From Kofleriaceae bacterium (lineage in GTDB: Bacteria > Myxococcota_A > Polyangia > Haliangiales > Haliangiaceae), in the NCBI GenBank assembly GCA_018057825.1, contig JAGPCY010000028.1, positions 1 to 64,000 on the forward strand: a stretch of 64,000 nucleotides of DNA, given 5' to 3'. Shown here one piece after another: positions 1 to 64,000 of the stretch (positions are counted from its first letter, which is position 1; the number at the start of each line of letters is the position of its first letter). A program made the position numbers and the translations under genes. Below the pieces are notes generated by a model. That model worked only from the letters and a program-made list of their open reading frames with translations, searched no databases and was not told where the DNA came from.

Positions 1-127
<127 letters not shown>

Positions 128-212
128 CGCCATCTCGTCGCCGGTCGCCGCGAACTGAGCGGCCCTGGTACTAGTTTGGCCGCCTCGACCGCGGTAGTGT
201 CGAGCCACCCGG

Positions 213-3182
213 ATGGCCGAAACTGCCCGCCCGACCGCCGAGGAGTTCGACGAGCTTGCCGCGATCCTCCGCCGCGATCCGACGTCGCCGGCGTTCGTGG
301 ACTATGCCCAGGCCCTCTTGGCCCTCGGCCGTCCACGCGAGGCGATCGATCAGGCCACCGCCGGGCTCCGCCACCACCCCGACAACCACGAAGGCCGCCT
401 GGTCCTCGCGCAGGCCCTCGCGGCGCTGCACCAGTGGAAAGAGGCCCAGGCCGAGCTGCTGCGGATCGTCAAGGTCGACCGCACGAACAAGGCCGGCTTC
501 ACGCTCCTGGGCGAGGTGCTCTTGCGCCGCGCCGACTACGAGCGCGCGACGCCGGTCCTGCAGCACGCGCAGAACCTCGACCCGAGCAACCCGACGGTGT
601 TGTCGCTCCTGCGCGCCGCGCGGGCCGGCCAGGCCCTGCCGCCGCCGCCGCCGCTCCCGACCCCGATCGCCCCCCGCCGCGCCGAGCCGCGGGCCCCGGC
701 TGCGCCGCCCCCGCGGGCGGTGGCCCCGACCCGTCCGCCGCCGCCGGCTCCACCCCCGGCCCGACCGGCCGCTGCCGCCAGCTTCGCTGACGACGCGCCG
801 ACCGCGGTCTCCGACGACTTCGCGCCGCCGACGTATCCGAGCGCCGATCCCAGCGCGGACCTCGTGATCGCGAGCGCGAGCCCGGGCCGCGGCGATCCGA
901 CCCTGCCGTCGTCGCCGCCGGCCCACATGGCCGGCCCGTCGTATCCTTCGCCGGCGTATGCTCCGCCCGCCGCGCCGCCCATGGCCGCGCCGCCCATGGC
1001 CGCGCCGCCCATGGCCGCGCCACCGCCGCGCCCGAGCGCGCCGCCGCCGGCGTATTCTCCTCCCGCCGCGCCGCCCCCGATGCAGCCTAGCGGCGAGCCG
1101 GTGCGGCCGCGGCTGGTCGCGGGCGCGAAGCCGGCCAACGCCGCCGCGGCGGCGCTGCGCCAGTCGGCGGCGGTCGGCGAGACCTACCTGAACGATCTCC
1201 TGACCGGCGGCCTCCTCGACGTGCCCGGTGTCCGGGTTCCGGACGTCGAGTACGATCTGCGGCCCGATCGGCGATGGGGGCGCTCGACGATGCGCGCCTT
1301 CATCGTCCTGTTCGTGCTGCTGGTGGTCGGCGCCGGCGGCGGGGGCTACTGGTACTACCGCACCGAGAAGCAGCGCGCGGCCGACGTGGTCCGGCTGCGC
1401 GACGAGGCCAAGACCCTGGCCGCCACCGGTTCGCTCGACGGCCTGACCGCCGGCCTCGACCGGCTGGCCGCCGCGCTCAAGCGCGACGGCAAGAACACCC
1501 GCACGTTCGCCGCGGTCGCCGAGCTGCAGGCGCTGCGCGCGCTCCTGTACGGGCTGCCGCCCGACGGCGTCGATCAGGCGATCGCGGCTGCCGCCCGCAA
1601 GATCACCAAGCCCGACCAGGACGGCTACCGCTCGCTGGTGATCGCGCGGACCGCGCTGGCCCTGGCTCGGCTCTACAGCGAGGACGGCAACGACGCCAAC
1701 GCCGCCACCCTCGAGGTCCTGACCAAGGCCCGGGCCGAGATCGACGCCTGGGTCACCGATCACCCCGACGACCGGTGGGCCCGCTACCTCGCGGCTCGTG
1801 GGCTGCTCGCCGCCGGCGCCCGGGCCGCGGCGGCCGACGCCTTGCGCGCGGCCGGCGATGGCGCCGACGGCCTGGCGGTCGCCGCCGTCGAGCGCGCCGA
1901 TCTCCTGGTCGACGACGGCAACTACGACGAGGCGATGCCGATCTACGAGGCCGCGCTCACCGCCGCGCCCGATCACCCGCTGGCGCTCCTGGGCCGCTCG
2001 CTGGCCCTGGCCGAGCGCGGCACCGATCCGACCGCCGCGATCGAGGTGCTGAACGTCAAGCTCGACAAGCCGCTGGGGGCCCGCGGCGACGGCTACCGCC
2101 ACCTCGCGCTGGCGATGGCCTTCTACAACCGCGAGGAGCCGCAGCGCTTCGCCGACGAGCTGGCGCGGGCCAAGGGCTGGCGCGAGCCGCGCTTCCTGGC
2201 CCGGGTGGCGCTGGCCCGCGCGCTCCAGGGCCGCCTGGCCCAGGCCGCGACCGCGCTCGGCGCGGTCAAGTGGTTCACCGCCGCCAAGCCCGATCCGGAT
2301 CCGCTGGTCGCCCTGGTCAACGGCGCGCTCCAGCTCGCCGGCGGCACCCCCGAGGCCGCCCTCGACACGCTGAGCAAGCTGGCCGGCACCCGCGCCGAGC
2401 TCTTGCGCGGGCTGGCGCTCATCGACCTGGGCAAGTACGGGGAGGCCCAGACCGAGCTCGAGGCGGCCCAGGGCCACGCGCCCGACTCGACCGAGATCAA
2501 GGTGTGGCGCCTCATGGCCCAGACCCTGGCCGCCACCGGTGGCGCTCGCGACACCGCGGCCGCCGAGCTCGAGAAGGCGTCGCGCAAGCCCAAGAGCAAG
2601 ATCGGCCGCCACGCTCACGGCATGACCATGCTGCTGCTCGGCAACACCGAGGAGGCCCGCCGTCGCCTCGAGCAGGCCCTCGAGGATGTGTCCGACGCGC
2701 AGCCCAACCCGGTGGCGTATCGGACCCGGATCGGCCTGGCCGCGATCGAGCGCGGCGCCGGCAACCTCGACGCCGCGTTGACCCAGGTCGACGAGGCGCT
2801 GAAGGTCAACCCCGGCTACCTGCCGGCGCGGATCGAGAAGGCCCGGGCCCTGGTCGCCCGCGGCGACGGCGACGCCGCGGTCGCGGTGCTCGAGCCGGTG
2901 ATGGCCGAGGCGGAGCTCTTGACCGGGCCGGTGGATCTGCTCGCCGCCGAGGCCCTGATCAAGCGCGACCAGCGCAAGCTGCGCGAGAAGGACAAGGCCG
3001 AGCTGCGGGCCCAGGCCCGGGCGCTCCTCGAGCGCGCCAAGGGCAAGGGCGCCGACGCCGCCGAGCTGGCCCGGGTCGCCGAGCTGGTCGAGCCGGGCCT
3101 GGCCGCGACCCTCGGGGTCGCCACCGCCGAGGAGCCCGCGCCGGCGCCCAAGCGACCGACCCGGCGGCGCCGGGGGCGGTGA
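213..3182 (+). CDS. Large TPR-repeat membrane protein
   Basis: This is a 989-residue protein. Residues about 10-140 form TPR-like helical repeats. A Pro/Ala-rich linker of about 200 residues follows and contains three exact copies of PPMAA near residues 256-270. One transmembrane segment lies at about 360-380 ([18 protein letters not shown]), and the remaining 600 residues are again TPR-like helical hairpins. The likely topology is a cytoplasmic linker region and a long periplasmic TPR scaffold, or the reverse; the sequence does not settle which. No catalytic motif is visible, so a scaffold role in a protein assembly is inferred. The stop overlaps the GTG of the next gene (GTGA), so the two are probably translated together. 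A TAGTGT hexamer lies 12 nt before the ATG. Confidence 0.9.
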
Positions 3183-3652
3183 TCGTGCTCGCCCGCACCG
3201 GGCGCCTCGCGTTGGCGGCGTCGGTCGCCGCGGCGTGGCTCGGGTGTGGTGACGAGCGCCGGGCGCCGGCGCCAGCGCCCGCGGTCGCTGCGACCGAGCC
3301 GACCCCCGCGCCGCGGGCGCGCCCGCCGGAGCTGGCCTACCTGACCCTCAAGGTCCTGGGCATGACGTGAGTGGAGAGCTGCGTGCGCCGAGCGCGGTCC
3401 GCGCTCTCCGTCCTCCCCGCGGTCTACGCCGTCGGTCACGATCTCGATCGCGACGAGCTGTACGTCAGCTACGACGCGCGCGCCGGTGACGCCAAGGCCC
3501 TGGCGCCGGCGCTGATCGACGCGGTGCGCGGCGCCGGCTTCGATCCCTGGCTCAAGGGGCCGGGCTGGCCGAGCCCGGCGCCCGAGGCCGTGGTGCTGCC
3601 GGCGCTGCCCGCCGAGGCGCCCGAGGGGCCGAGCGTCCCCGCGCCGCGCTAG
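3179..3652 (+). CDS. HMA-domain lipoprotein, candidate selenoprotein (in-frame TGA)
   Basis: Read through the TGA at 3368-3370, this frame gives 157 residues. A signal peptide ends in the lipobox WLGC (Cys 23), followed by a Pro/Ala linker and then one heavy-metal-associated (HMA) domain. The first HMA strand (LAYLTLKVLGMT) lies before the TGA. The second metal ligand, first helix and remaining strands (VESCVRRARSAL, then DLDRDELYVSYD and AVRGAGF) lie directly after it in the same frame. The TGA falls where HMA domains carry the first Cys of their metal-binding loop, giving GMT-U-VESC, a CxxxC-type spacing. Neither half would fold alone. A SECIS-like hairpin follows the TGA. The start is GTG 3179 (GTGA overlap with the TPR gene); GTG 3185 is also possible. 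The alternatives are a nonsense-mutated gene or a separate gene starting at GTG 3371. Confidence 0.65.
3373..3409 (+). promoter_or_regulatory. SECIS-like hairpin after in-frame TGA
   Basis: Starting 2 nt after the TGA, GGAGAGC (3373-3379) pairs with GCTCTCC (3403-3409). A single bulged U (3380) follows, and then GCG (3381-3383) pairs with CGC (3400-3402). The 16-nt loop can form a further GCGC/GCGC stem with loop CGA, centred 21 nt from the TGA. Size, position and bulged U resemble bacterial SECIS elements, which sit immediately downstream of the UGA. Hairpins are common in GC-rich coding DNA, so this is supporting evidence only. Confidence 0.5.
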
Positions 3653-3654
3653 AT

Positions 3655-5277
3655 CTACGCCAGGGCCCGCATGCCCGGCGCCTCGCGCCCGGTCGACGCG
3701 ACGTACTCCTCGTAGCTGCCGCCGTAGCGCCGGGCCTCGCCGCCGCCGAGCTCGAGGACCCGGGTCGCCAGGGCCCGCAGGAACTGGCGATCGTGGGACA
3801 CGAAGATGAGCGTCCCCTCGTACTCGGCCAGCGCCGCGATCAGCGCGCGCTTGGTGACCAGGTCGAGGTGGTTGGTCGGCTCGTCGAGGATCATCAGGTT
3901 GGGCGCGTCGTAGAGGAGCTTGGCCAGGGCCAGGCGCGCCTTCTCGCCGCCCGACAGCACGCGGATCGGCTTCTGGACGTCGTCGTCGTGGAAGCCGAAG
4001 GCGCCGGCCAGGTTGCGCAGCGTGCCCTGGTTGGCGGCCGGCGCGTGCTCCATCAGCTCCTCGAGGATCGTCCGGTCTCCGGACAGGTTGTCCATGGTGT
4101 GCTGGGCGTAGTAGCCGAGCGCGACCCCGGCGCCCAGGGTCACCGCGCCGCGATCCGGCGTCAGGGCCCCGGCTATCATCTTCAGCAAGGTCGACTTGCC
4201 GGCGCCGTTTTCGCCCATCACCGCCCAGCGCTCCTTGCGGCGCACGGTCAGGGTCAGGCCGGCGTGGATCGTGCGCGCGCCGTAGGCCTTGGTCAGGCCC
4301 TCACAGCGGACGACGTCGTCGCCCGAGCGGGTCGGGGCGCGGAACCCGAAGCGCTTCTCGATGATCCGGCGCGGCGGCGCCAGCTTCTCGATCTTGTCGA
4401 GCTTCTTCACCCGCGACGCGACCTGGGCGGCCTTGGCGGCGTGGGCGGCGAACCGCTCGATGAAGCGGCTCTCCTTGGCCAGCATCGCCTGCTGGCGGGC
4501 GTACTCGGCCTCGTAGCGCGCGGTGGCCTCGGCCCGGGCTCGCTCGTAGAACTCGTAGTTGCCGGTGTAGGTCCGGATCGCGCCGCCGTCGATCTCGACG
4601 ATCTTGCTGACGATGCGGTTCATGATCTCGCGGTCGTGGCAGGTCATGACGACCGCGCCCTGGTAGGCCTTGAGGAAGGCCTCGAGCCACAGGATCGACT
4701 CGAGGTCGAGGTAGTTGGTCGGCTCGTCGAGGAGCAGGACGTCGGGCTCGGCCAGGAGGATCTGGGCCAGGGCCACGCGCATCTTCCAGCCGCCCGACAG
4801 CGTGCCGACGTCGTCGCCGACCCGCTCGGGCGCGAAGCCCAGGCCGGCCAGGATGCCGTGGGCCCGGCCCTCGAGCTGGTAGCCGCCCAGCTCGCCGTAG
4901 CGGGCCTCGACGTCGGCGTAGCGCGCGACCACGACGTCGAGATCGTCGCCGCCGGCCTCGAGGGCCGCGGTCAGGTGGGCCAGCTCGTCGGCCAGCTCGG
5001 CGACCTCGCCGGCGCCGGCGCAGGTCTCGGCCAGGATCGAGCGGCCGCGCAGCTCGCCGACGTCCTGGCGGAAGTAGCCGACGGTCAGCTTGCGCGGGCG
5101 CTCGACCTGGCCGTCGTCGGGCAGCTCCTCGCCGACGATCAGGCGGAACACCGTGCTCTTGCCGGCGCCGTTGGCTCCGACCAGGCCGATCTTCTCGCCC
5201 GGGTTCACCTGGAACGACCCGTCGACGAACAGCACCTGGCTGCCGTACTGCTTGCTGACGTTGGCGAACGCGATCAC
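3655..5277 (-). CDS. ABC-F family ATPase
   Basis: A 540-residue soluble protein with two ABC cassettes and no membrane domain. The first Walker A is GANGAGKS (about 34-41) with signature LSGGW; the second is GENGAGKS with signature LSGGEKA. Both Walker B regions read LLLDEPTNYLDL or MILDEPTNHLDL, the form typical of ABC-F proteins. The charged linker (rich in KESRFIERF and KKLDKIEKL) is the usual ribosome- and tRNA-contacting segment. Family members act on the ribosome as translation factors (EttA, Uup, YbiT) or antibiotic-protection proteins; length and linker are closest to the YbiT type. It starts with GTG, 49 nt downstream of the exporter adaptor gene on the same strand, so it may share that transcript. 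It converges with the HMA lipoprotein gene, only 2 nt apart. Confidence 0.93.
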   Translation of the reverse strand: MIAFANVSKQYGSQVLFVDGSFQVNPGEKIGLVGANGAGKSTVFRLIVGEELPDDGQVERPRKLTVGYFRQDVGELRGRSILAETCAGAGEVAELADELAHLTAALEAGGDDLDVVVARYADVEARYGELGGYQLEGRAHGILAGLGFAPERVGDDVGTLSGGWKMRVALAQILLAEPDVLLLDEPTNYLDLESILWLEAFLKAYQGAVVMTCHDREIMNRIVSKIVEIDGGAIRTYTGNYEFYERARAEATARYEAEYARQQAMLAKESRFIERFAAHAAKAAQVASRVKKLDKIEKLAPPRRIIEKRFGFRAPTRSGDDVVRCEGLTKAYGARTIHAGLTLTVRRKERWAVMGENGAGKSTLLKMIAGALTPDRGAVTLGAGVALGYYAQHTMDNLSGDRTILEELMEHAPAANQGTLRNLAGAFGFHDDDVQKPIRVLSGGEKARLALAKLLYDAPNLMILDEPTNHLDLVTKRALIAALAEYEGTLIFVSHDRQFLRALATRVLELGGGEARRYGGSYEEYVASTGREAPGMRALA

Positions 5278-5326
5278 GGCGGCGCTCTACCACGATCCGC
5301 GGCCGGCGGGCGACCGCGGCAGACGG

Positions 5327-6463
5327 TCAGCGTCCGCGCGGCGGGCCACCGCGGCCGGGCGGGCCGCCCATCTTGGCCGGGCCGGCGTTGGCCGGCTGCT
5401 TGATCTTGTCGGCCGCGGTCACGCCGCTCACGACCTCGGCCCAGATGCCGTCCGACAGCCCGAGCTTGATCTCGCGCGGCGCGAACTGCTTGGGCGCGGT
5501 CTCGACCTCGACGAAGGCCTTGCCGTCCTTGTGCTGGACCAGGGCCTCGCGGATCGCCAGCACCTGGTCGCGCTTGTCGAGGACGACGTCGGCGTTGGCG
5601 CTGTAGCCGGCGCGGATGAAGACCCCGTCCTTGCGCACGATCGAGGCCTTGATCTCGAACTGGATCGCGCCGTCGATCAGCTTGCCCTTGGGCGCGATGT
5701 ACTCGAGGGTGCCGTCGAAGGTCTCGCGCTCGAGGGCGCCGATCTTGATCGCCAGCTTCATCCCGACCTTGATCTTGCCGACCTCGCTCTCGTCGACCTG
5801 GCCCTGGAAGATCATGTCGCCCATGTTGGCCACGGTGGCGATCGTCGTGCCGGGGTTGAAGTTGTTGGACTCGATCACCGACTGGCCCTTCTTGACCGGG
5901 ACGTCGATCACCATGCCGTCGACGGTGGCGGTGACCACGACGTTGGACGCCGGGCCGCCGCGGGCCGCGCCCTCCTTGACGATCGTCAGCCCCGAGCCCG
6001 CCGAGCCGAGCTCTTGCTGGCGCAGCGCCAGGTCGGTCTTGTAGCGGGCCAGCTCGGCCTCGGCGATCACGCCCTGGGCGTAGAGGGCCTGGGCCCGGGC
6101 CAGCTCGCGCTTGGCGTTGTCGAAGGCGATCTTGGCCGACGCCACCCCGGACTCGGCGCGCTGCAGCGCCCCGGCGTCCGGCACAACCCGGATCTTGGCG
6201 ACCTTGTCGCCGGTCTTGACCACGGCGCCGGCCTCGAGGAACAGCTCCTCGATCACGCCCGAGACCCGGGGCTTCAGCTCGACCTCCTCGCGCGGGACGA
6301 TCGCGCCGGTGGCCACGGTCTTCTTGACGATGGTCTTCACCTCGGCGACCTCGGTCTTGGCGACCACCGGTGGCTTCTTGGACTTGGACCAGAGCCAGTA
6401 CATGGTGCCGGCGCCGAGGCCGAGGATGGCGAGGACGATGACCAGGGGGACGATGCGCTTCAT
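5327..6463 (-). CDS. HlyD/MacA-type periplasmic adaptor subunit
   Basis: A 378-residue membrane-fusion protein. Residues about 4-24 are the N-terminal membrane anchor (IVPLVIVLAILGLGAGTMYWL). A lipoyl half-domain (VELKPRVSGVIEELFLEAG), a helical hairpin (about 95-145), the second lipoyl half and beta-barrel domains follow. The C-terminus is Gly/Pro/Arg-rich. Such adaptors link an inner-membrane ABC permease to an outer-membrane TolC-type channel. It is the last of four genes (ATPase, permease, permease, adaptor) on the minus strand and starts 6 nt after the preceding stop. No outer-membrane partner gene is present nearby. The substrate cannot be read from the sequence. Confidence 0.92.
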   Translation of the reverse strand: MKRIVPLVIVLAILGLGAGTMYWLWSKSKKPPVVAKTEVAEVKTIVKKTVATGAIVPREEVELKPRVSGVIEELFLEAGAVVKTGDKVAKIRVVPDAGALQRAESGVASAKIAFDNAKRELARAQALYAQGVIAEAELARYKTDLALRQQELGSAGSGLTIVKEGAARGGPASNVVVTATVDGMVIDVPVKKGQSVIESNNFNPGTTIATVANMGDMIFQGQVDESEVGKIKVGMKLAIKIGALERETFDGTLEYIAPKGKLIDGAIQFEIKASIVRKDGVFIRAGYSANADVVLDKRDQVLAIREALVQHKDGKAFVEVETAPKQFAPREIKLGLSDGIWAEVVSGVTAADKIKQPANAGPAKMGGPPGRGGPPRGR

Positions 6464-6469
6464 GGGCTC

Positions 6470-7725
<1,256 letters not shown>

Positions 7726-7726
<1 letters not shown>

Positions 7727-8976
7727 CAGGTGTCCCGCATCGCCTCGACCGGGCTGATCTTGGCGGCGGCGTAGGCCGGGAAGAACCCCGCCATCGCCCC
7801 GGCGACGATCAGGATGAGGTTGGCGTAGATCGCGACCGAGAAGTCGATCTGGGGCTGGCCGAAGAACTCGTTGTCGGGCACCGCGCTGGCGACCAGCGAC
7901 AGCAGGCCTACGCCGGCGACCAGGCCGAGATAGCCGGCCGCGGTGGTGATGAAGATCGACTCCTGCATGATCGCGCCGACGATCGAGCGCGGCGGCGCTC
8001 CCAGGGCCTTGCGGATCCCGATCTCCTTGGTCCGCTCCTTGACCGTGATGAGCATGATGTTGGCGACGCCGATGACGCCGGCGATGAGCGACGCCAGGCC
8101 GGCCACCGACACGAAGGTGTCGATCGTCCGGTAGATCTCCTGGAAGGTCTCGTACTGCTCGAGGTTGTTGCGGACCCGGACCGCCTGGGGGTCGGCGGGG
8201 TTGAAGCGCTGGCGCTCGGCCAGGGCGACCTTGACCTGATCGAGGAGCTCCTGGGTCTCTTCGATGCCCTTGTCGCCGACGGTGAACAAGAGCGCGTTTA
8301 GGCGGTCGGCGCCGTTCCACGCGAGCTGCGCGGTCGTGACCGGGACGTAGATCATCCGCAGCTCGCCGTCGTCGCCGCCGGCGTCGTCGAACACGCCGAC
8401 GATCTGGAACGAGACGCCGCCGATCTCGAGCGTCCGGCCGATCACGTCGGTGGTGTTCCAGAAGAACTGCGCCACCGGGATCCCGACCACCGCGACCTTG
8501 CGGCGATCGATCAGGTCGGCGTCGTTGACGAACCGGCCGCCGCGCACCAGGGTCTTCTCGAGGTAGAGGTGGTCGGGGTGGACCGCGCGGATGTCGAAGC
8601 TCTGGGTCTTGGCGCCGACCCGGACCGGGCGGTCGCCGGAGAACGGCCGGCCACCGCCGGGGAAGAACCGCCCGGTCAGGCGCTCGATGCCGGCCAGCTT
8701 GCGCAGGTTGTCGTAGTCGGCGTTGGTGAAGACGATGCGCCGGCCGACCGGCATGCCCTGGTACGGCTGGGAGGTCTGGCCGCCGAAGATCCACACGCTG
8801 TTGGCGGCGTCGTCGGCGAACTGGGTCTCGGTGCCCTTGCGCAGGCCGTGGCCGAAGCCGAGCAGCGCCACCAGCATGAAGATGCCCCAGGCGACCGCGA
8901 AGGCGGTCAACGCGCTGCGCAGCTTGGCCCGCGCCAGGGTCTGGAGCACCTCCTGCCAGCGATCGAGCGAGAACAT
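7726..8976 (-). CDS. MacB-like ABC transporter permease (first subunit)
   Basis: A 416-residue paralogue of the downstream permease with the same layout: N-terminal helix (SALTAFAVAWGIFMLVALLG), MacB periplasmic core, three C-terminal helices, coupling segment ERTKEIGIRKALGA and C-terminus SPVEAMRDT. The two permeases are clearly related but diverged, so the transporter is probably a heterodimer, unlike E. coli MacB, which is a homodimer with fused ATPase. The start lies 3 nt after the ATPase stop. Confidence 0.92.
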
Positions 8977-8979
8977 CGG

Positions 8980-9663
8980 CTAGCTCGCCCGGGCCAGGAG
9001 GTCAGGCTCGACCTTGCCGTCGCGCAGGCGGATCGTGCGTTGGGCCTTGGCGGCGACGTCGTGCTCGTGGGTCACCAGGATGACGGTCATGCCGGTCTGG
9101 TTGATCTCGCCGAACAGCGCCATGACCTCGTCGGAGGTCTTGGAGTCGAGGGCGCCGGTCGGCTCGTCGGCCAGGACGATGCGCGGCTTGGTGATGAGCG
9201 AGCGCGCGATCGCGACCCGCTGCTTCTGACCGCCCGACATCTCGGCCGGGCGGTGATCGGCCCAGTCGGCCAGGCCGACCTTCTCGAGGTACTGCATCGC
9301 GGTGCGGTTGCGCTGGCGCCGCGCCACGCCCTGGTAGTAGAGGGGCAGGGCGACGTTCTCGACCGCGGTCTTGAACGGCAGGAGGTTGAAGGACTGGAAG
9401 ACGAAGCCGATGAACTGGTTGCGATAGCGGGCGGCCTGGGACTCGCTGAGATCGCGGATGAGCGTGTCGCCCAGGTAGTACCCGCCGCTGTCGTAGCGAT
9501 CGAGGATGCCGAGGATGTTGAGCAAGGTCGACTTGCCCGAGCCCGAGGCGCCCATGATCGCCACCATCTCGCCGTCGTCGACGGTGAGGTCGACGTCGCG
9601 CAGGACGTGGAGGCGATGGGCGCCGACCGCGTAGTACTTGTTGATCTTCTCGAGCCGGAGCAT
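8980..9663 (-). CDS. MacB/LolD-type ABC transporter ATPase
   Basis: A 227-residue ATPase with Walker A GASGSGKST, Q-loop VFQSFNLLPF, signature SGGQKQR and Walker B IVLADEPTGALD, as in the LolD/MacB branch. I chose ATG 9663 (MLRLEKINKYY), where homology to the family begins; GTG 9678 would add MPGRA. TAGGGT lies 13 nt before this ATG. It is the first gene of the four-gene exporter unit. Confidence 0.93.
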   Translation of the reverse strand: MLRLEKINKYYAVGAHRLHVLRDVDLTVDDGEMVAIMGASGSGKSTLLNILGILDRYDSGGYYLGDTLIRDLSESQAARYRNQFIGFVFQSFNLLPFKTAVENVALPLYYQGVARRQRNRTAMQYLEKVGLADWADHRPAEMSGGQKQRVAIARSLITKPRIVLADEPTGALDSKTSDEVMALFGEINQTGMTVILVTHEHDVAAKAQRTIRLRDGKVEPDLLARAS

Positions 9664-9753
9664 CGCGCGCCCCGGCACCCTAGCGCCCGCGAGGCGGTCG
9701 CGCCAGCCCGCCGCGCGGCGCCGCCGGGTCGCCGATCGCTGCGTCAGCCTGCG

Positions 9754-10203
9754 TCAGGGCGCGACACCGACGGCGGTGGCCAGCGCCTCGGTCACCGCGG
9801 CGCCGCTCGTGCGGGTCAGGACCGCGGTGCCGTCGGGGGTGCGTAGCTCGACCACCGGGGCGTCGGCGCAGCGATCGAGGCACGACCGGACGCCGATCGC
9901 GAAGCCGCCGTGGCGCTCGAAGGCCGCGGCGGCGGCGTCGAGGCACTCGAGGGCGCCCCAGCTCTGGCACTTGCCGGCGCACACCACCGCGGTCACCGGC
10001 GCGGTCGGCAGCTCGAGGTCGGTGGCCAGGGCGACCGCGGCGTAGTAATGGCTGACTGGCTTGCCCTGCTCCTCGGCGAGGGCGATCACGCGCGCCGGCG
10101 TGACCGGGCCGTCCTCGGCCAGCTCCTCGAGCTCGAGGCCCAGGCCGGGCAGGCGCGCCGGATCGAGGTCGCGGTGGGTGGGCGAACGGTTGGGCGTGTT
10201 CAT
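9754..10203 (-). CDS. Thioredoxin-fold 2Fe-2S protein (NuoE-like)
   Basis: A 149-residue protein. The N-terminal half is helical with Tyr-Tyr (SHYYAAVAL), as in NuoE-type proteins. The C-terminal half has the thioredoxin-like ferredoxin layout: VVCAGKC, a further Cys in GALEC, and CLDRCADAPVV. Four of these Cys would ligate a 2Fe-2S cluster. It is far from any complex I genes, so a stand-alone redox role is more likely than NADH dehydrogenase. It lies 14 nt after the sigma factor gene and may be co-transcribed. TATGAC sits 6 nt before the ATG. Confidence 0.75.
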   Translation of the reverse strand: MNTPNRSPTHRDLDPARLPGLGLELEELAEDGPVTPARVIALAEEQGKPVSHYYAAVALATDLELPTAPVTAVVCAGKCQSWGALECLDAAAAAFERHGGFAIGVRSCLDRCADAPVVELRTPDGTAVLTRTSGAAVTEALATAVGVAP

Positions 10204-10217
10204 CACGCCGTCATACG

Positions 10218-10877
10218 TCAGGCCCGGCCGGGCGCCAAGGTCGGCAGGCCCAGCTCGTCGAGCAGCCCGGTCAGCTCGTGGGACAGCCCGCGGCGCCGGG
10301 TGATCTTGGGCGCGCCGCCCAGGGCGTCGCGCAGCCGGGCCCGGGCCTCGTGCATGCGCCAGGCGATCGTGCCCTCGCTGCACTTCTGGACCACCGCGGC
10401 CTCGCCGTGGGACAGCCCCTGGAGCGCGACCAGGACCACCGAGGTCCGCATCTCGGGCGGCAGGCCGTCGAGCCCTCCGAGCAGTCGGGCGTAGGTCTGG
10501 CGCAGCTCGGCGGCGCGGTGCGGACAGCCGGCGGCGTCGACCGCGATGGCGAGCTCGAGGCGGGGGTCGTCGAGGGGATCCTCGGGGCGGCGGCCGCGGT
10601 CGCGGCGGACGTTGAGCGCGCGGTTGACCGCCATCCGGTAGACCCAGGTGAAGAACTCGCTCCTGCCCTCGAAGCTGGGCAGCGCCCGGTAGGCGCGCAT
10701 GAACACGTCCTGGGCGATGTCGTCGGCGTCGGACTTCGACCCGGTCAGGTGCAGGGCCAGGGCGTAGATCCGGCGCCGGTAGCGGCGGACCAGCTCCTCG
10801 AAGGCGCGCAGATCGCCCGCCTGGGCCAGGGCGACGAGCCTGGCCGCGGTCTGTCCTTCACGTTCGGCGGGGGTCAT
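10218..10877 (-). CDS. ECF-type RNA polymerase sigma factor
   Basis: A 219-residue sigma-70 family protein. Region 2 is clear (FEELVRRYRRRIYALALHL, then DADDIAQDVFMRAYRALPSF and FFTWVYRMAVNRALN). Region 4 is a helix-turn-helix (LPPEMRTSVVLVALQGLSH to CSEGTIAWRMHEARARL). The length fits the ECF group with a short C-terminal extension. No anti-sigma factor gene is adjacent; the next gene downstream is the 2Fe-2S protein, so a redox-linked control is possible but only inferred. Confidence 0.92.
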   Translation of the reverse strand: MTPAEREGQTAARLVALAQAGDLRAFEELVRRYRRRIYALALHLTGSKSDADDIAQDVFMRAYRALPSFEGRSEFFTWVYRMAVNRALNVRRDRGRRPEDPLDDPRLELAIAVDAAGCPHRAAELRQTYARLLGGLDGLPPEMRTSVVLVALQGLSHGEAAVVQKCSEGTIAWRMHEARARLRDALGGAPKITRRRGLSHELTGLLDELGLPTLAPGRA

Positions 10878-11016
10878 GGGCGGGCGTCAGAGGCGGGGCG
10901 AGCGAAGGCGCTCGAGGACTATGACGCCCGAGCCGGCCCCGAGCTTTGCACAATCTTTCGCGGCCCGCGAGATCGGCCGAACCACCGGAAACGACGGGGC
11001 GACAAACCTCCCAGGA

Positions 11017-12348
11017 TCACCGCGCGCGCACCGCCGCCGCCGCCGGATCGAGGACCTTCTTGAAGGCGGCCGGGCCGACGTACTGGTGGAAGCGGCCGAG
11101 CTCGGTGCCGTCGGCGGTGAGGAAGATCACGGTCGGGGTGCCGGCTTGGTACTTCTCGAGCAGCGCCTCGTTGGTCTCGTTGTCGACCGAGACATCGAAC
11201 TGGAGCGGCACGAAGTGATCGACGATCACCGGGTAGACCGAGCCGGCGGCGAAGGTGTGCTCGAACTCCTTGCACGGCCCGCACCACGACGCCCAGAAGT
11301 CGATCATCACGCCCTTGCCCTCGCGCTTGGCCTGGGCGAAGGCCGCGGCCTCGTCGCGGACCCACGGCAGGTGGCGATCGACGGCGATGATCCAGTTGAT
11401 CGCGAGCGACAGGCCGACCACGGTCAAGGCCACCGCGGCGGCCTTGCGGACCCGGACCTTCAGCTCGTCGTGGAACGACAGGTGGATCGCGCCGAGCGCC
11501 AGGCCGCCGATGGCCAGGGCGATCGCGGCGGCCAGGAACCACCACGGGTTCAGCACCACGCGCTCGAGGGCCGGCGCGATCGGCTTGAGGAAGTGGATGC
11601 CGGCGACCAGGAGCGCGATCCCGCCCAGGGACTTCATCCACTCCATCCACCGCCCGCTCTTGGGCAACGACACCGCGAAGGCCGCCAGGATCCAGAACAA
11701 GACGCCCATGCCGAGCGCGTAGGTGAACAGCAGCGTCGAGCCGATCGCGACGTCCTTGGTCTGGGCGACGTAGCCCAGGAGCCCGAGGAGGAACGGCCCG
11801 GTGCACGGCGCGGCGGTGAAGCCGCCGACCAGGCCCATCGCGAAGGCGCCGGCGGCGCCGTCGCCCGACACCGAGGACAGCTTCTGCTGCAGCCCCGATG
11901 GGAGCTGGAGCTCGAAGGCGCCGAACATCGAGGCCGCGAGCACCAGGTACAGGAGCACGATCGGGATCACCACGTAGGGCTCGGACAAGAGCGCCCCCGA
12001 GCGCTTGCCGATGAGCGCGAACGTCACGCCCAGGATCGCGAACATGAGGCCCATGCCGACGACGTAGAGGGTGGCCAGGAGCAGGGCCCGACCGCGCGAC
12101 ACCGACTCGCCGCGGCCGCCGAAGATGCCGACCACGATCGGGATCATCGGATAGACGCACGGCGTCAGCGAGGTCAGGAGGCCGAAGCCGAAGGCGCCGA
12201 GGTAGGCCCACAGGATGCCCTTGGCGCGGTACTCCTCGAAGACCGCGGCGTCGTCGGCCCAGGCTGGGCCCGCCGACAGGAGCACCAAGGCGGCGACGGC
12301 GACGGCGACAGCGACCGGCGACCAGCGAACACGGCGCGGGACGGACAT
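11017..12348 (-). CDS. dsbD: DsbD-like thiol:disulfide interchange protein
   Basis: A 443-residue membrane protein that carries electrons from cytoplasmic thioredoxin to the periplasm. A signal peptide is followed directly by the eight-helix DsbD/CcdA core: the first redox Cys is in LTPCVYPMIPI and the second in AAPCTGPFLLGLLGY. The C-terminal thioredoxin domain has WCGPC (DFWASWCGPCKEFE). The N-terminal DsbD-alpha domain of E. coli DsbD is missing, as in several ScsB/DsbD variants, so the protein must deliver electrons to separate acceptors. The ATG at 12348 was chosen because the signal peptide starts there and a TATAGT hexamer lies 9 nt upstream. Confidence 0.9.
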   Translation of the reverse strand: MSVPRRVRWSPVAVAVAVAALVLLSAGPAWADDAAVFEEYRAKGILWAYLGAFGFGLLTSLTPCVYPMIPIVVGIFGGRGESVSRGRALLLATLYVVGMGLMFAILGVTFALIGKRSGALLSEPYVVIPIVLLYLVLAASMFGAFELQLPSGLQQKLSSVSGDGAAGAFAMGLVGGFTAAPCTGPFLLGLLGYVAQTKDVAIGSTLLFTYALGMGVLFWILAAFAVSLPKSGRWMEWMKSLGGIALLVAGIHFLKPIAPALERVVLNPWWFLAAAIALAIGGLALGAIHLSFHDELKVRVRKAAAVALTVVGLSLAINWIIAVDRHLPWVRDEAAAFAQAKREGKGVMIDFWASWCGPCKEFEHTFAAGSVYPVIVDHFVPLQFDVSVDNETNEALLEKYQAGTPTVIFLTADGTELGRFHQYVGPAAFKKVLDPAAAAVRAR

Positions 12349-12357
12349 GCGACCTGC

Positions 12358-12363
12358 ACTATA
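12358..12363 (-). promoter_or_regulatory. -10 hexamer, leaderless promoter of dsbD-like gene
   Basis: On the minus strand TATAGT ends 9 nt before the ATG at 12348. Transcription starting 6-8 nt after a -10 element would leave almost no 5' leader. Confidence 0.55.
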
Positions 12364-12397
12364 CCCACTGCCGCGTGCCTGGCGACCGATCGCGCTC

Positions 12398-12406
12398 TGG
12401 TAGATT
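12398..12406 (+). promoter_or_regulatory. Extended -10 of hisC, short or no leader
   Basis: TGGTAGATT (TGN plus TANNNT) ends 9 nt before the hisC ATG at 12416. It lies back to back with the dsbD promoter in a 67-bp divergent gap. Confidence 0.5.
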
Positions 12407-12415
12407 GCCGCGGCC

Positions 12416-13537
12416 ATGGACGCATCCGAGATGGCGCGGTTCGCCGCGCGGACCCCGCCGCACGTCGGCCAGCTCGACGCCTATCAGCCGGGCAAGCCGA
12501 TCGAAGAGCTCGAGCGCGAGCTCGGCATCACCGGCGCGATCAAGGTCGCGTCGAACGAGAACCCGCTGGGGCCGTCGCCCAAGGCCCTGGCGGCGATCGC
12601 GGCCGCGCTGCCGACGGTGAGCCTGTACCCCGACGCCGCCGGCCACGCGCTCCGGCGGGCGCTGGCGGCCCACCACGGCGTCGCGGTCGAAGCGCTCGCG
12701 CTCGGCGCCGGCTCGAACGATCTGCTCTACCAGCTCGTGCTGGCGCTGGTCGATCGCGACGAGGAGATCGTGACCCCGGCCCTGGGCTTCCTGTCGTACC
12801 GGCTGGCGGCGGCGGTGGCCGGGCGGCGGTTCGTGACCACGCCGGCGACGCCGCGCGGGCCCGACATCGACGCGCTGGCCGGCGGGCTCGGCCACCGCGC
12901 CAAGCTCGTCATCCTCGGGACGCCCAACAACCCGACCGGCGCGGTCCTGACCCGGGCCGAGGTCGAGCGAGTCCTGGCCGCGGCCCCGGCCGACGCCCTG
13001 ATCGTCCTCGACGAGGCCTACTGCGAGTACGCCGCGGCGTGGCCCGAGGTCGATCACGTCGATGGCCTCGAGCTGGTGCGGGCCGACCCGCGGGTGATCG
13101 TCTTGCGGACGTTCTCGAAGATCTACGGGCTGGCCGCGCTCCGGGTCGGCTACGCGATCGCCCACCCGTCGGTGATCGACGCGCTCGGCCGCGTGGTGCG
13201 GACCTTCCACGTCGGCACCCTGGCCCAGGTCGCGGCGACCGCGGCGCTCGGCGATGGCGAGCACGTCGCGGCGTCGGCGGCGCTCGGGCGGCGCGCGGTC
13301 GAGCGCCTGCGCGCCGAGGTCCACGGGCCGGGCGTGGTGGCCTATCCGTCGTTGGCCAACTTCGTCCTGTTCGAGACCGGTCGGCCGTCGCAGCCGCTGT
13401 ACGAGGCGCTCCTCAAGCGCGGCGTGATCGTGCGGCCGATGGCGGCCTGGGGGCTGCCGACCTGCCTGCGGGTGTCGGTCGCCGCCGACGCCGAGCTCGA
13501 CCGGGTGATCGGGACGCTGTGCGACGTGCTCGCGTAG
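12416..13537 (+). CDS. hisC: Histidinol-phosphate aminotransferase
   Basis: A 373-residue class II fold-type I PLP enzyme. It converts imidazole-acetol phosphate and glutamate to histidinol phosphate and 2-oxoglutarate. Visible motifs are SNENPLGPSP near the N-terminus, GTPNNPTGAVL (PLP and substrate binding), VLDEAYCEY, the PLP lysine in RTFSKIYGLAALRVGY and the C-terminal Arg motif in PTCLRVSV. No other his genes are near; instead it begins a unit with aroA, so an aromatic aminotransferase role (HisC paralogues transaminate phenylpyruvate or prephenate) is a fair alternative. Confidence 0.93.
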   Translation: MDASEMARFAARTPPHVGQLDAYQPGKPIEELERELGITGAIKVASNENPLGPSPKALAAIAAALPTVSLYPDAAGHALRRALAAHHGVAVEALALGAGSNDLLYQLVLALVDRDEEIVTPALGFLSYRLAAAVAGRRFVTTPATPRGPDIDALAGGLGHRAKLVILGTPNNPTGAVLTRAEVERVLAAAPADALIVLDEAYCEYAAAWPEVDHVDGLELVRADPRVIVLRTFSKIYGLAALRVGYAIAHPSVIDALGRVVRTFHVGTLAQVAATAALGDGEHVAASAALGRRAVERLRAEVHGPGVVAYPSLANFVLFETGRPSQPLYEALLKRGVIVRPMAAWGLPTCLRVSVAADAELDRVIGTLCDVLA

Positions 13538-14382
13538 GCGCGCGGCCGTTGGCCGCTGTCGCGGTGGCCGTGGTCGTCGTCGGCTGCAGTCGCGGCGCCG
13601 AGCCGCCGGCGATCGCGGTGCCGGCCCGGGCGGCGACGGCGGGCGACGCGCTCCTGGCCTTGGCGCCCGGGGGCGCGACCTGGACCCTCGAGCTCGATCT
13701 GGCGCGGCTGCGCGCCAATCCGGTGGTCGGGGCCACGGTCGCGGCGCTGGTCGACGGCGAGGCCACCGCGCCGCTGCCCGAGGTGGCGAGCGCGCGCGGC
13801 GCCGAGCAGGTCGTGCTGGTCGGCTACGCCAGCGGCTCGCCGGCGGCCCACACGATCACCCTGGTGCGGGGCGGGGTGGCGCCGGCCGCCGCGGTCGCCG
13901 TGGCCGACGGGGTGTGGGCGATCGCCGACGAGGGCGCGGTCGCCGGGCTGGTCGCGGTCGCGCCGGGCGCCAGCGCCGCCGACGACGTCGAGCTGGCGGT
14001 GGTGCGGTCCCGGGCCATGCCGGCCGGGGCCGAGGGCGCGGCGCTGCGCCTGGCCGCGCGACTCGACGACGACGCCCGACGCGCCCTGGGCGCCGCCCTC
14101 GAGCTGACCGAGCCGCCGCGCGCGCTGTCGGCCTGGCTCGACGTCGCCGACGATCTTGCGCTGATCGTGTGGCAGGACGGCGGCGATCCGCGGGCCCTGG
14201 TCGGGTGGCGCGATCGCCTGGCCGCGACCGCCGAGGTCCGGGCGCTGGGCCTGGCGCCGTCTCTGACCGACGCGGCGATCGCGCGGCGCGGCGAGGTCAT
14301 CACCGCGACCGTCGTGATCGGGCCGCGCCGGCTCGCGCGCGCGGTCGGGCGCTGGCAAGCTGGCCGCGAGGCTCCCCCATGA
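13519..14382 (+). CDS. Alanine-rich lipoprotein, unknown function
   Basis: A 287-residue protein with an Arg-rich N-terminus, a hydrophobic stretch and the lipobox VVGC, so an exported lipoprotein. The rest is Ala/Val/Asp-rich with segments such as TWTLELDLARLRANPVV and LIVWQDGG that suggest mixed alpha/beta folds; no known family was recognised. The start GTG 13519 lies inside the last codons of hisC and the stop overlaps the aroA ATG (ATGA), so it is embedded in this operon. Its link with amino-acid biosynthesis is unexplained. Confidence 0.8.
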   Translation: MRRARVGARPLAAVAVAVVVVGCSRGAEPPAIAVPARAATAGDALLALAPGGATWTLELDLARLRANPVVGATVAALVDGEATAPLPEVASARGAEQVVLVGYASGSPAAHTITLVRGGVAPAAAVAVADGVWAIADEGAVAGLVAVAPGASAADDVELAVVRSRAMPAGAEGAALRLAARLDDDARRALGAALELTEPPRALSAWLDVADDLALIVWQDGGDPRALVGWRDRLAATAEVRALGLAPSLTDAAIARRGEVITATVVIGPRRLARAVGRWQAGREAPP

Positions 14383-15728
14383 CCGCACTCGTCGTCGTCC
14401 CTACCGCCCAGCCCCTGTCGGGCGAGGTCGTCGCGCCCGGCGACAAGTCGGTCGGCCACCGCGCGCTCTTGTTCTCGCTCTTGTCGTCGACGCCGGTGCG
14501 GATCCGCGGCCTGGGCGCGGGCGCCGACAACGGCCGCACCGCGCGCGCGATCGCGATGCTGGGCGCGACCACCGCGCGCGCCGGCGCCGACCTGATCGTG
14601 ACCGGTCGGGGCCGCGCTGACCTGTGCGCGCCGGAGGCGCCGATCGACTGCGGCAACTCGGGCACGACGATCCGTCTGCTCACCGGCCTGTTGGCCGGGC
14701 AGCGGTTCGCCAGCGAGCTGTTCGGCGACGCCTCGCTGTCGCGTCGACCGATGGCCCGCGTGATCGAGCCGCTGCGGGCGATGGGCGCCGAGATCCACGG
14801 CCAGGCCGGAGCCACGGACGTGACCCCGCCGCTCACGATCGCGCCGCGCACCGGCCCGCTGGTCGCGCGCCATCACCGGCTGGCGATCGCCTCGGCCCAG
14901 GTCAAGACCGCGCTCCTCCTGGCTGGCCTCTACGCCGACGGCGCGACCCGGATCCACGAGCCGAGCCGGTCGCGCGATCACAGCGAGCACCTGCTGGCGG
15001 CGATGGGCGCGCCGCTCGGTCACGACGGCGACGAGGTGGTGCTCGACACCCGCGGCTGGGATGGCCGGCTGGCGATCGATGACCTCGAGGTGCCGGGGGA
15101 TCCTAGCTCGGCGGCGTTCCTGATCGCGGCGGCGCTGGTGGCCGGGGTCGGCCCGGCCGGCGTGGTGTGTCGCGACCTCGGCGTCAACCCGACCCGCACC
15201 GGGTTCCTCGACGTCCTGGCGGCGATGGGGGCGGCGATCGAGCTGACCGATCGGCGCGACGCCTACGCCGGCGAGCCGATCGCGACCGCGCGGATCACCG
15301 GTCCAGCGCCGGCGCTGGCGGCGACGCGGATCGACGGGGCGCTCACGGTGCGGGCGATCGACGAGGTGCCGATCCTGGCCGCGGTCGCCGCCCTGGCCGA
15401 GGGCGACACCGTGATCGCGGACGCCGACGAGCTGCGGGTCAAGGAGTCGGATCGCATCGCGACCACGGTGGCGATGCTGGGGGCCTTCGGCGTCGCGGCC
15501 GAGGCGCGGGCCGACGGGCTCGTGGTCCACGGCCGCGGCCGACGCACCCTGGCCGCCGGACACGTCGACAGCGCCGGCGATCACCGGATCGCGATGGCGG
15601 CGGCGGTGCTGGCGTTGATCGCCGACGGCCCCAGTCAGATCGACGACGCCGACAACGTCGCGACCTCGTACCCTGGCTTCGTCGAGGCGCTCCGCGGCCT
15701 GGGCGCGGAGGTGCGCGTCCTGCCGTGA
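14379..15728 (+). CDS. aroA: 3-phosphoshikimate 1-carboxyvinyltransferase (EPSP synthase)
   Basis: A 449-residue two-domain enzyme of the shikimate pathway that joins shikimate 3-phosphate and PEP. It shows the N-terminal PGDKSVGHRALLFS with the PEP-binding Lys, GNSGTTIRLLTG, GDASLSRRPMARVIEPL, SAQVKTALLLAGL and the C-terminal ELRVKESDRI. GNSGTT rather than GNAGTA is the form common in class II enzymes. The start overlaps the preceding lipoprotein (ATGA), and the stop overlaps the next gene (GTGA). Confidence 0.95.
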   Translation: MTALVVVPTAQPLSGEVVAPGDKSVGHRALLFSLLSSTPVRIRGLGAGADNGRTARAIAMLGATTARAGADLIVTGRGRADLCAPEAPIDCGNSGTTIRLLTGLLAGQRFASELFGDASLSRRPMARVIEPLRAMGAEIHGQAGATDVTPPLTIAPRTGPLVARHHRLAIASAQVKTALLLAGLYADGATRIHEPSRSRDHSEHLLAAMGAPLGHDGDEVVLDTRGWDGRLAIDDLEVPGDPSSAAFLIAAALVAGVGPAGVVCRDLGVNPTRTGFLDVLAAMGAAIELTDRRDAYAGEPIATARITGPAPALAATRIDGALTVRAIDEVPILAAVAALAEGDTVIADADELRVKESDRIATTVAMLGAFGVAAEARADGLVVHGRGRRTLAAGHVDSAGDHRIAMAAAVLALIADGPSQIDDADNVATSYPGFVEALRGLGAEVRVLP

Positions 15729-16360
15729 GCCGGCGCTTCGCTCTCGATCTGATCCACGGTCGCGCGGTCGCGGTGGCGATCGCCGGCGACGACGGCGAGG
15801 GCAACCTCCCCGAGGAGGTCGCGGCGGCGGCGCACCTCGGCCCGGCGCGGCGCCGCGAGTACCTGGCCGGGCGCCGAGCCCTGCGCGCCGCCCTCGCCGA
15901 TCTCGGCGTGACCGCGCCGGCGATCGGCGCCGATCCGCGGGGCGCGCCGATCGTGCCCGCGCCGATGGTCGGCTCGATCAGCCACAAGGGCGAGCTGGCC
16001 CTGGCGGTGGCGGCGCCGGCCGACGGCTGGACGGTCGGCGTCGATCTGGAGCGGCGGGCGCCGCGGACGATCGACCTGTCGCGGCGGGTCTTGACCGACC
16101 GCGAGCTGGCGGCGCTGGCCGATCGCGACGACGACGCGCGCCGGCGGGCGGTGGTTCAGGCCTTCGCGATCAAGGAGGCGATCTACAAGGCGATCGACCC
16201 GTTCCTCGGGCGCTACGTCGGCTTCCGCGAGGTCGCGGTGTGGCCGGAGGGCGACCGGGTCGAGGTCGAGGCGCCGGCGGCGTGGGGCCTCGAGGTCGTG
16301 GCGGCCTGCGCCGAGGTCGACGACCACTGGGTGGCGACCGCGCGGGCGCGGCGGCGCTGA
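15725..16360 (+). CDS. 4'-phosphopantetheinyl transferase, Sfp/EntD type
   Basis: A 211-residue enzyme that moves the phosphopantetheine arm of CoA onto carrier-protein serines. Signature motifs are present: GSISHKGELALAV, VGVDLERRAPR (metal-binding Asp and Glu) and FAIKEAIYKAI. Sfp/EntD-type enzymes usually serve PKS, NRPS or fatty-acid carriers; no such synthase is in the window, so its partner lies elsewhere. It starts with GTG overlapping the aroA stop and is the last gene of the unit. Confidence 0.92.
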   Translation: MSRRFALDLIHGRAVAVAIAGDDGEGNLPEEVAAAAHLGPARRREYLAGRRALRAALADLGVTAPAIGADPRGAPIVPAPMVGSISHKGELALAVAAPADGWTVGVDLERRAPRTIDLSRRVLTDRELAALADRDDDARRRAVVQAFAIKEAIYKAIDPFLGRYVGFREVAVWPEGDRVEVEAPAAWGLEVVAACAEVDDHWVATARARRR

Positions 16361-16380
16361 GCCCGGGCCCGGCGGGGCGA

Positions 16381-18732
16381 TCACGCCGGGTGGGCGCGCT
16401 TGTCCTTGAGGATCCGCTCGAGGGCCAGCCCCGCGGCGCGGCCGCCGACCGTGACGTGCTCGTCGTAGGAGTGGCGGTAGCGGCCGTCGGCGTAGATCAC
16501 GCCGACCACGCGATCGCGGACCGCGACCGGGACCGCCAGCATGTCGTCGGTCGGCGAGCCGAAGATCGCCTTGACCAGGGCGCGGCTGGGGCCGTCGCTG
16601 AGCGGGCCGCGGTAGGGCAGGCGAGTGCCGATCACGTCCTGGAAGGTCGAGGGCTGGGTCAGGTCGAGCTTGGCCGGGGCTGCGCCGGGCAGCGGCGCCG
16701 GCACCTGCATGAACGGCGACAGCTCGCCGGCCTTGGCGACCAGGAAGGCCACCCGGTGGTGCGACGACGCCACGAAGTCGACCATCATCGCGATCACGTG
16801 ATCGCGGGTGGCGGCGTGATCGAGGCCGCGCAAGAGCTCGACCAGCGCGGCCGAGGCCTCCTCGAGCTGACGGGCCAGGACCGCGGGGTCGGGCGGCGGC
16901 GGCGCGGTGCGGGTGGCCCGGGGCGCCGGCGCGGCGGCCGGAAGCTCGAGCCGCGCGGAGTCGGCGTCGCCGGTCGCCAGCGGGATGCGCCCCGACGGCG
17001 GGTCGTCGATCGGGCCGGCGACGCCGAGGAACGGCGGCGGGATCGTCGTGCCGGGCGGGCCGAACTGCTCGATCGTGTCGCCGCTCCAGCCGTCGTCGAC
17101 CGACAGCGTGCGCGGCTCGACCTCGACCCGCCGGGTGGCGGCCTCCTCGTCGCTGACCTCGAGCGGGATGGCCTCGTCGGACGCCGCGGCGGCCAGGGCC
17201 GCGGGCGAGATCGCGACCGCGAACTCGGGGGCCCGGGGCCCGGCGGGCGGCGGTTGGGTCGAGCGCGGGATCGGCGGCAGGATGCCGACGCCGAGGACCG
17301 TGCGTTTGTCGCGCCGCGGCGCCACGCCCTTCTTGCGCTCGAGCAAGACCACCGGCCCGGACGGCTCGTCGATGGTCTCGGTCGGCACCGCCGGAGCGGC
17401 GGCTGGCGGCGACTCGCCGCGGCGGAAATGCTCGAGGAGCACCGGCGCCGACTCGTCGTCGAGCAGGCTGTCGTGGATGACCGCGTCGGTGGGGCCGGCG
17501 TCGTGGATGACCGCCAGGTCGTCGCGATCCTCGATCGGCGCCGGGGCCGAGGCGGCGCCGTCCTCGACCACCAGGACCGGCGGCGGCGCGGCGGGCCGCG
17601 GGCGATCGAGCTCGATCACCGCGGCCTCGAGCTCGGGGTCGTCGCCCAGGTTGATCTCGATCGTGATCGCGGGGGCGTCGACCCGGCCATCGCGGATGAT
17701 GCGCTCGACCTCACCCGAGCGCGCGGCCAGCTCGGGTGGATCCGGCGCGGCCGGGCGGACGCGCTGCGGCCGGGTGGCCTCAGGGCTGACGACGACGGTG
17801 GCGGCGGCGAACGGCTCGAGGGTCGCGACCACCGTGGCCCCGACCGCGAACGGATCGGCCGGCACCTCGCGGTTGGCGTTGGCCGCGGCGGCGAGCGCGG
17901 CGTCGGCCTCGGTGAAGCCGGCCGGGCGGGGCGCCAGCGGTCGCTCGGGCGCGAAGGGCCCGTCGTCGTCGGGCTCGTCGCTGACCAGCTCGATGGTCGG
18001 GCCCGACAGCTCGTCGACCACCTCGGACGGCGCGGCGGCCGGCGCGCCGGCGGAGGGGCCCGCGGGGGGCGGCCGCACCAGGACCTCGGGGCCGGGGCGC
18101 GCGGCGATCGGCGGCGGCGTCGTGACCGGGACCAGGACGCGGTGGCGGGCGGCGTCGACCCGGGCGGTGTCGCCCTTGGTCCGGGACGGGGTCGGCACCG
18201 CCGGCGCCGCGGCGGGCGCGGCGGGCGCGGCGGGCGCGGCGGGCGCGGCGGGCGCGGCGGGCGCCGGGGCCGGCTGCATCAGGCGCTCGGCGAGCTCGGT
18301 CACGTAGTCGTAGTAGTGGGCTAGACACCAGGCGAGCTGCATCTGGGTCGCGACCGCGCGCACGACGTACTTGCCGGTGAAGAAGCCGATCTCGTCGACC
18401 GCGTGGCGATCGCTCGGGTCCGACATCGCCACCGTCAGGTTGCCGTCGCGGTCCAGGCTCACCGGCATGACCCGATGTTCGACCGCCATGTCGCGCGGCA
18501 GGATCGCGATCACCGCCGGCGGCACCTTGGCCAGGGTGGTCGGGCTGACCTGGGGCACCATCAAGCGGCTGCGGTAGAACTCGGTCAGGGCCTCGTCGCT
18601 CACCGCGCCGGCGGCCACCAGGTGCTCGCCCAGCGTGCCGCCGGCCTGCCGCTGGCTAGCACGCGCCGCCGCCAGGGCGTGATCTGGGATCAGCCCCGCG
18701 CGGACGAGGAGGGCACCGGCGTCATCAGCCAC
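16381..18732 (-). CDS. MshEN-domain and GAF-domain protein
   Basis: A 783-residue protein. Residues about 1-145 match the GspE/PilB N-terminal (MshEN) domain, including GGTLGEHLVAAGAVSDEALTEF and VPQVSPTTLAKVPPAVIAILP. Some members of that domain bind cyclic di-GMP. A Pro/Ala/Asp-rich disordered stretch of nearly 500 residues follows, with a run of PAA repeats from a 9-bp tandem (about 18205-18260). The last 140 residues form a GAF-like domain (LAVPVAVRDRVVGVIYADGRY). The secretion ATPase domain that normally follows MshEN is absent, so it is a sensor or adaptor rather than a motor. It starts with GTG. Confidence 0.8.
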   Translation of the reverse strand: MADDAGALLVRAGLIPDHALAAARASQRQAGGTLGEHLVAAGAVSDEALTEFYRSRLMVPQVSPTTLAKVPPAVIAILPRDMAVEHRVMPVSLDRDGNLTVAMSDPSDRHAVDEIGFFTGKYVVRAVATQMQLAWCLAHYYDYVTELAERLMQPAPAPAAPAAPAAPAAPAAPAAAPAVPTPSRTKGDTARVDAARHRVLVPVTTPPPIAARPGPEVLVRPPPAGPSAGAPAAAPSEVVDELSGPTIELVSDEPDDDGPFAPERPLAPRPAGFTEADAALAAAANANREVPADPFAVGATVVATLEPFAAATVVVSPEATRPQRVRPAAPDPPELAARSGEVERIIRDGRVDAPAITIEINLGDDPELEAAVIELDRPRPAAPPPVLVVEDGAASAPAPIEDRDDLAVIHDAGPTDAVIHDSLLDDESAPVLLEHFRRGESPPAAAPAVPTETIDEPSGPVVLLERKKGVAPRRDKRTVLGVGILPPIPRSTQPPPAGPRAPEFAVAISPAALAAAASDEAIPLEVSDEEAATRRVEVEPRTLSVDDGWSGDTIEQFGPPGTTIPPPFLGVAGPIDDPPSGRIPLATGDADSARLELPAAAPAPRATRTAPPPPDPAVLARQLEEASAALVELLRGLDHAATRDHVIAMMVDFVASSHHRVAFLVAKAGELSPFMQVPAPLPGAAPAKLDLTQPSTFQDVIGTRLPYRGPLSDGPSRALVKAIFGSPTDDMLAVPVAVRDRVVGVIYADGRYRHSYDEHVTVGGRAAGLALERILKDKRAHPA

Positions 18733-18827
18733 GATGGAATCTGCGGTCGACTTGGGCGATCGTCGGCACCCAGGCGACCGACGGCGCGATCATGTCGGCT
18801 GGTGTCGGGCGCTGTCAACGAAGGCCC

Positions 18828-19982
18828 ATGAGGATTTATCTCGATCACAACGCCGGGGCGCCGCTGGTCCCGGCCGCTCGCGCGGCGATGACCGCCGCCC
18901 TCGACCTGATCGGCAACCCGTCGTCGATCCACGGTCGCGGCCGCGCCGCGCGCGCCGCCCGGGAGCTGGCCCGGCGGCGGGTGGCGGCGCTGTTCGTCGA
19001 CGAGGTCGGTAAGCCCGGGGACGACGAGCTCGCCGAGCGCATCGTCTTCACGAGTGGTGGCACCGAAGCCATCTTCATCGGAATGCGTGGTTTTCTCGGA
19101 GACCGCGAAGCGCCGACGATCGCGGTGGGGGCGACCGACCACCCGGCGGTCCACGGGGCCGCTGCGGCCCTGGCCGGGCCGGCCGGGCGGGTCCTGACGA
19201 TCGCGGTCGACCGCGACGGCCGGCTGGTGCCCGAGCAGGTCGCCGCCGCGCTGGCCGAGCGCCCGGCGGTGGTGGCGCTGGGCGCGGTCAACCACGAGCT
19301 CGGCACGATCGCCGACCTGGCGCGCTGGGCGCCCCTGGCGCGCGCGGCCGGTGCCCGGGTGGTGATCGACGCGGTGGCCGCCGCCGGTCGCCTGGCCCTG
19401 GCGCCGATCGCCGCGCTGGCCGACGCCGTCGCGATCTCGGCCCATAAGCTCGGGGGGCCGGCGGGGGTCGGGGCGCTGTGGCTCGCGCCCGCGGCGCCGT
19501 GGGCCCCGGCCCACGGCGGCGGCGCCCAGGAGCGCGGGCGCCGACCGGGCACCGAGAACCTGATCGGCATCGTCGGCTTCGGCGCGGCGGCCGCCGCGGT
19601 CGACCTGCAGGTGGCGCCGGCGATCGCCGCGCGCGGAGCGCGACTCGAGGCCGCGCTCCTGGCCATCCCGGGGGCGACGGTCCACGGCGCCGGCGGCCCG
19701 CGCACCGGCGCGACGGTCAACGTCGGGTTCGCCGGCGTCCGCGGCGAGACCCTGGTGATGGCCCTCGATCTCGAGGGCGTCGACGCCTCCGCCGGGGCGG
19801 CGTGTAGCTCGGGCTCGACCGCCCCGTCGCCGGTCCTGCGCGCCCTCGGGCTCGACGACGAGGCCGCGCGCGGGGGCCTGCGCTTGTCGCTCGGACCGAC
19901 CACGACCGACGCCGACATCGAGACGGTGATCGCGCTCGTGCCGCGGCTGGTCGAGCGGGCGCGGGCCGCGCGGGCCGGCTGA
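18828..19982 (+). CDS. Cysteine desulfurase (NifS/IscS-like)
   Basis: A 384-residue PLP enzyme that takes sulfur from cysteine as an enzyme-bound persulfide. Motifs: N-terminal IYLDHNAGAPLVP, FTSGGTEA, the PLP lysine in AISAHKLGGPAGVG, RPGTENLIGIVGF and the persulfide-forming loop ASAGAACSSGS. It stands alone, without IscU, IscR or SUF genes beside it. The start at ATG 18828 begins the conserved strand MRIYLDHN; ATG 18792 would add 12 unrelated residues. Members of this family can also supply selenium, which may matter if the HMA lipoprotein is a selenoprotein, but that is speculation. Confidence 0.93.
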   Translation: MRIYLDHNAGAPLVPAARAAMTAALDLIGNPSSIHGRGRAARAARELARRRVAALFVDEVGKPGDDELAERIVFTSGGTEAIFIGMRGFLGDREAPTIAVGATDHPAVHGAAAALAGPAGRVLTIAVDRDGRLVPEQVAAALAERPAVVALGAVNHELGTIADLARWAPLARAAGARVVIDAVAAAGRLALAPIAALADAVAISAHKLGGPAGVGALWLAPAAPWAPAHGGGAQERGRRPGTENLIGIVGFGAAAAAVDLQVAPAIAARGARLEAALLAIPGATVHGAGGPRTGATVNVGFAGVRGETLVMALDLEGVDASAGAACSSGSTAPSPVLRALGLDDEAARGGLRLSLGPTTTDADIETVIALVPRLVERARAARAG

Positions 19983-19995
19983 CCCGCCGCCGGCG

Positions 19996-21441
19996 TCAGG
20001 ACGGGATCGCCAGCGACCGGTTGCTGCCGTGGTGCTCGATCGCGGCGGCGTCGCCGACGGCGCGCGCCCGCGCGAACAGCCACTCGGTGATCGCGTGCGA
20101 CAGGATGTGTTGACCGCGCTGGTTCCACAGCCACACCGCCCACGCGCCCAGCGCGCTGTTGGCGCGCGGGAAGGCCACGCGGTCGAGATCGGAGCCGGGC
20201 GCGCCGACCGCGTCCTCGTAGGCCGCGCGCACGGCGAGGAAGTCGCGCCACTCGTCGATCGGAGCCCGGCGGCTGTCCGCCTCGACCCGGCGCTCGGCTC
20301 GGTCGAGGGTGACCTCGAGGCCGTCGAGGATGCGCCCGCGGGCGCGGTAGCCGACCGCGCCGCGCAGGCCGGGGGCGTCGGCGGCGATCGCGGCGCGGCA
20401 GGCGACCGCCAGCGCGACCAGCCGGGCGACGACCTGATCGCGGGCGGCGGAGACCGCGGCGGCGGCCTGGGATGGCGCGACCCCGAGGACGACCGCGCGC
20501 GCGGCCTGGCGCTCGGCCCACGCCGGGTCGTCGATCGCGGCGGCCCAGGCCGCGATCGCCGCGTCGACGGTGGCCGGGGACGGCGCGGCCTCGGCCCGCG
20601 CCAGGGCGGCCGCGGCCTCGGTCGGCGCGCCGCCGTCGACGGGCGCGGCGGTGGTCGGGGAGGCGGGCCTTGCCGGCGGCGCGCTCGGGCGGGTCGCCAG
20701 GTAGCGGCGCACGACCCAGCGGTGGGGCGCCACCAGCCAGCGCAGCGCCAGCGCCAGGTCCGACGGCGCCGCGGCGCCGGTGGCGCGGGCGGCGACGCCC
20801 TCGAGGAGGTAGCGCAGCGGCGTGACCGGCCAGACCGCCGCGCCGTCGAGCAGCTCGGTCCAGGCGCCGCGCTCGGCGGCGTCGACGGCCAACCACTCAC
20901 CCGCGAGGTCGATGGCGCCCGGCGTGGCCTCGGGCAGCTCGCGGGCGCTCGCCAGGAGAGCGCGGCCGCCAGCGCGGTCGCCCTGGCCGACGGCGATCAG
21001 GCCGTGGACGACGACCGCGACCGCGTCGAGGCGCTCGGGCAGCCGGGCCAGGAGCCGCGCCGTCGCGGCCTCGGGGGCGGCGGCGCACGCCACCGCGCGG
21101 GCCTCGAGGAGCCAGGCCCAGCTCGCCCCGTCGCCGCGCGGATCGATCGCGCCGAGCCACCAGGCCAGGCGCGGCCAGCCCCGAGGGATCGCGACCGCCT
21201 CGGCGAGCCAGTGGGGGACCAGGAGGACCGCCACCAGCGCGACCAGGACGCCGGCCGCCACCGGCACGCCGACCGCGGCCAGCGCGATGATGAGGATGAC
21301 CGCCACCGCGACCGCGGCCAGCTCGATCGCGCCGATCGCGACCGAGAGCGCGACGAACCAGCGGCGATCGAGGCGGCGGCGCGCCCACAGCCAGACGCGG
21401 ATGCGCAGGAGCGCGATCGCCAGATAGCGCAGCACGCTCAT
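19996..21441 (-). CDS. Membrane protein of the Hsp70/J-like module
   Basis: A 481-residue protein. Two hydrophobic segments (ALSVAIGAIELAAVAVAVILIIALAA region, about 30-80) form a membrane hairpin, followed by about 390 Ala-rich helical residues with loose TPR-like character. No family was recognised. The start ATG overlaps the stop of the J-like gene (ATGA), which itself overlaps the Hsp70 gene, so the three are translated in series and probably work together, with this protein giving a membrane anchor. This functional link is inference from coupling. Confidence 0.8.
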   Translation of the reverse strand: MSVLRYLAIALLRIRVWLWARRRLDRRWFVALSVAIGAIELAAVAVAVILIIALAAVGVPVAAGVLVALVAVLLVPHWLAEAVAIPRGWPRLAWWLGAIDPRGDGASWAWLLEARAVACAAAPEAATARLLARLPERLDAVAVVVHGLIAVGQGDRAGGRALLASARELPEATPGAIDLAGEWLAVDAAERGAWTELLDGAAVWPVTPLRYLLEGVAARATGAAAPSDLALALRWLVAPHRWVVRRYLATRPSAPPARPASPTTAAPVDGGAPTEAAAALARAEAAPSPATVDAAIAAWAAAIDDPAWAERQAARAVVLGVAPSQAAAAVSAARDQVVARLVALAVACRAAIAADAPGLRGAVGYRARGRILDGLEVTLDRAERRVEADSRRAPIDEWRDFLAVRAAYEDAVGAPGSDLDRVAFPRANSALGAWAVWLWNQRGQHILSHAITEWLFARARAVGDAAAIEHHGSNRSLAIPS

Positions 21442-21761
21442 CGCGGCCCCCAGCCGAGGCGACCGAGCGCCTCGGGCCAGCGCCACGCCGCCGGGGGCGC
21501 GGGCGCGGTCGGCGGCGCCACCGCGCCGGTCGCGGCCAGGACCTCGGCGGCCAGCCGGCGCCGGGGGTCGCGCAGGGTGGCGGCGGCGGCGCGGACCGCC
21601 TCCGGCGTGCGCGGTCGTGGCCCGTCAGGGCCCGGGTAAGCCGCGGCCTCGGCCAGGCCGAGCTCGAGCATGCCGAGGAGCTTGGTCGCGGCGCGCTCGA
21701 TCTCGCGCGCGGTGGCGCCGAGCGGCAGCTCGAGGACCGCGAACGGGCACGGCTCGGTCAT
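21438..21761 (-). CDS. Small J-domain-like protein lacking HPD
   Basis: A 107-residue protein. FAVLELPLGATAREIERAATKLL resembles helix I-II of a J domain, and AAAATLRDPRRRLAAEVLA resembles the helix III-IV end (usually LSDPxKR). The HPD tripeptide that stimulates Hsp70 ATPase is absent: the loop reads AAAYPGPDGPRPRT. It is placed between, and overlaps, an Hsp70-like gene and a membrane protein gene (ATGA on both sides). This suggests a degenerate J-like partner that may bind but not classically activate the Hsp70. The J-domain relation is inferred from short matches. Confidence 0.7.
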   Translation of the reverse strand: MTEPCPFAVLELPLGATAREIERAATKLLGMLELGLAEAAAYPGPDGPRPRTPEAVRAAAATLRDPRRRLAAEVLAATGAVAPPTAPAPPAAWRWPEALGRLGWGPR

Positions 21762-24211
21762 CGCACCCCCGAGTCGAAGCTCTGGGTCCGCGTCGCGTGA
21801 TCGACCGGCATGAGGTCCCACAGCGCCTTGACCGCCCGGCGCACCCCGGCGGCGTCGCCGGCGGCGGCGGCGGCCCGCCCCTCGGTGACCAGGCGCTGGG
21901 CCCGCGGCAGATCGGTCGCCTCGTGCAGCGATGACGCCAGCTCGTCGAGGCGGTGGTTCCAGATCTCTGGGTCGCGGGCCAACGCCGACGCGGTCAACCG
22001 GCGCACCAGGCGGAGCTGGCGGCCCAGCTCGGCGAGGTCGCGCTCGCGCCGCGCCCGGTCGAGGGCGGCCAGGGTGTCGTCGAGCAAGCGGCGCTCGGCG
22101 TCGGCCCCGAAGTGCCCGACCGCGTGGGTCGCGAAGACCGCGGCCTCGAGGGCCTCGCGCTCGAGCTCGGGCCAGCTCCGCGCCAGATCGGCCTCGGCGA
22201 GGATGGCGTCGACCTCGAGCAGGGTCCGGCGCGCCTTCTGCGCGGCGTCGGCATCGCCGCCGTGGGCGGCGTCGATGTCGCGCTCGGCGGTGGCCAGCAG
22301 GGCCTCGACCGCGCCCAGCTTGTCGATCAGCGCCCGCAGGCCGTGGCGGAAGGCGTCGGTCCGCACCGCCATCAGGTGTCGGCGCTGATCGGCGAGGGTG
22401 GCGTCGAGGGCCGCCGGTCCGGCGTCGGGCACCAGCAGGTGCGCGACGTGCTCGAACACGGTGTCGAGGCTAGGCACGAAGGCCCGCGCGCTCAGACAGC
22501 CGGCGCGATCGAGCTCGATCGTGACCTCGACCGCGGCGCCGACCGGCAGGCTCTTGGTGAGGTTGGCCCCCGACAGCTCGATCGCCCCGACCAGCCGGCA
22601 CAGGTGGGCCTGCTCGAACTCGCCCTGGACGATCGGGATGCGCAGCGCGCTGGCCGGGTCCCCCGCGACCAAGGTCTCGACGGTGGCGTGGGTGAAGGTC
22701 CGGCGGGTCGGCAGCGGCGCGCCGCGCTCGAAGTAGACCTGGACGACGTCGCTGGCCAGGGCGACGCCGATCGTGCGCGACAGCGGCGGGTCCGAGATCG
22801 TCAGGCCGGCGACGATCGTCAAGCTCGGCGGATCGACCGCGACCGCACGGCCGTCGGCGGCGCGGGCGCACAGCGCGAAGGTCGAGGCGACCCGCGGCAC
22901 CAGCTCGGCGGTGGTGACGAAGCCGCCGTCGGGGCCGACCGTGGCCTCGGGGCCGCGCCACCGACCGTCGGCGCGCTCGAGGTGGACCGCGGCCGGGGCC
23001 GCGCCGCCGACGAAGCGGCCGATCACGTGGGGGCTGAGATCGGCCGACACCGGCGGGTACTGGAGCCAGACCTTGGTGCCGCCGGTGGGCGCGGCCGGCG
23101 CGGCCCGCCCGTCGAGGCCGGCGGTCGCGGCGTAGAGCGCCGCGCCCTGGGCCACCAGGGTCATGGGATCGAGGCCCTCGGCGATCGCGGCGTCGAGGCC
23201 GGCGGCGACCGCGGCGCGCAGGCCGGGCGCCAGGGTCGGCCCGCCGACGAGCACCACCCGCGCGAGCCGGCCCGGCTCGAGGCCGTGACTGGACAGGAGC
23301 CGCTGGCACACCGCCAGCGAGCGCGCGATCAGCGGCCGGCTGAGCGCCTCGACGGTGGCGCGGTCCAGGGTCAGCTCGACCTCGACCTCGCGGCCGTCGA
23401 CGACCAGCGGCCTGGCCAGGGCGACCTGGGCGCTGGTCGTGCGCGACAGCTCGATCTTGGCGTCCTCTGCGGCCAGCCGCAGGAGGCGCAGCGGCGCGGC
23501 GTGGGCCGGGTTGCGGCGCTCGAGGACGACGCCGCTGGTCTCGGCCAGGCGGGCGGCGAGGTGCTCGGCGATCGCCCAGTCGAAGTCGCGGCCGCCGAGG
23601 AAGTTGTCGCCGTCGTGGCCGACCACCCGCAGCAGGCCGTCGCGGGTCTCGAGGAGCGAGGCGTCGAAGGTCCCGCCGCCGAGGTCGTAGACCAGCCAGG
23701 CGGCGCCGCCGTCGTCGTCGGCGCGCCAGCCCGCGGCCAGGGCCGAGGCGATCGGCTCTTGCAACAGCTCGACCCGGGCGAACCCGGCCAGGCGCGCCGC
23801 CTCGCTGGTCGCCGCGCTCTGCGGCAGCTCGAACAGGGCCGGCACCGAGATCACCGCGCGCTCGACCGCGACCCCACACTGATCGGCGACGTCGGCGCGC
23901 AGGGCCTTCAAGAGCTCGGCCGACAGCTCCTCGGGGCGGCGCTGGGCGCCGGCGGCGGGAAACGCGATCGTCGCGCCGGTGCCCATGACCCGCTTCCACT
24001 CGGTGGCGGTGTTCTCGGGATCTTCCTCGAGGAACCGGCGGGCTCGCTGGCCGACCGTGATCCGGCCCGCGCGATCGAGGCGGACCACGCTCGGCGTGAT
24101 CGCGCCGCCGGCGGCGTTGCGGATGACCTGCAGGCGTTCGCCATCGAACACCGCGGCCGCCGAGTTGGTGGTGCCGAGATCGAACCCCGCGTAGACCGGC
24201 GGCTGCGCCAT
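21758..24211 (-). CDS. Divergent Hsp70-family chaperone
   Basis: An 817-residue protein. The actin-like ATPase domain is clear: AGFDLGTTNSAAAV (phosphate 1), VYDLGGGTFDASLL (phosphate 2) and VVLVGGPTLAPGLRAAV (adenosine). It continues with a beta-rich substrate-binding-like region and an Ala/Glu-rich helical tail of about 250 residues, longer than the DnaK lid. There is no DnaK-type C-terminal EEVD-like tail and no grpE or classical dnaJ nearby, so this is a specialised Hsp70. TATCCT ends 7 nt before the ATG at 24211, supporting this start and a leaderless message. Confidence 0.9.
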   Translation of the reverse strand: MAQPPVYAGFDLGTTNSAAAVFDGERLQVIRNAAGGAITPSVVRLDRAGRITVGQRARRFLEEDPENTATEWKRVMGTGATIAFPAAGAQRRPEELSAELLKALRADVADQCGVAVERAVISVPALFELPQSAATSEAARLAGFARVELLQEPIASALAAGWRADDDGGAAWLVYDLGGGTFDASLLETRDGLLRVVGHDGDNFLGGRDFDWAIAEHLAARLAETSGVVLERRNPAHAAPLRLLRLAAEDAKIELSRTTSAQVALARPLVVDGREVEVELTLDRATVEALSRPLIARSLAVCQRLLSSHGLEPGRLARVVLVGGPTLAPGLRAAVAAGLDAAIAEGLDPMTLVAQGAALYAATAGLDGRAAPAAPTGGTKVWLQYPPVSADLSPHVIGRFVGGAAPAAVHLERADGRWRGPEATVGPDGGFVTTAELVPRVASTFALCARAADGRAVAVDPPSLTIVAGLTISDPPLSRTIGVALASDVVQVYFERGAPLPTRRTFTHATVETLVAGDPASALRIPIVQGEFEQAHLCRLVGAIELSGANLTKSLPVGAAVEVTIELDRAGCLSARAFVPSLDTVFEHVAHLLVPDAGPAALDATLADQRRHLMAVRTDAFRHGLRALIDKLGAVEALLATAERDIDAAHGGDADAAQKARRTLLEVDAILAEADLARSWPELEREALEAAVFATHAVGHFGADAERRLLDDTLAALDRARRERDLAELGRQLRLVRRLTASALARDPEIWNHRLDELASSLHEATDLPRAQRLVTEGRAAAAAGDAAGVRRAVKALWDLMPVDHATRTQSFDSGVR

Positions 24212-24218
24212 CGCGCCG

Positions 24219-24224
24219 AGGATA
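24219..24224 (-). promoter_or_regulatory. -10 hexamer TATCCT, N7, ATG (Hsp70-like gene)
   Basis: TATCCT on the minus strand lies 7 nt before the start codon at 24211. The same TATCCTCG context precedes the pseudokinase gene and the coiled-coil gene. Confidence 0.55.
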
Positions 24225-24249
24225 GCGCGGCGCTGGGCGCCCGGCTCGA

Positions 24250-26745
24250 CTACAGGTCGGCGACCGCGGCTCGGGCCCGGGGCGGGCCGACGTCGCTCGG
24301 CACGTGCTCGGCGGCGATGACCCCGCGGCGATCGGTGTAGGTCGCCCAGGCCGGGCCGGCGGCGCCGAGGACCACCAGGTACGGCTCTTCGCGGACCGGG
24401 CGCTCGTCGATGGCCTCGAGCACGTCGAACAGCCGCCACTCGTCGCCGCCGACCGGCGCTGGCGCGGCGCCCGTGACCAGGGCGCGGATCGTGGGATCGG
24501 CGTCGCTGGCGGCGGCGGCGAGGGCGGCGGTCGCGGCCTCGGTGCGCGCGGCGGCCAGGGCCCGCGCTGCGTGGGCGCGCACCCACGGGCTCGGGTCGCT
24601 GGCGAGGACGCGAGCCAGGGCGGTCACGGCGTCGGCGGGGAGCGCGCCGGCGCGGGCGCGGGCGGTCAGGGCCCACGCCGCGTTGCCGCGCAGCGCGCGA
24701 TCGTCTTTGGCCAGGAGCGTCGTCAGGTCGGCCACAGCGTCGGCGCCGCCGCGCTCGGCCAGCGCCGCGGTGGCGTTGATCGCCGCGGCCCAGCCGCCGC
24801 GGCGCGCGAGCTGGCGGAGGCCGGCGTCGGCGTCCGGCGTCGGGATCCGCGCCAGGGCCCAGGCCGCGGCCCCGGCGAGCCGATCGTCCTGCGCGGTCAA
24901 CGCGCCGCGCAGGGCCGCGACCACCTTCGGCGGCGCGGTGCCATCGGACAGCTCACCGAGGGCCCAGGCCGCGGCGCGCTGGCGCTCAGGGGCGCCGCGC
25001 TCGACCAACTCGGCGAGGCCCGGCCGGGCCGCGCGATCGCCCATCGCCGCCAGCGCGCCGATCGCCGCCAGCGCGGCGTTGGTGTCGGCGGTCGCGGCCA
25101 GCTCGAGCATCACCCGCCGAGCCGCGGGATCGGGACGGTCGCGTCGGGCCGCGCCCCAGGCGCGGATCACCACCGCCTGGCTGCGGCCGCGGTGGGCGGC
25201 GATCGCGCCCAGGCGTTCCGCGGTCGTGGGATCGGCGGCGAAGGCCAGGGCGTCGGCCGCGGTCCGCGCCACGACCGGATCCGGATCGGCCAGCGCCTCG
25301 AGGAGGACCGGAGCGGTGGCCGGATCGCCGAGGGCTCCCAGGGCCGCCAGCGCCGCGCGCCGCAAGCTCGGGGGTCGCGGCGTCACCGCCAGCGCCGCGA
25401 TCGCCGGCGCCGCCGCGCGCGCGCCCAGGCGCGCCAGGTACCCGCAGGCCAGGATCTGGATGTCCTCGCGCGGATCGCCGAGGCGATCGATCAGCAGATC
25501 GATCGCCCGATCGTCGCGCTCGATCAGCGGGCCGAGGGCGGTCATCGCCGCCAGCCGGAGCTGATCGTCGTCGTGCTCGAGCAGCCCGAGGATCGGCACC
25601 AGCGCGCGCGGATCGCCGGTGCGCGCCAGGGCGGTGATGATCGGCGCCAGCCCGAGGCGCTTGCGATCGAGCTCGGCGATCAGCGCGTCGGTGGCGCGGG
25701 CGTCGGCGAGCTGGCCGAGCAAGCCCACCGCGGCCGCCGGATCGCCAGGGAGCTGGCCGTCGACGTGGGCGACCAGGGCCGGGACCGCGGCTGGGCCGGC
25801 GCGGCGCAGCGCCTCCTCGGCGGCGATGCGGGTGGCCGGCAGCGCGAGCGCCCCGACCAGGGCCCGGACCGCGCGCTCGGCGGCGCCGCCCTCGCCGCGG
25901 CTGGCGATCTGCCCCAGGGCGTAGGCCGCGGTCGCCGCGCCGTCGCCGCCGCGCCGCAAGGCCGCGATCAGCTCGTCGGTGGCCTCGGCGGCGCCGAGGT
26001 CGCCGAGCGCCGCCATCGCCAGGCCCCGCAGCTCGGGCGGGCCGTCCGACAAGGTGCGGAGGAGCGCCGGGATCGCCGCCGGATCGCCGAGCTTGCCGGC
26101 GGCCACCACCGCGGCCTTGCGGACCTCGAGGTTGCCGTCGGCGAAGGCCCCGACCACCGCGACCACGGCGCGGCGATCGCCGACCGCCTTCAGGGCGTCG
26201 ATCGCGGCCCGCTTGACCTCGGACTTGTCGTCGGTGACGCGGGAGATCAACGGCACCACGACCGAGCGATCGCCGCGCGCGCCGATCGCGCCCAGGGCGA
26301 TCACCGCGCCCAGCCGCACGTCGCCGTCGGAGTCGCCCAGGGTGCGCACCAGCGCGGCGGTGCCGGCGGCGTCGGCGATCTGGCCCAGGGCCTCGGAGGC
26401 CGCGCGCCGGACCGCGCGATCGGGATCGGCCAGCCAGGTGATGAGCAGCGGCACGGTCTCGACCATGCGGCCGACGCCCGCGGCCTTGGCGGCCTCGAGG
26501 CGGACGCCGTCGTCGTCGTCGGCCAGGGCCGCCACCACGTAGCGCCGGGTCAGGCTCGGGGCGTAGCCGCGCATCGCCGCGATCGCGACCCGGCGCGCCT
26601 CGTCGTCGGCGGTGGGATCGAGCAGCGGTGCGCCCTCGAGTTCGACCTGGCCAGCCCACGCGAAGTTCGCGCGCTGGGCCCAGGCCGCGCCAGCGGGCGC
26701 GAGGGCGGCGGTGAGGGCGAGGGCGAGCGCGACCTGCCGGGGCAT
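24250..26745 (-). CDS. Exported HEAT-repeat protein
   Basis: An 831-residue protein with a signal peptide (LALALTAALAPAGAAWAQ) and then about 20 HEAT/PBS-lyase-type helical repeats, recognisable by recurring forms such as AALGDLGAAEATDELIAAL and AAALGPLIERDDRAIDLLI. No catalytic motif is seen; a periplasmic protein-protein interaction solenoid is inferred. It lies 38 nt upstream of the Hsp70-like gene on the same strand. TATACT lies 8 nt before the ATG, and the next ATG would remove the signal peptide. Confidence 0.88.
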   Translation of the reverse strand: MPRQVALALALTAALAPAGAAWAQRANFAWAGQVELEGAPLLDPTADDEARRVAIAAMRGYAPSLTRRYVVAALADDDDGVRLEAAKAAGVGRMVETVPLLITWLADPDRAVRRAASEALGQIADAAGTAALVRTLGDSDGDVRLGAVIALGAIGARGDRSVVVPLISRVTDDKSEVKRAAIDALKAVGDRRAVVAVVGAFADGNLEVRKAAVVAAGKLGDPAAIPALLRTLSDGPPELRGLAMAALGDLGAAEATDELIAALRRGGDGAATAAYALGQIASRGEGGAAERAVRALVGALALPATRIAAEEALRRAGPAAVPALVAHVDGQLPGDPAAAVGLLGQLADARATDALIAELDRKRLGLAPIITALARTGDPRALVPILGLLEHDDDQLRLAAMTALGPLIERDDRAIDLLIDRLGDPREDIQILACGYLARLGARAAAPAIAALAVTPRPPSLRRAALAALGALGDPATAPVLLEALADPDPVVARTAADALAFAADPTTAERLGAIAAHRGRSQAVVIRAWGAARRDRPDPAARRVMLELAATADTNAALAAIGALAAMGDRAARPGLAELVERGAPERQRAAAWALGELSDGTAPPKVVAALRGALTAQDDRLAGAAAWALARIPTPDADAGLRQLARRGGWAAAINATAALAERGGADAVADLTTLLAKDDRALRGNAAWALTARARAGALPADAVTALARVLASDPSPWVRAHAARALAAARTEAATAALAAAASDADPTIRALVTGAAPAPVGGDEWRLFDVLEAIDERPVREEPYLVVLGAAGPAWATYTDRRGVIAAEHVPSDVGPPRARAAVADL

Positions 26746-26753
26746 GCCCGGCC

Positions 26754-26759
26754 AGTATA
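26754..26759 (-). promoter_or_regulatory. -10 hexamer TATACT of HEAT protein gene
   Basis: TATACT on the minus strand ends 8 nt before the ATG at 26745, implying a leaderless or nearly leaderless mRNA. Confidence 0.55.
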
Positions 26760-26780
26760 CGCGGCGGATCCTGCGCGCGC

Positions 26781-27356
26781 TCACCGCGGCGCGGTCGGGG
26801 CGAGCTCGAGCTGCGCGAGCTGATCGAGCGCCCACCGGACCTTGCTCCGCACCGGATCGGGGAGCTCGAGGTCGAGCAGCGCCTGGTACTCGGCCCGCGC
26901 CCGCGCGCGATCGCCGTGGCGCCACGCCAGCGCCGCCAAGGCCAGCCGCGGCCGCAGATCGTCGGGGGCCAGGCCCTTGGCCCGGGTCAACGCCGCCGCC
27001 GCGCCGCCGGGATCGCCGAGGTTGGCGCGCACGATCCCGAGGTCATGCCAGGCCCGCGGATCGTCGGGGACCAGCTCCGCCACCGCGGACAGATCGACCT
27101 CGGCCCCGGCCAGGTCGCCCATGAAGAGCCGGGCCTCGGCGCGCTCGCGCCGCGCGAGGGTCCGATCGGCCGTGGCCGTGGCCGCCGCCACCGCGCGATC
27201 GTACGCGGCCGACGCGGCGTCGTAGTCGCGCCGCTTGAGCGCGGTCTCGGCCTCGGCCAGGGCGCTGCGGGTCGCCGGGTTCGCGCGCGGGCCGTGGGCG
27301 CAGCCGACGACGACGGTGGCCGCGAGCAGAAGTGCTAAGGTCGCGCCATGCAGCAC
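26781..27356 (-). CDS. TPR-repeat lipoprotein
   Basis: A 191-residue protein with a hydrophobic leader (ATLALLLAATVVVGC) ending in a lipobox Cys, then four TPR-like units (for example PRAWHDLGIVRANLGDPGGA). It is probably an outer-membrane-anchored scaffold. The start is uncertain: GTG 27356 overlaps the divergent gene at 27348 by 9 nt. GTG 27386 would give a more usual charged N-region (MSRENVDRR) but overlap by 39 nt. It lies 35 nt upstream of the HEAT gene on the same strand. Confidence 0.78.
   Translation of the reverse strand: MLHGATLALLLAATVVVGCAHGPRANPATRSALAEAETALKRRDYDAASAAYDRAVAAATATADRTLARRERAEARLFMGDLAGAEVDLSAVAELVPDDPRAWHDLGIVRANLGDPGGAAAALTRAKGLAPDDLRPRLALAALAWRHGDRARARAEYQALLDLELPDPVRSKVRWALDQLAQLELAPTAPR
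27333..27341 (+). promoter_or_regulatory. Extended -10 of the 88-residue protein gene
   Basis: TGCTAAGGT (TGN plus TANNNT) ends 6 nt before ATG 27348. It lies inside the lipoprotein coding sequence on the other strand. Confidence 0.5.
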
Positions 27357-27614
27357 GCCTCGGCGATCGACATTCTCACGCGACACGGCCTGCGCCGCGA
27401 CGGCGATACCTGGCACGCGCCGGGCGGGGCGGTGGTCTCGGTCTACCTGGCCCAGGGCGTCCAGAGCCTGGTGCTCGATCGCATCGTGTCGATCTCGCTC
27501 GGCACCGACACCGCGTTCATCACGACCGCGCGCAAGGAGATCTACGGCGTCGAGCTGGCTGACCTGCGCGCGATCCGCGTCACGCCCGAGGCCACCGGCC
27601 CCGGCTACCGCTAG
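27348..27614 (+). CDS. Small protein of unknown function
   Basis: An 88-residue soluble protein with no signal or membrane segment. A predicted short helix (SAIDILTRHGL) is followed by alternating beta-strand-like segments (GGAVVSVYLAQ, LVLDRIVSISLG, TAFITTARKEIYGVEL, LRAIRVTP), suggesting a compact beta fold. No family recognised. An extended -10 sits 6 nt upstream, which supports that it is a real, leaderless gene despite its 9-nt divergent overlap with the TPR lipoprotein. It converges with the HD hydrolase gene. Confidence 0.65.
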   Translation: MQHASAIDILTRHGLRRDGDTWHAPGGAVVSVYLAQGVQSLVLDRIVSISLGTDTAFITTARKEIYGVELADLRAIRVTPEATGPGYR

Positions 27615-27628
27615 TCGCTCGCCCGTCA

Positions 27629-30021
<2,393 letters not shown>

Positions 30022-30025
<4 letters not shown>

Positions 30026-31701
30026 CGGCCGATCTCGAATTCCGCCCGGGTCCGCGGGCCGTCGATGGTCGGGAAGCGCATCGATCGCATGACGCCCGCC
30101 AGGCAGCCGTAGAGCGGGCCCGACTGCTGGCCGTTGACCTTGACCCAGTTCACGCGACCCGTCGGCCCGTCGATGATGATGGCGATGGTCGCGCTCGTCG
30201 CGCCGGTCTTGCCGAGACAGCCGCCCAGGGCCCCGCCGTAGCGGGCGTAGACGCCGTAGACCGTGTCCATGTCGAGCGTCTCGGAGCCGCCGTCGTCATC
30301 GCCCGACAGGTCGAGGGCGAGGTCCTCCCCGGCGTTGCCGCCGCCACCGCCGCCACCGCCGCTCGCGCGCCGGGTCCCGCTGGCCTTGCGGGCTGGGGCC
30401 TTGGGCGGCTGGACCTTGACGTCGAGGGAGCCCTCGGCGACCGCGGCCACGCCCTCGACCGACTGCTTCTTGGCCCCCGAGAGCCCGGTCACCACCAGCC
30501 AGGCGGCGGCGATCGCGGCCGCGACCCCGAGGCCGATCACGCCGTACAGGGCGACGCCGCGCTTGCGCTCCGAGGCCTGGTGCTTGACCTCGGCGTGGGC
30601 CCGACGAGCGTCGTCGCGCGCCTGCTTGGCCACGTCGAGGAGCGGCCCGAGCAGCGGGTGGTCGTCGACCTTGGCGCGCCCGCCCTCGTCCTTGTCGACC
30701 AGGGCGTGGCCGTGCTGGATCTGGCCGTGGATGATCTGCTCGACGATCTGCCGCATCGCGAACGGGCCGAAGTCGAACCGACCCTTGCTGACCAGCCACT
30801 TCTCGTAGGGGTCGGCCATCGCCGCCTCGAGGGCGGGCGGGATCGCGATGGCCCGCGCCGCGGTAGCGTCGTCCTCGGCGCTGACCTCGTCGGTGGCGAG
30901 CAGGATGTCGGCGACCAGCTCGCGCAGCGCCGCCGCCGACGCGAAGCGGCGCTCGGGGCGCTCGGCGCAGGCCCGGGCGATCAGCTCGTCGACCTCGGGC
31001 GGCACGCCGGTCGCGACCTCGCTCGGCCGCGGGCCGCCGCGGGCCAGCGGACGGCCGACCAGGGCGTCGTAGAGCAGGGCGCCGATGCCGTAGACGTCGG
31101 TCGCCGCGGTCGGCGGTTCGCCGCGCGCGAGCTCGGGGGCCAGGCAGCCGGGCGCGGTCACGACGCCGGCGGCGATGGCCGCCGCCAGGGCTTGGCCGAG
31201 CGCCAGATCGGCGATCGCGATCCGCCCCCCGCGGGCCACGATCACCGAGTCGCTGGTGAGCGCGCCGTGGATCATCCCGGCGGCGCCCAGGGCCTCGGCG
31301 ACGAGCGCGACGATGTTGGCGGCGCCGCGCGGCGGCAGGCCGGCCCCCGAGGCGGCGTGCTTGCGGGCCAGGACCTCGCGCAGGGTCGGTCCGTCCTCGG
31401 CCTCGGTCACGACGTAGAGCAGGTCGCCGTCGTGGCCGGCGCCCAGGGTCGCGGCGACCGCGCGCAGCTGGTTCGCGCCGGCCGCCCGCACCGCCTGGGT
31501 CTCGATCGCCTGGGTCACCGCCGGCGACGCGGCCAGGGCGGGATGGACGACGTGGATCGTGACCGGACCGTGGGCGCCGTGGCCGCGGTACACCGTCGCG
31601 CAGGCGGTGGTGCGCACGGTCGCGCCCAGGCGGTAGCCGCCGACCATCGGTCCGGACGAGGAGGCGCCGGGCGGCGCGTCGGCCGCGGTCCCTGGCATCA
31701 T
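30022..31701 (-). CDS. Pseudokinase with GYF-like and AgmX/TonB-like C-terminal domains
   Basis: A 559-residue protein. Residues about 20-265 have the Ser/Thr kinase fold but lack the catalytic residues. The usual VAIK Lys site reads VTIHVV, HRD reads MIHGALTSDSV and DFG reads IADLALG, while the APE-like GCLAPELA and DVYGIGALLYDAL remain. Residues about 285-340 resemble a GYF_2 domain (DFGPFAMRQIVEQIIHG). A membrane helix lies at 382-404, then a Gly/Ser linker and a C-terminal domain with paired Cys (LGGCLGK and LYGCLAG) like those of AgmX/TonB-related myxobacterial proteins. It follows the active kinase by 39 nt and is coupled to the HD hydrolase, suggesting a regulatory adaptor between them. 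Confidence 0.85.
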
Positions 31702-31708
31702 CGCCGCG

Positions 31709-31714
31709 AGGATA
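31709..31714 (-). promoter_or_regulatory. -10 hexamer TATCCT, N7, ATG (pseudokinase gene)
   Basis: TATCCT on the minus strand ends 7 nt before ATG 31701, inside the 39-nt gap after the kinase gene. It would be an internal promoter letting pseudokinase and HD hydrolase be made without the kinase. Confidence 0.5.
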
Positions 31715-31740
31715 CCGAAATCCCGGCCCGCCTGGGGCGG

Positions 31741-33321
31741 TCAGGGGCACCCGACGGCGTCGGCGCGGGCGGTCGCGGCCCCCTGGCGGGCCTCGCGCAG
31801 AAAGCGACAGCCCTTGGCGAGATCGCCGGTGCCGACCAAGGCGTCGCCGATGAGGTAGCGGGCGGTGCGGTTGCCGGGGGCCAGGGCCAGGGCGGCGTCG
31901 GCCTCGGCGAGCTGGCGCAGGCGGTTGCCGGCGCGCTGGGCGGCGCGCGCGGCCTCGAGGTGACGGGTGACCTGCTCGCGGGTCTGGTCGCGGAGCGGAT
32001 CGATCGTCGCGGGGCGGGGCGCACCGGCGTCGAGACTGGTCGCGAGGGCCGCATCGGGCGCGGGGGCGGCGTCGGGGGGCGCGGCGCCGGCGTCGGGAGC
32101 GTCGCGCCCAGCGCTGGTCACCGCCGGGGGCGCGCGCCGACCGTCGCGCCGACCGCCGCGCGCCGCCAGCGTGATCCCGAGGATGACGAGGCCGAGCGCC
32201 GCGGCGACCGCCACGACCGCGGCCAGCGAGCCGCGCCGCGGCGCCGGCCCAGGCTCGTCCTCGTCCTGCGCGCCGCGGTCGGTCTCGGGCGGGCCGGCCG
32301 GGCTCGACGGCGAGGATGAGCCGCGCGCGGGCAGCTCGGTCGTCGGCCCGGCGGTCATCGCCGGCAGCGCCGCGGTCGACGCGCCGCTCGGCGGCCGGGG
32401 GCCGGCGCCGGCCAGGGTGGGCTCGAGACCGGCCAAGGCCGCGGCCAGCTCGTCGGCGCTGGCCGGCCGGTCGGCGGGGCGCTTCGCGAGGCACGCCGCC
32501 ACCAGGTCGTCGAGCTCGGCGGGGATCCGGACCGGGGCCAGGCTCGCCAGGCGCGGCGCTGGCTCGCGGACCTGGGCCGCCAGCACCGCCAGCGCCGACG
32601 CGCGCGAGAACGGCGGTTGGCCGGTCAACATCTCGAACAGGGTCGCGCCCAGGGAGTAGAGATCGCAGCGACCGTCGAGGGGCTCGCCCAGGGCCTGCTC
32701 GGGCGCCATGTAGTCGGGCGTCCCGAACACCACGCCGCCCTGGGTCAAGGCCGCCATCGACAACGCCCGATCGCCCGCGGTCTCCATGGCCTTGGCCAGG
32801 CCGAAGTCGAGGACCTTGACGTGGTCGGGGTCGCCGCCGCGGCGGACCAGCATCAGGTTCTCGGGCTTGAGGTCGCGGTGGATGAGCCCGACGCGATGCG
32901 CCGCCGCCAGCGCCGCGCACACGCCCCGCGCGATCCGCACCGCGCGCCGCGGCGCCAGGGGACCGTCGGCGCGCAGCTCATCGGCCACGGTCCGGCCGTC
33001 GAGGAGCTCGAGGACGATGTAGGGCAGGCCGTCGTCGGTCGCGGCGCAGTCGAGGACCTGGACCGCGTGATCGCTGACCACGGCGTGGGTGCCACGGGCC
33101 TCGCGGACGAAGCGCCGGGCCGCCACCGGATCGCGCGCCAGGTGAGGGCGCAAGACCTTGATCGCCACCGGCCGGTCGAGGAAGAGGTGATGACCGCGAA
33201 ACACCGCGCCCATGCCGCCGGCGCCGAGGAGCGCCTCGATCCGGTAGCGACCGTCGAGATCCGTGCCGACCAGGGCCTCGGCGGCGCGGGCCAGTTGGCT
33301 CGAGGAGGCGGCGGACGGCAC
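31741..33321 (-). CDS. Membrane-anchored Ser/Thr protein kinase
   Basis: A 526-residue Hanks-type kinase. The kinase domain (about 20-290) is complete: GAGGMGAVF glycine loop, VAIKVL, IHRDLKPENLM, KVLDFGLA, GTPDYMAPEQ and RPAS. A Pro/Ser/Ala-rich juxtamembrane linker, one transmembrane helix near 365-385 (AAVVAVAAALGLVILGITLAA) and a short extracytoplasmic TPR-like helical tail follow. The GTG start overlaps the stop of the 63-residue membrane protein (TAGTG), which fixes the start at 33321. It is upstream of a pseudokinase that could be its substrate or partner. Confidence 0.92.
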   Translation of the reverse strand: MPSAASSSQLARAAEALVGTDLDGRYRIEALLGAGGMGAVFRGHHLFLDRPVAIKVLRPHLARDPVAARRFVREARGTHAVVSDHAVQVLDCAATDDGLPYIVLELLDGRTVADELRADGPLAPRRAVRIARGVCAALAAAHRVGLIHRDLKPENLMLVRRGGDPDHVKVLDFGLAKAMETAGDRALSMAALTQGGVVFGTPDYMAPEQALGEPLDGRCDLYSLGATLFEMLTGQPPFSRASALAVLAAQVREPAPRLASLAPVRIPAELDDLVAACLAKRPADRPASADELAAALAGLEPTLAGAGPRPPSGASTAALPAMTAGPTTELPARGSSSPSSPAGPPETDRGAQDEDEPGPAPRRGSLAAVVAVAAALGLVILGITLAARGGRRDGRRAPPAVTSAGRDAPDAGAAPPDAAPAPDAALATSLDAGAPRPATIDPLRDQTREQVTRHLEAARAAQRAGNRLRQLAEADAALALAPGNRTARYLIGDALVGTGDLAKGCRFLREARQGAATARADAVGCP

Positions 33322-33512
33322 TACAGGCGGAGGCCGTGCTTCATGCGGAAGCGCAGCCAGTCCCATCCGAGGTACGCAGCGCCGGCCAGGCCGACCACGC
33401 CGAGGACCGGGCTGACCGCGACCAGGACCACCGCCGAGCCGACGCCAGCCGCCACCGCCAGCGTGCCCTTGCGCTTGGCCACGGCGGTGTTGCGCTGGAT
33501 GAGGGAACCCAT
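33321..33512 (-). CDS. Small membrane protein coupled to the kinase
   Basis: A 63-residue protein: polar, basic N-terminus (QRNTAVAKRKG), a hydrophobic span long enough for one or two helices (LAVAAGVGSAVVLVAVSPVLGVVGLAG) and a basic C-terminus (WLRFRMKHGLRL). No family recognised. The stop overlaps the kinase GTG (TAGTG), so translation is coupled, and a role in membrane placement or control of the kinase is possible. TTG 33521 is an alternative start. Confidence 0.7.
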   Translation of the reverse strand: MGSLIQRNTAVAKRKGTLAVAAGVGSAVVLVAVSPVLGVVGLAGAAYLGWDWLRFRMKHGLRL

Positions 33513-33705
33513 ACCCGTCAAGCTGCCTCATGGTGGTGCGGCTGTCAAACCGCGGTCGCCGTGTCCGGCTGCCCACGCGGTCGCTCAAGGTCGCGGCGCG
33601 ACGGCCCCGTCGGGCTGGCCCCGCGCGTGCAGTCTCCCCGCGGGTCCCCCCGGCGACCGGCCGAAACTCCTCGTCCGCGTCGCCGCTATGCTAAGAGGTG
33701 GTCCC

Positions 33706-35082
33706 ATGGCCCGCGCTCGCGCCCGCAATCGTCGTCGTGGTTCGATCTATCTAGGCCTGGCCGCCGGCATGTTCGTGACCGGCGGCGCGCTGTTCGGCGG
33801 CTACGCGCTGTCGGGCGAGCCGGCGCCGCCGCGCCCCGCGACGGCCGAGGCCGCGGTCGCCAGCGACCACGCCGAGCTGGCCCGCGCGGTCGAGGGCGCC
33901 CTGGCGGGCGCGGTCAAGCTGACCGCGGTCGGCCACGAGCGCACCGTCACCTGGCGCGAGCTCGGGGTCACCGTCGACGCGGCCGAGCTGCCCTACGCCG
34001 CGCGCCGGGCCGGCGCCGACCCGATCGCGGCGTTGACCGGCGCCGGCGCCCTGCCGGTGCGGATCGATCGCGCCGCTGCCGCCACCGCCCTGGCCGGGCT
34101 CAAGGCCGAGGTCGATCGCGCGCCCATCGACGCCTACCTCGATCTCGAGCGCCGGGTCATCCACGACGATCGCCCCGGCTTCGCCATCGACGTCTACGCC
34201 ACCCTCGATCGCCTCGAGGCCGCGGCCCGCGCCGGCGCGCCCGCGGTCGAGCTGGTCGGGGTCGAGATCCCGGCCGGCGTCACCAAGGCCAGCCTCGGCA
34301 TCGACGACATCGGCCACGTCCTCGGGACCTTTCGCACGACGTTCGCGGTCAACGACAAGGATCGCAACTTCAACCTCAAGCTGGCCGCCTCCAAGCTCAA
34401 CGGCTTCGTCATGAAGCCGGGCGTCGAGTTCTCCTTCAACGGCGTCGTCGGCGACCGCACCGAGAAGGAGGGCTACAAGATCGCCCACGTGATCACCGCC
34501 GGCGAGATGGTCGACGGCCTGGCCGGGGGCACCTGCCAGATCTCGACGACCTTGTTCGGCGCGTCGTTCTTCGCCGGGCTCGACATCGTCAAGACCACCA
34601 ACCACTCGCGGCCCTCGACCTACGTGACGATGGGGCTCGACGCCACCGTGGTCTACCCGACCACCGATCTGATCATGAAGAACCCCTACGACTTCCCGGT
34701 GGTCATCCACTACCGGGTCGCGCGGGGCGAGGCGGTGGTCGAGATCCTCGGCAAGCAGCGGCCGTGGGACGAGATCGCCTTCGAGCGCCGGATCATCGAG
34801 TCGACGCCGTTTCCGACCGAGGAGCGCCTCGACGACAAGCTGCCGGTCGGGTTCGAGGCCGAGGACCAGGGCGGCTTCGACGGCTACAAGCTCGTGCGCT
34901 ACCGCAAGTTCTACAAGGACGGCAACGAGGTGAAGACGGACAAGTGGACCGTCACCTACAAGCCCGTCACCCAGTACATCCGCAAGGGCACCAACCCCGA
35001 CACGACGCTGCCCACGCCGACGATCAAGCCCGGGCACCTGCCGCGGGCGCCGGGCGAGGGCTCGGGCCGAGTCGTGCAGTAA
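33706..35082 (+). CDS. VanW family protein
   Basis: A 458-residue protein. An Arg-rich N-terminus and one membrane helix (IYLGLAAGMFVTGGALFGGYAL) anchor a periplasmic region. A peptidoglycan-binding-4-like part (residues about 60-190) is followed by the VanW domain with FRTTFAVNDKDRNFNLKLA, PGVEFSFNGVVGDRT and GGTCQISTTLFGASF, including the conserved Cys. VanW proteins occur beside some vancomycin-resistance genes, but their activity is not established, and no van genes are here. A purine-rich AAGAGGTGG lies 5 nt before the ATG, one of the few clear Shine-Dalgarno sites in the window. TATGCT lies 13 nt upstream. Confidence 0.9.
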   Translation: MARARARNRRRGSIYLGLAAGMFVTGGALFGGYALSGEPAPPRPATAEAAVASDHAELARAVEGALAGAVKLTAVGHERTVTWRELGVTVDAAELPYAARRAGADPIAALTGAGALPVRIDRAAAATALAGLKAEVDRAPIDAYLDLERRVIHDDRPGFAIDVYATLDRLEAAARAGAPAVELVGVEIPAGVTKASLGIDDIGHVLGTFRTTFAVNDKDRNFNLKLAASKLNGFVMKPGVEFSFNGVVGDRTEKEGYKIAHVITAGEMVDGLAGGTCQISTTLFGASFFAGLDIVKTTNHSRPSTYVTMGLDATVVYPTTDLIMKNPYDFPVVIHYRVARGEAVVEILGKQRPWDEIAFERRIIESTPFPTEERLDDKLPVGFEAEDQGGFDGYKLVRYRKFYKDGNEVKTDKWTVTYKPVTQYIRKGTNPDTTLPTPTIKPGHLPRAPGEGSGRVVQ

Positions 35083-35090
35083 TCTGATGA

Positions 35091-35109
35091 GGGTCTTTCG
35101 AAAAGACCC
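35091..35109 (+). terminator. Hairpin after the VanW gene
   Basis: GGGTCTTT (35091-35098) pairs with AAAGACCC (35102-35109) around loop CGA, 9 nt after the VanW stop. No T-run follows. A second hairpin, CCCCAGC/GCTGGGG (35112-35129) with loop ATTC, comes next. It may terminate transcription or belong to the repeat element it starts. Confidence 0.5.
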
Positions 35110-35314
35110 TCCCCCAGCATTCGCTGGGGCCCCCACCCAAAACGATCCGACCTGACCCCGGGCACCAGTGGTTGACCCAGGCGGTGGTGGAGGTGCCAGC
35201 GTGGAGGTTCAGCCGCTGTCTGCTTCAGCGCAGTTGGTGGGTGACCTCGAGCAGCCCCTCCCCCAGCATTCGCAAGAGCAGTGAACGGTTTGAATGCCGT
35301 CGCGAGACGGTCTG

Positions 35315-35439
<125 letters not shown>

Positions 35440-35642
35440 GGGGGCTAGTCTTCGCGAGACGGGGACGTGTGAGGCAGATCCGGGCGCACGACCGAAGCGC
35501 GGTCAGCACGCACCGAGGTGGAAGCAGACAGCGGCTGAACGTCGGTGCCTACGCACCACCCGCGCCGGCCACGCCGACGGCGGCGCTCCCGCGATCCGGG
35601 CGTTTTGGGTGGGGGCTGGGGGAGGGCTTTTTCCAAAAAACC

Positions 35643-36383
35643 TCAGCCCTTAACCGGATCAGCGACGTCGGAGACGGTGCCGGAGGCGGTGGCGGCCTGG
35701 GCGACGCCGCCCGGGTTGAAGTCGATGGTCGAGCCCTTGAGCATGACCATGTTGCCGTTGATCTTCACGCCGGCGGTGCCGGTGGCGTCGACGCCGCTCG
35801 ACTTGCCGTGGAGGTCGCAGTTTCCCTTAGCGGTGATCGTGATCTCGCCGGCGAGGATCTGCATCGCGTCCTTGCACTGGATGGCGATGTCGCCTTGCGA
35901 CGCGGTGAGCTCGATCTTGCCTTCCTTGGCGATCTTCATCGACCCGATCCCGCCGCCGTCCTCGACCTGGAAGAAGCCTTCCTTGTCCTCGAAGGTGATC
36001 TTGTGGCCGGTCTTGGACTTGATGACCCGGCGCGGGTTGTCGCCGGCGCTGTTGTTGTCGGGGGCCTTGTCCTTGCCGTTCCACAGCGCGCCCAGGATGA
36101 TCGGGCGGTTGAGGTCGCCGTGCTCGAACGCCACCAGGACCTCGTCGTTGACCTCGGGGAGCGAGAACCAGCCGCGGTCGTTGGCGCCGCCGACCGACAC
36201 CCAGTGGCAGATATGGGTGTTGTCGGTGATCGGCATGGCCGGGATCTTCACCTTGATCCGACACAGCTTGGTGTCGTCTTTGATCTCCGTGACGAGACCG
36301 ACGACCACCTCGTAGACGCGGTTGCCCTCCTCTTCGGCGATGCGGCTCTGCGCGAAGAGATAGCTCCGGAAGTCGGTGATCAT
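35643..36383 (-). CDS. Orphan gpV/VgrG-type baseplate spike protein
   Basis: A 246-residue protein. Residues about 20-110 form the phage baseplate V OB fold ([21 protein letters not shown], then [27 protein letters not shown] and [12 protein letters not shown]). The rest shows the alternating short-strand pattern of a trimeric beta-helix spike ([36 protein letters not shown]). Such proteins tip contractile injection systems (T6SS, eCIS or phage tails) and pierce membranes. No sheath, tube, baseplate or ClpV gene lies in the window, so it is an orphan, perhaps an effector-carrying spike for a system elsewhere. TACGAT lies 7 nt before the ATG. Confidence 0.85.
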
Positions 36384-36390
36384 GGGACGT

Positions 36391-36396
36391 ATCGTA
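36391..36396 (-). promoter_or_regulatory. -10 hexamer TACGAT, N7, ATG (spike gene)
   Basis: TACGAT on the minus strand ends 7 nt before ATG 36383. The 81-nt gap to the sulfatase-fold gene means the spike has its own transcription start. Confidence 0.45.
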
Positions 36397-36464
36397 GTAC
36401 GGACCGGGACCGAAAAATCCCCCCATGCGATCGCGCCGGCGGGCGCCCCGGCCGCCCCGGGGGC

Positions 36465-39268
36465 CTAGAGGCCCTGGCCGCCGCCCAAGTTGGGCGAAAT
36501 CGTTGGCGACAGGCTCGGCACCGCGGGCACGCTCGGCGCGGTCGGCACCGCCAGGCGGCCCGGTCCCAGGCTCAGGCACGACGGGTCGTTGGCCGGCTGC
36601 GGCCCGGCGAAGTCGGGCCGGCTGCCGTCGTTGGTGCCGATCACCAGGCCGACCAGCACGTCGGCCGCGCTCCAGGTGGCGGGGAGGTTGAAGGTGAACT
36701 CCTCGCGGAGGTACTCGCCGGCGTTCCAGCGGTCCGACGGCAAGAGCCCGTCGAGGGTGACCCGGGCGCCGACCCGGACCTGCTGCGGCGGCATCGCCAA
36801 GGTGAGGGTGGCCTCGCCGGTGGCGCCGGCCGGGGTGGCCCACAGCGCCGCGCCCAGGCGGAAGGTGCGCGTCGGCCGGGCCTTGGCCAAGAGATAGACC
36901 GCCAGGGTCGCCTTGCCGCCCGGCGCTCCGGCCGTGAGGTCGTAGCCGAGGAGCTCGACGTTGCCGTGATCGAAGCTCTTGCCGGTGACCGGCACCGCCG
37001 GCTGCGGCGGGCCGGGCAGGAGCACCTTCTGCATCCGCGCGGCGGCCTGGCTCATCACCGGATCGCGCGAGAAGACCACCCGCTCGAGCCAGGCGTCGAG
37101 CCGGGCCTTCATCGCCGCCAGCTCCTCGGGCTTGCTGCCGGCCAGGTTCTTCTTCTCGAGCGGATCGTTGGTCAGATCGTAGAGTTCGTAGAAGTTGCTC
37201 TTCATGTTGAAGACCAACTTGCGGGTCGTGGTCACCGCCGCCCGCAGCGGCACCGGGTAGTTGGTCTCGGCGAACACCGTGCGCTCCGGGTCCTCCTCGC
37301 CGTAGAAGATCTGCGGCACCAGGCTGCGGCCCTCGAAGCTGGCGCCCGGGGTCGGGATCCCGCACAGCGCGGCGATCGTCGGCACGATGTCGAGGTTCGA
37401 CACCACGGCGTCGAGCTGGCGCGGCGGGTTCTGCGGCACGTAGATGATGAGCGGGACGTGCAGGATCTCGCGGTAGAGCGCGATGGCGTGGCCGTCGAAG
37501 CCGTGCTCGCCGAAGGCGTCGCCGTGGTCGCTGGTCACCACGACGATCGTGCGATCGCCGCCCGGCATCCGGCGCAGCTCGTCGAGCAGGCGGCCGATGT
37601 GCTTGTCGGTGAAGTGCAGCTCGGACTCGTAGAGATCCTGGGGGCTGCCGCTCCAGTTGGTGTCGTCGGGGTGGGCGACGTACTGCGCGTGGGGGTCGAG
37701 GTAGTGCAGCCACAGGAACCACTTGCTGGCCGAGCGCCGGCCGATCCACGCCAGCGCGCGATCGGTCACCCGATCCGACGACACCCGCTTGGCGTCGTGG
37801 GTCCGGCCGATCTCGTTGTCGTAGTCGTCGACGCCCTGCTGCATGCCCCAGTCGTTGAAGTACTCGTGGGACAGGATCGCGCCGGTGGTGTAGCCGCCCT
37901 GCTTCATGATCTCGGGCAGGGTCAGGTTCTGCGGGCCGAGGCGCGGCGGCATGCCCGGCTTGATGTTCTGCTCGTCGAGGGCGATGCCGGAGTGGAAGAA
38001 CTTCGAGGTCAAGATCGCCGGGATCGAGGCCATCGTGCCGGCCGACGGCGCCTGGGCGAAGCCGAAGTTGGTGGCGCGCTCGACGAGGCGCTTCAGATGG
38101 GGCGTGGTGTCGCGCGTGCGGCCGCCCGGGCGTTGACCGAACGAGGTGTAGTCGTAGCGGACGGTGTCGATGGTGATGAGCAGGACGTTGTAGGGCTGGC
38201 GGAAGGCCGGCGGCACCGGGCGCTCGGGCCCGGTCGGCACCGCCAGGTCGCGCATCGAGAACTGTCGGCCGTCGCAGTTCTCGTCGAGGCCGTTGTCGGG
38301 CAGGTCGCGGGCCCCGGGGTGGATCCGCTTGTCGCGCGGGCCGCAGTCGTTCTCGCCGAGCAGCGAGCCGAACCCGTCGCCGTCGAGATCGTTGGCGGTC
38401 CGGACCACGCGGACCAGGGCCTCGAGGCTGGGCGACGACGCCGACACCAGGGCCTTGACCGCGGGCGCGCCGCCGACCTGGAGCAAGGTCGCCGGGATGA
38501 GCACCAGGGCCGCGGCGGCCACGGCCAGCCCGGCGCGGCGCGGCAGCCGACCGCGCCCGCGTCCGGCCAGCTCGAGGTAGGCCCCGACGCCGGCGAGGAA
38601 GGCCACCGCGGTCAGGCCGCGGCGCCAGGGCCACACCGGCCGGAGATGGCGGTGGAAGTGCCCGGCGATGAGCAACGCGCCGGCGCCCGCGGCCACCACG
38701 GCGACCGCCGCCAGCCACGGGTTGCCGATCGGCGTCCACCGCGTCACCCGCGGCCAGCGCGCGGCCACGCGGGCCAGGCCGACCGCGGCGATCCGCGCCA
38801 GCGTCATCGCGACGAGCGCGATCACCAGGGCGGCCAGGCCGATCACCAGCGCGGTCAGGAACGGCTCGCGGAAGGTGGTGATGAAGCGTCGACCGAGGCG
38901 GGTGACCGCGGCGGCGTAGCCGACGATCGCCAGGCCGGTGGTGAGGATCGTGGCGGCGGCGCCCGGCGCCCACTGGCTCGGACCCTGGGTCGGGCGGTCG
39001 GTCAGGGCCGCGGCCCGGCCGTCGCGGTACCACCGCCAGGCCCGCGGCGTCATCGCCGCCAGCGCCCCGGCCGGGCCGAGCCCGAGCCACGCCAGGGCGA
39101 ACAAGGTCACCGACAGGAGCAAGAGCCGGAGCGTCAACGTCACGCCGACCGCGCCCGGGACCTGGTGCCAGGTGACGATCGTCTCGACCAGGGCGGCCAC
39201 GATCAGGCCAGCGCCCGCGGCGGCCGCGCCGGTGCGAGCGTCGGCGGCGAAGCGCGCGCGCAGCCCGG

Positions 39269-39272
<4 letters not shown>
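36465..39272 (-). CDS. Sulfatase-fold membrane hydrolase or transferase
   Basis: A 935-residue protein. About eight N-terminal membrane helices (to residue ~300) are followed by an alkaline-phosphatase/sulfatase-fold periplasmic domain: [15 protein letters not shown] (metal-binding Asp), [18 protein letters not shown] (metal-binding Asp-His) and a C-terminal beta domain. The usual sulfatase CxPSR maturation motif is absent. At the nucleophile site the sequence reads [14 protein letters not shown], as in LtaS/EptA-like phospho-group transferases that use Thr. A phosphoethanolamine or phosphoglycerol transferase acting on a surface glycan or lipid is therefore as likely as a sulfatase. It is coupled to the upstream GT2 gene (ATGA), which supports an envelope role. 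Confidence 0.85.
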
Positions 39273-39976
<704 letters not shown>

Positions 39977-40040
39977 CGGTCTCGGGCGTTTACCACAGCC
40001 ACCCGACCAGTGGCCACGGCCGGTCGTGTTACAGGATCGC

Positions 40041-41615
40041 GTGGCCTCGCCGGCGTCCACCCGACCGTCGCGCCTGGCCGGGCTCGGCCGCTGGCTGGCG
40101 CAGCACCGCCTGCTCGTCGGCATCGCCGTCGCCCTGGTGTACGTCTTTCCGTATTACCCCGGCATCCGCTCGGCCAACGAGCTGCCGCGGGTCTACCTGA
40201 CGATGGCGATGGTCGACGACGGCACGTTCGCGATCGATCGCGGCGTGGCGCGGTGGGGCGCGACCGCCGACGTCTCGCCGCACGCCGGCCATCAGTACTC
40301 CAACAAGGCGCCCGGCTCGTCGATGCTGGCGGTGCCGGCCTACCTCGCGGCCAAGGGCGTGGCCCAGGTGCTGGCCGGGCGCGCGCCGACCCTGGGGGAG
40401 CTGTTCTGGGCGTTCCGGGTGTGGACCGGCGTGATCCCGACGGTCTTGTTCCTGGCGCTCCTGGCGCGCTTCCTGGCGCGCTTCGCGCCGGCCGAGGCGC
40501 CGCGGCGGTTGACCCTGGTCGCCTACGGCCTGGGATCGATGGCGATGGTGTACTCGGTCCTGTTCATCGCCCACCAGCTCTCGGCGGTGTGCATCGGCGC
40601 GGCGTGGATCCTCGCGGTCGGCGTCGTCGACGACGGCGGTCGCGATCGCCGGATGTTCTGGGCCGGGCTCCTGGCCGGCGCGGCGCCGCTGGTCGACTAC
40701 CAGGCGGCCTTCGCCGGCGTGCCGGTGGCGATCTACATCGCGGTCCGGCTGTGGCAGACCCGGCGCGGCTGGGCGCCGGTGGCTTGGGCGGTGGCCGGCG
40801 CGATCGGACCGATCGCGATCCTCCTCGCGTACCACGCGGCGTGTTTCGGCTCGCCGTGGAAGACCGGCTACGACGCCTCGGAGACCTTCGCGTTTCACCA
40901 CCAGAAGGGCTTCCTCGGCTTCGATCAGCTCCGCTGGGTGGCCTTCACCGGCTCGACGGTCGCCGGCGACAACGGCCTGGTGGTGTTCATGCCGGCGGCG
41001 CTCCTGGCGATCCCGGGATGGGCGCTCCTGTGGCGGGCCGGTCAGCGCGGTCACGCCGCGGTGTCGGCGGCGACCGCGGTCTTGTACCTGGTGTTCTTGT
41101 CGGGGCTGTCGTTCTGGCGCGGCGGCTGGCAGTTCGGGCCGCGCTACGTGACGGTGATGCTGCCGTTTCTCCTGCCAGCGATCGTGGCCACGCTGGCCTG
41201 GCTCGATGGCCGCGGCGGGTGGCGCGCGATCGGCTGGGCGGCGGTCGCCGTCGGGGTCGCGGTCTACGCGCTGGGCGTCGCCACGTTTCCGCACTTCCCG
41301 GAGAAGTTCCATAACCCGCTCTATGAGCTGGTATTGAAGTTGTTATCGGATGGCCTGGTCGCCCCGAACCTCGGCGGCGCCCTCGGGCTGTCGGGGCTGG
41401 CGAGCGTGGCGCCCTGGTTCGCGCTGGTCGCCGGGCTGTGGCTCACGGCGGCGGTCGGCGCCGGCGGGGCCGCGCGCTGGCGCGACGTCGCGCTGGCGGT
41501 CGCCCTCGCCGCCGGCGTGCTGGTGGCGTACCGCGGCTTCGCCGGCGGCGGCCGGGTCGCCGACGAGGCCTACCGCCGGTTCGTCGTGCCGTCGGTGGCG
41601 GCGGCGCCGCGCTGA
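40041..41615 (+). CDS. Multispanning membrane protein, GT-C glycosyltransferase-like
   Basis: A 524-residue protein with about ten to twelve membrane helices. The first loop ([23 protein letters not shown], then [16 protein letters not shown]) carries Asp residues positioned as in GT-C enzymes, which move sugars from lipid carriers on the outer face. No exact family was recognised. The start is uncertain: GTG 40041 gives MASPAST, and GTG 40026 would add five residues. A distant paralogue lies at 42564-44480 (both contain a YSNKAPG- or NVFGVGPALLS-type loop followed by a helix). Confidence 0.8.
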
Positions 41616-41651
41616 CTTGCGTCGGCCGGCGAATGACGGTACGTCCGCGCG

Positions 41652-42572
41652 ATGCGACGCACCGCGCTCGGGCTGGTGGCGGTCGTGGCCGCGCTCGGCC
41701 TCGGCTGCAAGAAGAAGCAGGACCGGCCGGCCGCGGGGCCGCCCGCGGTGACGACCGACGCCCGGCCGGCGGTGGCCGCGGCGCTCACCGCCCTCGAGAC
41801 CGGCTGCGCCGGCGACGACCCCGAGGCGTGCCGCAACCTGGGCGTGATCTACGCCGAAGGCAAGGGCGTGGTCGCCGATCCGGCTCGGGCCGCCGGCTAC
41901 TACCGCCAGGCCTGCGATCGCGGCAACGCCGCCGGCTGCAACAACCTCGGGCTGGTCACGATGACCGGGGCCGGGGTCGCGGTCGACGGCGCCGCCGCGC
42001 GCGCGCTGTTCACCAAGGGCTGTGACGCCGGCAGCCTCTTGGCGTGTCGCAACCTGGGCCTGGCCCTGGGCACCGGCGAGGGTGGTCCACGCGACGACGC
42101 CGCGGCGATGGTCGTCTTCACCAAGGCCTGCGAGGGAGGGCTCGCCCTGGCGTGCACCAACGTCGGCGCGATCTACGCGGCGCCTGACGCCACCGCGCGG
42201 GATCCCGGCGCGGCGATCGGCTGGTTTCGCCGGGCCTGCGACGGCGGCGACGCCGCGGGCTGTCGCCGGCTGGGGAGCGCGTACCTGACCGGCGAGGGCG
42301 TGCCGGCGGGCGCGGCGCCGGCCGCGGTGTGGTTCGAGCGCGGCTGCGCCGGCGGCGATGGTCCGGCGTGCGCCGAGCTGTCGGCGCTCTTGGCGGCCGG
42401 GCGCGGCGTGTCGGCCGACGCCGCCAAGGCCCAGGCTGCGGCGACCCGCGCGTGCCAGCTCGGCGTGGCCGCGGCGTGTCCGACTGCGCCGACTGCGCCG
42501 ACTGCGCCGCCGTCCCCGACTCCGCCGGCTGCGCCGACTGCGCCGCCGTCCCCGACTCCGCCGTCACCGTGA
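41652..42572 (+). CDS. Cys-rich Sel1-repeat lipoprotein
   Basis: A 306-residue protein. The leader ends in LGLGC, a lipobox. About six Sel1-like units of 36 residues follow, each with paired Cys (for example GCAGDDPEACRNLGVIYAEG and ACDRGNAAGCNNLGLV), as in Helicobacter Hcp proteins where disulfides tie each repeat. The C-terminus (from about residue 277) is a Pro/Thr/Ala repeat (APTAPPSPTPP twice) encoded by a 54-bp imperfect direct repeat. Its last 9 nt overlap the convergent membrane protein gene. Confidence 0.88.
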   Translation: MRRTALGLVAVVAALGLGCKKKQDRPAAGPPAVTTDARPAVAAALTALETGCAGDDPEACRNLGVIYAEGKGVVADPARAAGYYRQACDRGNAAGCNNLGLVTMTGAGVAVDGAAARALFTKGCDAGSLLACRNLGLALGTGEGGPRDDAAAMVVFTKACEGGLALACTNVGAIYAAPDATARDPGAAIGWFRRACDGGDAAGCRRLGSAYLTGEGVPAGAAPAAVWFERGCAGGDGPACAELSALLAAGRGVSADAAKAQAAATRACQLGVAAACPTAPTAPTAPPSPTPPAAPTAPPSPTPPSP

Positions 42573-44480
42573 CGGTGGCGTCACCACGCGCAGCTCGAGC
42601 TTGGCCAGCTCGGTGCCGGGCGTCGCGACGATCGCGAGCTGATTGGGCCCGCGGCGGACGTCGGCGGTGGTGAAGGCGATCCGACCGTCGGTCGGCGCGG
42701 CGACCGCGCGCACCATCGCGCGGCCGTTCCACGACAGGGCGATCGCGCCGCCGAGCGGATGGCGCGCCACCACCGCGACCTCGAGGGGGCCGCGGACGTT
42801 GACCGGCACGACCAGGGTCGCCGGAAGCCCGACCGTGCGGACCACGCCCGGGCGCTCCGGCACCGGCCGCAGGTTGTAGCGAAACGGCGCGGGCAGGGCG
42901 CCGACGTCTCGGCGATCGTCGCGGGCCGGCGCGATCGAGTTGAGGCCGGGGTAGGTCTCGCCGAGCAGGTGGACCCCGACCACGCGGTCGTAGCTCGCCG
43001 GCGGCAGCCCGGTCCGGGCGGCGTGGACGGCGCGGGCCGGCGCGGTCGCGGTGCGCGCGGCCCAGGCCGCGACCTGGCCCGGGGCGACGCGCCAGCCGTC
43101 GCGCAGGTGGATGCGATAGACATTGGCCGCGCTGTCGCCGCCGTAGATCCGCGCGGTGGAGTGGTCGTAGTGGATCGCCAGGCCGACGTTGGCGGCGGCG
43201 AGCGCCAGCGCCAGCGTCGCGATCGCCGCGGTCGCCAGCGCGGTCGCGCCTCGTCGCCACCATCGCCACGCCACCGTCGGTGCGGCCCCGAGCGCGCGGG
43301 CGCCCGGGGCGAGCAGCGCGCCCAGGCCGATCGCGAACGCGGCGAAGCACGAGTCGAAGCGCCGACCGCCGAAGGAGCCGCCGCCCCACCAGTCCCAGGC
43401 CGCGCCGTTGACCACCGCCTGGAGCCCGATCCCGACGAGCAGGAGCCCGGCCAGACGGGCGCGCGCCGGGAGCGCGGCGAAGAGCCCGAGGCCGGCCACC
43501 GCGTAGATCGGCGCCCACGGCACCAGGCCGTTACGCCCCGAGAACAGGACCTCGCTCCAGGCCGGTGCGTCCCAGCGCATGAACCCGCTGCCCTGGGGGA
43601 CGACGTAGAGTTCGCCGTAGAGCGCCCGCCACACCAGGAGCTGGGGCACGACGCAGGCCAGGGCGATCGCGGCGCCCAGGGCCCAGCGGCCGAGCAGCCT
43701 GGCGTCGCGCCGACCTCGTCGGAGATCGTCGAGCGCGGCGGCGACGAGCAAGAGCCCCCAGGTCGCGAGCTGAGGTCGCGCCAGGGTGGCGAGCCCGAGG
43801 AGCGCGCCGAGCCCGGCCCAGGTCCGCGCGGTGCGCGGGCGATCGTAGGAGGCGTCCCAGGCGTCGATGAGCCAGGCCGCGAAGAAGGTCGCGAACGGGT
43901 GCGCGTAGCCGGGTTGCCGGACCGCGTAGTAGACGACCGGCCCACCACACGCGACGGCGAGCGCGGCAAACAGGCCGATCGGACCGGTGGCGAAGCGGCG
44001 CGCGATCACCCGGGCCGGGAACCACAGCGCCAGCACCGAGAGCAAGACCGACATCCACATGACCGCGCGTTGCTCGGCGTCGCTCCAGCCGTCGCGGCGC
44101 TCGTCGCCCGCGATCGCGGCGACGTGGCCGATCGCGAAGGCCGGCGTCGACAACAGCGCCGGGCCGACCCCGAAGACGTTGCCGGGCCGGCCGCGCGGCG
44201 TCGGGCCGAAGCGGTACCAGTTGCCGCTGACCTGGTACTGGTTCGCGAAGTCGAGATCGCGATCGAGCACGAGCGACGGCAGGTAGACGTAGTAATACGG
44301 CGCGTCGGCGTAGGGCCGCGCGGTCTCGCGGCCCTTGGCGTCGTGGCCACCGAGGAACCACCAGGTGGCGGCGACCAGCGCCACCGCCAAGGTCAGGGCC
44401 GTCGCCCACCGGCCGCGGGTCTCGCGATCGGCGACCGCGCCGACCACCGCGGCGCCGAAGCCCGGGCGGCTGGCCGACAT
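42564..44480 (-). CDS. Large multispanning membrane protein, glycosyltransferase-like
   Basis: A 638-residue protein with about ten membrane helices and a C-terminal periplasmic beta-rich domain of about 150 residues (LVVPVNVRGPLEVAVVARHP). Loop motifs YYYVYLPSLVLDRDLDF and GNVFGVGPALLSTP sit where GT-C enzymes bind acceptor and metal. A role in transferring a sugar from a lipid carrier at the outer face is inferred from fold and neighbours. TAACGT lies 7 nt before the ATG. Confidence 0.8.
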   Translation of the reverse strand: MSASRPGFGAAVVGAVADRETRGRWATALTLAVALVAATWWFLGGHDAKGRETARPYADAPYYYVYLPSLVLDRDLDFANQYQVSGNWYRFGPTPRGRPGNVFGVGPALLSTPAFAIGHVAAIAGDERRDGWSDAEQRAVMWMSVLLSVLALWFPARVIARRFATGPIGLFAALAVACGGPVVYYAVRQPGYAHPFATFFAAWLIDAWDASYDRPRTARTWAGLGALLGLATLARPQLATWGLLLVAAALDDLRRGRRDARLLGRWALGAAIALACVVPQLLVWRALYGELYVVPQGSGFMRWDAPAWSEVLFSGRNGLVPWAPIYAVAGLGLFAALPARARLAGLLLVGIGLQAVVNGAAWDWWGGGSFGGRRFDSCFAAFAIGLGALLAPGARALGAAPTVAWRWWRRGATALATAAIATLALALAAANVGLAIHYDHSTARIYGGDSAANVYRIHLRDGWRVAPGQVAAWAARTATAPARAVHAARTGLPPASYDRVVGVHLLGETYPGLNSIAPARDDRRDVGALPAPFRYNLRPVPERPGVVRTVGLPATLVVPVNVRGPLEVAVVARHPLGGAIALSWNGRAMVRAVAAPTDGRIAFTTADVRRGPNQLAIVATPGTELAKLELRVVTPPSR

Positions 44481-44487
44481 CGGGCCG

Positions 44488-44493
44488 ACGTTA
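44488..44493 (-). promoter_or_regulatory. -10 hexamer TAACGT, N7, ATG
   Basis: TAACGT on the minus strand ends 7 nt before ATG 44480, in the 33-nt gap after the preceding gene. Confidence 0.45.
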
Positions 44494-44513
44494 CGACGTC
44501 CGCGGCGACGCCG

Positions 44514-46211
44514 TCATCGGTACGGGGTCGCGATCGCGCCAGGATCGGCCCGGGCCACGCGGGCGATCAGCTCGACCCCGGCGGTGAGGCGACGCGCATC
44601 GAGCATCGGCCCGGCCCAGATCACCCGGGCCTCGGGGCCGCGCAGCTCGACGCGATCGGGCTGGGCCGCGGCCAGGACCGGCGCCAGCGCCGCGAGCCGC
44701 GCCGCGGCCCAGGTCGGGTCGCTGGCCCGGGCGACGTGGTGGGCCGGGCCCGGCACCTCGGGATCGCGGCGGCCCCGGCGATCGGCGAGGCCGTCCGGGG
44801 CGCGGGTCGAGATCACCGTGAGGCGATGGGCCTCTTCGGGGCTGGCGGTCCCGGCCCGGGCCATCGTGCACAGGGTCTCGGCGAGCCGCGCGGTCGCGAT
44901 CTCGATGGTCAGCGCGCCGCGGCCGGTGCGGATCGCCAACCCGCCGTCGATCGCGAAGCCCGCGCCGGTGGTGGTGCCGCCGAGCACCGCCGCGAGCGCG
45001 CGCCACTCGCGGGTCGCGCGGTCGCCCCGACCGGCGAGGAAGGCCGCGCCCAGCCGAGCGGCGTCGATGAAGCGGCGGCTCGGCGCGGCCTCGGCGCGGA
45101 AGCCGGCGCGGCCGTCCTCGAGGGCGAAGCCGAAAGGTGCGGCCGCCTCGGGATCGAAGGTCGCGCTGATCGCGTCGCGCTCGTCGGGGCCGAGCCACCA
45201 GCGGGCCCACGCTAGATCGTTCACCTCGAGGACGTAGCGGTCGTCGAAGGCGGCGTCGCCCAGGCGCGGCTCGGGGATGAACAGGCTGCGCAAGAAGCGG
45301 TAGCCGGGGCGGGCGGTGACCCGCAGCGCGCGCGCGCCCGGGGCCTCGGCGGCGATCGCGGTGGCGGCGCGCAGGTCGGCCGCGCAGCGGGTCGCGACCT
45401 CGACGCCGTCGATCACCAGGCGCTCGTCGAGGCCGGGCCGCGCATCGGCGCCGGTGGTCGTGCGCTCGCGCGGGCCTCGGCCGCCGTCGCCGCCGCGCGC
45501 GCTCGGCCAGCTCGCGATCGGCAGCGGGGCGATCGCCGTCGGGCCCGCCGCGCGCACGGTCAGCGCGACCCCGAGGCGGCCTGCGACGGCGACCACCTCC
45601 GCCGGCGCGAGGGTGAGCGGCACCTCGAGGGCGCCGCGCTCGCCGGCCAGGCGGGTGACGGCCAGGCCGTCGTCGCGGAGGCGGGCCTCGATCGCCAGGG
45701 CCGTCGCGCCGGTCCCGACGACGAAGCGGGTCTCGCCGCGGGTGCCCCAGGTCCCGGCCCACGCGCCGCCGAGCGCGCTCGCCAGCGCCGCCCACCGCTC
45801 GGCCAGGTGGCGCGGCGCCAGGGCCAGGCGCGCGGTCAGCTCGAGGACGCGGCGCAGCGAGCCCGGGCTCGGGTGCTCGACCCGCCAGCGGCCGAGCTGG
45901 AGCCGGGCGCGCCCGCCGTCGGCGAGGAGGGGATCGATCAGCCCGCGGGCGTCGACCACCAGCCAGCGCGCGTAGGCGGGGTCGTTCGAGCGCAGGTGAT
46001 CGGGCGGCGCGAGCGCGCGATCGAGATCGAGGTACACGCCGCCGATGGTCGTGGCCGCGCTGGCGGTCGCGCTCACCCCGCGCAGCGCCAGCTCGACGTC
46101 GACCGCGCCGACCCGCACCACCAGCGTGAGCTCGCCGCCGACGTCCCGCGGCCCCGTGACGACATCGTAGGGGTCGAGGGCGCGCCGCAGGTCGGGCGGC
46201 AGGGGGCTCAC
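44514..46211 (-). CDS. Protein of unknown function (565 residues)
   Basis: No family was recognised. There is no signal peptide or membrane helix. The protein is Ala/Arg/Leu-rich with many beta-like segments (ELTLVVRVGAVDVELALRG, GALTIEIATARLAETL). Two regions begin similarly with a helix, a Trp and an Arg-rich strand (RHLAERWAALASALGG and TREWRALAAVLGGTTTG), hinting at an internal duplication. The start was set at GTG 46211 because an extended -10 (TGGTATGCT) ends 6 nt upstream; TTG 46244 would extend it into that promoter. Confidence 0.75.
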   Translation of the reverse strand: MSPLPPDLRRALDPYDVVTGPRDVGGELTLVVRVGAVDVELALRGVSATASAATTIGGVYLDLDRALAPPDHLRSNDPAYARWLVVDARGLIDPLLADGGRARLQLGRWRVEHPSPGSLRRVLELTARLALAPRHLAERWAALASALGGAWAGTWGTRGETRFVVGTGATALAIEARLRDDGLAVTRLAGERGALEVPLTLAPAEVVAVAGRLGVALTVRAAGPTAIAPLPIASWPSARGGDGGRGPRERTTTGADARPGLDERLVIDGVEVATRCAADLRAATAIAAEAPGARALRVTARPGYRFLRSLFIPEPRLGDAAFDDRYVLEVNDLAWARWWLGPDERDAISATFDPEAAAPFGFALEDGRAGFRAEAAPSRRFIDAARLGAAFLAGRGDRATREWRALAAVLGGTTTGAGFAIDGGLAIRTGRGALTIEIATARLAETLCTMARAGTASPEEAHRLTVISTRAPDGLADRRGRRDPEVPGPAHHVARASDPTWAAARLAALAPVLAAAQPDRVELRGPEARVIWAGPMLDARRLTAGVELIARVARADPGAIATPYR

Positions 46212-46217
46212 CCGGTG

Positions 46218-46226
46218 AGCATACCA
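46218..46226 (-). promoter_or_regulatory. Extended -10 upstream of GTG 46211
   Basis: TGGTATGCT on the minus strand ends 6 nt before the GTG, giving a leaderless message and deciding between two starts. Confidence 0.5.
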
Positions 46227-46364
46227 GGCGTTGAAGCTGCTCAAATGTTCAGTCTTTGACGGACCGTGTCATCGCGTCACAGCGCGATTGGGCGGCCGAC
46301 ATATCCCACCTAACGTGGCGGACGCTCGGCGCTCCGGACGCCCACGGCACACGCAGCCCTCAGG

Positions 46365-46467
46365 TTCTTCACAGGCTAGTGGATTAGCCACCATTGGTCA
46401 TCAGAACCGAGCCCTTAGCTGTCCACAGGGCTGTGAATAACATCCCTGCAAACGGGACTTGTCAACA
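46365..46467. other. Cluster of DnaA-box-like sites, possible origin or DnaA-regulated region
   Basis: The 360-nt gap 46212-46571 has no gene and is richer in A+T than its surroundings. It holds one exact TTATNCACA site on the minus strand (TGTGAATAA, 46432-46440). Near matches are TTCTTCACA (46365-46373, 8/9), CTGTCCACA (46419-46427, 7/9) and TTGTCAACA (46459-46467, 7/9). The pair CTGTCCACAGGGCTGTGAATAA has the inverted arrangement often seen in bacterial origins. The usual origin neighbours (dnaA, dnaN, gidA, parAB, rpmH) are not in the window, so this is a candidate only. Confidence 0.4.
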
Positions 46468-46492
46468 GGCGCGCGAGCGGGGTGGGGTCGCG

Positions 46493-46629
46493 GTCCGGTT
46501 TTCGGACACCCCGCGATCGCTCGGTGACGACGCGGTGTCCGGATGGCGGACGGAGCGTGGTCGGACCGATGTCACGAACGTCCGGAGGCCGGACGCCGCG
46601 CCCGGCCCGGCCTGTCCGGATGGGCGGAC
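46493..46629. repeat. Four spaced GTCCG-N5/6-CGGAC dyads
   Basis: Inverted repeats GTCCG...CGGAC occur at 46493-46507, 46537-46551, 46580-46594 (spacer 5) and 46614-46629 (spacer 6). The second and fourth share GTCCGGATGG. Start-to-start distances are 44, 43 and 34 nt. The first two are intergenic, the others lie in the 3' end of the phosphatase-fold gene. The regularity suggests cooperative binding of a dimeric protein next to the DnaA-box-like cluster. Confidence 0.6.
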
Positions 46630-48038
46630 AGCGCGCCCGCGGTCCCGGGGGAGAGGACGCCCGCCGCAGCGACGGCGAGGAGACCGCCGGCCCCGACGCC
46701 GGCGACCAGCTCGAACCACGCGGTCGAAAACGGCCGGGCCGCGGGCGTCCCGGTGACCAGCGCCTGGGGCAGCTCGGCGACCCACGCCGCCGCGCCGATC
46801 GACCCGACGATCAGGAGCGCGATCGCGCGCCGGCTCGCGCGGTCGCCGCGGGTCCACGCCAGGGCCAGCCCGACGCTCGCCAGCCCCGCCAGCGCCACCG
46901 CCATCGGCGCGCGGAGCGAGAGGCTGGGCGGCCCGGTGAGCGCGACCGCCACGCCGAGGCCGAGCCACGGCGCGACCAGCACCAGCCGACGTCGACCGGC
47001 CAGCCGGAGCGCCCCCGCCAGCGCCAGCGCCAGCGTCGCCGCCGCGAGCGAAAGCGCCATCCGGCTCGGGCGTCCGATGGTCGCGCCCGGGTCGGGCGCC
47101 GCCATGGCCGCCGCCAGCCGCCGCCCCACCGCGCCGGGGTGGGGCGGGACGCCGGCCACCTCGCGCAGGTGCGCCGCGACGTCGACCAGGTGGACCGCGC
47201 CGCGCGCGTCCGCGCCCGGTGGCCGCGGCCAGGCGCAGCCGCGCACGATGCGCACGCTCGCCTCGGCGTCGCCGTGGCCGCCGCCGGCGCGGTGGCCGTG
47301 ATCGGCCAGCACCAGCCAGCTCGCCGTCGGCGCCGCGGCCAGCCAGCCGGCCAGGGCGCGATCGGCGTCGGCGATCGCGGCCCGGTGAGCGGCCGAGCCC
47401 GGCCCGCGCTCGTGGGCGGCGCGGTCGATCCCGAGGACGTGGACCAGGACCAGCGGCGCGGCGCTCGCGACCGCGGCCCGGGCTCGCTCGACGAAGGCCC
47501 CGCGCCACGCCGCGACCTCGGACGCCACCGCCTCGGGCGCGGCCCAGTCGGCGGCCGGGGCCGGCTCGACGGTCGCGAAGCCGACCGAGCGCGCGATCAC
47601 GCCCCAGGCCTCGACCACCGCCCGCGCCCCGGGCACCGCGGCGGGCAGCGCCCCCGGCGGCGTCGGCCGCGCGGCGTTCGACGGCCCCAGCCCGAGCTGA
47701 CGCGCCGTCAGCCCGGTCCACAGGACCGCCTGGACCGGCAGCGACTTGGTCGGGAAGCCGACGTCGATCGCCAGGTCGACGCCGCGCGCGCACAGCCGGT
47801 CGAGGGCCGGCAGGCCGGCGTCCTCACGGCCCAGCCCGTCGAGGACCACGACCCGCAGCGGCCCGCGCGCCGGTGGGCGTGGGCGCGCCGACGACTCCAC
47901 CGTCGGGCCCGCCGCCAGCGGGCGCTGCGAGGCGCCGATGCCGTCGGCCATCAGCCAGCGCGCGAAGCCGGCGCGGGCGGTCACGAGCGCCGCCACAATC
48001 GCGACCGCCGCCAGCGCGGCGCGACCGCGCGGGGTCAC
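46572..48038 (-). CDS. Membrane protein with alkaline-phosphatase-superfamily domain
   Basis: A 488-residue protein. An N-terminal helix (AALAAVAIVAALVTARAGFA) is followed by an alkaline phosphatase/phosphodiesterase fold (about 55-330): RVVVLDGLGREDAGLP (metal Asp), FPTKSLPVQAVLWTGL (nucleophile region), VHVLGIDRAAHERG (metal Asp/His) and LADHGHRAGGGHGDAE (metal Asp/His). Five or six C-terminal helices complete it. The arrangement resembles phosphodiesterases or GPI ethanolamine-phosphate-transferase-like proteins; the substrate is unknown. Its GTG overlaps the glgA stop (GTGA), linking it to glycogen synthesis genes for no obvious reason. Confidence 0.82.
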   Translation of the reverse strand: MTPRGRAALAAVAIVAALVTARAGFARWLMADGIGASQRPLAAGPTVESSARPRPPARGPLRVVVLDGLGREDAGLPALDRLCARGVDLAIDVGFPTKSLPVQAVLWTGLTARQLGLGPSNAARPTPPGALPAAVPGARAVVEAWGVIARSVGFATVEPAPAADWAAPEAVASEVAAWRGAFVERARAAVASAAPLVLVHVLGIDRAAHERGPGSAAHRAAIADADRALAGWLAAAPTASWLVLADHGHRAGGGHGDAEASVRIVRGCAWPRPPGADARGAVHLVDVAAHLREVAGVPPHPGAVGRRLAAAMAAPDPGATIGRPSRMALSLAAATLALALAGALRLAGRRRLVLVAPWLGLGVAVALTGPPSLSLRAPMAVALAGLASVGLALAWTRGDRASRRAIALLIVGSIGAAAWVAELPQALVTGTPAARPFSTAWFELVAGVGAGGLLAVAAAGVLSPGTAGALSAHPDRPGRARRPASGRS

Positions 48039-49483
48039 GGCGCCGCCGCGCGCGCCCGCCGAGCGGCCCGGAAGATCTGCAGGTACTCGCGCGCCGCGGC
48101 TCGCCACGAGCTGTCGCGCGCCATGCCGCGGCCCTGGATCGCCGCGAACCCGATCGGATCGTCGCGCCAGCTCGCGACCGCGCGGTCGAGGCACCACGCC
48201 AGCCCCGGGCCGTCGATGACCTCGAAGCGAAACCCGGTGCCCGCTGGATCGACGGCGTCGATCACCGTGTCGGCCAGGCCGCCGACCGCGGCCACCACCG
48301 GCACCGCCCCGTAGCGCATGGCGTAGAGCTGCGCCAGGCCACACGGCTCGAAGCGGCTCGGCATGACGAACAGATCGGCGCCGCCGTAGATGCGGCGCGC
48401 CCGATCGGGATCGAAGCCGGTGTGGACCGCGAACTGGCCGGGATACGCGGCGGCCAGGCCGCGCAGCCGATCCTCGAGGCCGCGGTCGCCGGCGCCCAGC
48501 ACGATCCAGCGCACGCCGCGCGCGATCATCGCCGCGGCCTGTTCGGCGATCAGGTCGATGCCCTTCTGGGGCGTGAGGCGCGCGATCGCGGCCGCGATCG
48601 GCGTGGTCGCGTCGACCCGCAGGCCGTACTCGTCGGCCAGCGCCGCGCGGCACTGGGCCTTGCCGGCCAGCTCGCCGATCGCGAAGCGCGCGGGCAACGC
48701 CGGATCGGTCCGCGGATCCCAGGCGGCGTCGTCGATGCCGTTGATGATGCCGACCACGCGCTCGACGTCGTGGGCCAGGAACCCGTCGAGGCCCTCGCCG
48801 CGCTCGGGGGTGAGGATCTCGCGGGCGTAGGTCGGACTGACGGTGGTCGCGACGTCGGCGTAGGCCAGGCCGCCCTTGAGCAGCGAGAGCTGGCCCCAGA
48901 ACTCGGCGTGCCGGTGATCGAAGACCGACCACGGTAGGCCCAGCGCCGGCACTTGCTCCGACGGACAGAGGCCGCGGTAGGCCAGGTTGTGGACCGTGAT
49001 GACGCGGATCGGGCGCGGCGCCTCGTGGGCCGCGTAGATGAGCGCCAGCGCGCCCTGCCAGTCGTGGCCGTGGACGACGTCGACCGGGCCGCCCAGGATC
49101 GCCGGGCCGGCGGCGAGCGCGGCCTTGGCCAGCACCGCGAAGCGCAGCGGGTTGTCGGGATGATCGCTGCCGTCGCGATCGCCGTACAGCCCGTCGCGGT
49201 CGTAGAGCGCGTCGCACTCGACGAACCACACCCCGTCGACTGGCCGCAGCGCGACCGGGAAGCTGCGGTCGCCGACCGCGACCACCTCGCGGCGCGGCGG
49301 CCCGAGGGCGACCCCGGCGGCGGCCAGCCGGGCCCGGGCCTCGCGGTACAGCGGGATCACGGTCGCGACCCGGACCTCGCGCTCGCCGGCGGTCAGGGCC
49401 GCCGGCAAGGCCGCGACCACGTCGGCCAGGCCGCCGGTCGCGGCCCACGGCGCGACCTCGGACGCGACCGCGAGGATCCTCAT
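48035..49483 (-). CDS. glgA: Glycogen synthase
   Basis: A 482-residue GT5 enzyme that adds glucose from ADP-glucose to an alpha-1,4-glucan. Motifs: N-terminal ASEVAPWAATGGLADVV (KTGG-like, here ATGG), DVVHGHDWQ, TVHNLAYRG, GIINGIDDAAWDP and the C-terminal SRFEPCGLAQLYAMRYG. The lysine of the usual KTGGL motif is replaced by Ala, a departure that may affect ADP-glucose binding and is worth noting. The start overlaps the glgC stop (ATGA), consistent with joint production. Confidence 0.95.
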   Translation of the reverse strand: MRILAVASEVAPWAATGGLADVVAALPAALTAGEREVRVATVIPLYREARARLAAAGVALGPPRREVVAVGDRSFPVALRPVDGVWFVECDALYDRDGLYGDRDGSDHPDNPLRFAVLAKAALAAGPAILGGPVDVVHGHDWQGALALIYAAHEAPRPIRVITVHNLAYRGLCPSEQVPALGLPWSVFDHRHAEFWGQLSLLKGGLAYADVATTVSPTYAREILTPERGEGLDGFLAHDVERVVGIINGIDDAAWDPRTDPALPARFAIGELAGKAQCRAALADEYGLRVDATTPIAAAIARLTPQKGIDLIAEQAAAMIARGVRWIVLGAGDRGLEDRLRGLAAAYPGQFAVHTGFDPDRARRIYGGADLFVMPSRFEPCGLAQLYAMRYGAVPVVAAVGGLADTVIDAVDPAGTGFRFEVIDGPGLAWCLDRAVASWRDDPIGFAAIQGRGMARDSSWRAAAREYLQIFRAARRARAAAP

Positions 49484-50880
49484 GACTCGTCGGCGCGATG
49501 GGCGAAGCGCTGGAAGCGCGGCCCGGCCGAGTCGTAGCTGTGCCGCCCGTGCATCGCCACCGCGAAGCTGCCGGCGGTGAGCTGGGCGCGCAGCTCGGGA
49601 TCGTTCTGGATCAGCTCGGCGACGTCGTTGGCCAGGATCGCCGGGCCGCGCGCCGGCACGACCGTGCCCTTGGGGATGACCGCGATGCCGCTCTCGGTCA
49701 CGAACGGCAGCCGAACTCGATCGGCCTCGGGATCGAAGCCGATCGTCACCCCCGGCTCGATCTTGCAGTTCTTGTCGAGGATGACCCGGTGCAGCCGGGC
49801 GCCGGCGCCGACGTCGCAGCCCGACAGGATCACCGACTCCGACAGCTCGGCCCCGGCGTGGACGAAGCAGTCGTAGCCCAAGACCACCGCGCGCAGCGTG
49901 CCGCTGGCGACGATCGAGCCCTCGCACACCAGGCTGTCGTCGATCTGACACGGCGGCTGGTCCTCGCCGGCGCGGACGAACCGAGCCGGCGGGTAGTCGC
50001 GCTGGGCGCTGCGGATCCGCCAGCGCCGGTTGTACAGATCCATCGCCGGGACCCGCGCGCGCAGCTCCATGTTGGCGTCGAAGTAGCTGTCGAGGGTACC
50101 GACGTCGCGCCAGTACGGCGCGGCGTCGAGGGGATCGCCGGGGACCCGCGACGACGCGAAGTCGAAGGCGTAGAGCCGGGCGCCGGAGCCGAGCAGGCGC
50201 GGGATCACGTCCTTGCCGAAGTCGTGGCGGCTGGCCGGATCGGCGGCGTCCTCGGTCAAGACCCGGGTCAGGACCTCGGCCCGGAAGACGTAGTTGCCCA
50301 TCGACACCAGCGACCAGTCGGGACGGCCGGGGATGGCCGGCGGGTTGGCCGGCTTCTCGACGAACGCGGTGATGCGGTTGCGATCGTCGATGGCGATGCA
50401 GCCGAACTGGTGGGCCTCGGCCCGCGGCACCGCGTAGACCCCGACGGTGAGGTCGGCGTGGTGGGCGCGGTGGAACTCGTCCATCTGGTCGACCGCGAAC
50501 TTGTAGACGTGGTCGCCGCCGAAGACGCAGACGTGGGCCGGCCGGGCGTCGCGTACCAGGTTGAGGTTCTGATAGACCGCGTCGGCGGTACCTCGGTACC
50601 AGAACTCGCCGAGGCGCATCTGCGCCGGCACCACCTCGATGTACTCGCCGAACCCCGACAAGCGCCAGTTGCGCGACAGGTGCTTGATCAAGCTCGACGC
50701 CATGTACTGCGTGAGCAGGTAGATCCGGCGGTAGCCGGAGTTGATGAAGTTCGACAGGACGAAGTCGATGATCCGGAACTGCCCGGCGAAGGGCACCGCC
50801 GGCTTCGAACGGTGCAGGGTGAGCGGCCCGAGCCGCGAGCCCTTCCCGCCCGCCATGATCATCGCCAGCGTGTCCTTCAT
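49480..50880 (-). CDS. glgC: Glucose-1-phosphate adenylyltransferase
   Basis: A 466-residue enzyme making ADP-glucose from ATP and glucose 1-phosphate, the committed step of glycogen synthesis. Motifs: MIMAGGKGSRLGPLT (nucleotide binding), KPAVPFAGQFRIIDF, VFGGDHVYKF, FVEKPANPP and a left-handed beta-helix C-terminal domain (GASVI-type repeats such as SVILSGCDVGAGARL). ATG 50880 is preferred over 50889 because TACCAT sits exactly 7 nt upstream and the protein then begins MKDTLAMIMAGG as in the family. glgB and glgP are not in the window. Confidence 0.95.
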   Translation of the reverse strand: MKDTLAMIMAGGKGSRLGPLTLHRSKPAVPFAGQFRIIDFVLSNFINSGYRRIYLLTQYMASSLIKHLSRNWRLSGFGEYIEVVPAQMRLGEFWYRGTADAVYQNLNLVRDARPAHVCVFGGDHVYKFAVDQMDEFHRAHHADLTVGVYAVPRAEAHQFGCIAIDDRNRITAFVEKPANPPAIPGRPDWSLVSMGNYVFRAEVLTRVLTEDAADPASRHDFGKDVIPRLLGSGARLYAFDFASSRVPGDPLDAAPYWRDVGTLDSYFDANMELRARVPAMDLYNRRWRIRSAQRDYPPARFVRAGEDQPPCQIDDSLVCEGSIVASGTLRAVVLGYDCFVHAGAELSESVILSGCDVGAGARLHRVILDKNCKIEPGVTIGFDPEADRVRLPFVTESGIAVIPKGTVVPARGPAILANDVAELIQNDPELRAQLTAGSFAVAMHGRHSYDSAGPRFQRFAHRADES

Positions 50881-50887
50881 CGCTGCC

Positions 50888-50893
50888 ATGGTA
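50888..50893 (-). promoter_or_regulatory. -10 hexamer TACCAT, N7, ATG (glgC)
   Basis: TACCAT on the minus strand ends 7 nt before ATG 50880; the upstream ATG at 50889 lies inside the hexamer, which argues against that start. Confidence 0.5.
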
Positions 50894-50945
50894 CCCCCGA
50901 CGCGCCGCCGATGACAGCCGGGCCGGGCCGCGCTACAACGCCGCG

Positions 50946-51308
50946 GTGACCCCGTCGAGCCGCCGCCTGGTCAGCCGTCTGGTCCTCGCGGCCGGGGTCG
51001 CCGCCCTGGCGCTGTGGATCGCCGGCCGCCTCGAGGGTGACCGCGGCCAGGTGACCTGGACCATCGACGCCAGCGCCGTGCCGGCGGTCGACACCATCGA
51101 GGTGACGATCGAGGTCGGCGACCGCATCGTCGCCGCCCACCACGGCACCCGGGTCTCGGTGCCGATCCGCCTGACCACCCCGACCCCGAAGGGCGCGGCC
51201 ACGATCACGATCGATCTGACGACCGCCGACGGCGCCCGCCGCGTGACCCGGACCGCGTCCCCCGAGGCCGGCGCCGCCGTGGCCGTGGTCCTCGGCCGCG
51301 ATCCGTAA
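50946..51308 (+). CDS. Small membrane-anchored beta-domain protein
   Basis: A 120-residue protein. An N-terminal helix (LVSRLVLAAGVAALALWIAG) anchors an Ig-like or beta-sandwich region (QVTWTIDASAVPAVDTIEV, RVSVPIRLTTP, ATITIDLTTADG). No family recognised. It starts with GTG and diverges from glgC. TACAAC lies 6 nt before the start, a weak -10. Its 3' end meets the third hexamer array. Confidence 0.7.
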   Translation: MTPSSRRLVSRLVLAAGVAALALWIAGRLEGDRGQVTWTIDASAVPAVDTIEVTIEVGDRIVAAHHGTRVSVPIRLTTPTPKGAATITIDLTTADGARRVTRTASPEAGAAVAVVLGRDP

Positions 51309-51328
51309 ACCCGGCCCGACGAGCGCTC

Positions 51329-51436
51329 CGTCTCGGCCTCCGTCTCGGTCTCGGACTCGGCCTCGGTCTCGGTCTCGGTCTCCGCCTCCGTCTCGGCCTC
51401 GGCCTCGGTCTCGGCCTCCGTCTCGGCCTCGGCCTC
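51329..51436 (+). repeat. SGNCTC hexamer array (locus 3)
   Basis: There are 18 uninterrupted hexamers of form (G/C)GNCTC, with N mostly T or C and once A. It fills most of the 147-nt gap between two convergent genes. It is more varied than the arrays at 1-126 and 35315-35439 but on the same strand and phase pattern. Confidence 0.92.
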
Positions 51437-51455
51437 GGTACCTCTCGCCGCCGCT

Positions 51456-51998
51456 CTACCGAAACAGCGTCTGCTTGTAGAACGCCAGCTCGGCGATCGA
51501 CTCTCGGATGTCATCGAGGGCGCGGTGGCTCTCGCGCTTGGCCGGCTGGGTCGCCAGGGTCTCGGGCGGGTACCAGCGCCGGGCCAGCTCCTTGATCGTC
51601 GACACGTCGACCATCCGGTAGTGCAGGCGGGCGTCGAGCCGCGGCAGGTAGCGGCGGATGAAGCGCCGGTCCTGGTGGATCGAGTTGCCGCACAGGACCG
51701 GCCGATCCTTGGGGCCGAAGTGCTCGTCGACGAACCTCAGGGTCGCGGCGTCGGCCTCGGCCTCGGTGGTGGTCGCGGCCCGGACCCGGGCGGTCAACCC
51801 CGAGGCGCCGTGGTGGCGGGTGTTCCAGTCGTCCATCGCCGCCAGCACCTCGTCGGGCTGGTGGACCACCAGCTCGGGGCCGGCGGCGATCTCGCGCAGC
51901 TCGGCGTCGGTGACGATGGTGGCCAGCTCGAGGACGCGATCGCGATCCGGCTCGAGGCCGGTCATCTCCATGTCGAGCCACAGCAGCAACGTGGACAT
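51456..51998 (-). CDS. orn: Oligoribonuclease
   Basis: A 180-residue DEDDh 3'-5' exonuclease that degrades very short RNAs and pGpG from cyclic di-GMP turnover. Motifs: LLLWLDMEMTGLEPDRDRVLE (Asp-Glu), LCGNSIHQDRRFIRRYLP, HYRMVDVSTIKELARRWYP and SHRALDDIRESIAEL with the last His and Asp. Length is as expected for Orn. TAGGCT lies 7 nt before the ATG. Confidence 0.95.
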   Translation of the reverse strand: MSTLLLWLDMEMTGLEPDRDRVLELATIVTDAELREIAAGPELVVHQPDEVLAAMDDWNTRHHGASGLTARVRAATTTEAEADAATLRFVDEHFGPKDRPVLCGNSIHQDRRFIRRYLPRLDARLHYRMVDVSTIKELARRWYPPETLATQPAKRESHRALDDIRESIAELAFYKQTLFR

Positions 51999-52005
51999 CG
52001 CCCGC

Positions 52006-52011
52006 AGCCTA
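52006..52011 (-). promoter_or_regulatory. -10 hexamer TAGGCT, N7, ATG (orn)
   Basis: TAGGCT on the minus strand ends 7 nt before ATG 51998, in the 24-nt gap after the next gene. Confidence 0.45.
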
Positions 52012-52022
52012 GCGCACCGCGG

Positions 52023-53546
52023 TCAGCGTCGGGCGCTGGCGGCGGCCATGAGCGCCGCGATCGCCTCGCGATCGCGGGCCGGCGGCAGGCCCCAGGTCGG
52101 GGCGTAGCCGAAGGCGTCGGGGGCCGAGCGCCGGACCAGGCCGTCGAGCAGATCGAGGCGATCGAGGGGGACCAGGGCCGGGTGGACCTGGCCGCAGGCG
52201 TGGGCGAGCTGGAGCAGATCCTTGCGCAGGGCGAGCAGGTAGTTGGCCAAGCGCGCGCTCTTGAGGGTCGGGTCGAGGCCGCGCACCAGCCAGCGGTTCT
52301 GGGTCGCGATCCCGGTCGGGCAGTGGCCGGTGTGGCAGCGCTGGGCCTGGATGCAGCCGATCGCCAGGAGCGCCTCGCGCGCGACGTTCACCAGATCGCA
52401 GCCCATCGCCAGCGCCAGGAGCGCGGTCTCGGGGAAGCCCAGCTTGCCCGAGCCGATGAAGACCACGTCCTCGGCGACGCCGTCCTCGGCCAGGGCGCGG
52501 TAGACCTCGGCGAAGCCGAGCTTCCACGGCAGCGCGACGTGGTCGGTGAAGACCAGGGGCGCGGCCCCGGTGCCGCCCTCGCCGCCGTCGATCGTGATGA
52601 AGTCGGGGCCGCGCCGGGTCGTGCGCATCTGCCGCGCCAGCTCGCGCCAGAACGCGAGCTCGCCGACCGCGCTCTTGATCCCGACCGGCAGGCCGGTGGC
52701 GTCGGCCAGCCGCTCGATGAAGTCGAGCATCGATGACACGTCGGTGAACGCGGTGTGGCCGGCCGGGCTGTGGACGTCCTTGCCCAGCGGCACGCCGCGG
52801 ATCCGGGCGATCTCGGGCGTGACCTTGGCGGCCGGCAAGAGCCCGCCCATGCCGGGCTTGGCGCCCTGGCTGAGCTTGAGCTCGATCGCGCGCACCGGCG
52901 CCGAGGCGACGGTGGCGAGGAAGCGGTCCATGGCGAAGCGGCCGTCGGCGTCGCGGCAGCCGAAGTAGCCGGTGCCGATCTGCCAGATCAAGTCGCCGCC
53001 GGCGCGGTGGTGGTCGGAGATGCCGCCCTCGCCGGTGTTGTGCAGCGCGCCGGCGATCGCCACCCCCTGGTTCAAGGCCCGCACCGCGGCCGACGACAGC
53101 GAGCCGTAGCTCATCGCCGAGACGTTGACGATCGAGGTGGGGCGGAAGGCCTTGGCGCGGCCGCGCGCGGCGCCCAGGACCTTGGCGCACGGCACCGTGA
53201 CCTCGGGGTCGATCGTCGCCGCCAGGGGGAACGCGGCGTGGCGGATGATGATGTAGCCTTTGGCCTGCTCGAGATCGTTGTCGGTGCCGAAGCCGAAGTA
53301 CGGGTTCTCGCGCTTGCTCGAGGCGTAGACCCAGCGCCGCTGATCGCGCGAGAACGGCCGCTCCTCGTCGTTGCCCGTGACGATGTACTGGCGCAGCTCG
53401 GGGCCGACCAGCTCGAACAGGTAGCGGAAGTGGCCGACGATCGGGAAGTTGCGCAAGATGGCGTGGCGGCGCTGGGTGACGTCGTGGATCGCGACGATCA
53501 CCAGGAGGCCGAGCACGCCGAGGACGATCAGGGCCCAGGTCGGCAT
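52023..53546 (-). CDS. FMN-binding glutamate-synthase-like protein
   Basis: A 507-residue protein with one N-terminal membrane helix (ALIVLGVLGLLVIVAIH) and a GltB central-domain TIM barrel: NVSAMSYGSLSSAAVRALN, HNTGEGGISDHH, KPGMGGLLPAAKV, FITIDGGEGGTGAAPL (FMN phosphate) and the 3Fe-4S Cys set GCIQAQRCHTGHCPTG. The amidotransferase domain of GltB is absent, as in the stand-alone, membrane-tethered group often called GltB2 or FMN-binding glutamate synthase family. The physiological reaction of this group is not settled. TACCCT lies 7 nt before the ATG. Confidence 0.92.
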   Translation of the reverse strand: MPTWALIVLGVLGLLVIVAIHDVTQRRHAILRNFPIVGHFRYLFELVGPELRQYIVTGNDEERPFSRDQRRWVYASSKRENPYFGFGTDNDLEQAKGYIIIRHAAFPLAATIDPEVTVPCAKVLGAARGRAKAFRPTSIVNVSAMSYGSLSSAAVRALNQGVAIAGALHNTGEGGISDHHRAGGDLIWQIGTGYFGCRDADGRFAMDRFLATVASAPVRAIELKLSQGAKPGMGGLLPAAKVTPEIARIRGVPLGKDVHSPAGHTAFTDVSSMLDFIERLADATGLPVGIKSAVGELAFWRELARQMRTTRRGPDFITIDGGEGGTGAAPLVFTDHVALPWKLGFAEVYRALAEDGVAEDVVFIGSGKLGFPETALLALAMGCDLVNVAREALLAIGCIQAQRCHTGHCPTGIATQNRWLVRGLDPTLKSARLANYLLALRKDLLQLAHACGQVHPALVPLDRLDLLDGLVRRSAPDAFGYAPTWGLPPARDREAIAALMAAASARR

Positions 53547-53553
53547 CGCCGCC

Positions 53554-53559
53554 AGGGTA
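53554..53559 (-). promoter_or_regulatory. -10 hexamer TACCCT, N7, ATG
   Basis: TACCCT on the minus strand ends 7 nt before ATG 53546, within the 34-nt gap after the upstream regulator gene. Confidence 0.45.
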
Positions 53560-53580
53560 CCGCCTGGGACGGCGCCGCGG

Positions 53581-56500
53581 CTACCGCCGCGCGGTCAGGC
53601 CGAGGCGGGCCAGCTTCTTCTGCAGGCCGAACCGCGACAGCCCGAGCAAGCGGGCCGCCGCGCTCTGGTTGCCGCGGGCCCGGGTCAGCGCGGCCTCGAC
53701 GTAGGCCCGCTCGAGGGCGTCGACCGCCGGCCGCAGCGACAGGTCGCCGGCGGTGGTCGGGCGCGGCGCTGGTGCGCTCGGCGTGCGGATGGCCTCCGGC
53801 AGGTCGTCGACGGTGATCGGGTCGCTGCCCAGGGCGACCGCGCGGGCCAGCGCGTTCTCGAGCTCGCGGACGTTGCCCGGCCAGGGATAGCGCGCCAGGA
53901 CCCGGGCGGCGTCGCGCGACAGCCGGGGCGGGGGGCGATCGCCGGCGATCCGCGCCAGGAGGTGGGCGATCAGGGCCGGCAGATCGCCGGGGCGAGCGCG
54001 CAGCGGCGGCATGGTCACGGCGATCACGTCGAGGCGGTAGCGCAGGTCGTCGCGGAAGCGACCGGCGGCCACCAGCTCGGCCAGCGGGACCTGGCTGGCG
54101 CACACCAGCCGGACGTCGACCCGCCGGCTGCGATCGCCGCCGACCCGACGGACCTCGCCGTCTTGCACCACCCGCAAGAGCTTGGCCTGCATGGCCGGGC
54201 TGGTGTCGGCGATCTCGTCGAGGAACAGGGTGCCGCCGTCGGCGATCTCGAACAGCCCCTTGCGCTCGCGATCGGCGCCGGTGAAGGCGCCGCGCTCGTG
54301 CCCGAACAACTCGGTCTCGAGGAGCGGCTCGGGCAGGGCGCCGCAGTTGACCGCGACGAACGGGCGGTCGCGGCGCGGCCCGGCCTGGTGGACCGCGCGC
54401 GCGCACAGCTCCTTGCCGGTGCCGCTCTCGCCGACGATCGCCACCGGCAGCGCGACCAAGGCGGCGCGCTCGACGACCGCCAGGGCCGCCGCCAGCTCGG
54501 GCGAGTCGCCGACCAGGGCGTCGAAGCCGGCGCGGCGGGGCCGGCTCGGGGCGGCGGCGCGCACCACCGCCAGCTCGGCGTCGCGGTCGGCGATCTCGGC
54601 GGCCAGGCGGGCGTTCAAGGCGGCGATCGCGGCGGCGTCGTCGCGGGCCGCGCCGATCAAGCGGGCGGTGGCGATCGCGACCGCGGCGATCGCCGCCAGC
54701 TCGACCAGCCCATCGGCGGCGGCGTCGTCGAAGGCGCCGACCCGGACCCGATGATCGACGTACAAGCAGCCGAGGACCTGGCCGCGGGCGAACAGCGGCA
54801 CCGCGATCACCGAGCGCAGGCGCAGGGCCGCGACCGAGGCCGCGCCGTCGAAGCGCTGGTCGTGGCCGGCGTCGACCGTGATCACCGGCTCGCCGCTGGC
54901 GATCGCGCGGTGGGCCACCGACCGACTGATGGTTCCGGCTGAGAGGTGGTCCTGGGTGAAACCGCGTGAGGCGGCGATCTCGAGATGATCGGGTGCATCG
55001 TCGATTCCGCGCAGGACGATGAACCCGCGCTCGGCCTGGGTCAGCTCGAGGGCGGTGTCGAGGACCTCGTCGAGGAGGCGGGGCAGCTCGGTCTCGGCGG
55101 TGAGGCGGCGGGCCAGCCCGAGCAGGCGGCGCAGGCGGGCCAGCTCAGTGGCGGTGGCCGCCGTTGGGGCCGAGGACGCCGACGGCGGCGGCACGGCCGG
55201 CGGGGCGGCGGCGGTCAGGGCCCGAGCGTCGGGATCGAGCATGGCGGTGGCCCTCCAGGCCTCGGGGGTCAGGCGCATCACGGCCTCGAGCTCGGCGCGC
55301 GCCTGGCGCAGCTCGGCGGCCCCGCGGGTCGGGTCGCCGGCGCGAGCCCGGGCCAGCGCGGCCAGGTGGCGGGCCCGCCAGCGACGATCGAGGCGGCCGC
55401 CGCGCTCGGCGGCGTCGGCGAGCGCGGCCAGGGCGTCGGCCAGGGGCCCCGGCGGCTCGTCGCCCAGCCCTCGGGCCGCCAGACGGCCGCGCGCGAGGAG
55501 GGTATAGGCGCGATCGCCGTCGTCGCGATCGAGGGCGGCCGCGGTCGCCACCGCGGCCACCGCGGCGTCGCCGTCGACGACCTCGGCCAGGTTGCGCTGC
55601 GCGTGGCCCCGATCGGGCAGCTCGGCCGCGACCCCGAGGTCCCAGGCGGCGCGGTAGGCGCTGGCGGCGGCGGCGCGATCGCCGCGCCGGCGCGCGATGT
55701 CGCCGTCGACCAGGGCGGCGTAGAACCGGGCGACGGGCACCCCGGCCGCGTCGGCGTGGGCCCGGGCGGCGGCCGCGGCCTGGGTGGCCGAGGCGAGCTG
55801 GCCCAGCGCCAGGAGCGACACCGCGCGGTTGGCCTCGACCGCGCCGAGCTCGGCGACCCGCCCGAGCGCGGTCAGCTCGGCGGCCGCCGCTGACAGCGCC
55901 GGCAGCGCGGGGCCGTGAAGGCCTCGCTCGGCCAGGGCCGCGGCCTGGTTCTGCTCGGCGATCGCGGCGGTGTGACCGTCGCCGCCGGCCCGGGCGGCGG
56001 CGGCGGCGGCCCGGTAGTGCTCGGCGGCGGCCGCCAGATCGTCGTCGGCCTGGGCGGCCATGCCGTGGAGGATCAACGCGCGCCCACGCATCGCCGGGTC
56101 GCCGCGGCTGACCGCGATCGCCAGCGCCGTCGCGGCGTGCGCGGCGGCCGGCGCGCGCTCGCCCAGGTACAGGTGCGCGGTGGCGCGGACCTCGGCGCAC
56201 AGGCCGCCGGCGGCGTCGGCGGGCACCGGCCCGAGCGCCTCGAGGGCGGCGATCGCGTCCCGGTAGCGACCGCGGGCCACCGCCAGGCGCGCCCACGGTC
56301 CGAGCACCTCCGGATCGTCGGGCGCGGCGGCCCGCAGGGCGATGAGCGCCGCCTCGGCGCCGGCCAGGTCCCCGGCTCGCTGCCGGGCCCGCGCCGCCAG
56401 GAGCTGGGCCGAACGCGCGTCGCGCGGCTCGGCGAAGCCGCGGTCGAGGGCCCCGAGGGCGCGCCGGTAGTCGCCGCGCACCAGCGCCGCCCGCGCCGCC

Positions 56501-58437
56501 ACCAGCGCCGCGCCGTCGTCGTCGAGGTCGCCGCACAGCGCCAGGGCTAGGGCGGGGGCGCCGCGCTCGAGCGCCGCGGTCGCGGCCGCGACGCGCTCGG
56601 CCACCGCCGCGCCAGCGTCGACGAGGGCGTGGGCGTAGCGCGCCGCGGGTAGCCCGGCCGCGCGCGCCACCCGGACCACCGCGGCGGCGGCGGCCCGCCG
56701 GTCGGCCTCGGGGACCGCCGCCAGGAGCGCCGCGGCCACCGCCGGCGGGACCTCGTCGCCGGCGCTGGTCCGCCGGGTCAGGCCGCGATCGGCGAGCCAG
56801 CCGAGGGCCCCGGCGAGCGCGGCGGCGTCGACCGCGGCGGTCGCGGCCAGGCGCTCATCATCGACCGGCTCACGCCAGGTCGCCAGCGCCAGGGCGACCG
56901 CGGCGACCTCCGGCGGCGCGCCGACCAGGGACCGAGCGGTCAACGCGCCCGCCGCGGCCGCGGTCCCGGGGTCGCGGTCGCGCGGATCTCCGCCGTCGGC
57001 GGCCAGGGCGGCGACGATCGCGTGGGCCACCGGGGGCAGGCCCCGCGCCGCCTCGGCCAGCGCCGCCAGCCAGCTCGCCGAGGGCGGGCCGGGCAGGGCT
57101 CCGCCGATCAGGCCGCCGAGGACCGCCGGCGCGACCGGCGCCAGGTGCCACGCGTCGGTCGTCGCCGCCACCTCGGCCCCCTCGATCGCCACCGCGACCG
57201 CGCCCGGGCCGACCACCGCCGCCGCGGCGGCGACGATCGCGGCTGCCCGCTCGTCGTCGGTGGCGTCGATCACCGTGAAGGTGCCGGCGTCGGCGGCCGC
57301 CGCGGCGAGAACCGCGGTCGCCAGGGCGCGCCCGCGATGATCGTCGGCGCTGTCGGGCAGCGCGGCCGGCGCCAGGGCCTCGAGCCGACCGAGCCGGAGC
57401 GCCAGCCCGACCTCGCCGCGCGCCGCCGCGGCGAGCTGGTCGCGCAGCGCCGCGCGCTCGACCACCGCGCGGGCCCCGGACCCGGGGGGGCCGATCACGA
57501 TCGCCACCGGACCGACGCCGCCGGCGCGGGCCGCCGCCGCCCGGGCCGCCACCCCGTCGATCGCCGCCGCGGCGCTCGGCCAGTCCTCGAGGAGGCCGCG
57601 CCCGGGCTGCGCCGGCGGGGGTGGCCGCGCCGGCGGAGCCTGGTCCGGGGACAGCGCGGCCCGCGCGGCCGCGGCGAGCGCCCAGGCGGCGGCCGCGTCC
57701 CGTGGCCGGGCCTCGGGGGCGCGGTCGGTCAGACGAGCGACCAGCTCGGCCAGCCCCCCAGCCTCGCCGTCGGTCAGGCGCGGGCGCGGCGCGCGCAGCA
57801 CCGCCTCGAGGAGCGCCGGGCCCTCGCCGTCAACTGGCGGCCGACCGCGCAGCGCGAAGTACAGGCAGGCGCCGAGCCCGTAGAGATCGACCGCCGGCGT
57901 GGCGTGACCCGCCAAGGCCTCGGGGGCGAGGAACGCCGGCGTGCCGCGGGCCGCGCGGTCGGCCGCGACCGTCGACGCCAGGCCGAGGTCGATCAGGTGG
58001 GCCCGGATCGCCGGGCCGACGCCGGTGAGCAGCACGTTGGCCGGGGCGACGTCGCAGTGGACGAGGCCGGCGGCGTGGATCGCGGCCAGCGCGCCGGCGA
58101 TGTCGACGGCGATCGCCCACGCGGTGGCGGCGTCGACCGGGGCGGCGGCGGCCAGCGCGCGCCCGCGGATCACCTCGGTCGTAAAGTACGGCGTGCCCGC
58201 GGCGACCGGGCCGACGGCCTCGTCGAGGACGCCGATGTCGAAGACCCGCGGCAGGGCGGGGTGGGCGAGGGCGGCCAGCCGCGCGCACTCGCGCACCATC
58301 GTCGCGCGCGCCGTCGCCGGCACGGCCTTCAGCGCCACCTCGAGGCCGCGCTCGTGATCCTCGACCAGCAGCACGCGGCCCTGGGCGCCACCGCCGAGCT
58401 CGCCGCGGTACTCGAAGCGGCGCGCGGAGCTCGCCAT
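53581..58437 (-). CDS. Kinase-TPR-GAF-sigma54 activator fusion regulator
   Basis: A 1618-residue protein. Residues about 8-275: Ser/Thr kinase (ALKAV Lys, VHCDVAPANVLL with HCD for HRD, LIDLGLAS with DLG for DFG). About 310: a P-loop-like GPPGSGAR whose Lys is replaced, resembling the NTPase domain of PknK or MalT-type regulators. About 600-1080: TPR-like helices. About 1110-1250: GAF domain. About 1300-1550: sigma54-interacting AAA+ with GESGTGKE, ERGAFTGA (sigma54 contact), GGTLFLDEI and an R-finger region. C-terminus: Fis-type helix-turn-helix (NQSAAARLLGLSRFGLQKKL). It should activate sigma54 promoters in response to ligand or phosphorylation. The start is ATG 58437; ATGs at 58470, 58479 and 58506 would lengthen it. 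Confidence 0.9.
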   Translation of the reverse strand: MASSARRFEYRGELGGGAQGRVLLVEDHERGLEVALKAVPATARATMVRECARLAALAHPALPRVFDIGVLDEAVGPVAAGTPYFTTEVIRGRALAAAAPVDAATAWAIAVDIAGALAAIHAAGLVHCDVAPANVLLTGVGPAIRAHLIDLGLASTVAADRAARGTPAFLAPEALAGHATPAVDLYGLGACLYFALRGRPPVDGEGPALLEAVLRAPRPRLTDGEAGGLAELVARLTDRAPEARPRDAAAAWALAAAARAALSPDQAPPARPPPPAQPGRGLLEDWPSAAAAIDGVAARAAAARAGGVGPVAIVIGPPGSGARAVVERAALRDQLAAAARGEVGLALRLGRLEALAPAALPDSADDHRGRALATAVLAAAAADAGTFTVIDATDDERAAAIVAAAAAVVGPGAVAVAIEGAEVAATTDAWHLAPVAPAVLGGLIGGALPGPPSASWLAALAEAARGLPPVAHAIVAALAADGGDPRDRDPGTAAAAGALTARSLVGAPPEVAAVALALATWREPVDDERLAATAAVDAAALAGALGWLADRGLTRRTSAGDEVPPAVAAALLAAVPEADRRAAAAAVVRVARAAGLPAARYAHALVDAGAAVAERVAAATAALERGAPALALALCGDLDDDGAALVAARAALVRGDYRRALGALDRGFAEPRDARSAQLLAARARQRAGDLAGAEAALIALRAAAPDDPEVLGPWARLAVARGRYRDAIAALEALGPVPADAAGGLCAEVRATAHLYLGERAPAAAHAATALAIAVSRGDPAMRGRALILHGMAAQADDDLAAAAEHYRAAAAAARAGGDGHTAAIAEQNQAAALAERGLHGPALPALSAAAAELTALGRVAELGAVEANRAVSLLALGQLASATQAAAAARAHADAAGVPVARFYAALVDGDIARRRGDRAAAASAYRAAWDLGVAAELPDRGHAQRNLAEVVDGDAAVAAVATAAALDRDDGDRAYTLLARGRLAARGLGDEPPGPLADALAALADAAERGGRLDRRWRARHLAALARARAGDPTRGAAELRQARAELEAVMRLTPEAWRATAMLDPDARALTAAAPPAVPPPSASSAPTAATATELARLRRLLGLARRLTAETELPRLLDEVLDTALELTQAERGFIVLRGIDDAPDHLEIAASRGFTQDHLSAGTISRSVAHRAIASGEPVITVDAGHDQRFDGAASVAALRLRSVIAVPLFARGQVLGCLYVDHRVRVGAFDDAAADGLVELAAIAAVAIATARLIGAARDDAAAIAALNARLAAEIADRDAELAVVRAAAPSRPRRAGFDALVGDSPELAAALAVVERAALVALPVAIVGESGTGKELCARAVHQAGPRRDRPFVAVNCGALPEPLLETELFGHERGAFTGADRERKGLFEIADGGTLFLDEIADTSPAMQAKLLRVVQDGEVRRVGGDRSRRVDVRLVCASQVPLAELVAAGRFRDDLRYRLDVIAVTMPPLRARPGDLPALIAHLLARIAGDRPPPRLSRDAARVLARYPWPGNVRELENALARAVALGSDPITVDDLPEAIRTPSAPAPRPTTAGDLSLRPAVDALERAYVEAALTRARGNQSAAARLLGLSRFGLQKKLARLGLTARR

Positions 58438-58538
58438 GCCACCGCGGTAGGCGGAGTCCTCCGCGACCATGTCAACCATGTTTGCATGGCTCAACTCGCT
58501 TGTCATCGGCGCCGGCGTGTCGATGGCGACGGTCGGCG

Positions 58539-58547
58539 TGGTATCCT
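58539..58547 (+). promoter_or_regulatory. Extended -10 of coiled-coil gene
   Basis: TGGTATCCT ends 6 nt before GTG 58554, supporting that start and a leaderless message. It lies in the divergent gap beside the large regulator gene. Confidence 0.5.
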
Positions 58548-58553
58548 CGCCAG

Positions 58554-59996
58554 GTGGGAGAGAAGGACACCCGCCGCGCCGGCGACGACACGCGTCAGCG
58601 CATCGACCGGCTCGCCGGCGGCTGGGAGGTCCCCGAGGGGATGTCGACCGGCGCGGCGGCCGACGAGCCGCCGCCGCCGCCCCCGCCCGAGCGCGCCAAG
58701 GTGACCAGCCGGCCGCCGCCGCCGCCGCCGCCGCGCCCGCCGCGGCCCACCGCGCCGCCCACACCGCCAGCGCCTCCGGCGGTCGCCGCGCCGAGCCCTC
58801 CGCCCGCGATCGCGGTGGCGGCGGCGCCGCCCGCGCCGGCCCCCGAACCGCTCACCATCGCGAGTGAGCGCACCGATCCGACCGAGCGCGACGACGCGAC
58901 GCGGGTCGATCCCCGCGGCGACGCGACGGTCCTCGCGGCCGCCGAGCGCGCCGCTGCCACCGCCGGTGGCTCGCTGCCGCCGCGGGCCGCGTTCCGCCGG
59001 CAGCGCGGCTGGACCGGCGACGTCGCCTACGTCGCCACCGTCGCCTTCCGCAGCGCCGCGGCGCGCCGCGAGCTGGCGCGCCTCGAGGCCAGCGTCGAGA
59101 CCACCCGCAAGGCGCGGACCCAGCTCTTGATCGCCCTGGGCGCCGAGGCGGTGGGTCAGCCCGACCTGGCGGGCGCCGCCGTCGCTGCCGCCCGCACCGC
59201 GCTGGCGGCGATCGAGGACGAGCGGGCGGCCCGGGCTGGCGCGGCCGCCGCAGCCGACGCCGAGGCCGACGCGATCTCCCGCACCCTGCGCGCCGAGCTC
59301 GACCATCACCGGACCCGGACCGCCGAGCTCGAGGCCGAGCTCACCGCCCTCGCCGGACGCCTCGCGCCCCTCGACAAGGAGGTCGCGGCGGTCCGCAAGC
59401 GCGGCGACGCGCTGCGCGCCACCCTGGCCAAGCAGGACGACGCCCTGCGCGCCCTCGAGGCCCGGTGCGCGGCCATGCGCGGCAAGTCCGAGCGCGCCGC
59501 GGTCGAGGCCGAGCTCGCCACCGTGCGCGCCGACCGCGTCGCGATCGCGCGCGACGAGCCGGCCCTGGCCGCGCAGCTCGACGAGCTCACGCCGCGGGTC
59601 GCCGCGCTCGAGGCCGAGCGGGCCGCGGTCCGCGAGCGCCTCGCCGAGACCGCCGCCGCCGCCCGCCGGGCCCAGGCCCGCGCCGACGACGAACTGGCCG
59701 CGGTCGCGGCCCAGCAGAAGGTGGTGGCGCGCGACGTCGAGGATCTCGGGCGCCGCCGCGATCGCGCGCTGTCCGAGCTGGGCGCCGAGCTGGCGCTGTC
59801 GCGACCGCCCAGCCTGGCCGCGGCCCAGGCCCGCCTCGACGACGCCGACGCCGCGGCCGCCGAGGAGCAGCGGCGCGCGATCGAGCTGCGCGAGATGCTC
59901 GACACGATCGATCGCGGCGCGGTGGCGCGCGGCGTGGCGATCCTGGCGCTGGTCGCGTTCGCGCTGTGCGCCGTGGTCGTCTTCTTGGTCCGCTGA
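58554..59996 (+). CDS. Coiled-coil tail-anchored membrane protein
   Basis: A 480-residue protein. Residues 1-125 are polar and Pro-rich (long PPPPPP runs), 140-455 are a long Ala/Glu/Arg/Leu heptad region (LARLEASVETTRKARTQLL, AELEAELTALAGRLAPLDKE), and the C-terminus is a single helix (ILALVAFALCAVVVFLV) followed by Arg, a tail anchor. No family recognised; a structural or tethering role is inferred. It is divergent from the kinase-sigma54 regulator, with which it may be co-regulated. Confidence 0.8.
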   Translation: MGEKDTRRAGDDTRQRIDRLAGGWEVPEGMSTGAAADEPPPPPPPERAKVTSRPPPPPPPRPPRPTAPPTPPAPPAVAAPSPPPAIAVAAAPPAPAPEPLTIASERTDPTERDDATRVDPRGDATVLAAAERAAATAGGSLPPRAAFRRQRGWTGDVAYVATVAFRSAAARRELARLEASVETTRKARTQLLIALGAEAVGQPDLAGAAVAAARTALAAIEDERAARAGAAAAADAEADAISRTLRAELDHHRTRTAELEAELTALAGRLAPLDKEVAAVRKRGDALRATLAKQDDALRALEARCAAMRGKSERAAVEAELATVRADRVAIARDEPALAAQLDELTPRVAALEAERAAVRERLAETAAAARRAQARADDELAAVAAQQKVVARDVEDLGRRRDRALSELGAELALSRPPSLAAAQARLDDADAAAAEEQRRAIELREMLDTIDRGAVARGVAILALVAFALCAVVVFLVR

Positions 59997-60017
59997 GGCC
60001 GCGCGGCCCGGCGCGGG

Positions 60018-60299
60018 CTAGCGCTCGGACAGCGCGATCAGGTGATCGAGTGCGACCAGGGTCACCGCGTAGCGGGCGGCGGCCAGCGCGACCGCGATCA
60101 TCGCCAGGGTCGCCGCGGCGGCGCAGGCCAGCCGAGCCCAGCCGGTGCCGCGCCCGAGGCCGCGGAGCCCCAGCCCGACGCCGGCGATCCCGAGGCCGAG
60201 GCCGAGGTACAGGCCGACGCCGGGCAGGGCGACGGCGACCAGCGCGGCCAGCGCGAGGACCAGGGGCAACACGGGACGAGCCTCGATCACGCGCGGCAC
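60018..60299 (-). CDS. Small multispanning membrane protein
   Basis: A 93-residue protein with three hydrophobic segments ([52 protein letters not shown]). It resembles small DUF4190-like membrane proteins but lacks a clear signature. It starts with GTG, diverges from era, and converges with the coiled-coil gene 21 nt away. Confidence 0.6.
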
Positions 60300-60319
60300 G
60301 CGGGCCAGTTTTCGGCGAC

Positions 60320-60348
60320 TTGTGCCGGCTGCGCGCCCGCGCTATACG
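60320..60348 (+). promoter_or_regulatory. era promoter, TTGTGC-17-TATACG
   Basis: A -35-like TTGTGC (60320-60325) is separated by 17 nt from TATACG (60343-60348). The era ATG is only 9 nt further on, so the transcript would have almost no leader. Confidence 0.5.
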
Positions 60349-60357
60349 CGGGGCCCC

Positions 60358-62840
<2,483 letters not shown>

Positions 62841-62861
62841 GCCGGCCGTCCAGCTTCCCGG

Positions 62862-64000
62862 TCACGGCCGCGGCAGGACCAGGCCGACCCAGCCATCCGC
62901 GCCCGACACCCCACGCCCGCGCGCGATGGCCACGCCTTCGTCGTCGAGCCCGGCGCCGCAGGTCGCGATCACGTCGAGCCGCTCGTAGATCGTCACGGTG
63001 GCCTCGGCGATCGCGGCCTCGCCGCCGCGCACCTCGCCGCGCACCCGGGCCGCGTCGGGCAGCCGGAGGTCGAGGGACTCGGCGTCGCGGGCGTCGGTCT
63101 CGGTGAAGGTCCACTCGGGGTGGGGGTCGCCGTCGGACGGGCGGGTCACCAGATCGTAGGCCAGGGCGACGTCGCCGAGCTGGCCGTCGACATAGAGCGC
63201 GAACTCGCCGCGGTTGGTGGTCGTGGTCTGGGCCGGGGCCTGGCCGAGGGCGAGGCGGGCCGCCTGCGACGAAAGCGCGCACATCGACGCCGCGGACACC
63301 GTCGCGGTCAGGGCCGCGCCGACCACCGGCTCGCCGTCGGCGTCGCGCAGCTTGCCGCTGACCCGGCGGCGGCGATCGAGGTCGATCTCCAGGGCGCCGG
63401 TCCCGACCACCAAGGGGACGTCGTAGCGGGCCGCGAACTCGCTGCCGGCCGGCGGGATCACGTCGACCGAGTACGACAAGAGCGAGCCGCCGGCCCGCGC
63501 GAACAGCGGTAGCTCGGCGCGGTCGCCGACCGTCGTGGTGCGGACCTCGAAGGCCAGCGCGCGGCCGCCGCCCAGCGGGTAGTCGAGGCGGACCACGACC
63601 GCGGCCCCGTCGACGCCGACCTCGCCACCGCTCGAGTCGACGCCGCGGACCACGAAGCGCGTCGTCGTGCGGTTGCCCAGCGCCGGCACCGACAGATCGG
63701 GGATCCGCTCGCCGACGATCAGATCGCGCACCACCACGACGGGGCGCAGCTCGGCGTCGATCGCGGTCGGCGGCCGCGCGACCAGATCGACCAGCGCGAT
63801 CTCGGGCGGGATCCGCAGGGCGAAGTCGCCGGTCTCGGCGGTGGTCGCGGTCGTCGAGATCACCTGGCGCGAGCCCAGGTTGGTATTGGTCACGACCTCG
63901 GCGGTGATCCGCCAGCCGGCGGTCTCACCGTCGGGGCTGACCAGCCGTCCCGGGACCTCGCGCTGCGCCGCGGGATCGAGCGCGAGGGTGAGCGGCAGAT
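62862..64000 (-). CDS. Secreted protein with repeated carboxypeptidase-regulatory-like domains (5' end outside window)
   Basis: The frame stays open from the stop at 62862 to the window edge (at least 378 residues), so the N-terminus lies beyond it; GTG 63893 is an internal candidate start but the frame upstream continues in similar style. The visible part has beta-sandwich segments of the carboxypeptidase regulatory-like type (RVSGKLRDADGEPVVGAALTA, ARVRGEVRGGEAAIAEATVTI), each with G-x-V-x-D-x-x-G-x-P patterns, and Cys in MCALSS and ATCGAG. Likely exported or surface-exposed; function unknown. Confidence 0.75.
   Translation of the reverse strand, partial: LPLTLALDPAAQREVPGRLVSPDGETAGWRITAEVVTNTNLGSRQVISTTATTAETGDFALRIPPEIALVDLVARPPTAIDAELRPVVVVRDLIVGERIPDLSVPALGNRTTTRFVVRGVDSSGGEVGVDGAAVVVRLDYPLGGGRALAFEVRTTTVGDRAELPLFARAGGSLLSYSVDVIPPAGSEFAARYDVPLVVGTGALEIDLDRRRRVSGKLRDADGEPVVGAALTATVSAASMCALSSQAARLALGQAPAQTTTTNRGEFALYVDGQLGDVALAYDLVTRPSDGDPHPEWTFTETDARDAESLDLRLPDAARVRGEVRGGEAAIAEATVTIYERLDVIATCGAGLDDEGVAIARGRGVSGADGWVGLVLPRP

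Follow-up and report, generated by a model that had tools for sequence, protein, structure and literature searches.

Selenocysteine (Sec) occurs mostly in redox enzymes, and examples in which it likely acts as a metal ligand are rare and have been little tested. Published tables list a Sec-containing MerP, a cation ATPase with a UxxC motif and a UxxU metal-binding protein, the Sec-containing MerP having been listed from Global Ocean Sampling data (PMC2398784). As MerP, UxxU and MerT/CopZ-type selenoproteins are already catalogued, the HMA fold in a selenoprotein is not in itself a novelty. What is new at the locus described here, which lies in a 64,000-nucleotide window (the whole stretch of DNA analysed) from a Kofleriaceae bacterium, is the UxxxC spacing, the predicted lipoprotein form and the linkage to a TPR protein. 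The first-pass annotation of this DNA had called a metal-binding selenolipoprotein tied to a large TPR protein unusual, which holds for these three features but not for HMA selenoproteins in general. The selenoprotein reviews consulted describe no HMA protein with the U-x-x-x-C motif, and a text search of a 2026 review (PMC13188914) returned neither UxxxC nor UxxxU.

No curated NCBIfam model reached its cut-off with the window protein, the nearest being CopZ, MerP, UxxU_metal_bind and MerT_CopZ_Se. MerP (TIGR02052; PDB 1osd, 1afi) resembles the window protein in its HMA fold, GMT-(C/U) loop and the extracytoplasmic location predicted for the latter, but its CxxC motif is one residue shorter; at 24.8 bits versus a cut-off of 92.55, the window protein falls below the curated threshold for MerP membership, and it is not encoded in a mer operon. 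The UxxU_metal_bind (seleno)protein (NF041115) is likewise a small protein of the HMA type whose metal loop contains Sec, with UxxU spacing instead, and the window protein scored 20.2 bits against its cut-off of 95. MerT_CopZ_Se (NF045683) is a selenoprotein that shares with the window protein a CopZ/HMA-like domain in a metal-handling context; however, this domain is fused to a MerT-like part (235 positions), whereas the window protein is a lone putative lipoprotein (17 bits versus 375). CopZ/Atx1-type copper metallochaperones (PDB 2qif, 6ff2) share the HMA fold, and their Cu(I)-binding loop occupies the corresponding position. These metallochaperones are cytosolic, carry CxxC and lack Sec.

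The HMA gene (3179..3652, + strand) starts with a GTG overlapping the TGA stop of the upstream gene (GTGA) and ends with TAG, and its frame has a single interruption, a TGA at 3368-3370. Reading through this codon gives a 157-aa product with a signal/lipobox-like leader, a Pro/Ala linker and an HMA domain, in which GMT stands directly before the TGA and VESC after it, as previously described. In the lipobox proposed together with this frame, the candidate lipidation Cys (3245..3247, +) of the window copy sits in an atypical WLGC; several orthologues have better, canonical versions (LVAC, LAAC, LAGC, VTGC). The upstream gene (213..3182, +) encodes a 989-aa membrane protein with Pfam TPR matches, a low-complexity region rich in Pro and a single hydrophobic segment in the middle, between the N-terminal and C-terminal TPR parts; it is kept across the family. 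Downstream lies a gene for an ABC-F type ATPase, which was not found beside the orthologues at the loci examined. The window neighbours are not mer genes, and the genes adjoining the HMA gene do not indicate any particular metal.

The read-through protein matched the Pfam HMA profile (PF00403) over its full 62 positions with 28.9 bits (cut-off 24.8), compared to 23.6 bits for the segment after the TGA alone. An AlphaFold2 model of the domain reached a pLDDT of 95.4 and displayed the ferredoxin-like order of strands and helices. Foldseek ranked oxidised MerP (1osd) first among PDB entries, most of the next matches were copper-binding HMA domains, and the closest profiles and structures were all those of Cu, Hg or Zn binding proteins. 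The TGA (3368..3370, +) occupies the first metal-loop position (GMT-U-VES-C) and a TGC codon (3380..3382, +) supplies the second, the Cys of U-x-x-x-C. This (U/C)xxx(C/U) loop, one residue longer than the classical GMTCxxC, was present in 25/25 aligned members, and when the protein was aligned by sequence to PDB chains among the matches listed, the extra residue opened a gap of one position at the metal loop.

A six-frame search of 30 Kofleriaceae genomes gave matches in 24. The TGA was found at the exact codon in each of the seven genus members sampled (GMT-TGA) and at the same codon in one genome of a sister genus (G008, L037; GVT-TGA-PEEC), i.e., in eight orthologues including the window copy. 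Another 13 orthologues have Cys at this position, in agreement with the earlier proposal that the TGA stands where the first metal-binding Cys belongs: 12 from the sister genus read GM(Y/T/N)C-x-E-S-C and one more (L025) reads HMDCAETC. No residue other than Sec (TGA) or Cys occurred in this column among the aligned family orthologues. The TPR gene lies directly upstream of nearly all family HMA genes at loci with enough upstream sequence, so that the suspected pairing is conserved, and since it does so for Sec and Cys forms alike, these genes are orthologues and not chance HMA matches. In a poorly resolved tree of the domain, the U/C label requires at least three changes, and the G008 sequence with TGA splits off immediately outside the twelve sister-genus Cys forms. 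The dN/dS ratio after the TGA was uninformative, probably owing to the restriction of third positions to G or C, save for the closest pair (0.13). As judged from these sequences, the comparative evidence (TGA conserved in eight orthologues, Cys in 13) is decisive for the TGA being real, and we put the probability that it is decoded as Sec at about 95%. That this decoding takes place in an HMA-fold protein is also very probable.

The window's genome (8.9 Mb, 99.7% complete) encodes all four components of the Sec machinery that the first-pass annotation had named for a check. SelA scored 524 bits and SelB 276 bits (cut-off 242), the latter with two SelB winged-helix domains (wing_2, wing_3) and a beta-barrel. 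The tRNA-Sec gene (selC) scored 75 bits and was called independently by ARAGORN (tRNA-SeC). SelD scored 305 bits (L046, G000:C18:293-1237), and its frame carries its own TGA near the start, apparently at the active-site position (GGGUAAK). Overall, tRNA-Sec was above the cut-off in 26 of the 30 family genomes; in one Sec-form genome (G028), none was above the cut-off in the draft assembly. Another family genome has two tRNA-Sec matches of equal score 7 kb apart on one contig (G010:C163:3030-3125 and 10027-10122).

A stem-loop resembling a bacterial SECIS element is predicted directly after the TGA (3373..3409, +). The 42 nt following the TGA fold at -23.1 kcal/mol, the stem begins 2 nt past the TGA and U3380 of the TGC codon is unpaired, so that the hairpin with a bulged U noted earlier is present, while its identity as a SECIS is likely but not proven, the signal over background being modest. 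In 500 synonymous recodings, the stability of the native hairpin was never reached; dinucleotide shuffles gave a modest z of -1.7 (14/200 as good), and an equally strong fold follows 5% of all TGA triplets in this GC-rich window. An Rfam scan of the site returned chance matches only, with no SECIS or other credible family. RNAalifold on the eight Sec forms gave a shared 7-bp hairpin (3390..3406, +) of the type GRGYGCG-NNN-CGCGCUC, with one-sided changes that keep the pairs and no doubly compensated pairs in this 8-sequence alignment. Within this hairpin, the second Arg of RVRxAL is encoded by CGG in 8/8 Sec forms, compared to CGC or CGT in the Cys forms with Arg there. CGG makes up 7-29% of the Arg codons in the relatives' TPR genes and 30% in five window genes. 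The difference between Sec and Cys forms (8 vs 12) gave a Fisher p value of 8e-6, in a test that treats the rows as independent, which they are not. This CGG, specific to the Sec forms, fits a nucleotide-level constraint tied to Sec. Every computational check suggested in the first-pass annotation gave a favourable result, and its main claim was correct.

The TGA could alternatively be a true stop, giving a truncated protein and a separate product by reinitiation at the GTG at 3371, which directly follows the TGA and opens a 93-aa ORF. However, this GTG is not conserved, with CTG, CCG or ATG in the other TGA-form orthologues, the Cys forms are one continuous gene, and termination here would cut the HMA fold within its metal loop, all of which makes reinitiation very improbable. 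A lone in-frame stop in a single genome would look the same in a pseudogene or after an assembly error, but the same TGA was found in eight assemblies, the flanking protein is conserved and Cys is the sole alternative, leaving this explanation with hardly any weight. Reinitiation, pseudogene and assembly error were thus rejected on the orthologue evidence.

The main competing explanation concerns the role of the protein and accepts Sec: the Sec-Cys pair might form a selenenylsulfide switch or act as a reductant in the periplasm. Most catalogued selenoproteins are redox proteins (PMC2398784), and the top structural match is an oxidised form, here of MerP. The motif, however, lies in the metal loop of an HMA domain whose nearest profiles and structures bind metals, and no redox partner gene adjoins the HMA gene in the window; we consider a redox role possible but rather unlikely, and binding of a soft metal the probable function of the window protein.

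For Sec decoding combined with metal binding, the following sequence of events can be proposed. SelB with Sec-tRNA(Sec) would read the UGA at 3368-3370, aided by the stem-loop after it, and the product, judging from its leader, would be exported and lipid-anchored. Its single HMA domain would present a GMT-Sec-x-x-x-Cys loop in place of the usual GMTCxxC, and a soft metal ion (Cu+ or Hg2+) would most likely be coordinated in the periplasm by the Sec selenolate together with the Cys thiolate of this loop. The bound metal may be scavenged or passed on, next to the periplasmic portion of the TPR membrane protein from the neighbouring gene, with which the putative HMA lipoprotein presumably cooperates. 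Compared to CxxC HMA domains, affinity and geometry should be altered by the additional loop residue and by selenium. CxxxC, UxxxC and UxxxU occur naturally in one and the same small domain, which is easy to produce, so that it could be measured directly how selenium affects metal affinity and selectivity. Another selenoprotein is gained with this locus, one whose gene would be split at the TGA by automatic annotation.

Wider searches were performed for related loops. Scanning the whole phylum with a sequence pattern revealed no additional HMA frames beyond the family; a hit required GMT as well as a CC dinucleotide (Pro) behind the second ligand, so that divergent frames, the window copy among them, are missed. 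Scanning viral contigs for GMTU-x-(E/D)-x-(C/U) returned unrelated frames only, relatives of the UxxxU form were also not found there, and plasmids gave no match. One distant relative (G017) has GMTCPESC with a TPR gene upstream. In another family of the order (G032; L061, G032:C40), a membrane-anchored HMA protein with GMTURSGC is a further UxxxC candidate, with no TPR match in its short locus. Double-Sec loops (GMTUPSGUPP, GMTUASGUPP and GMTUPDAUPP) were found in G019 and G021; these UxxxU relatives scored up to 68.2 bits with NF041115 with one inserted residue, still below the cut-off of 95. We give even odds to the proposal that these proteins form an unnamed Myxococcota HMA clade with a longer loop, in which each ligand is Cys or Sec (CxxxC, UxxxC, UxxxU), acting as a selenolate-based trap for metals or metalloids on the envelope, with a dedicated TPR partner in Kofleriaceae. 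The loop of the G019 and G021 proteins is one residue longer than that of the catalogued UxxU family, and each of the two genomes encodes two paralogous small UxxxU HMA proteins (G021: L044/L087, G021:C15, and L099, G021:C83; G019: L042 and L045).
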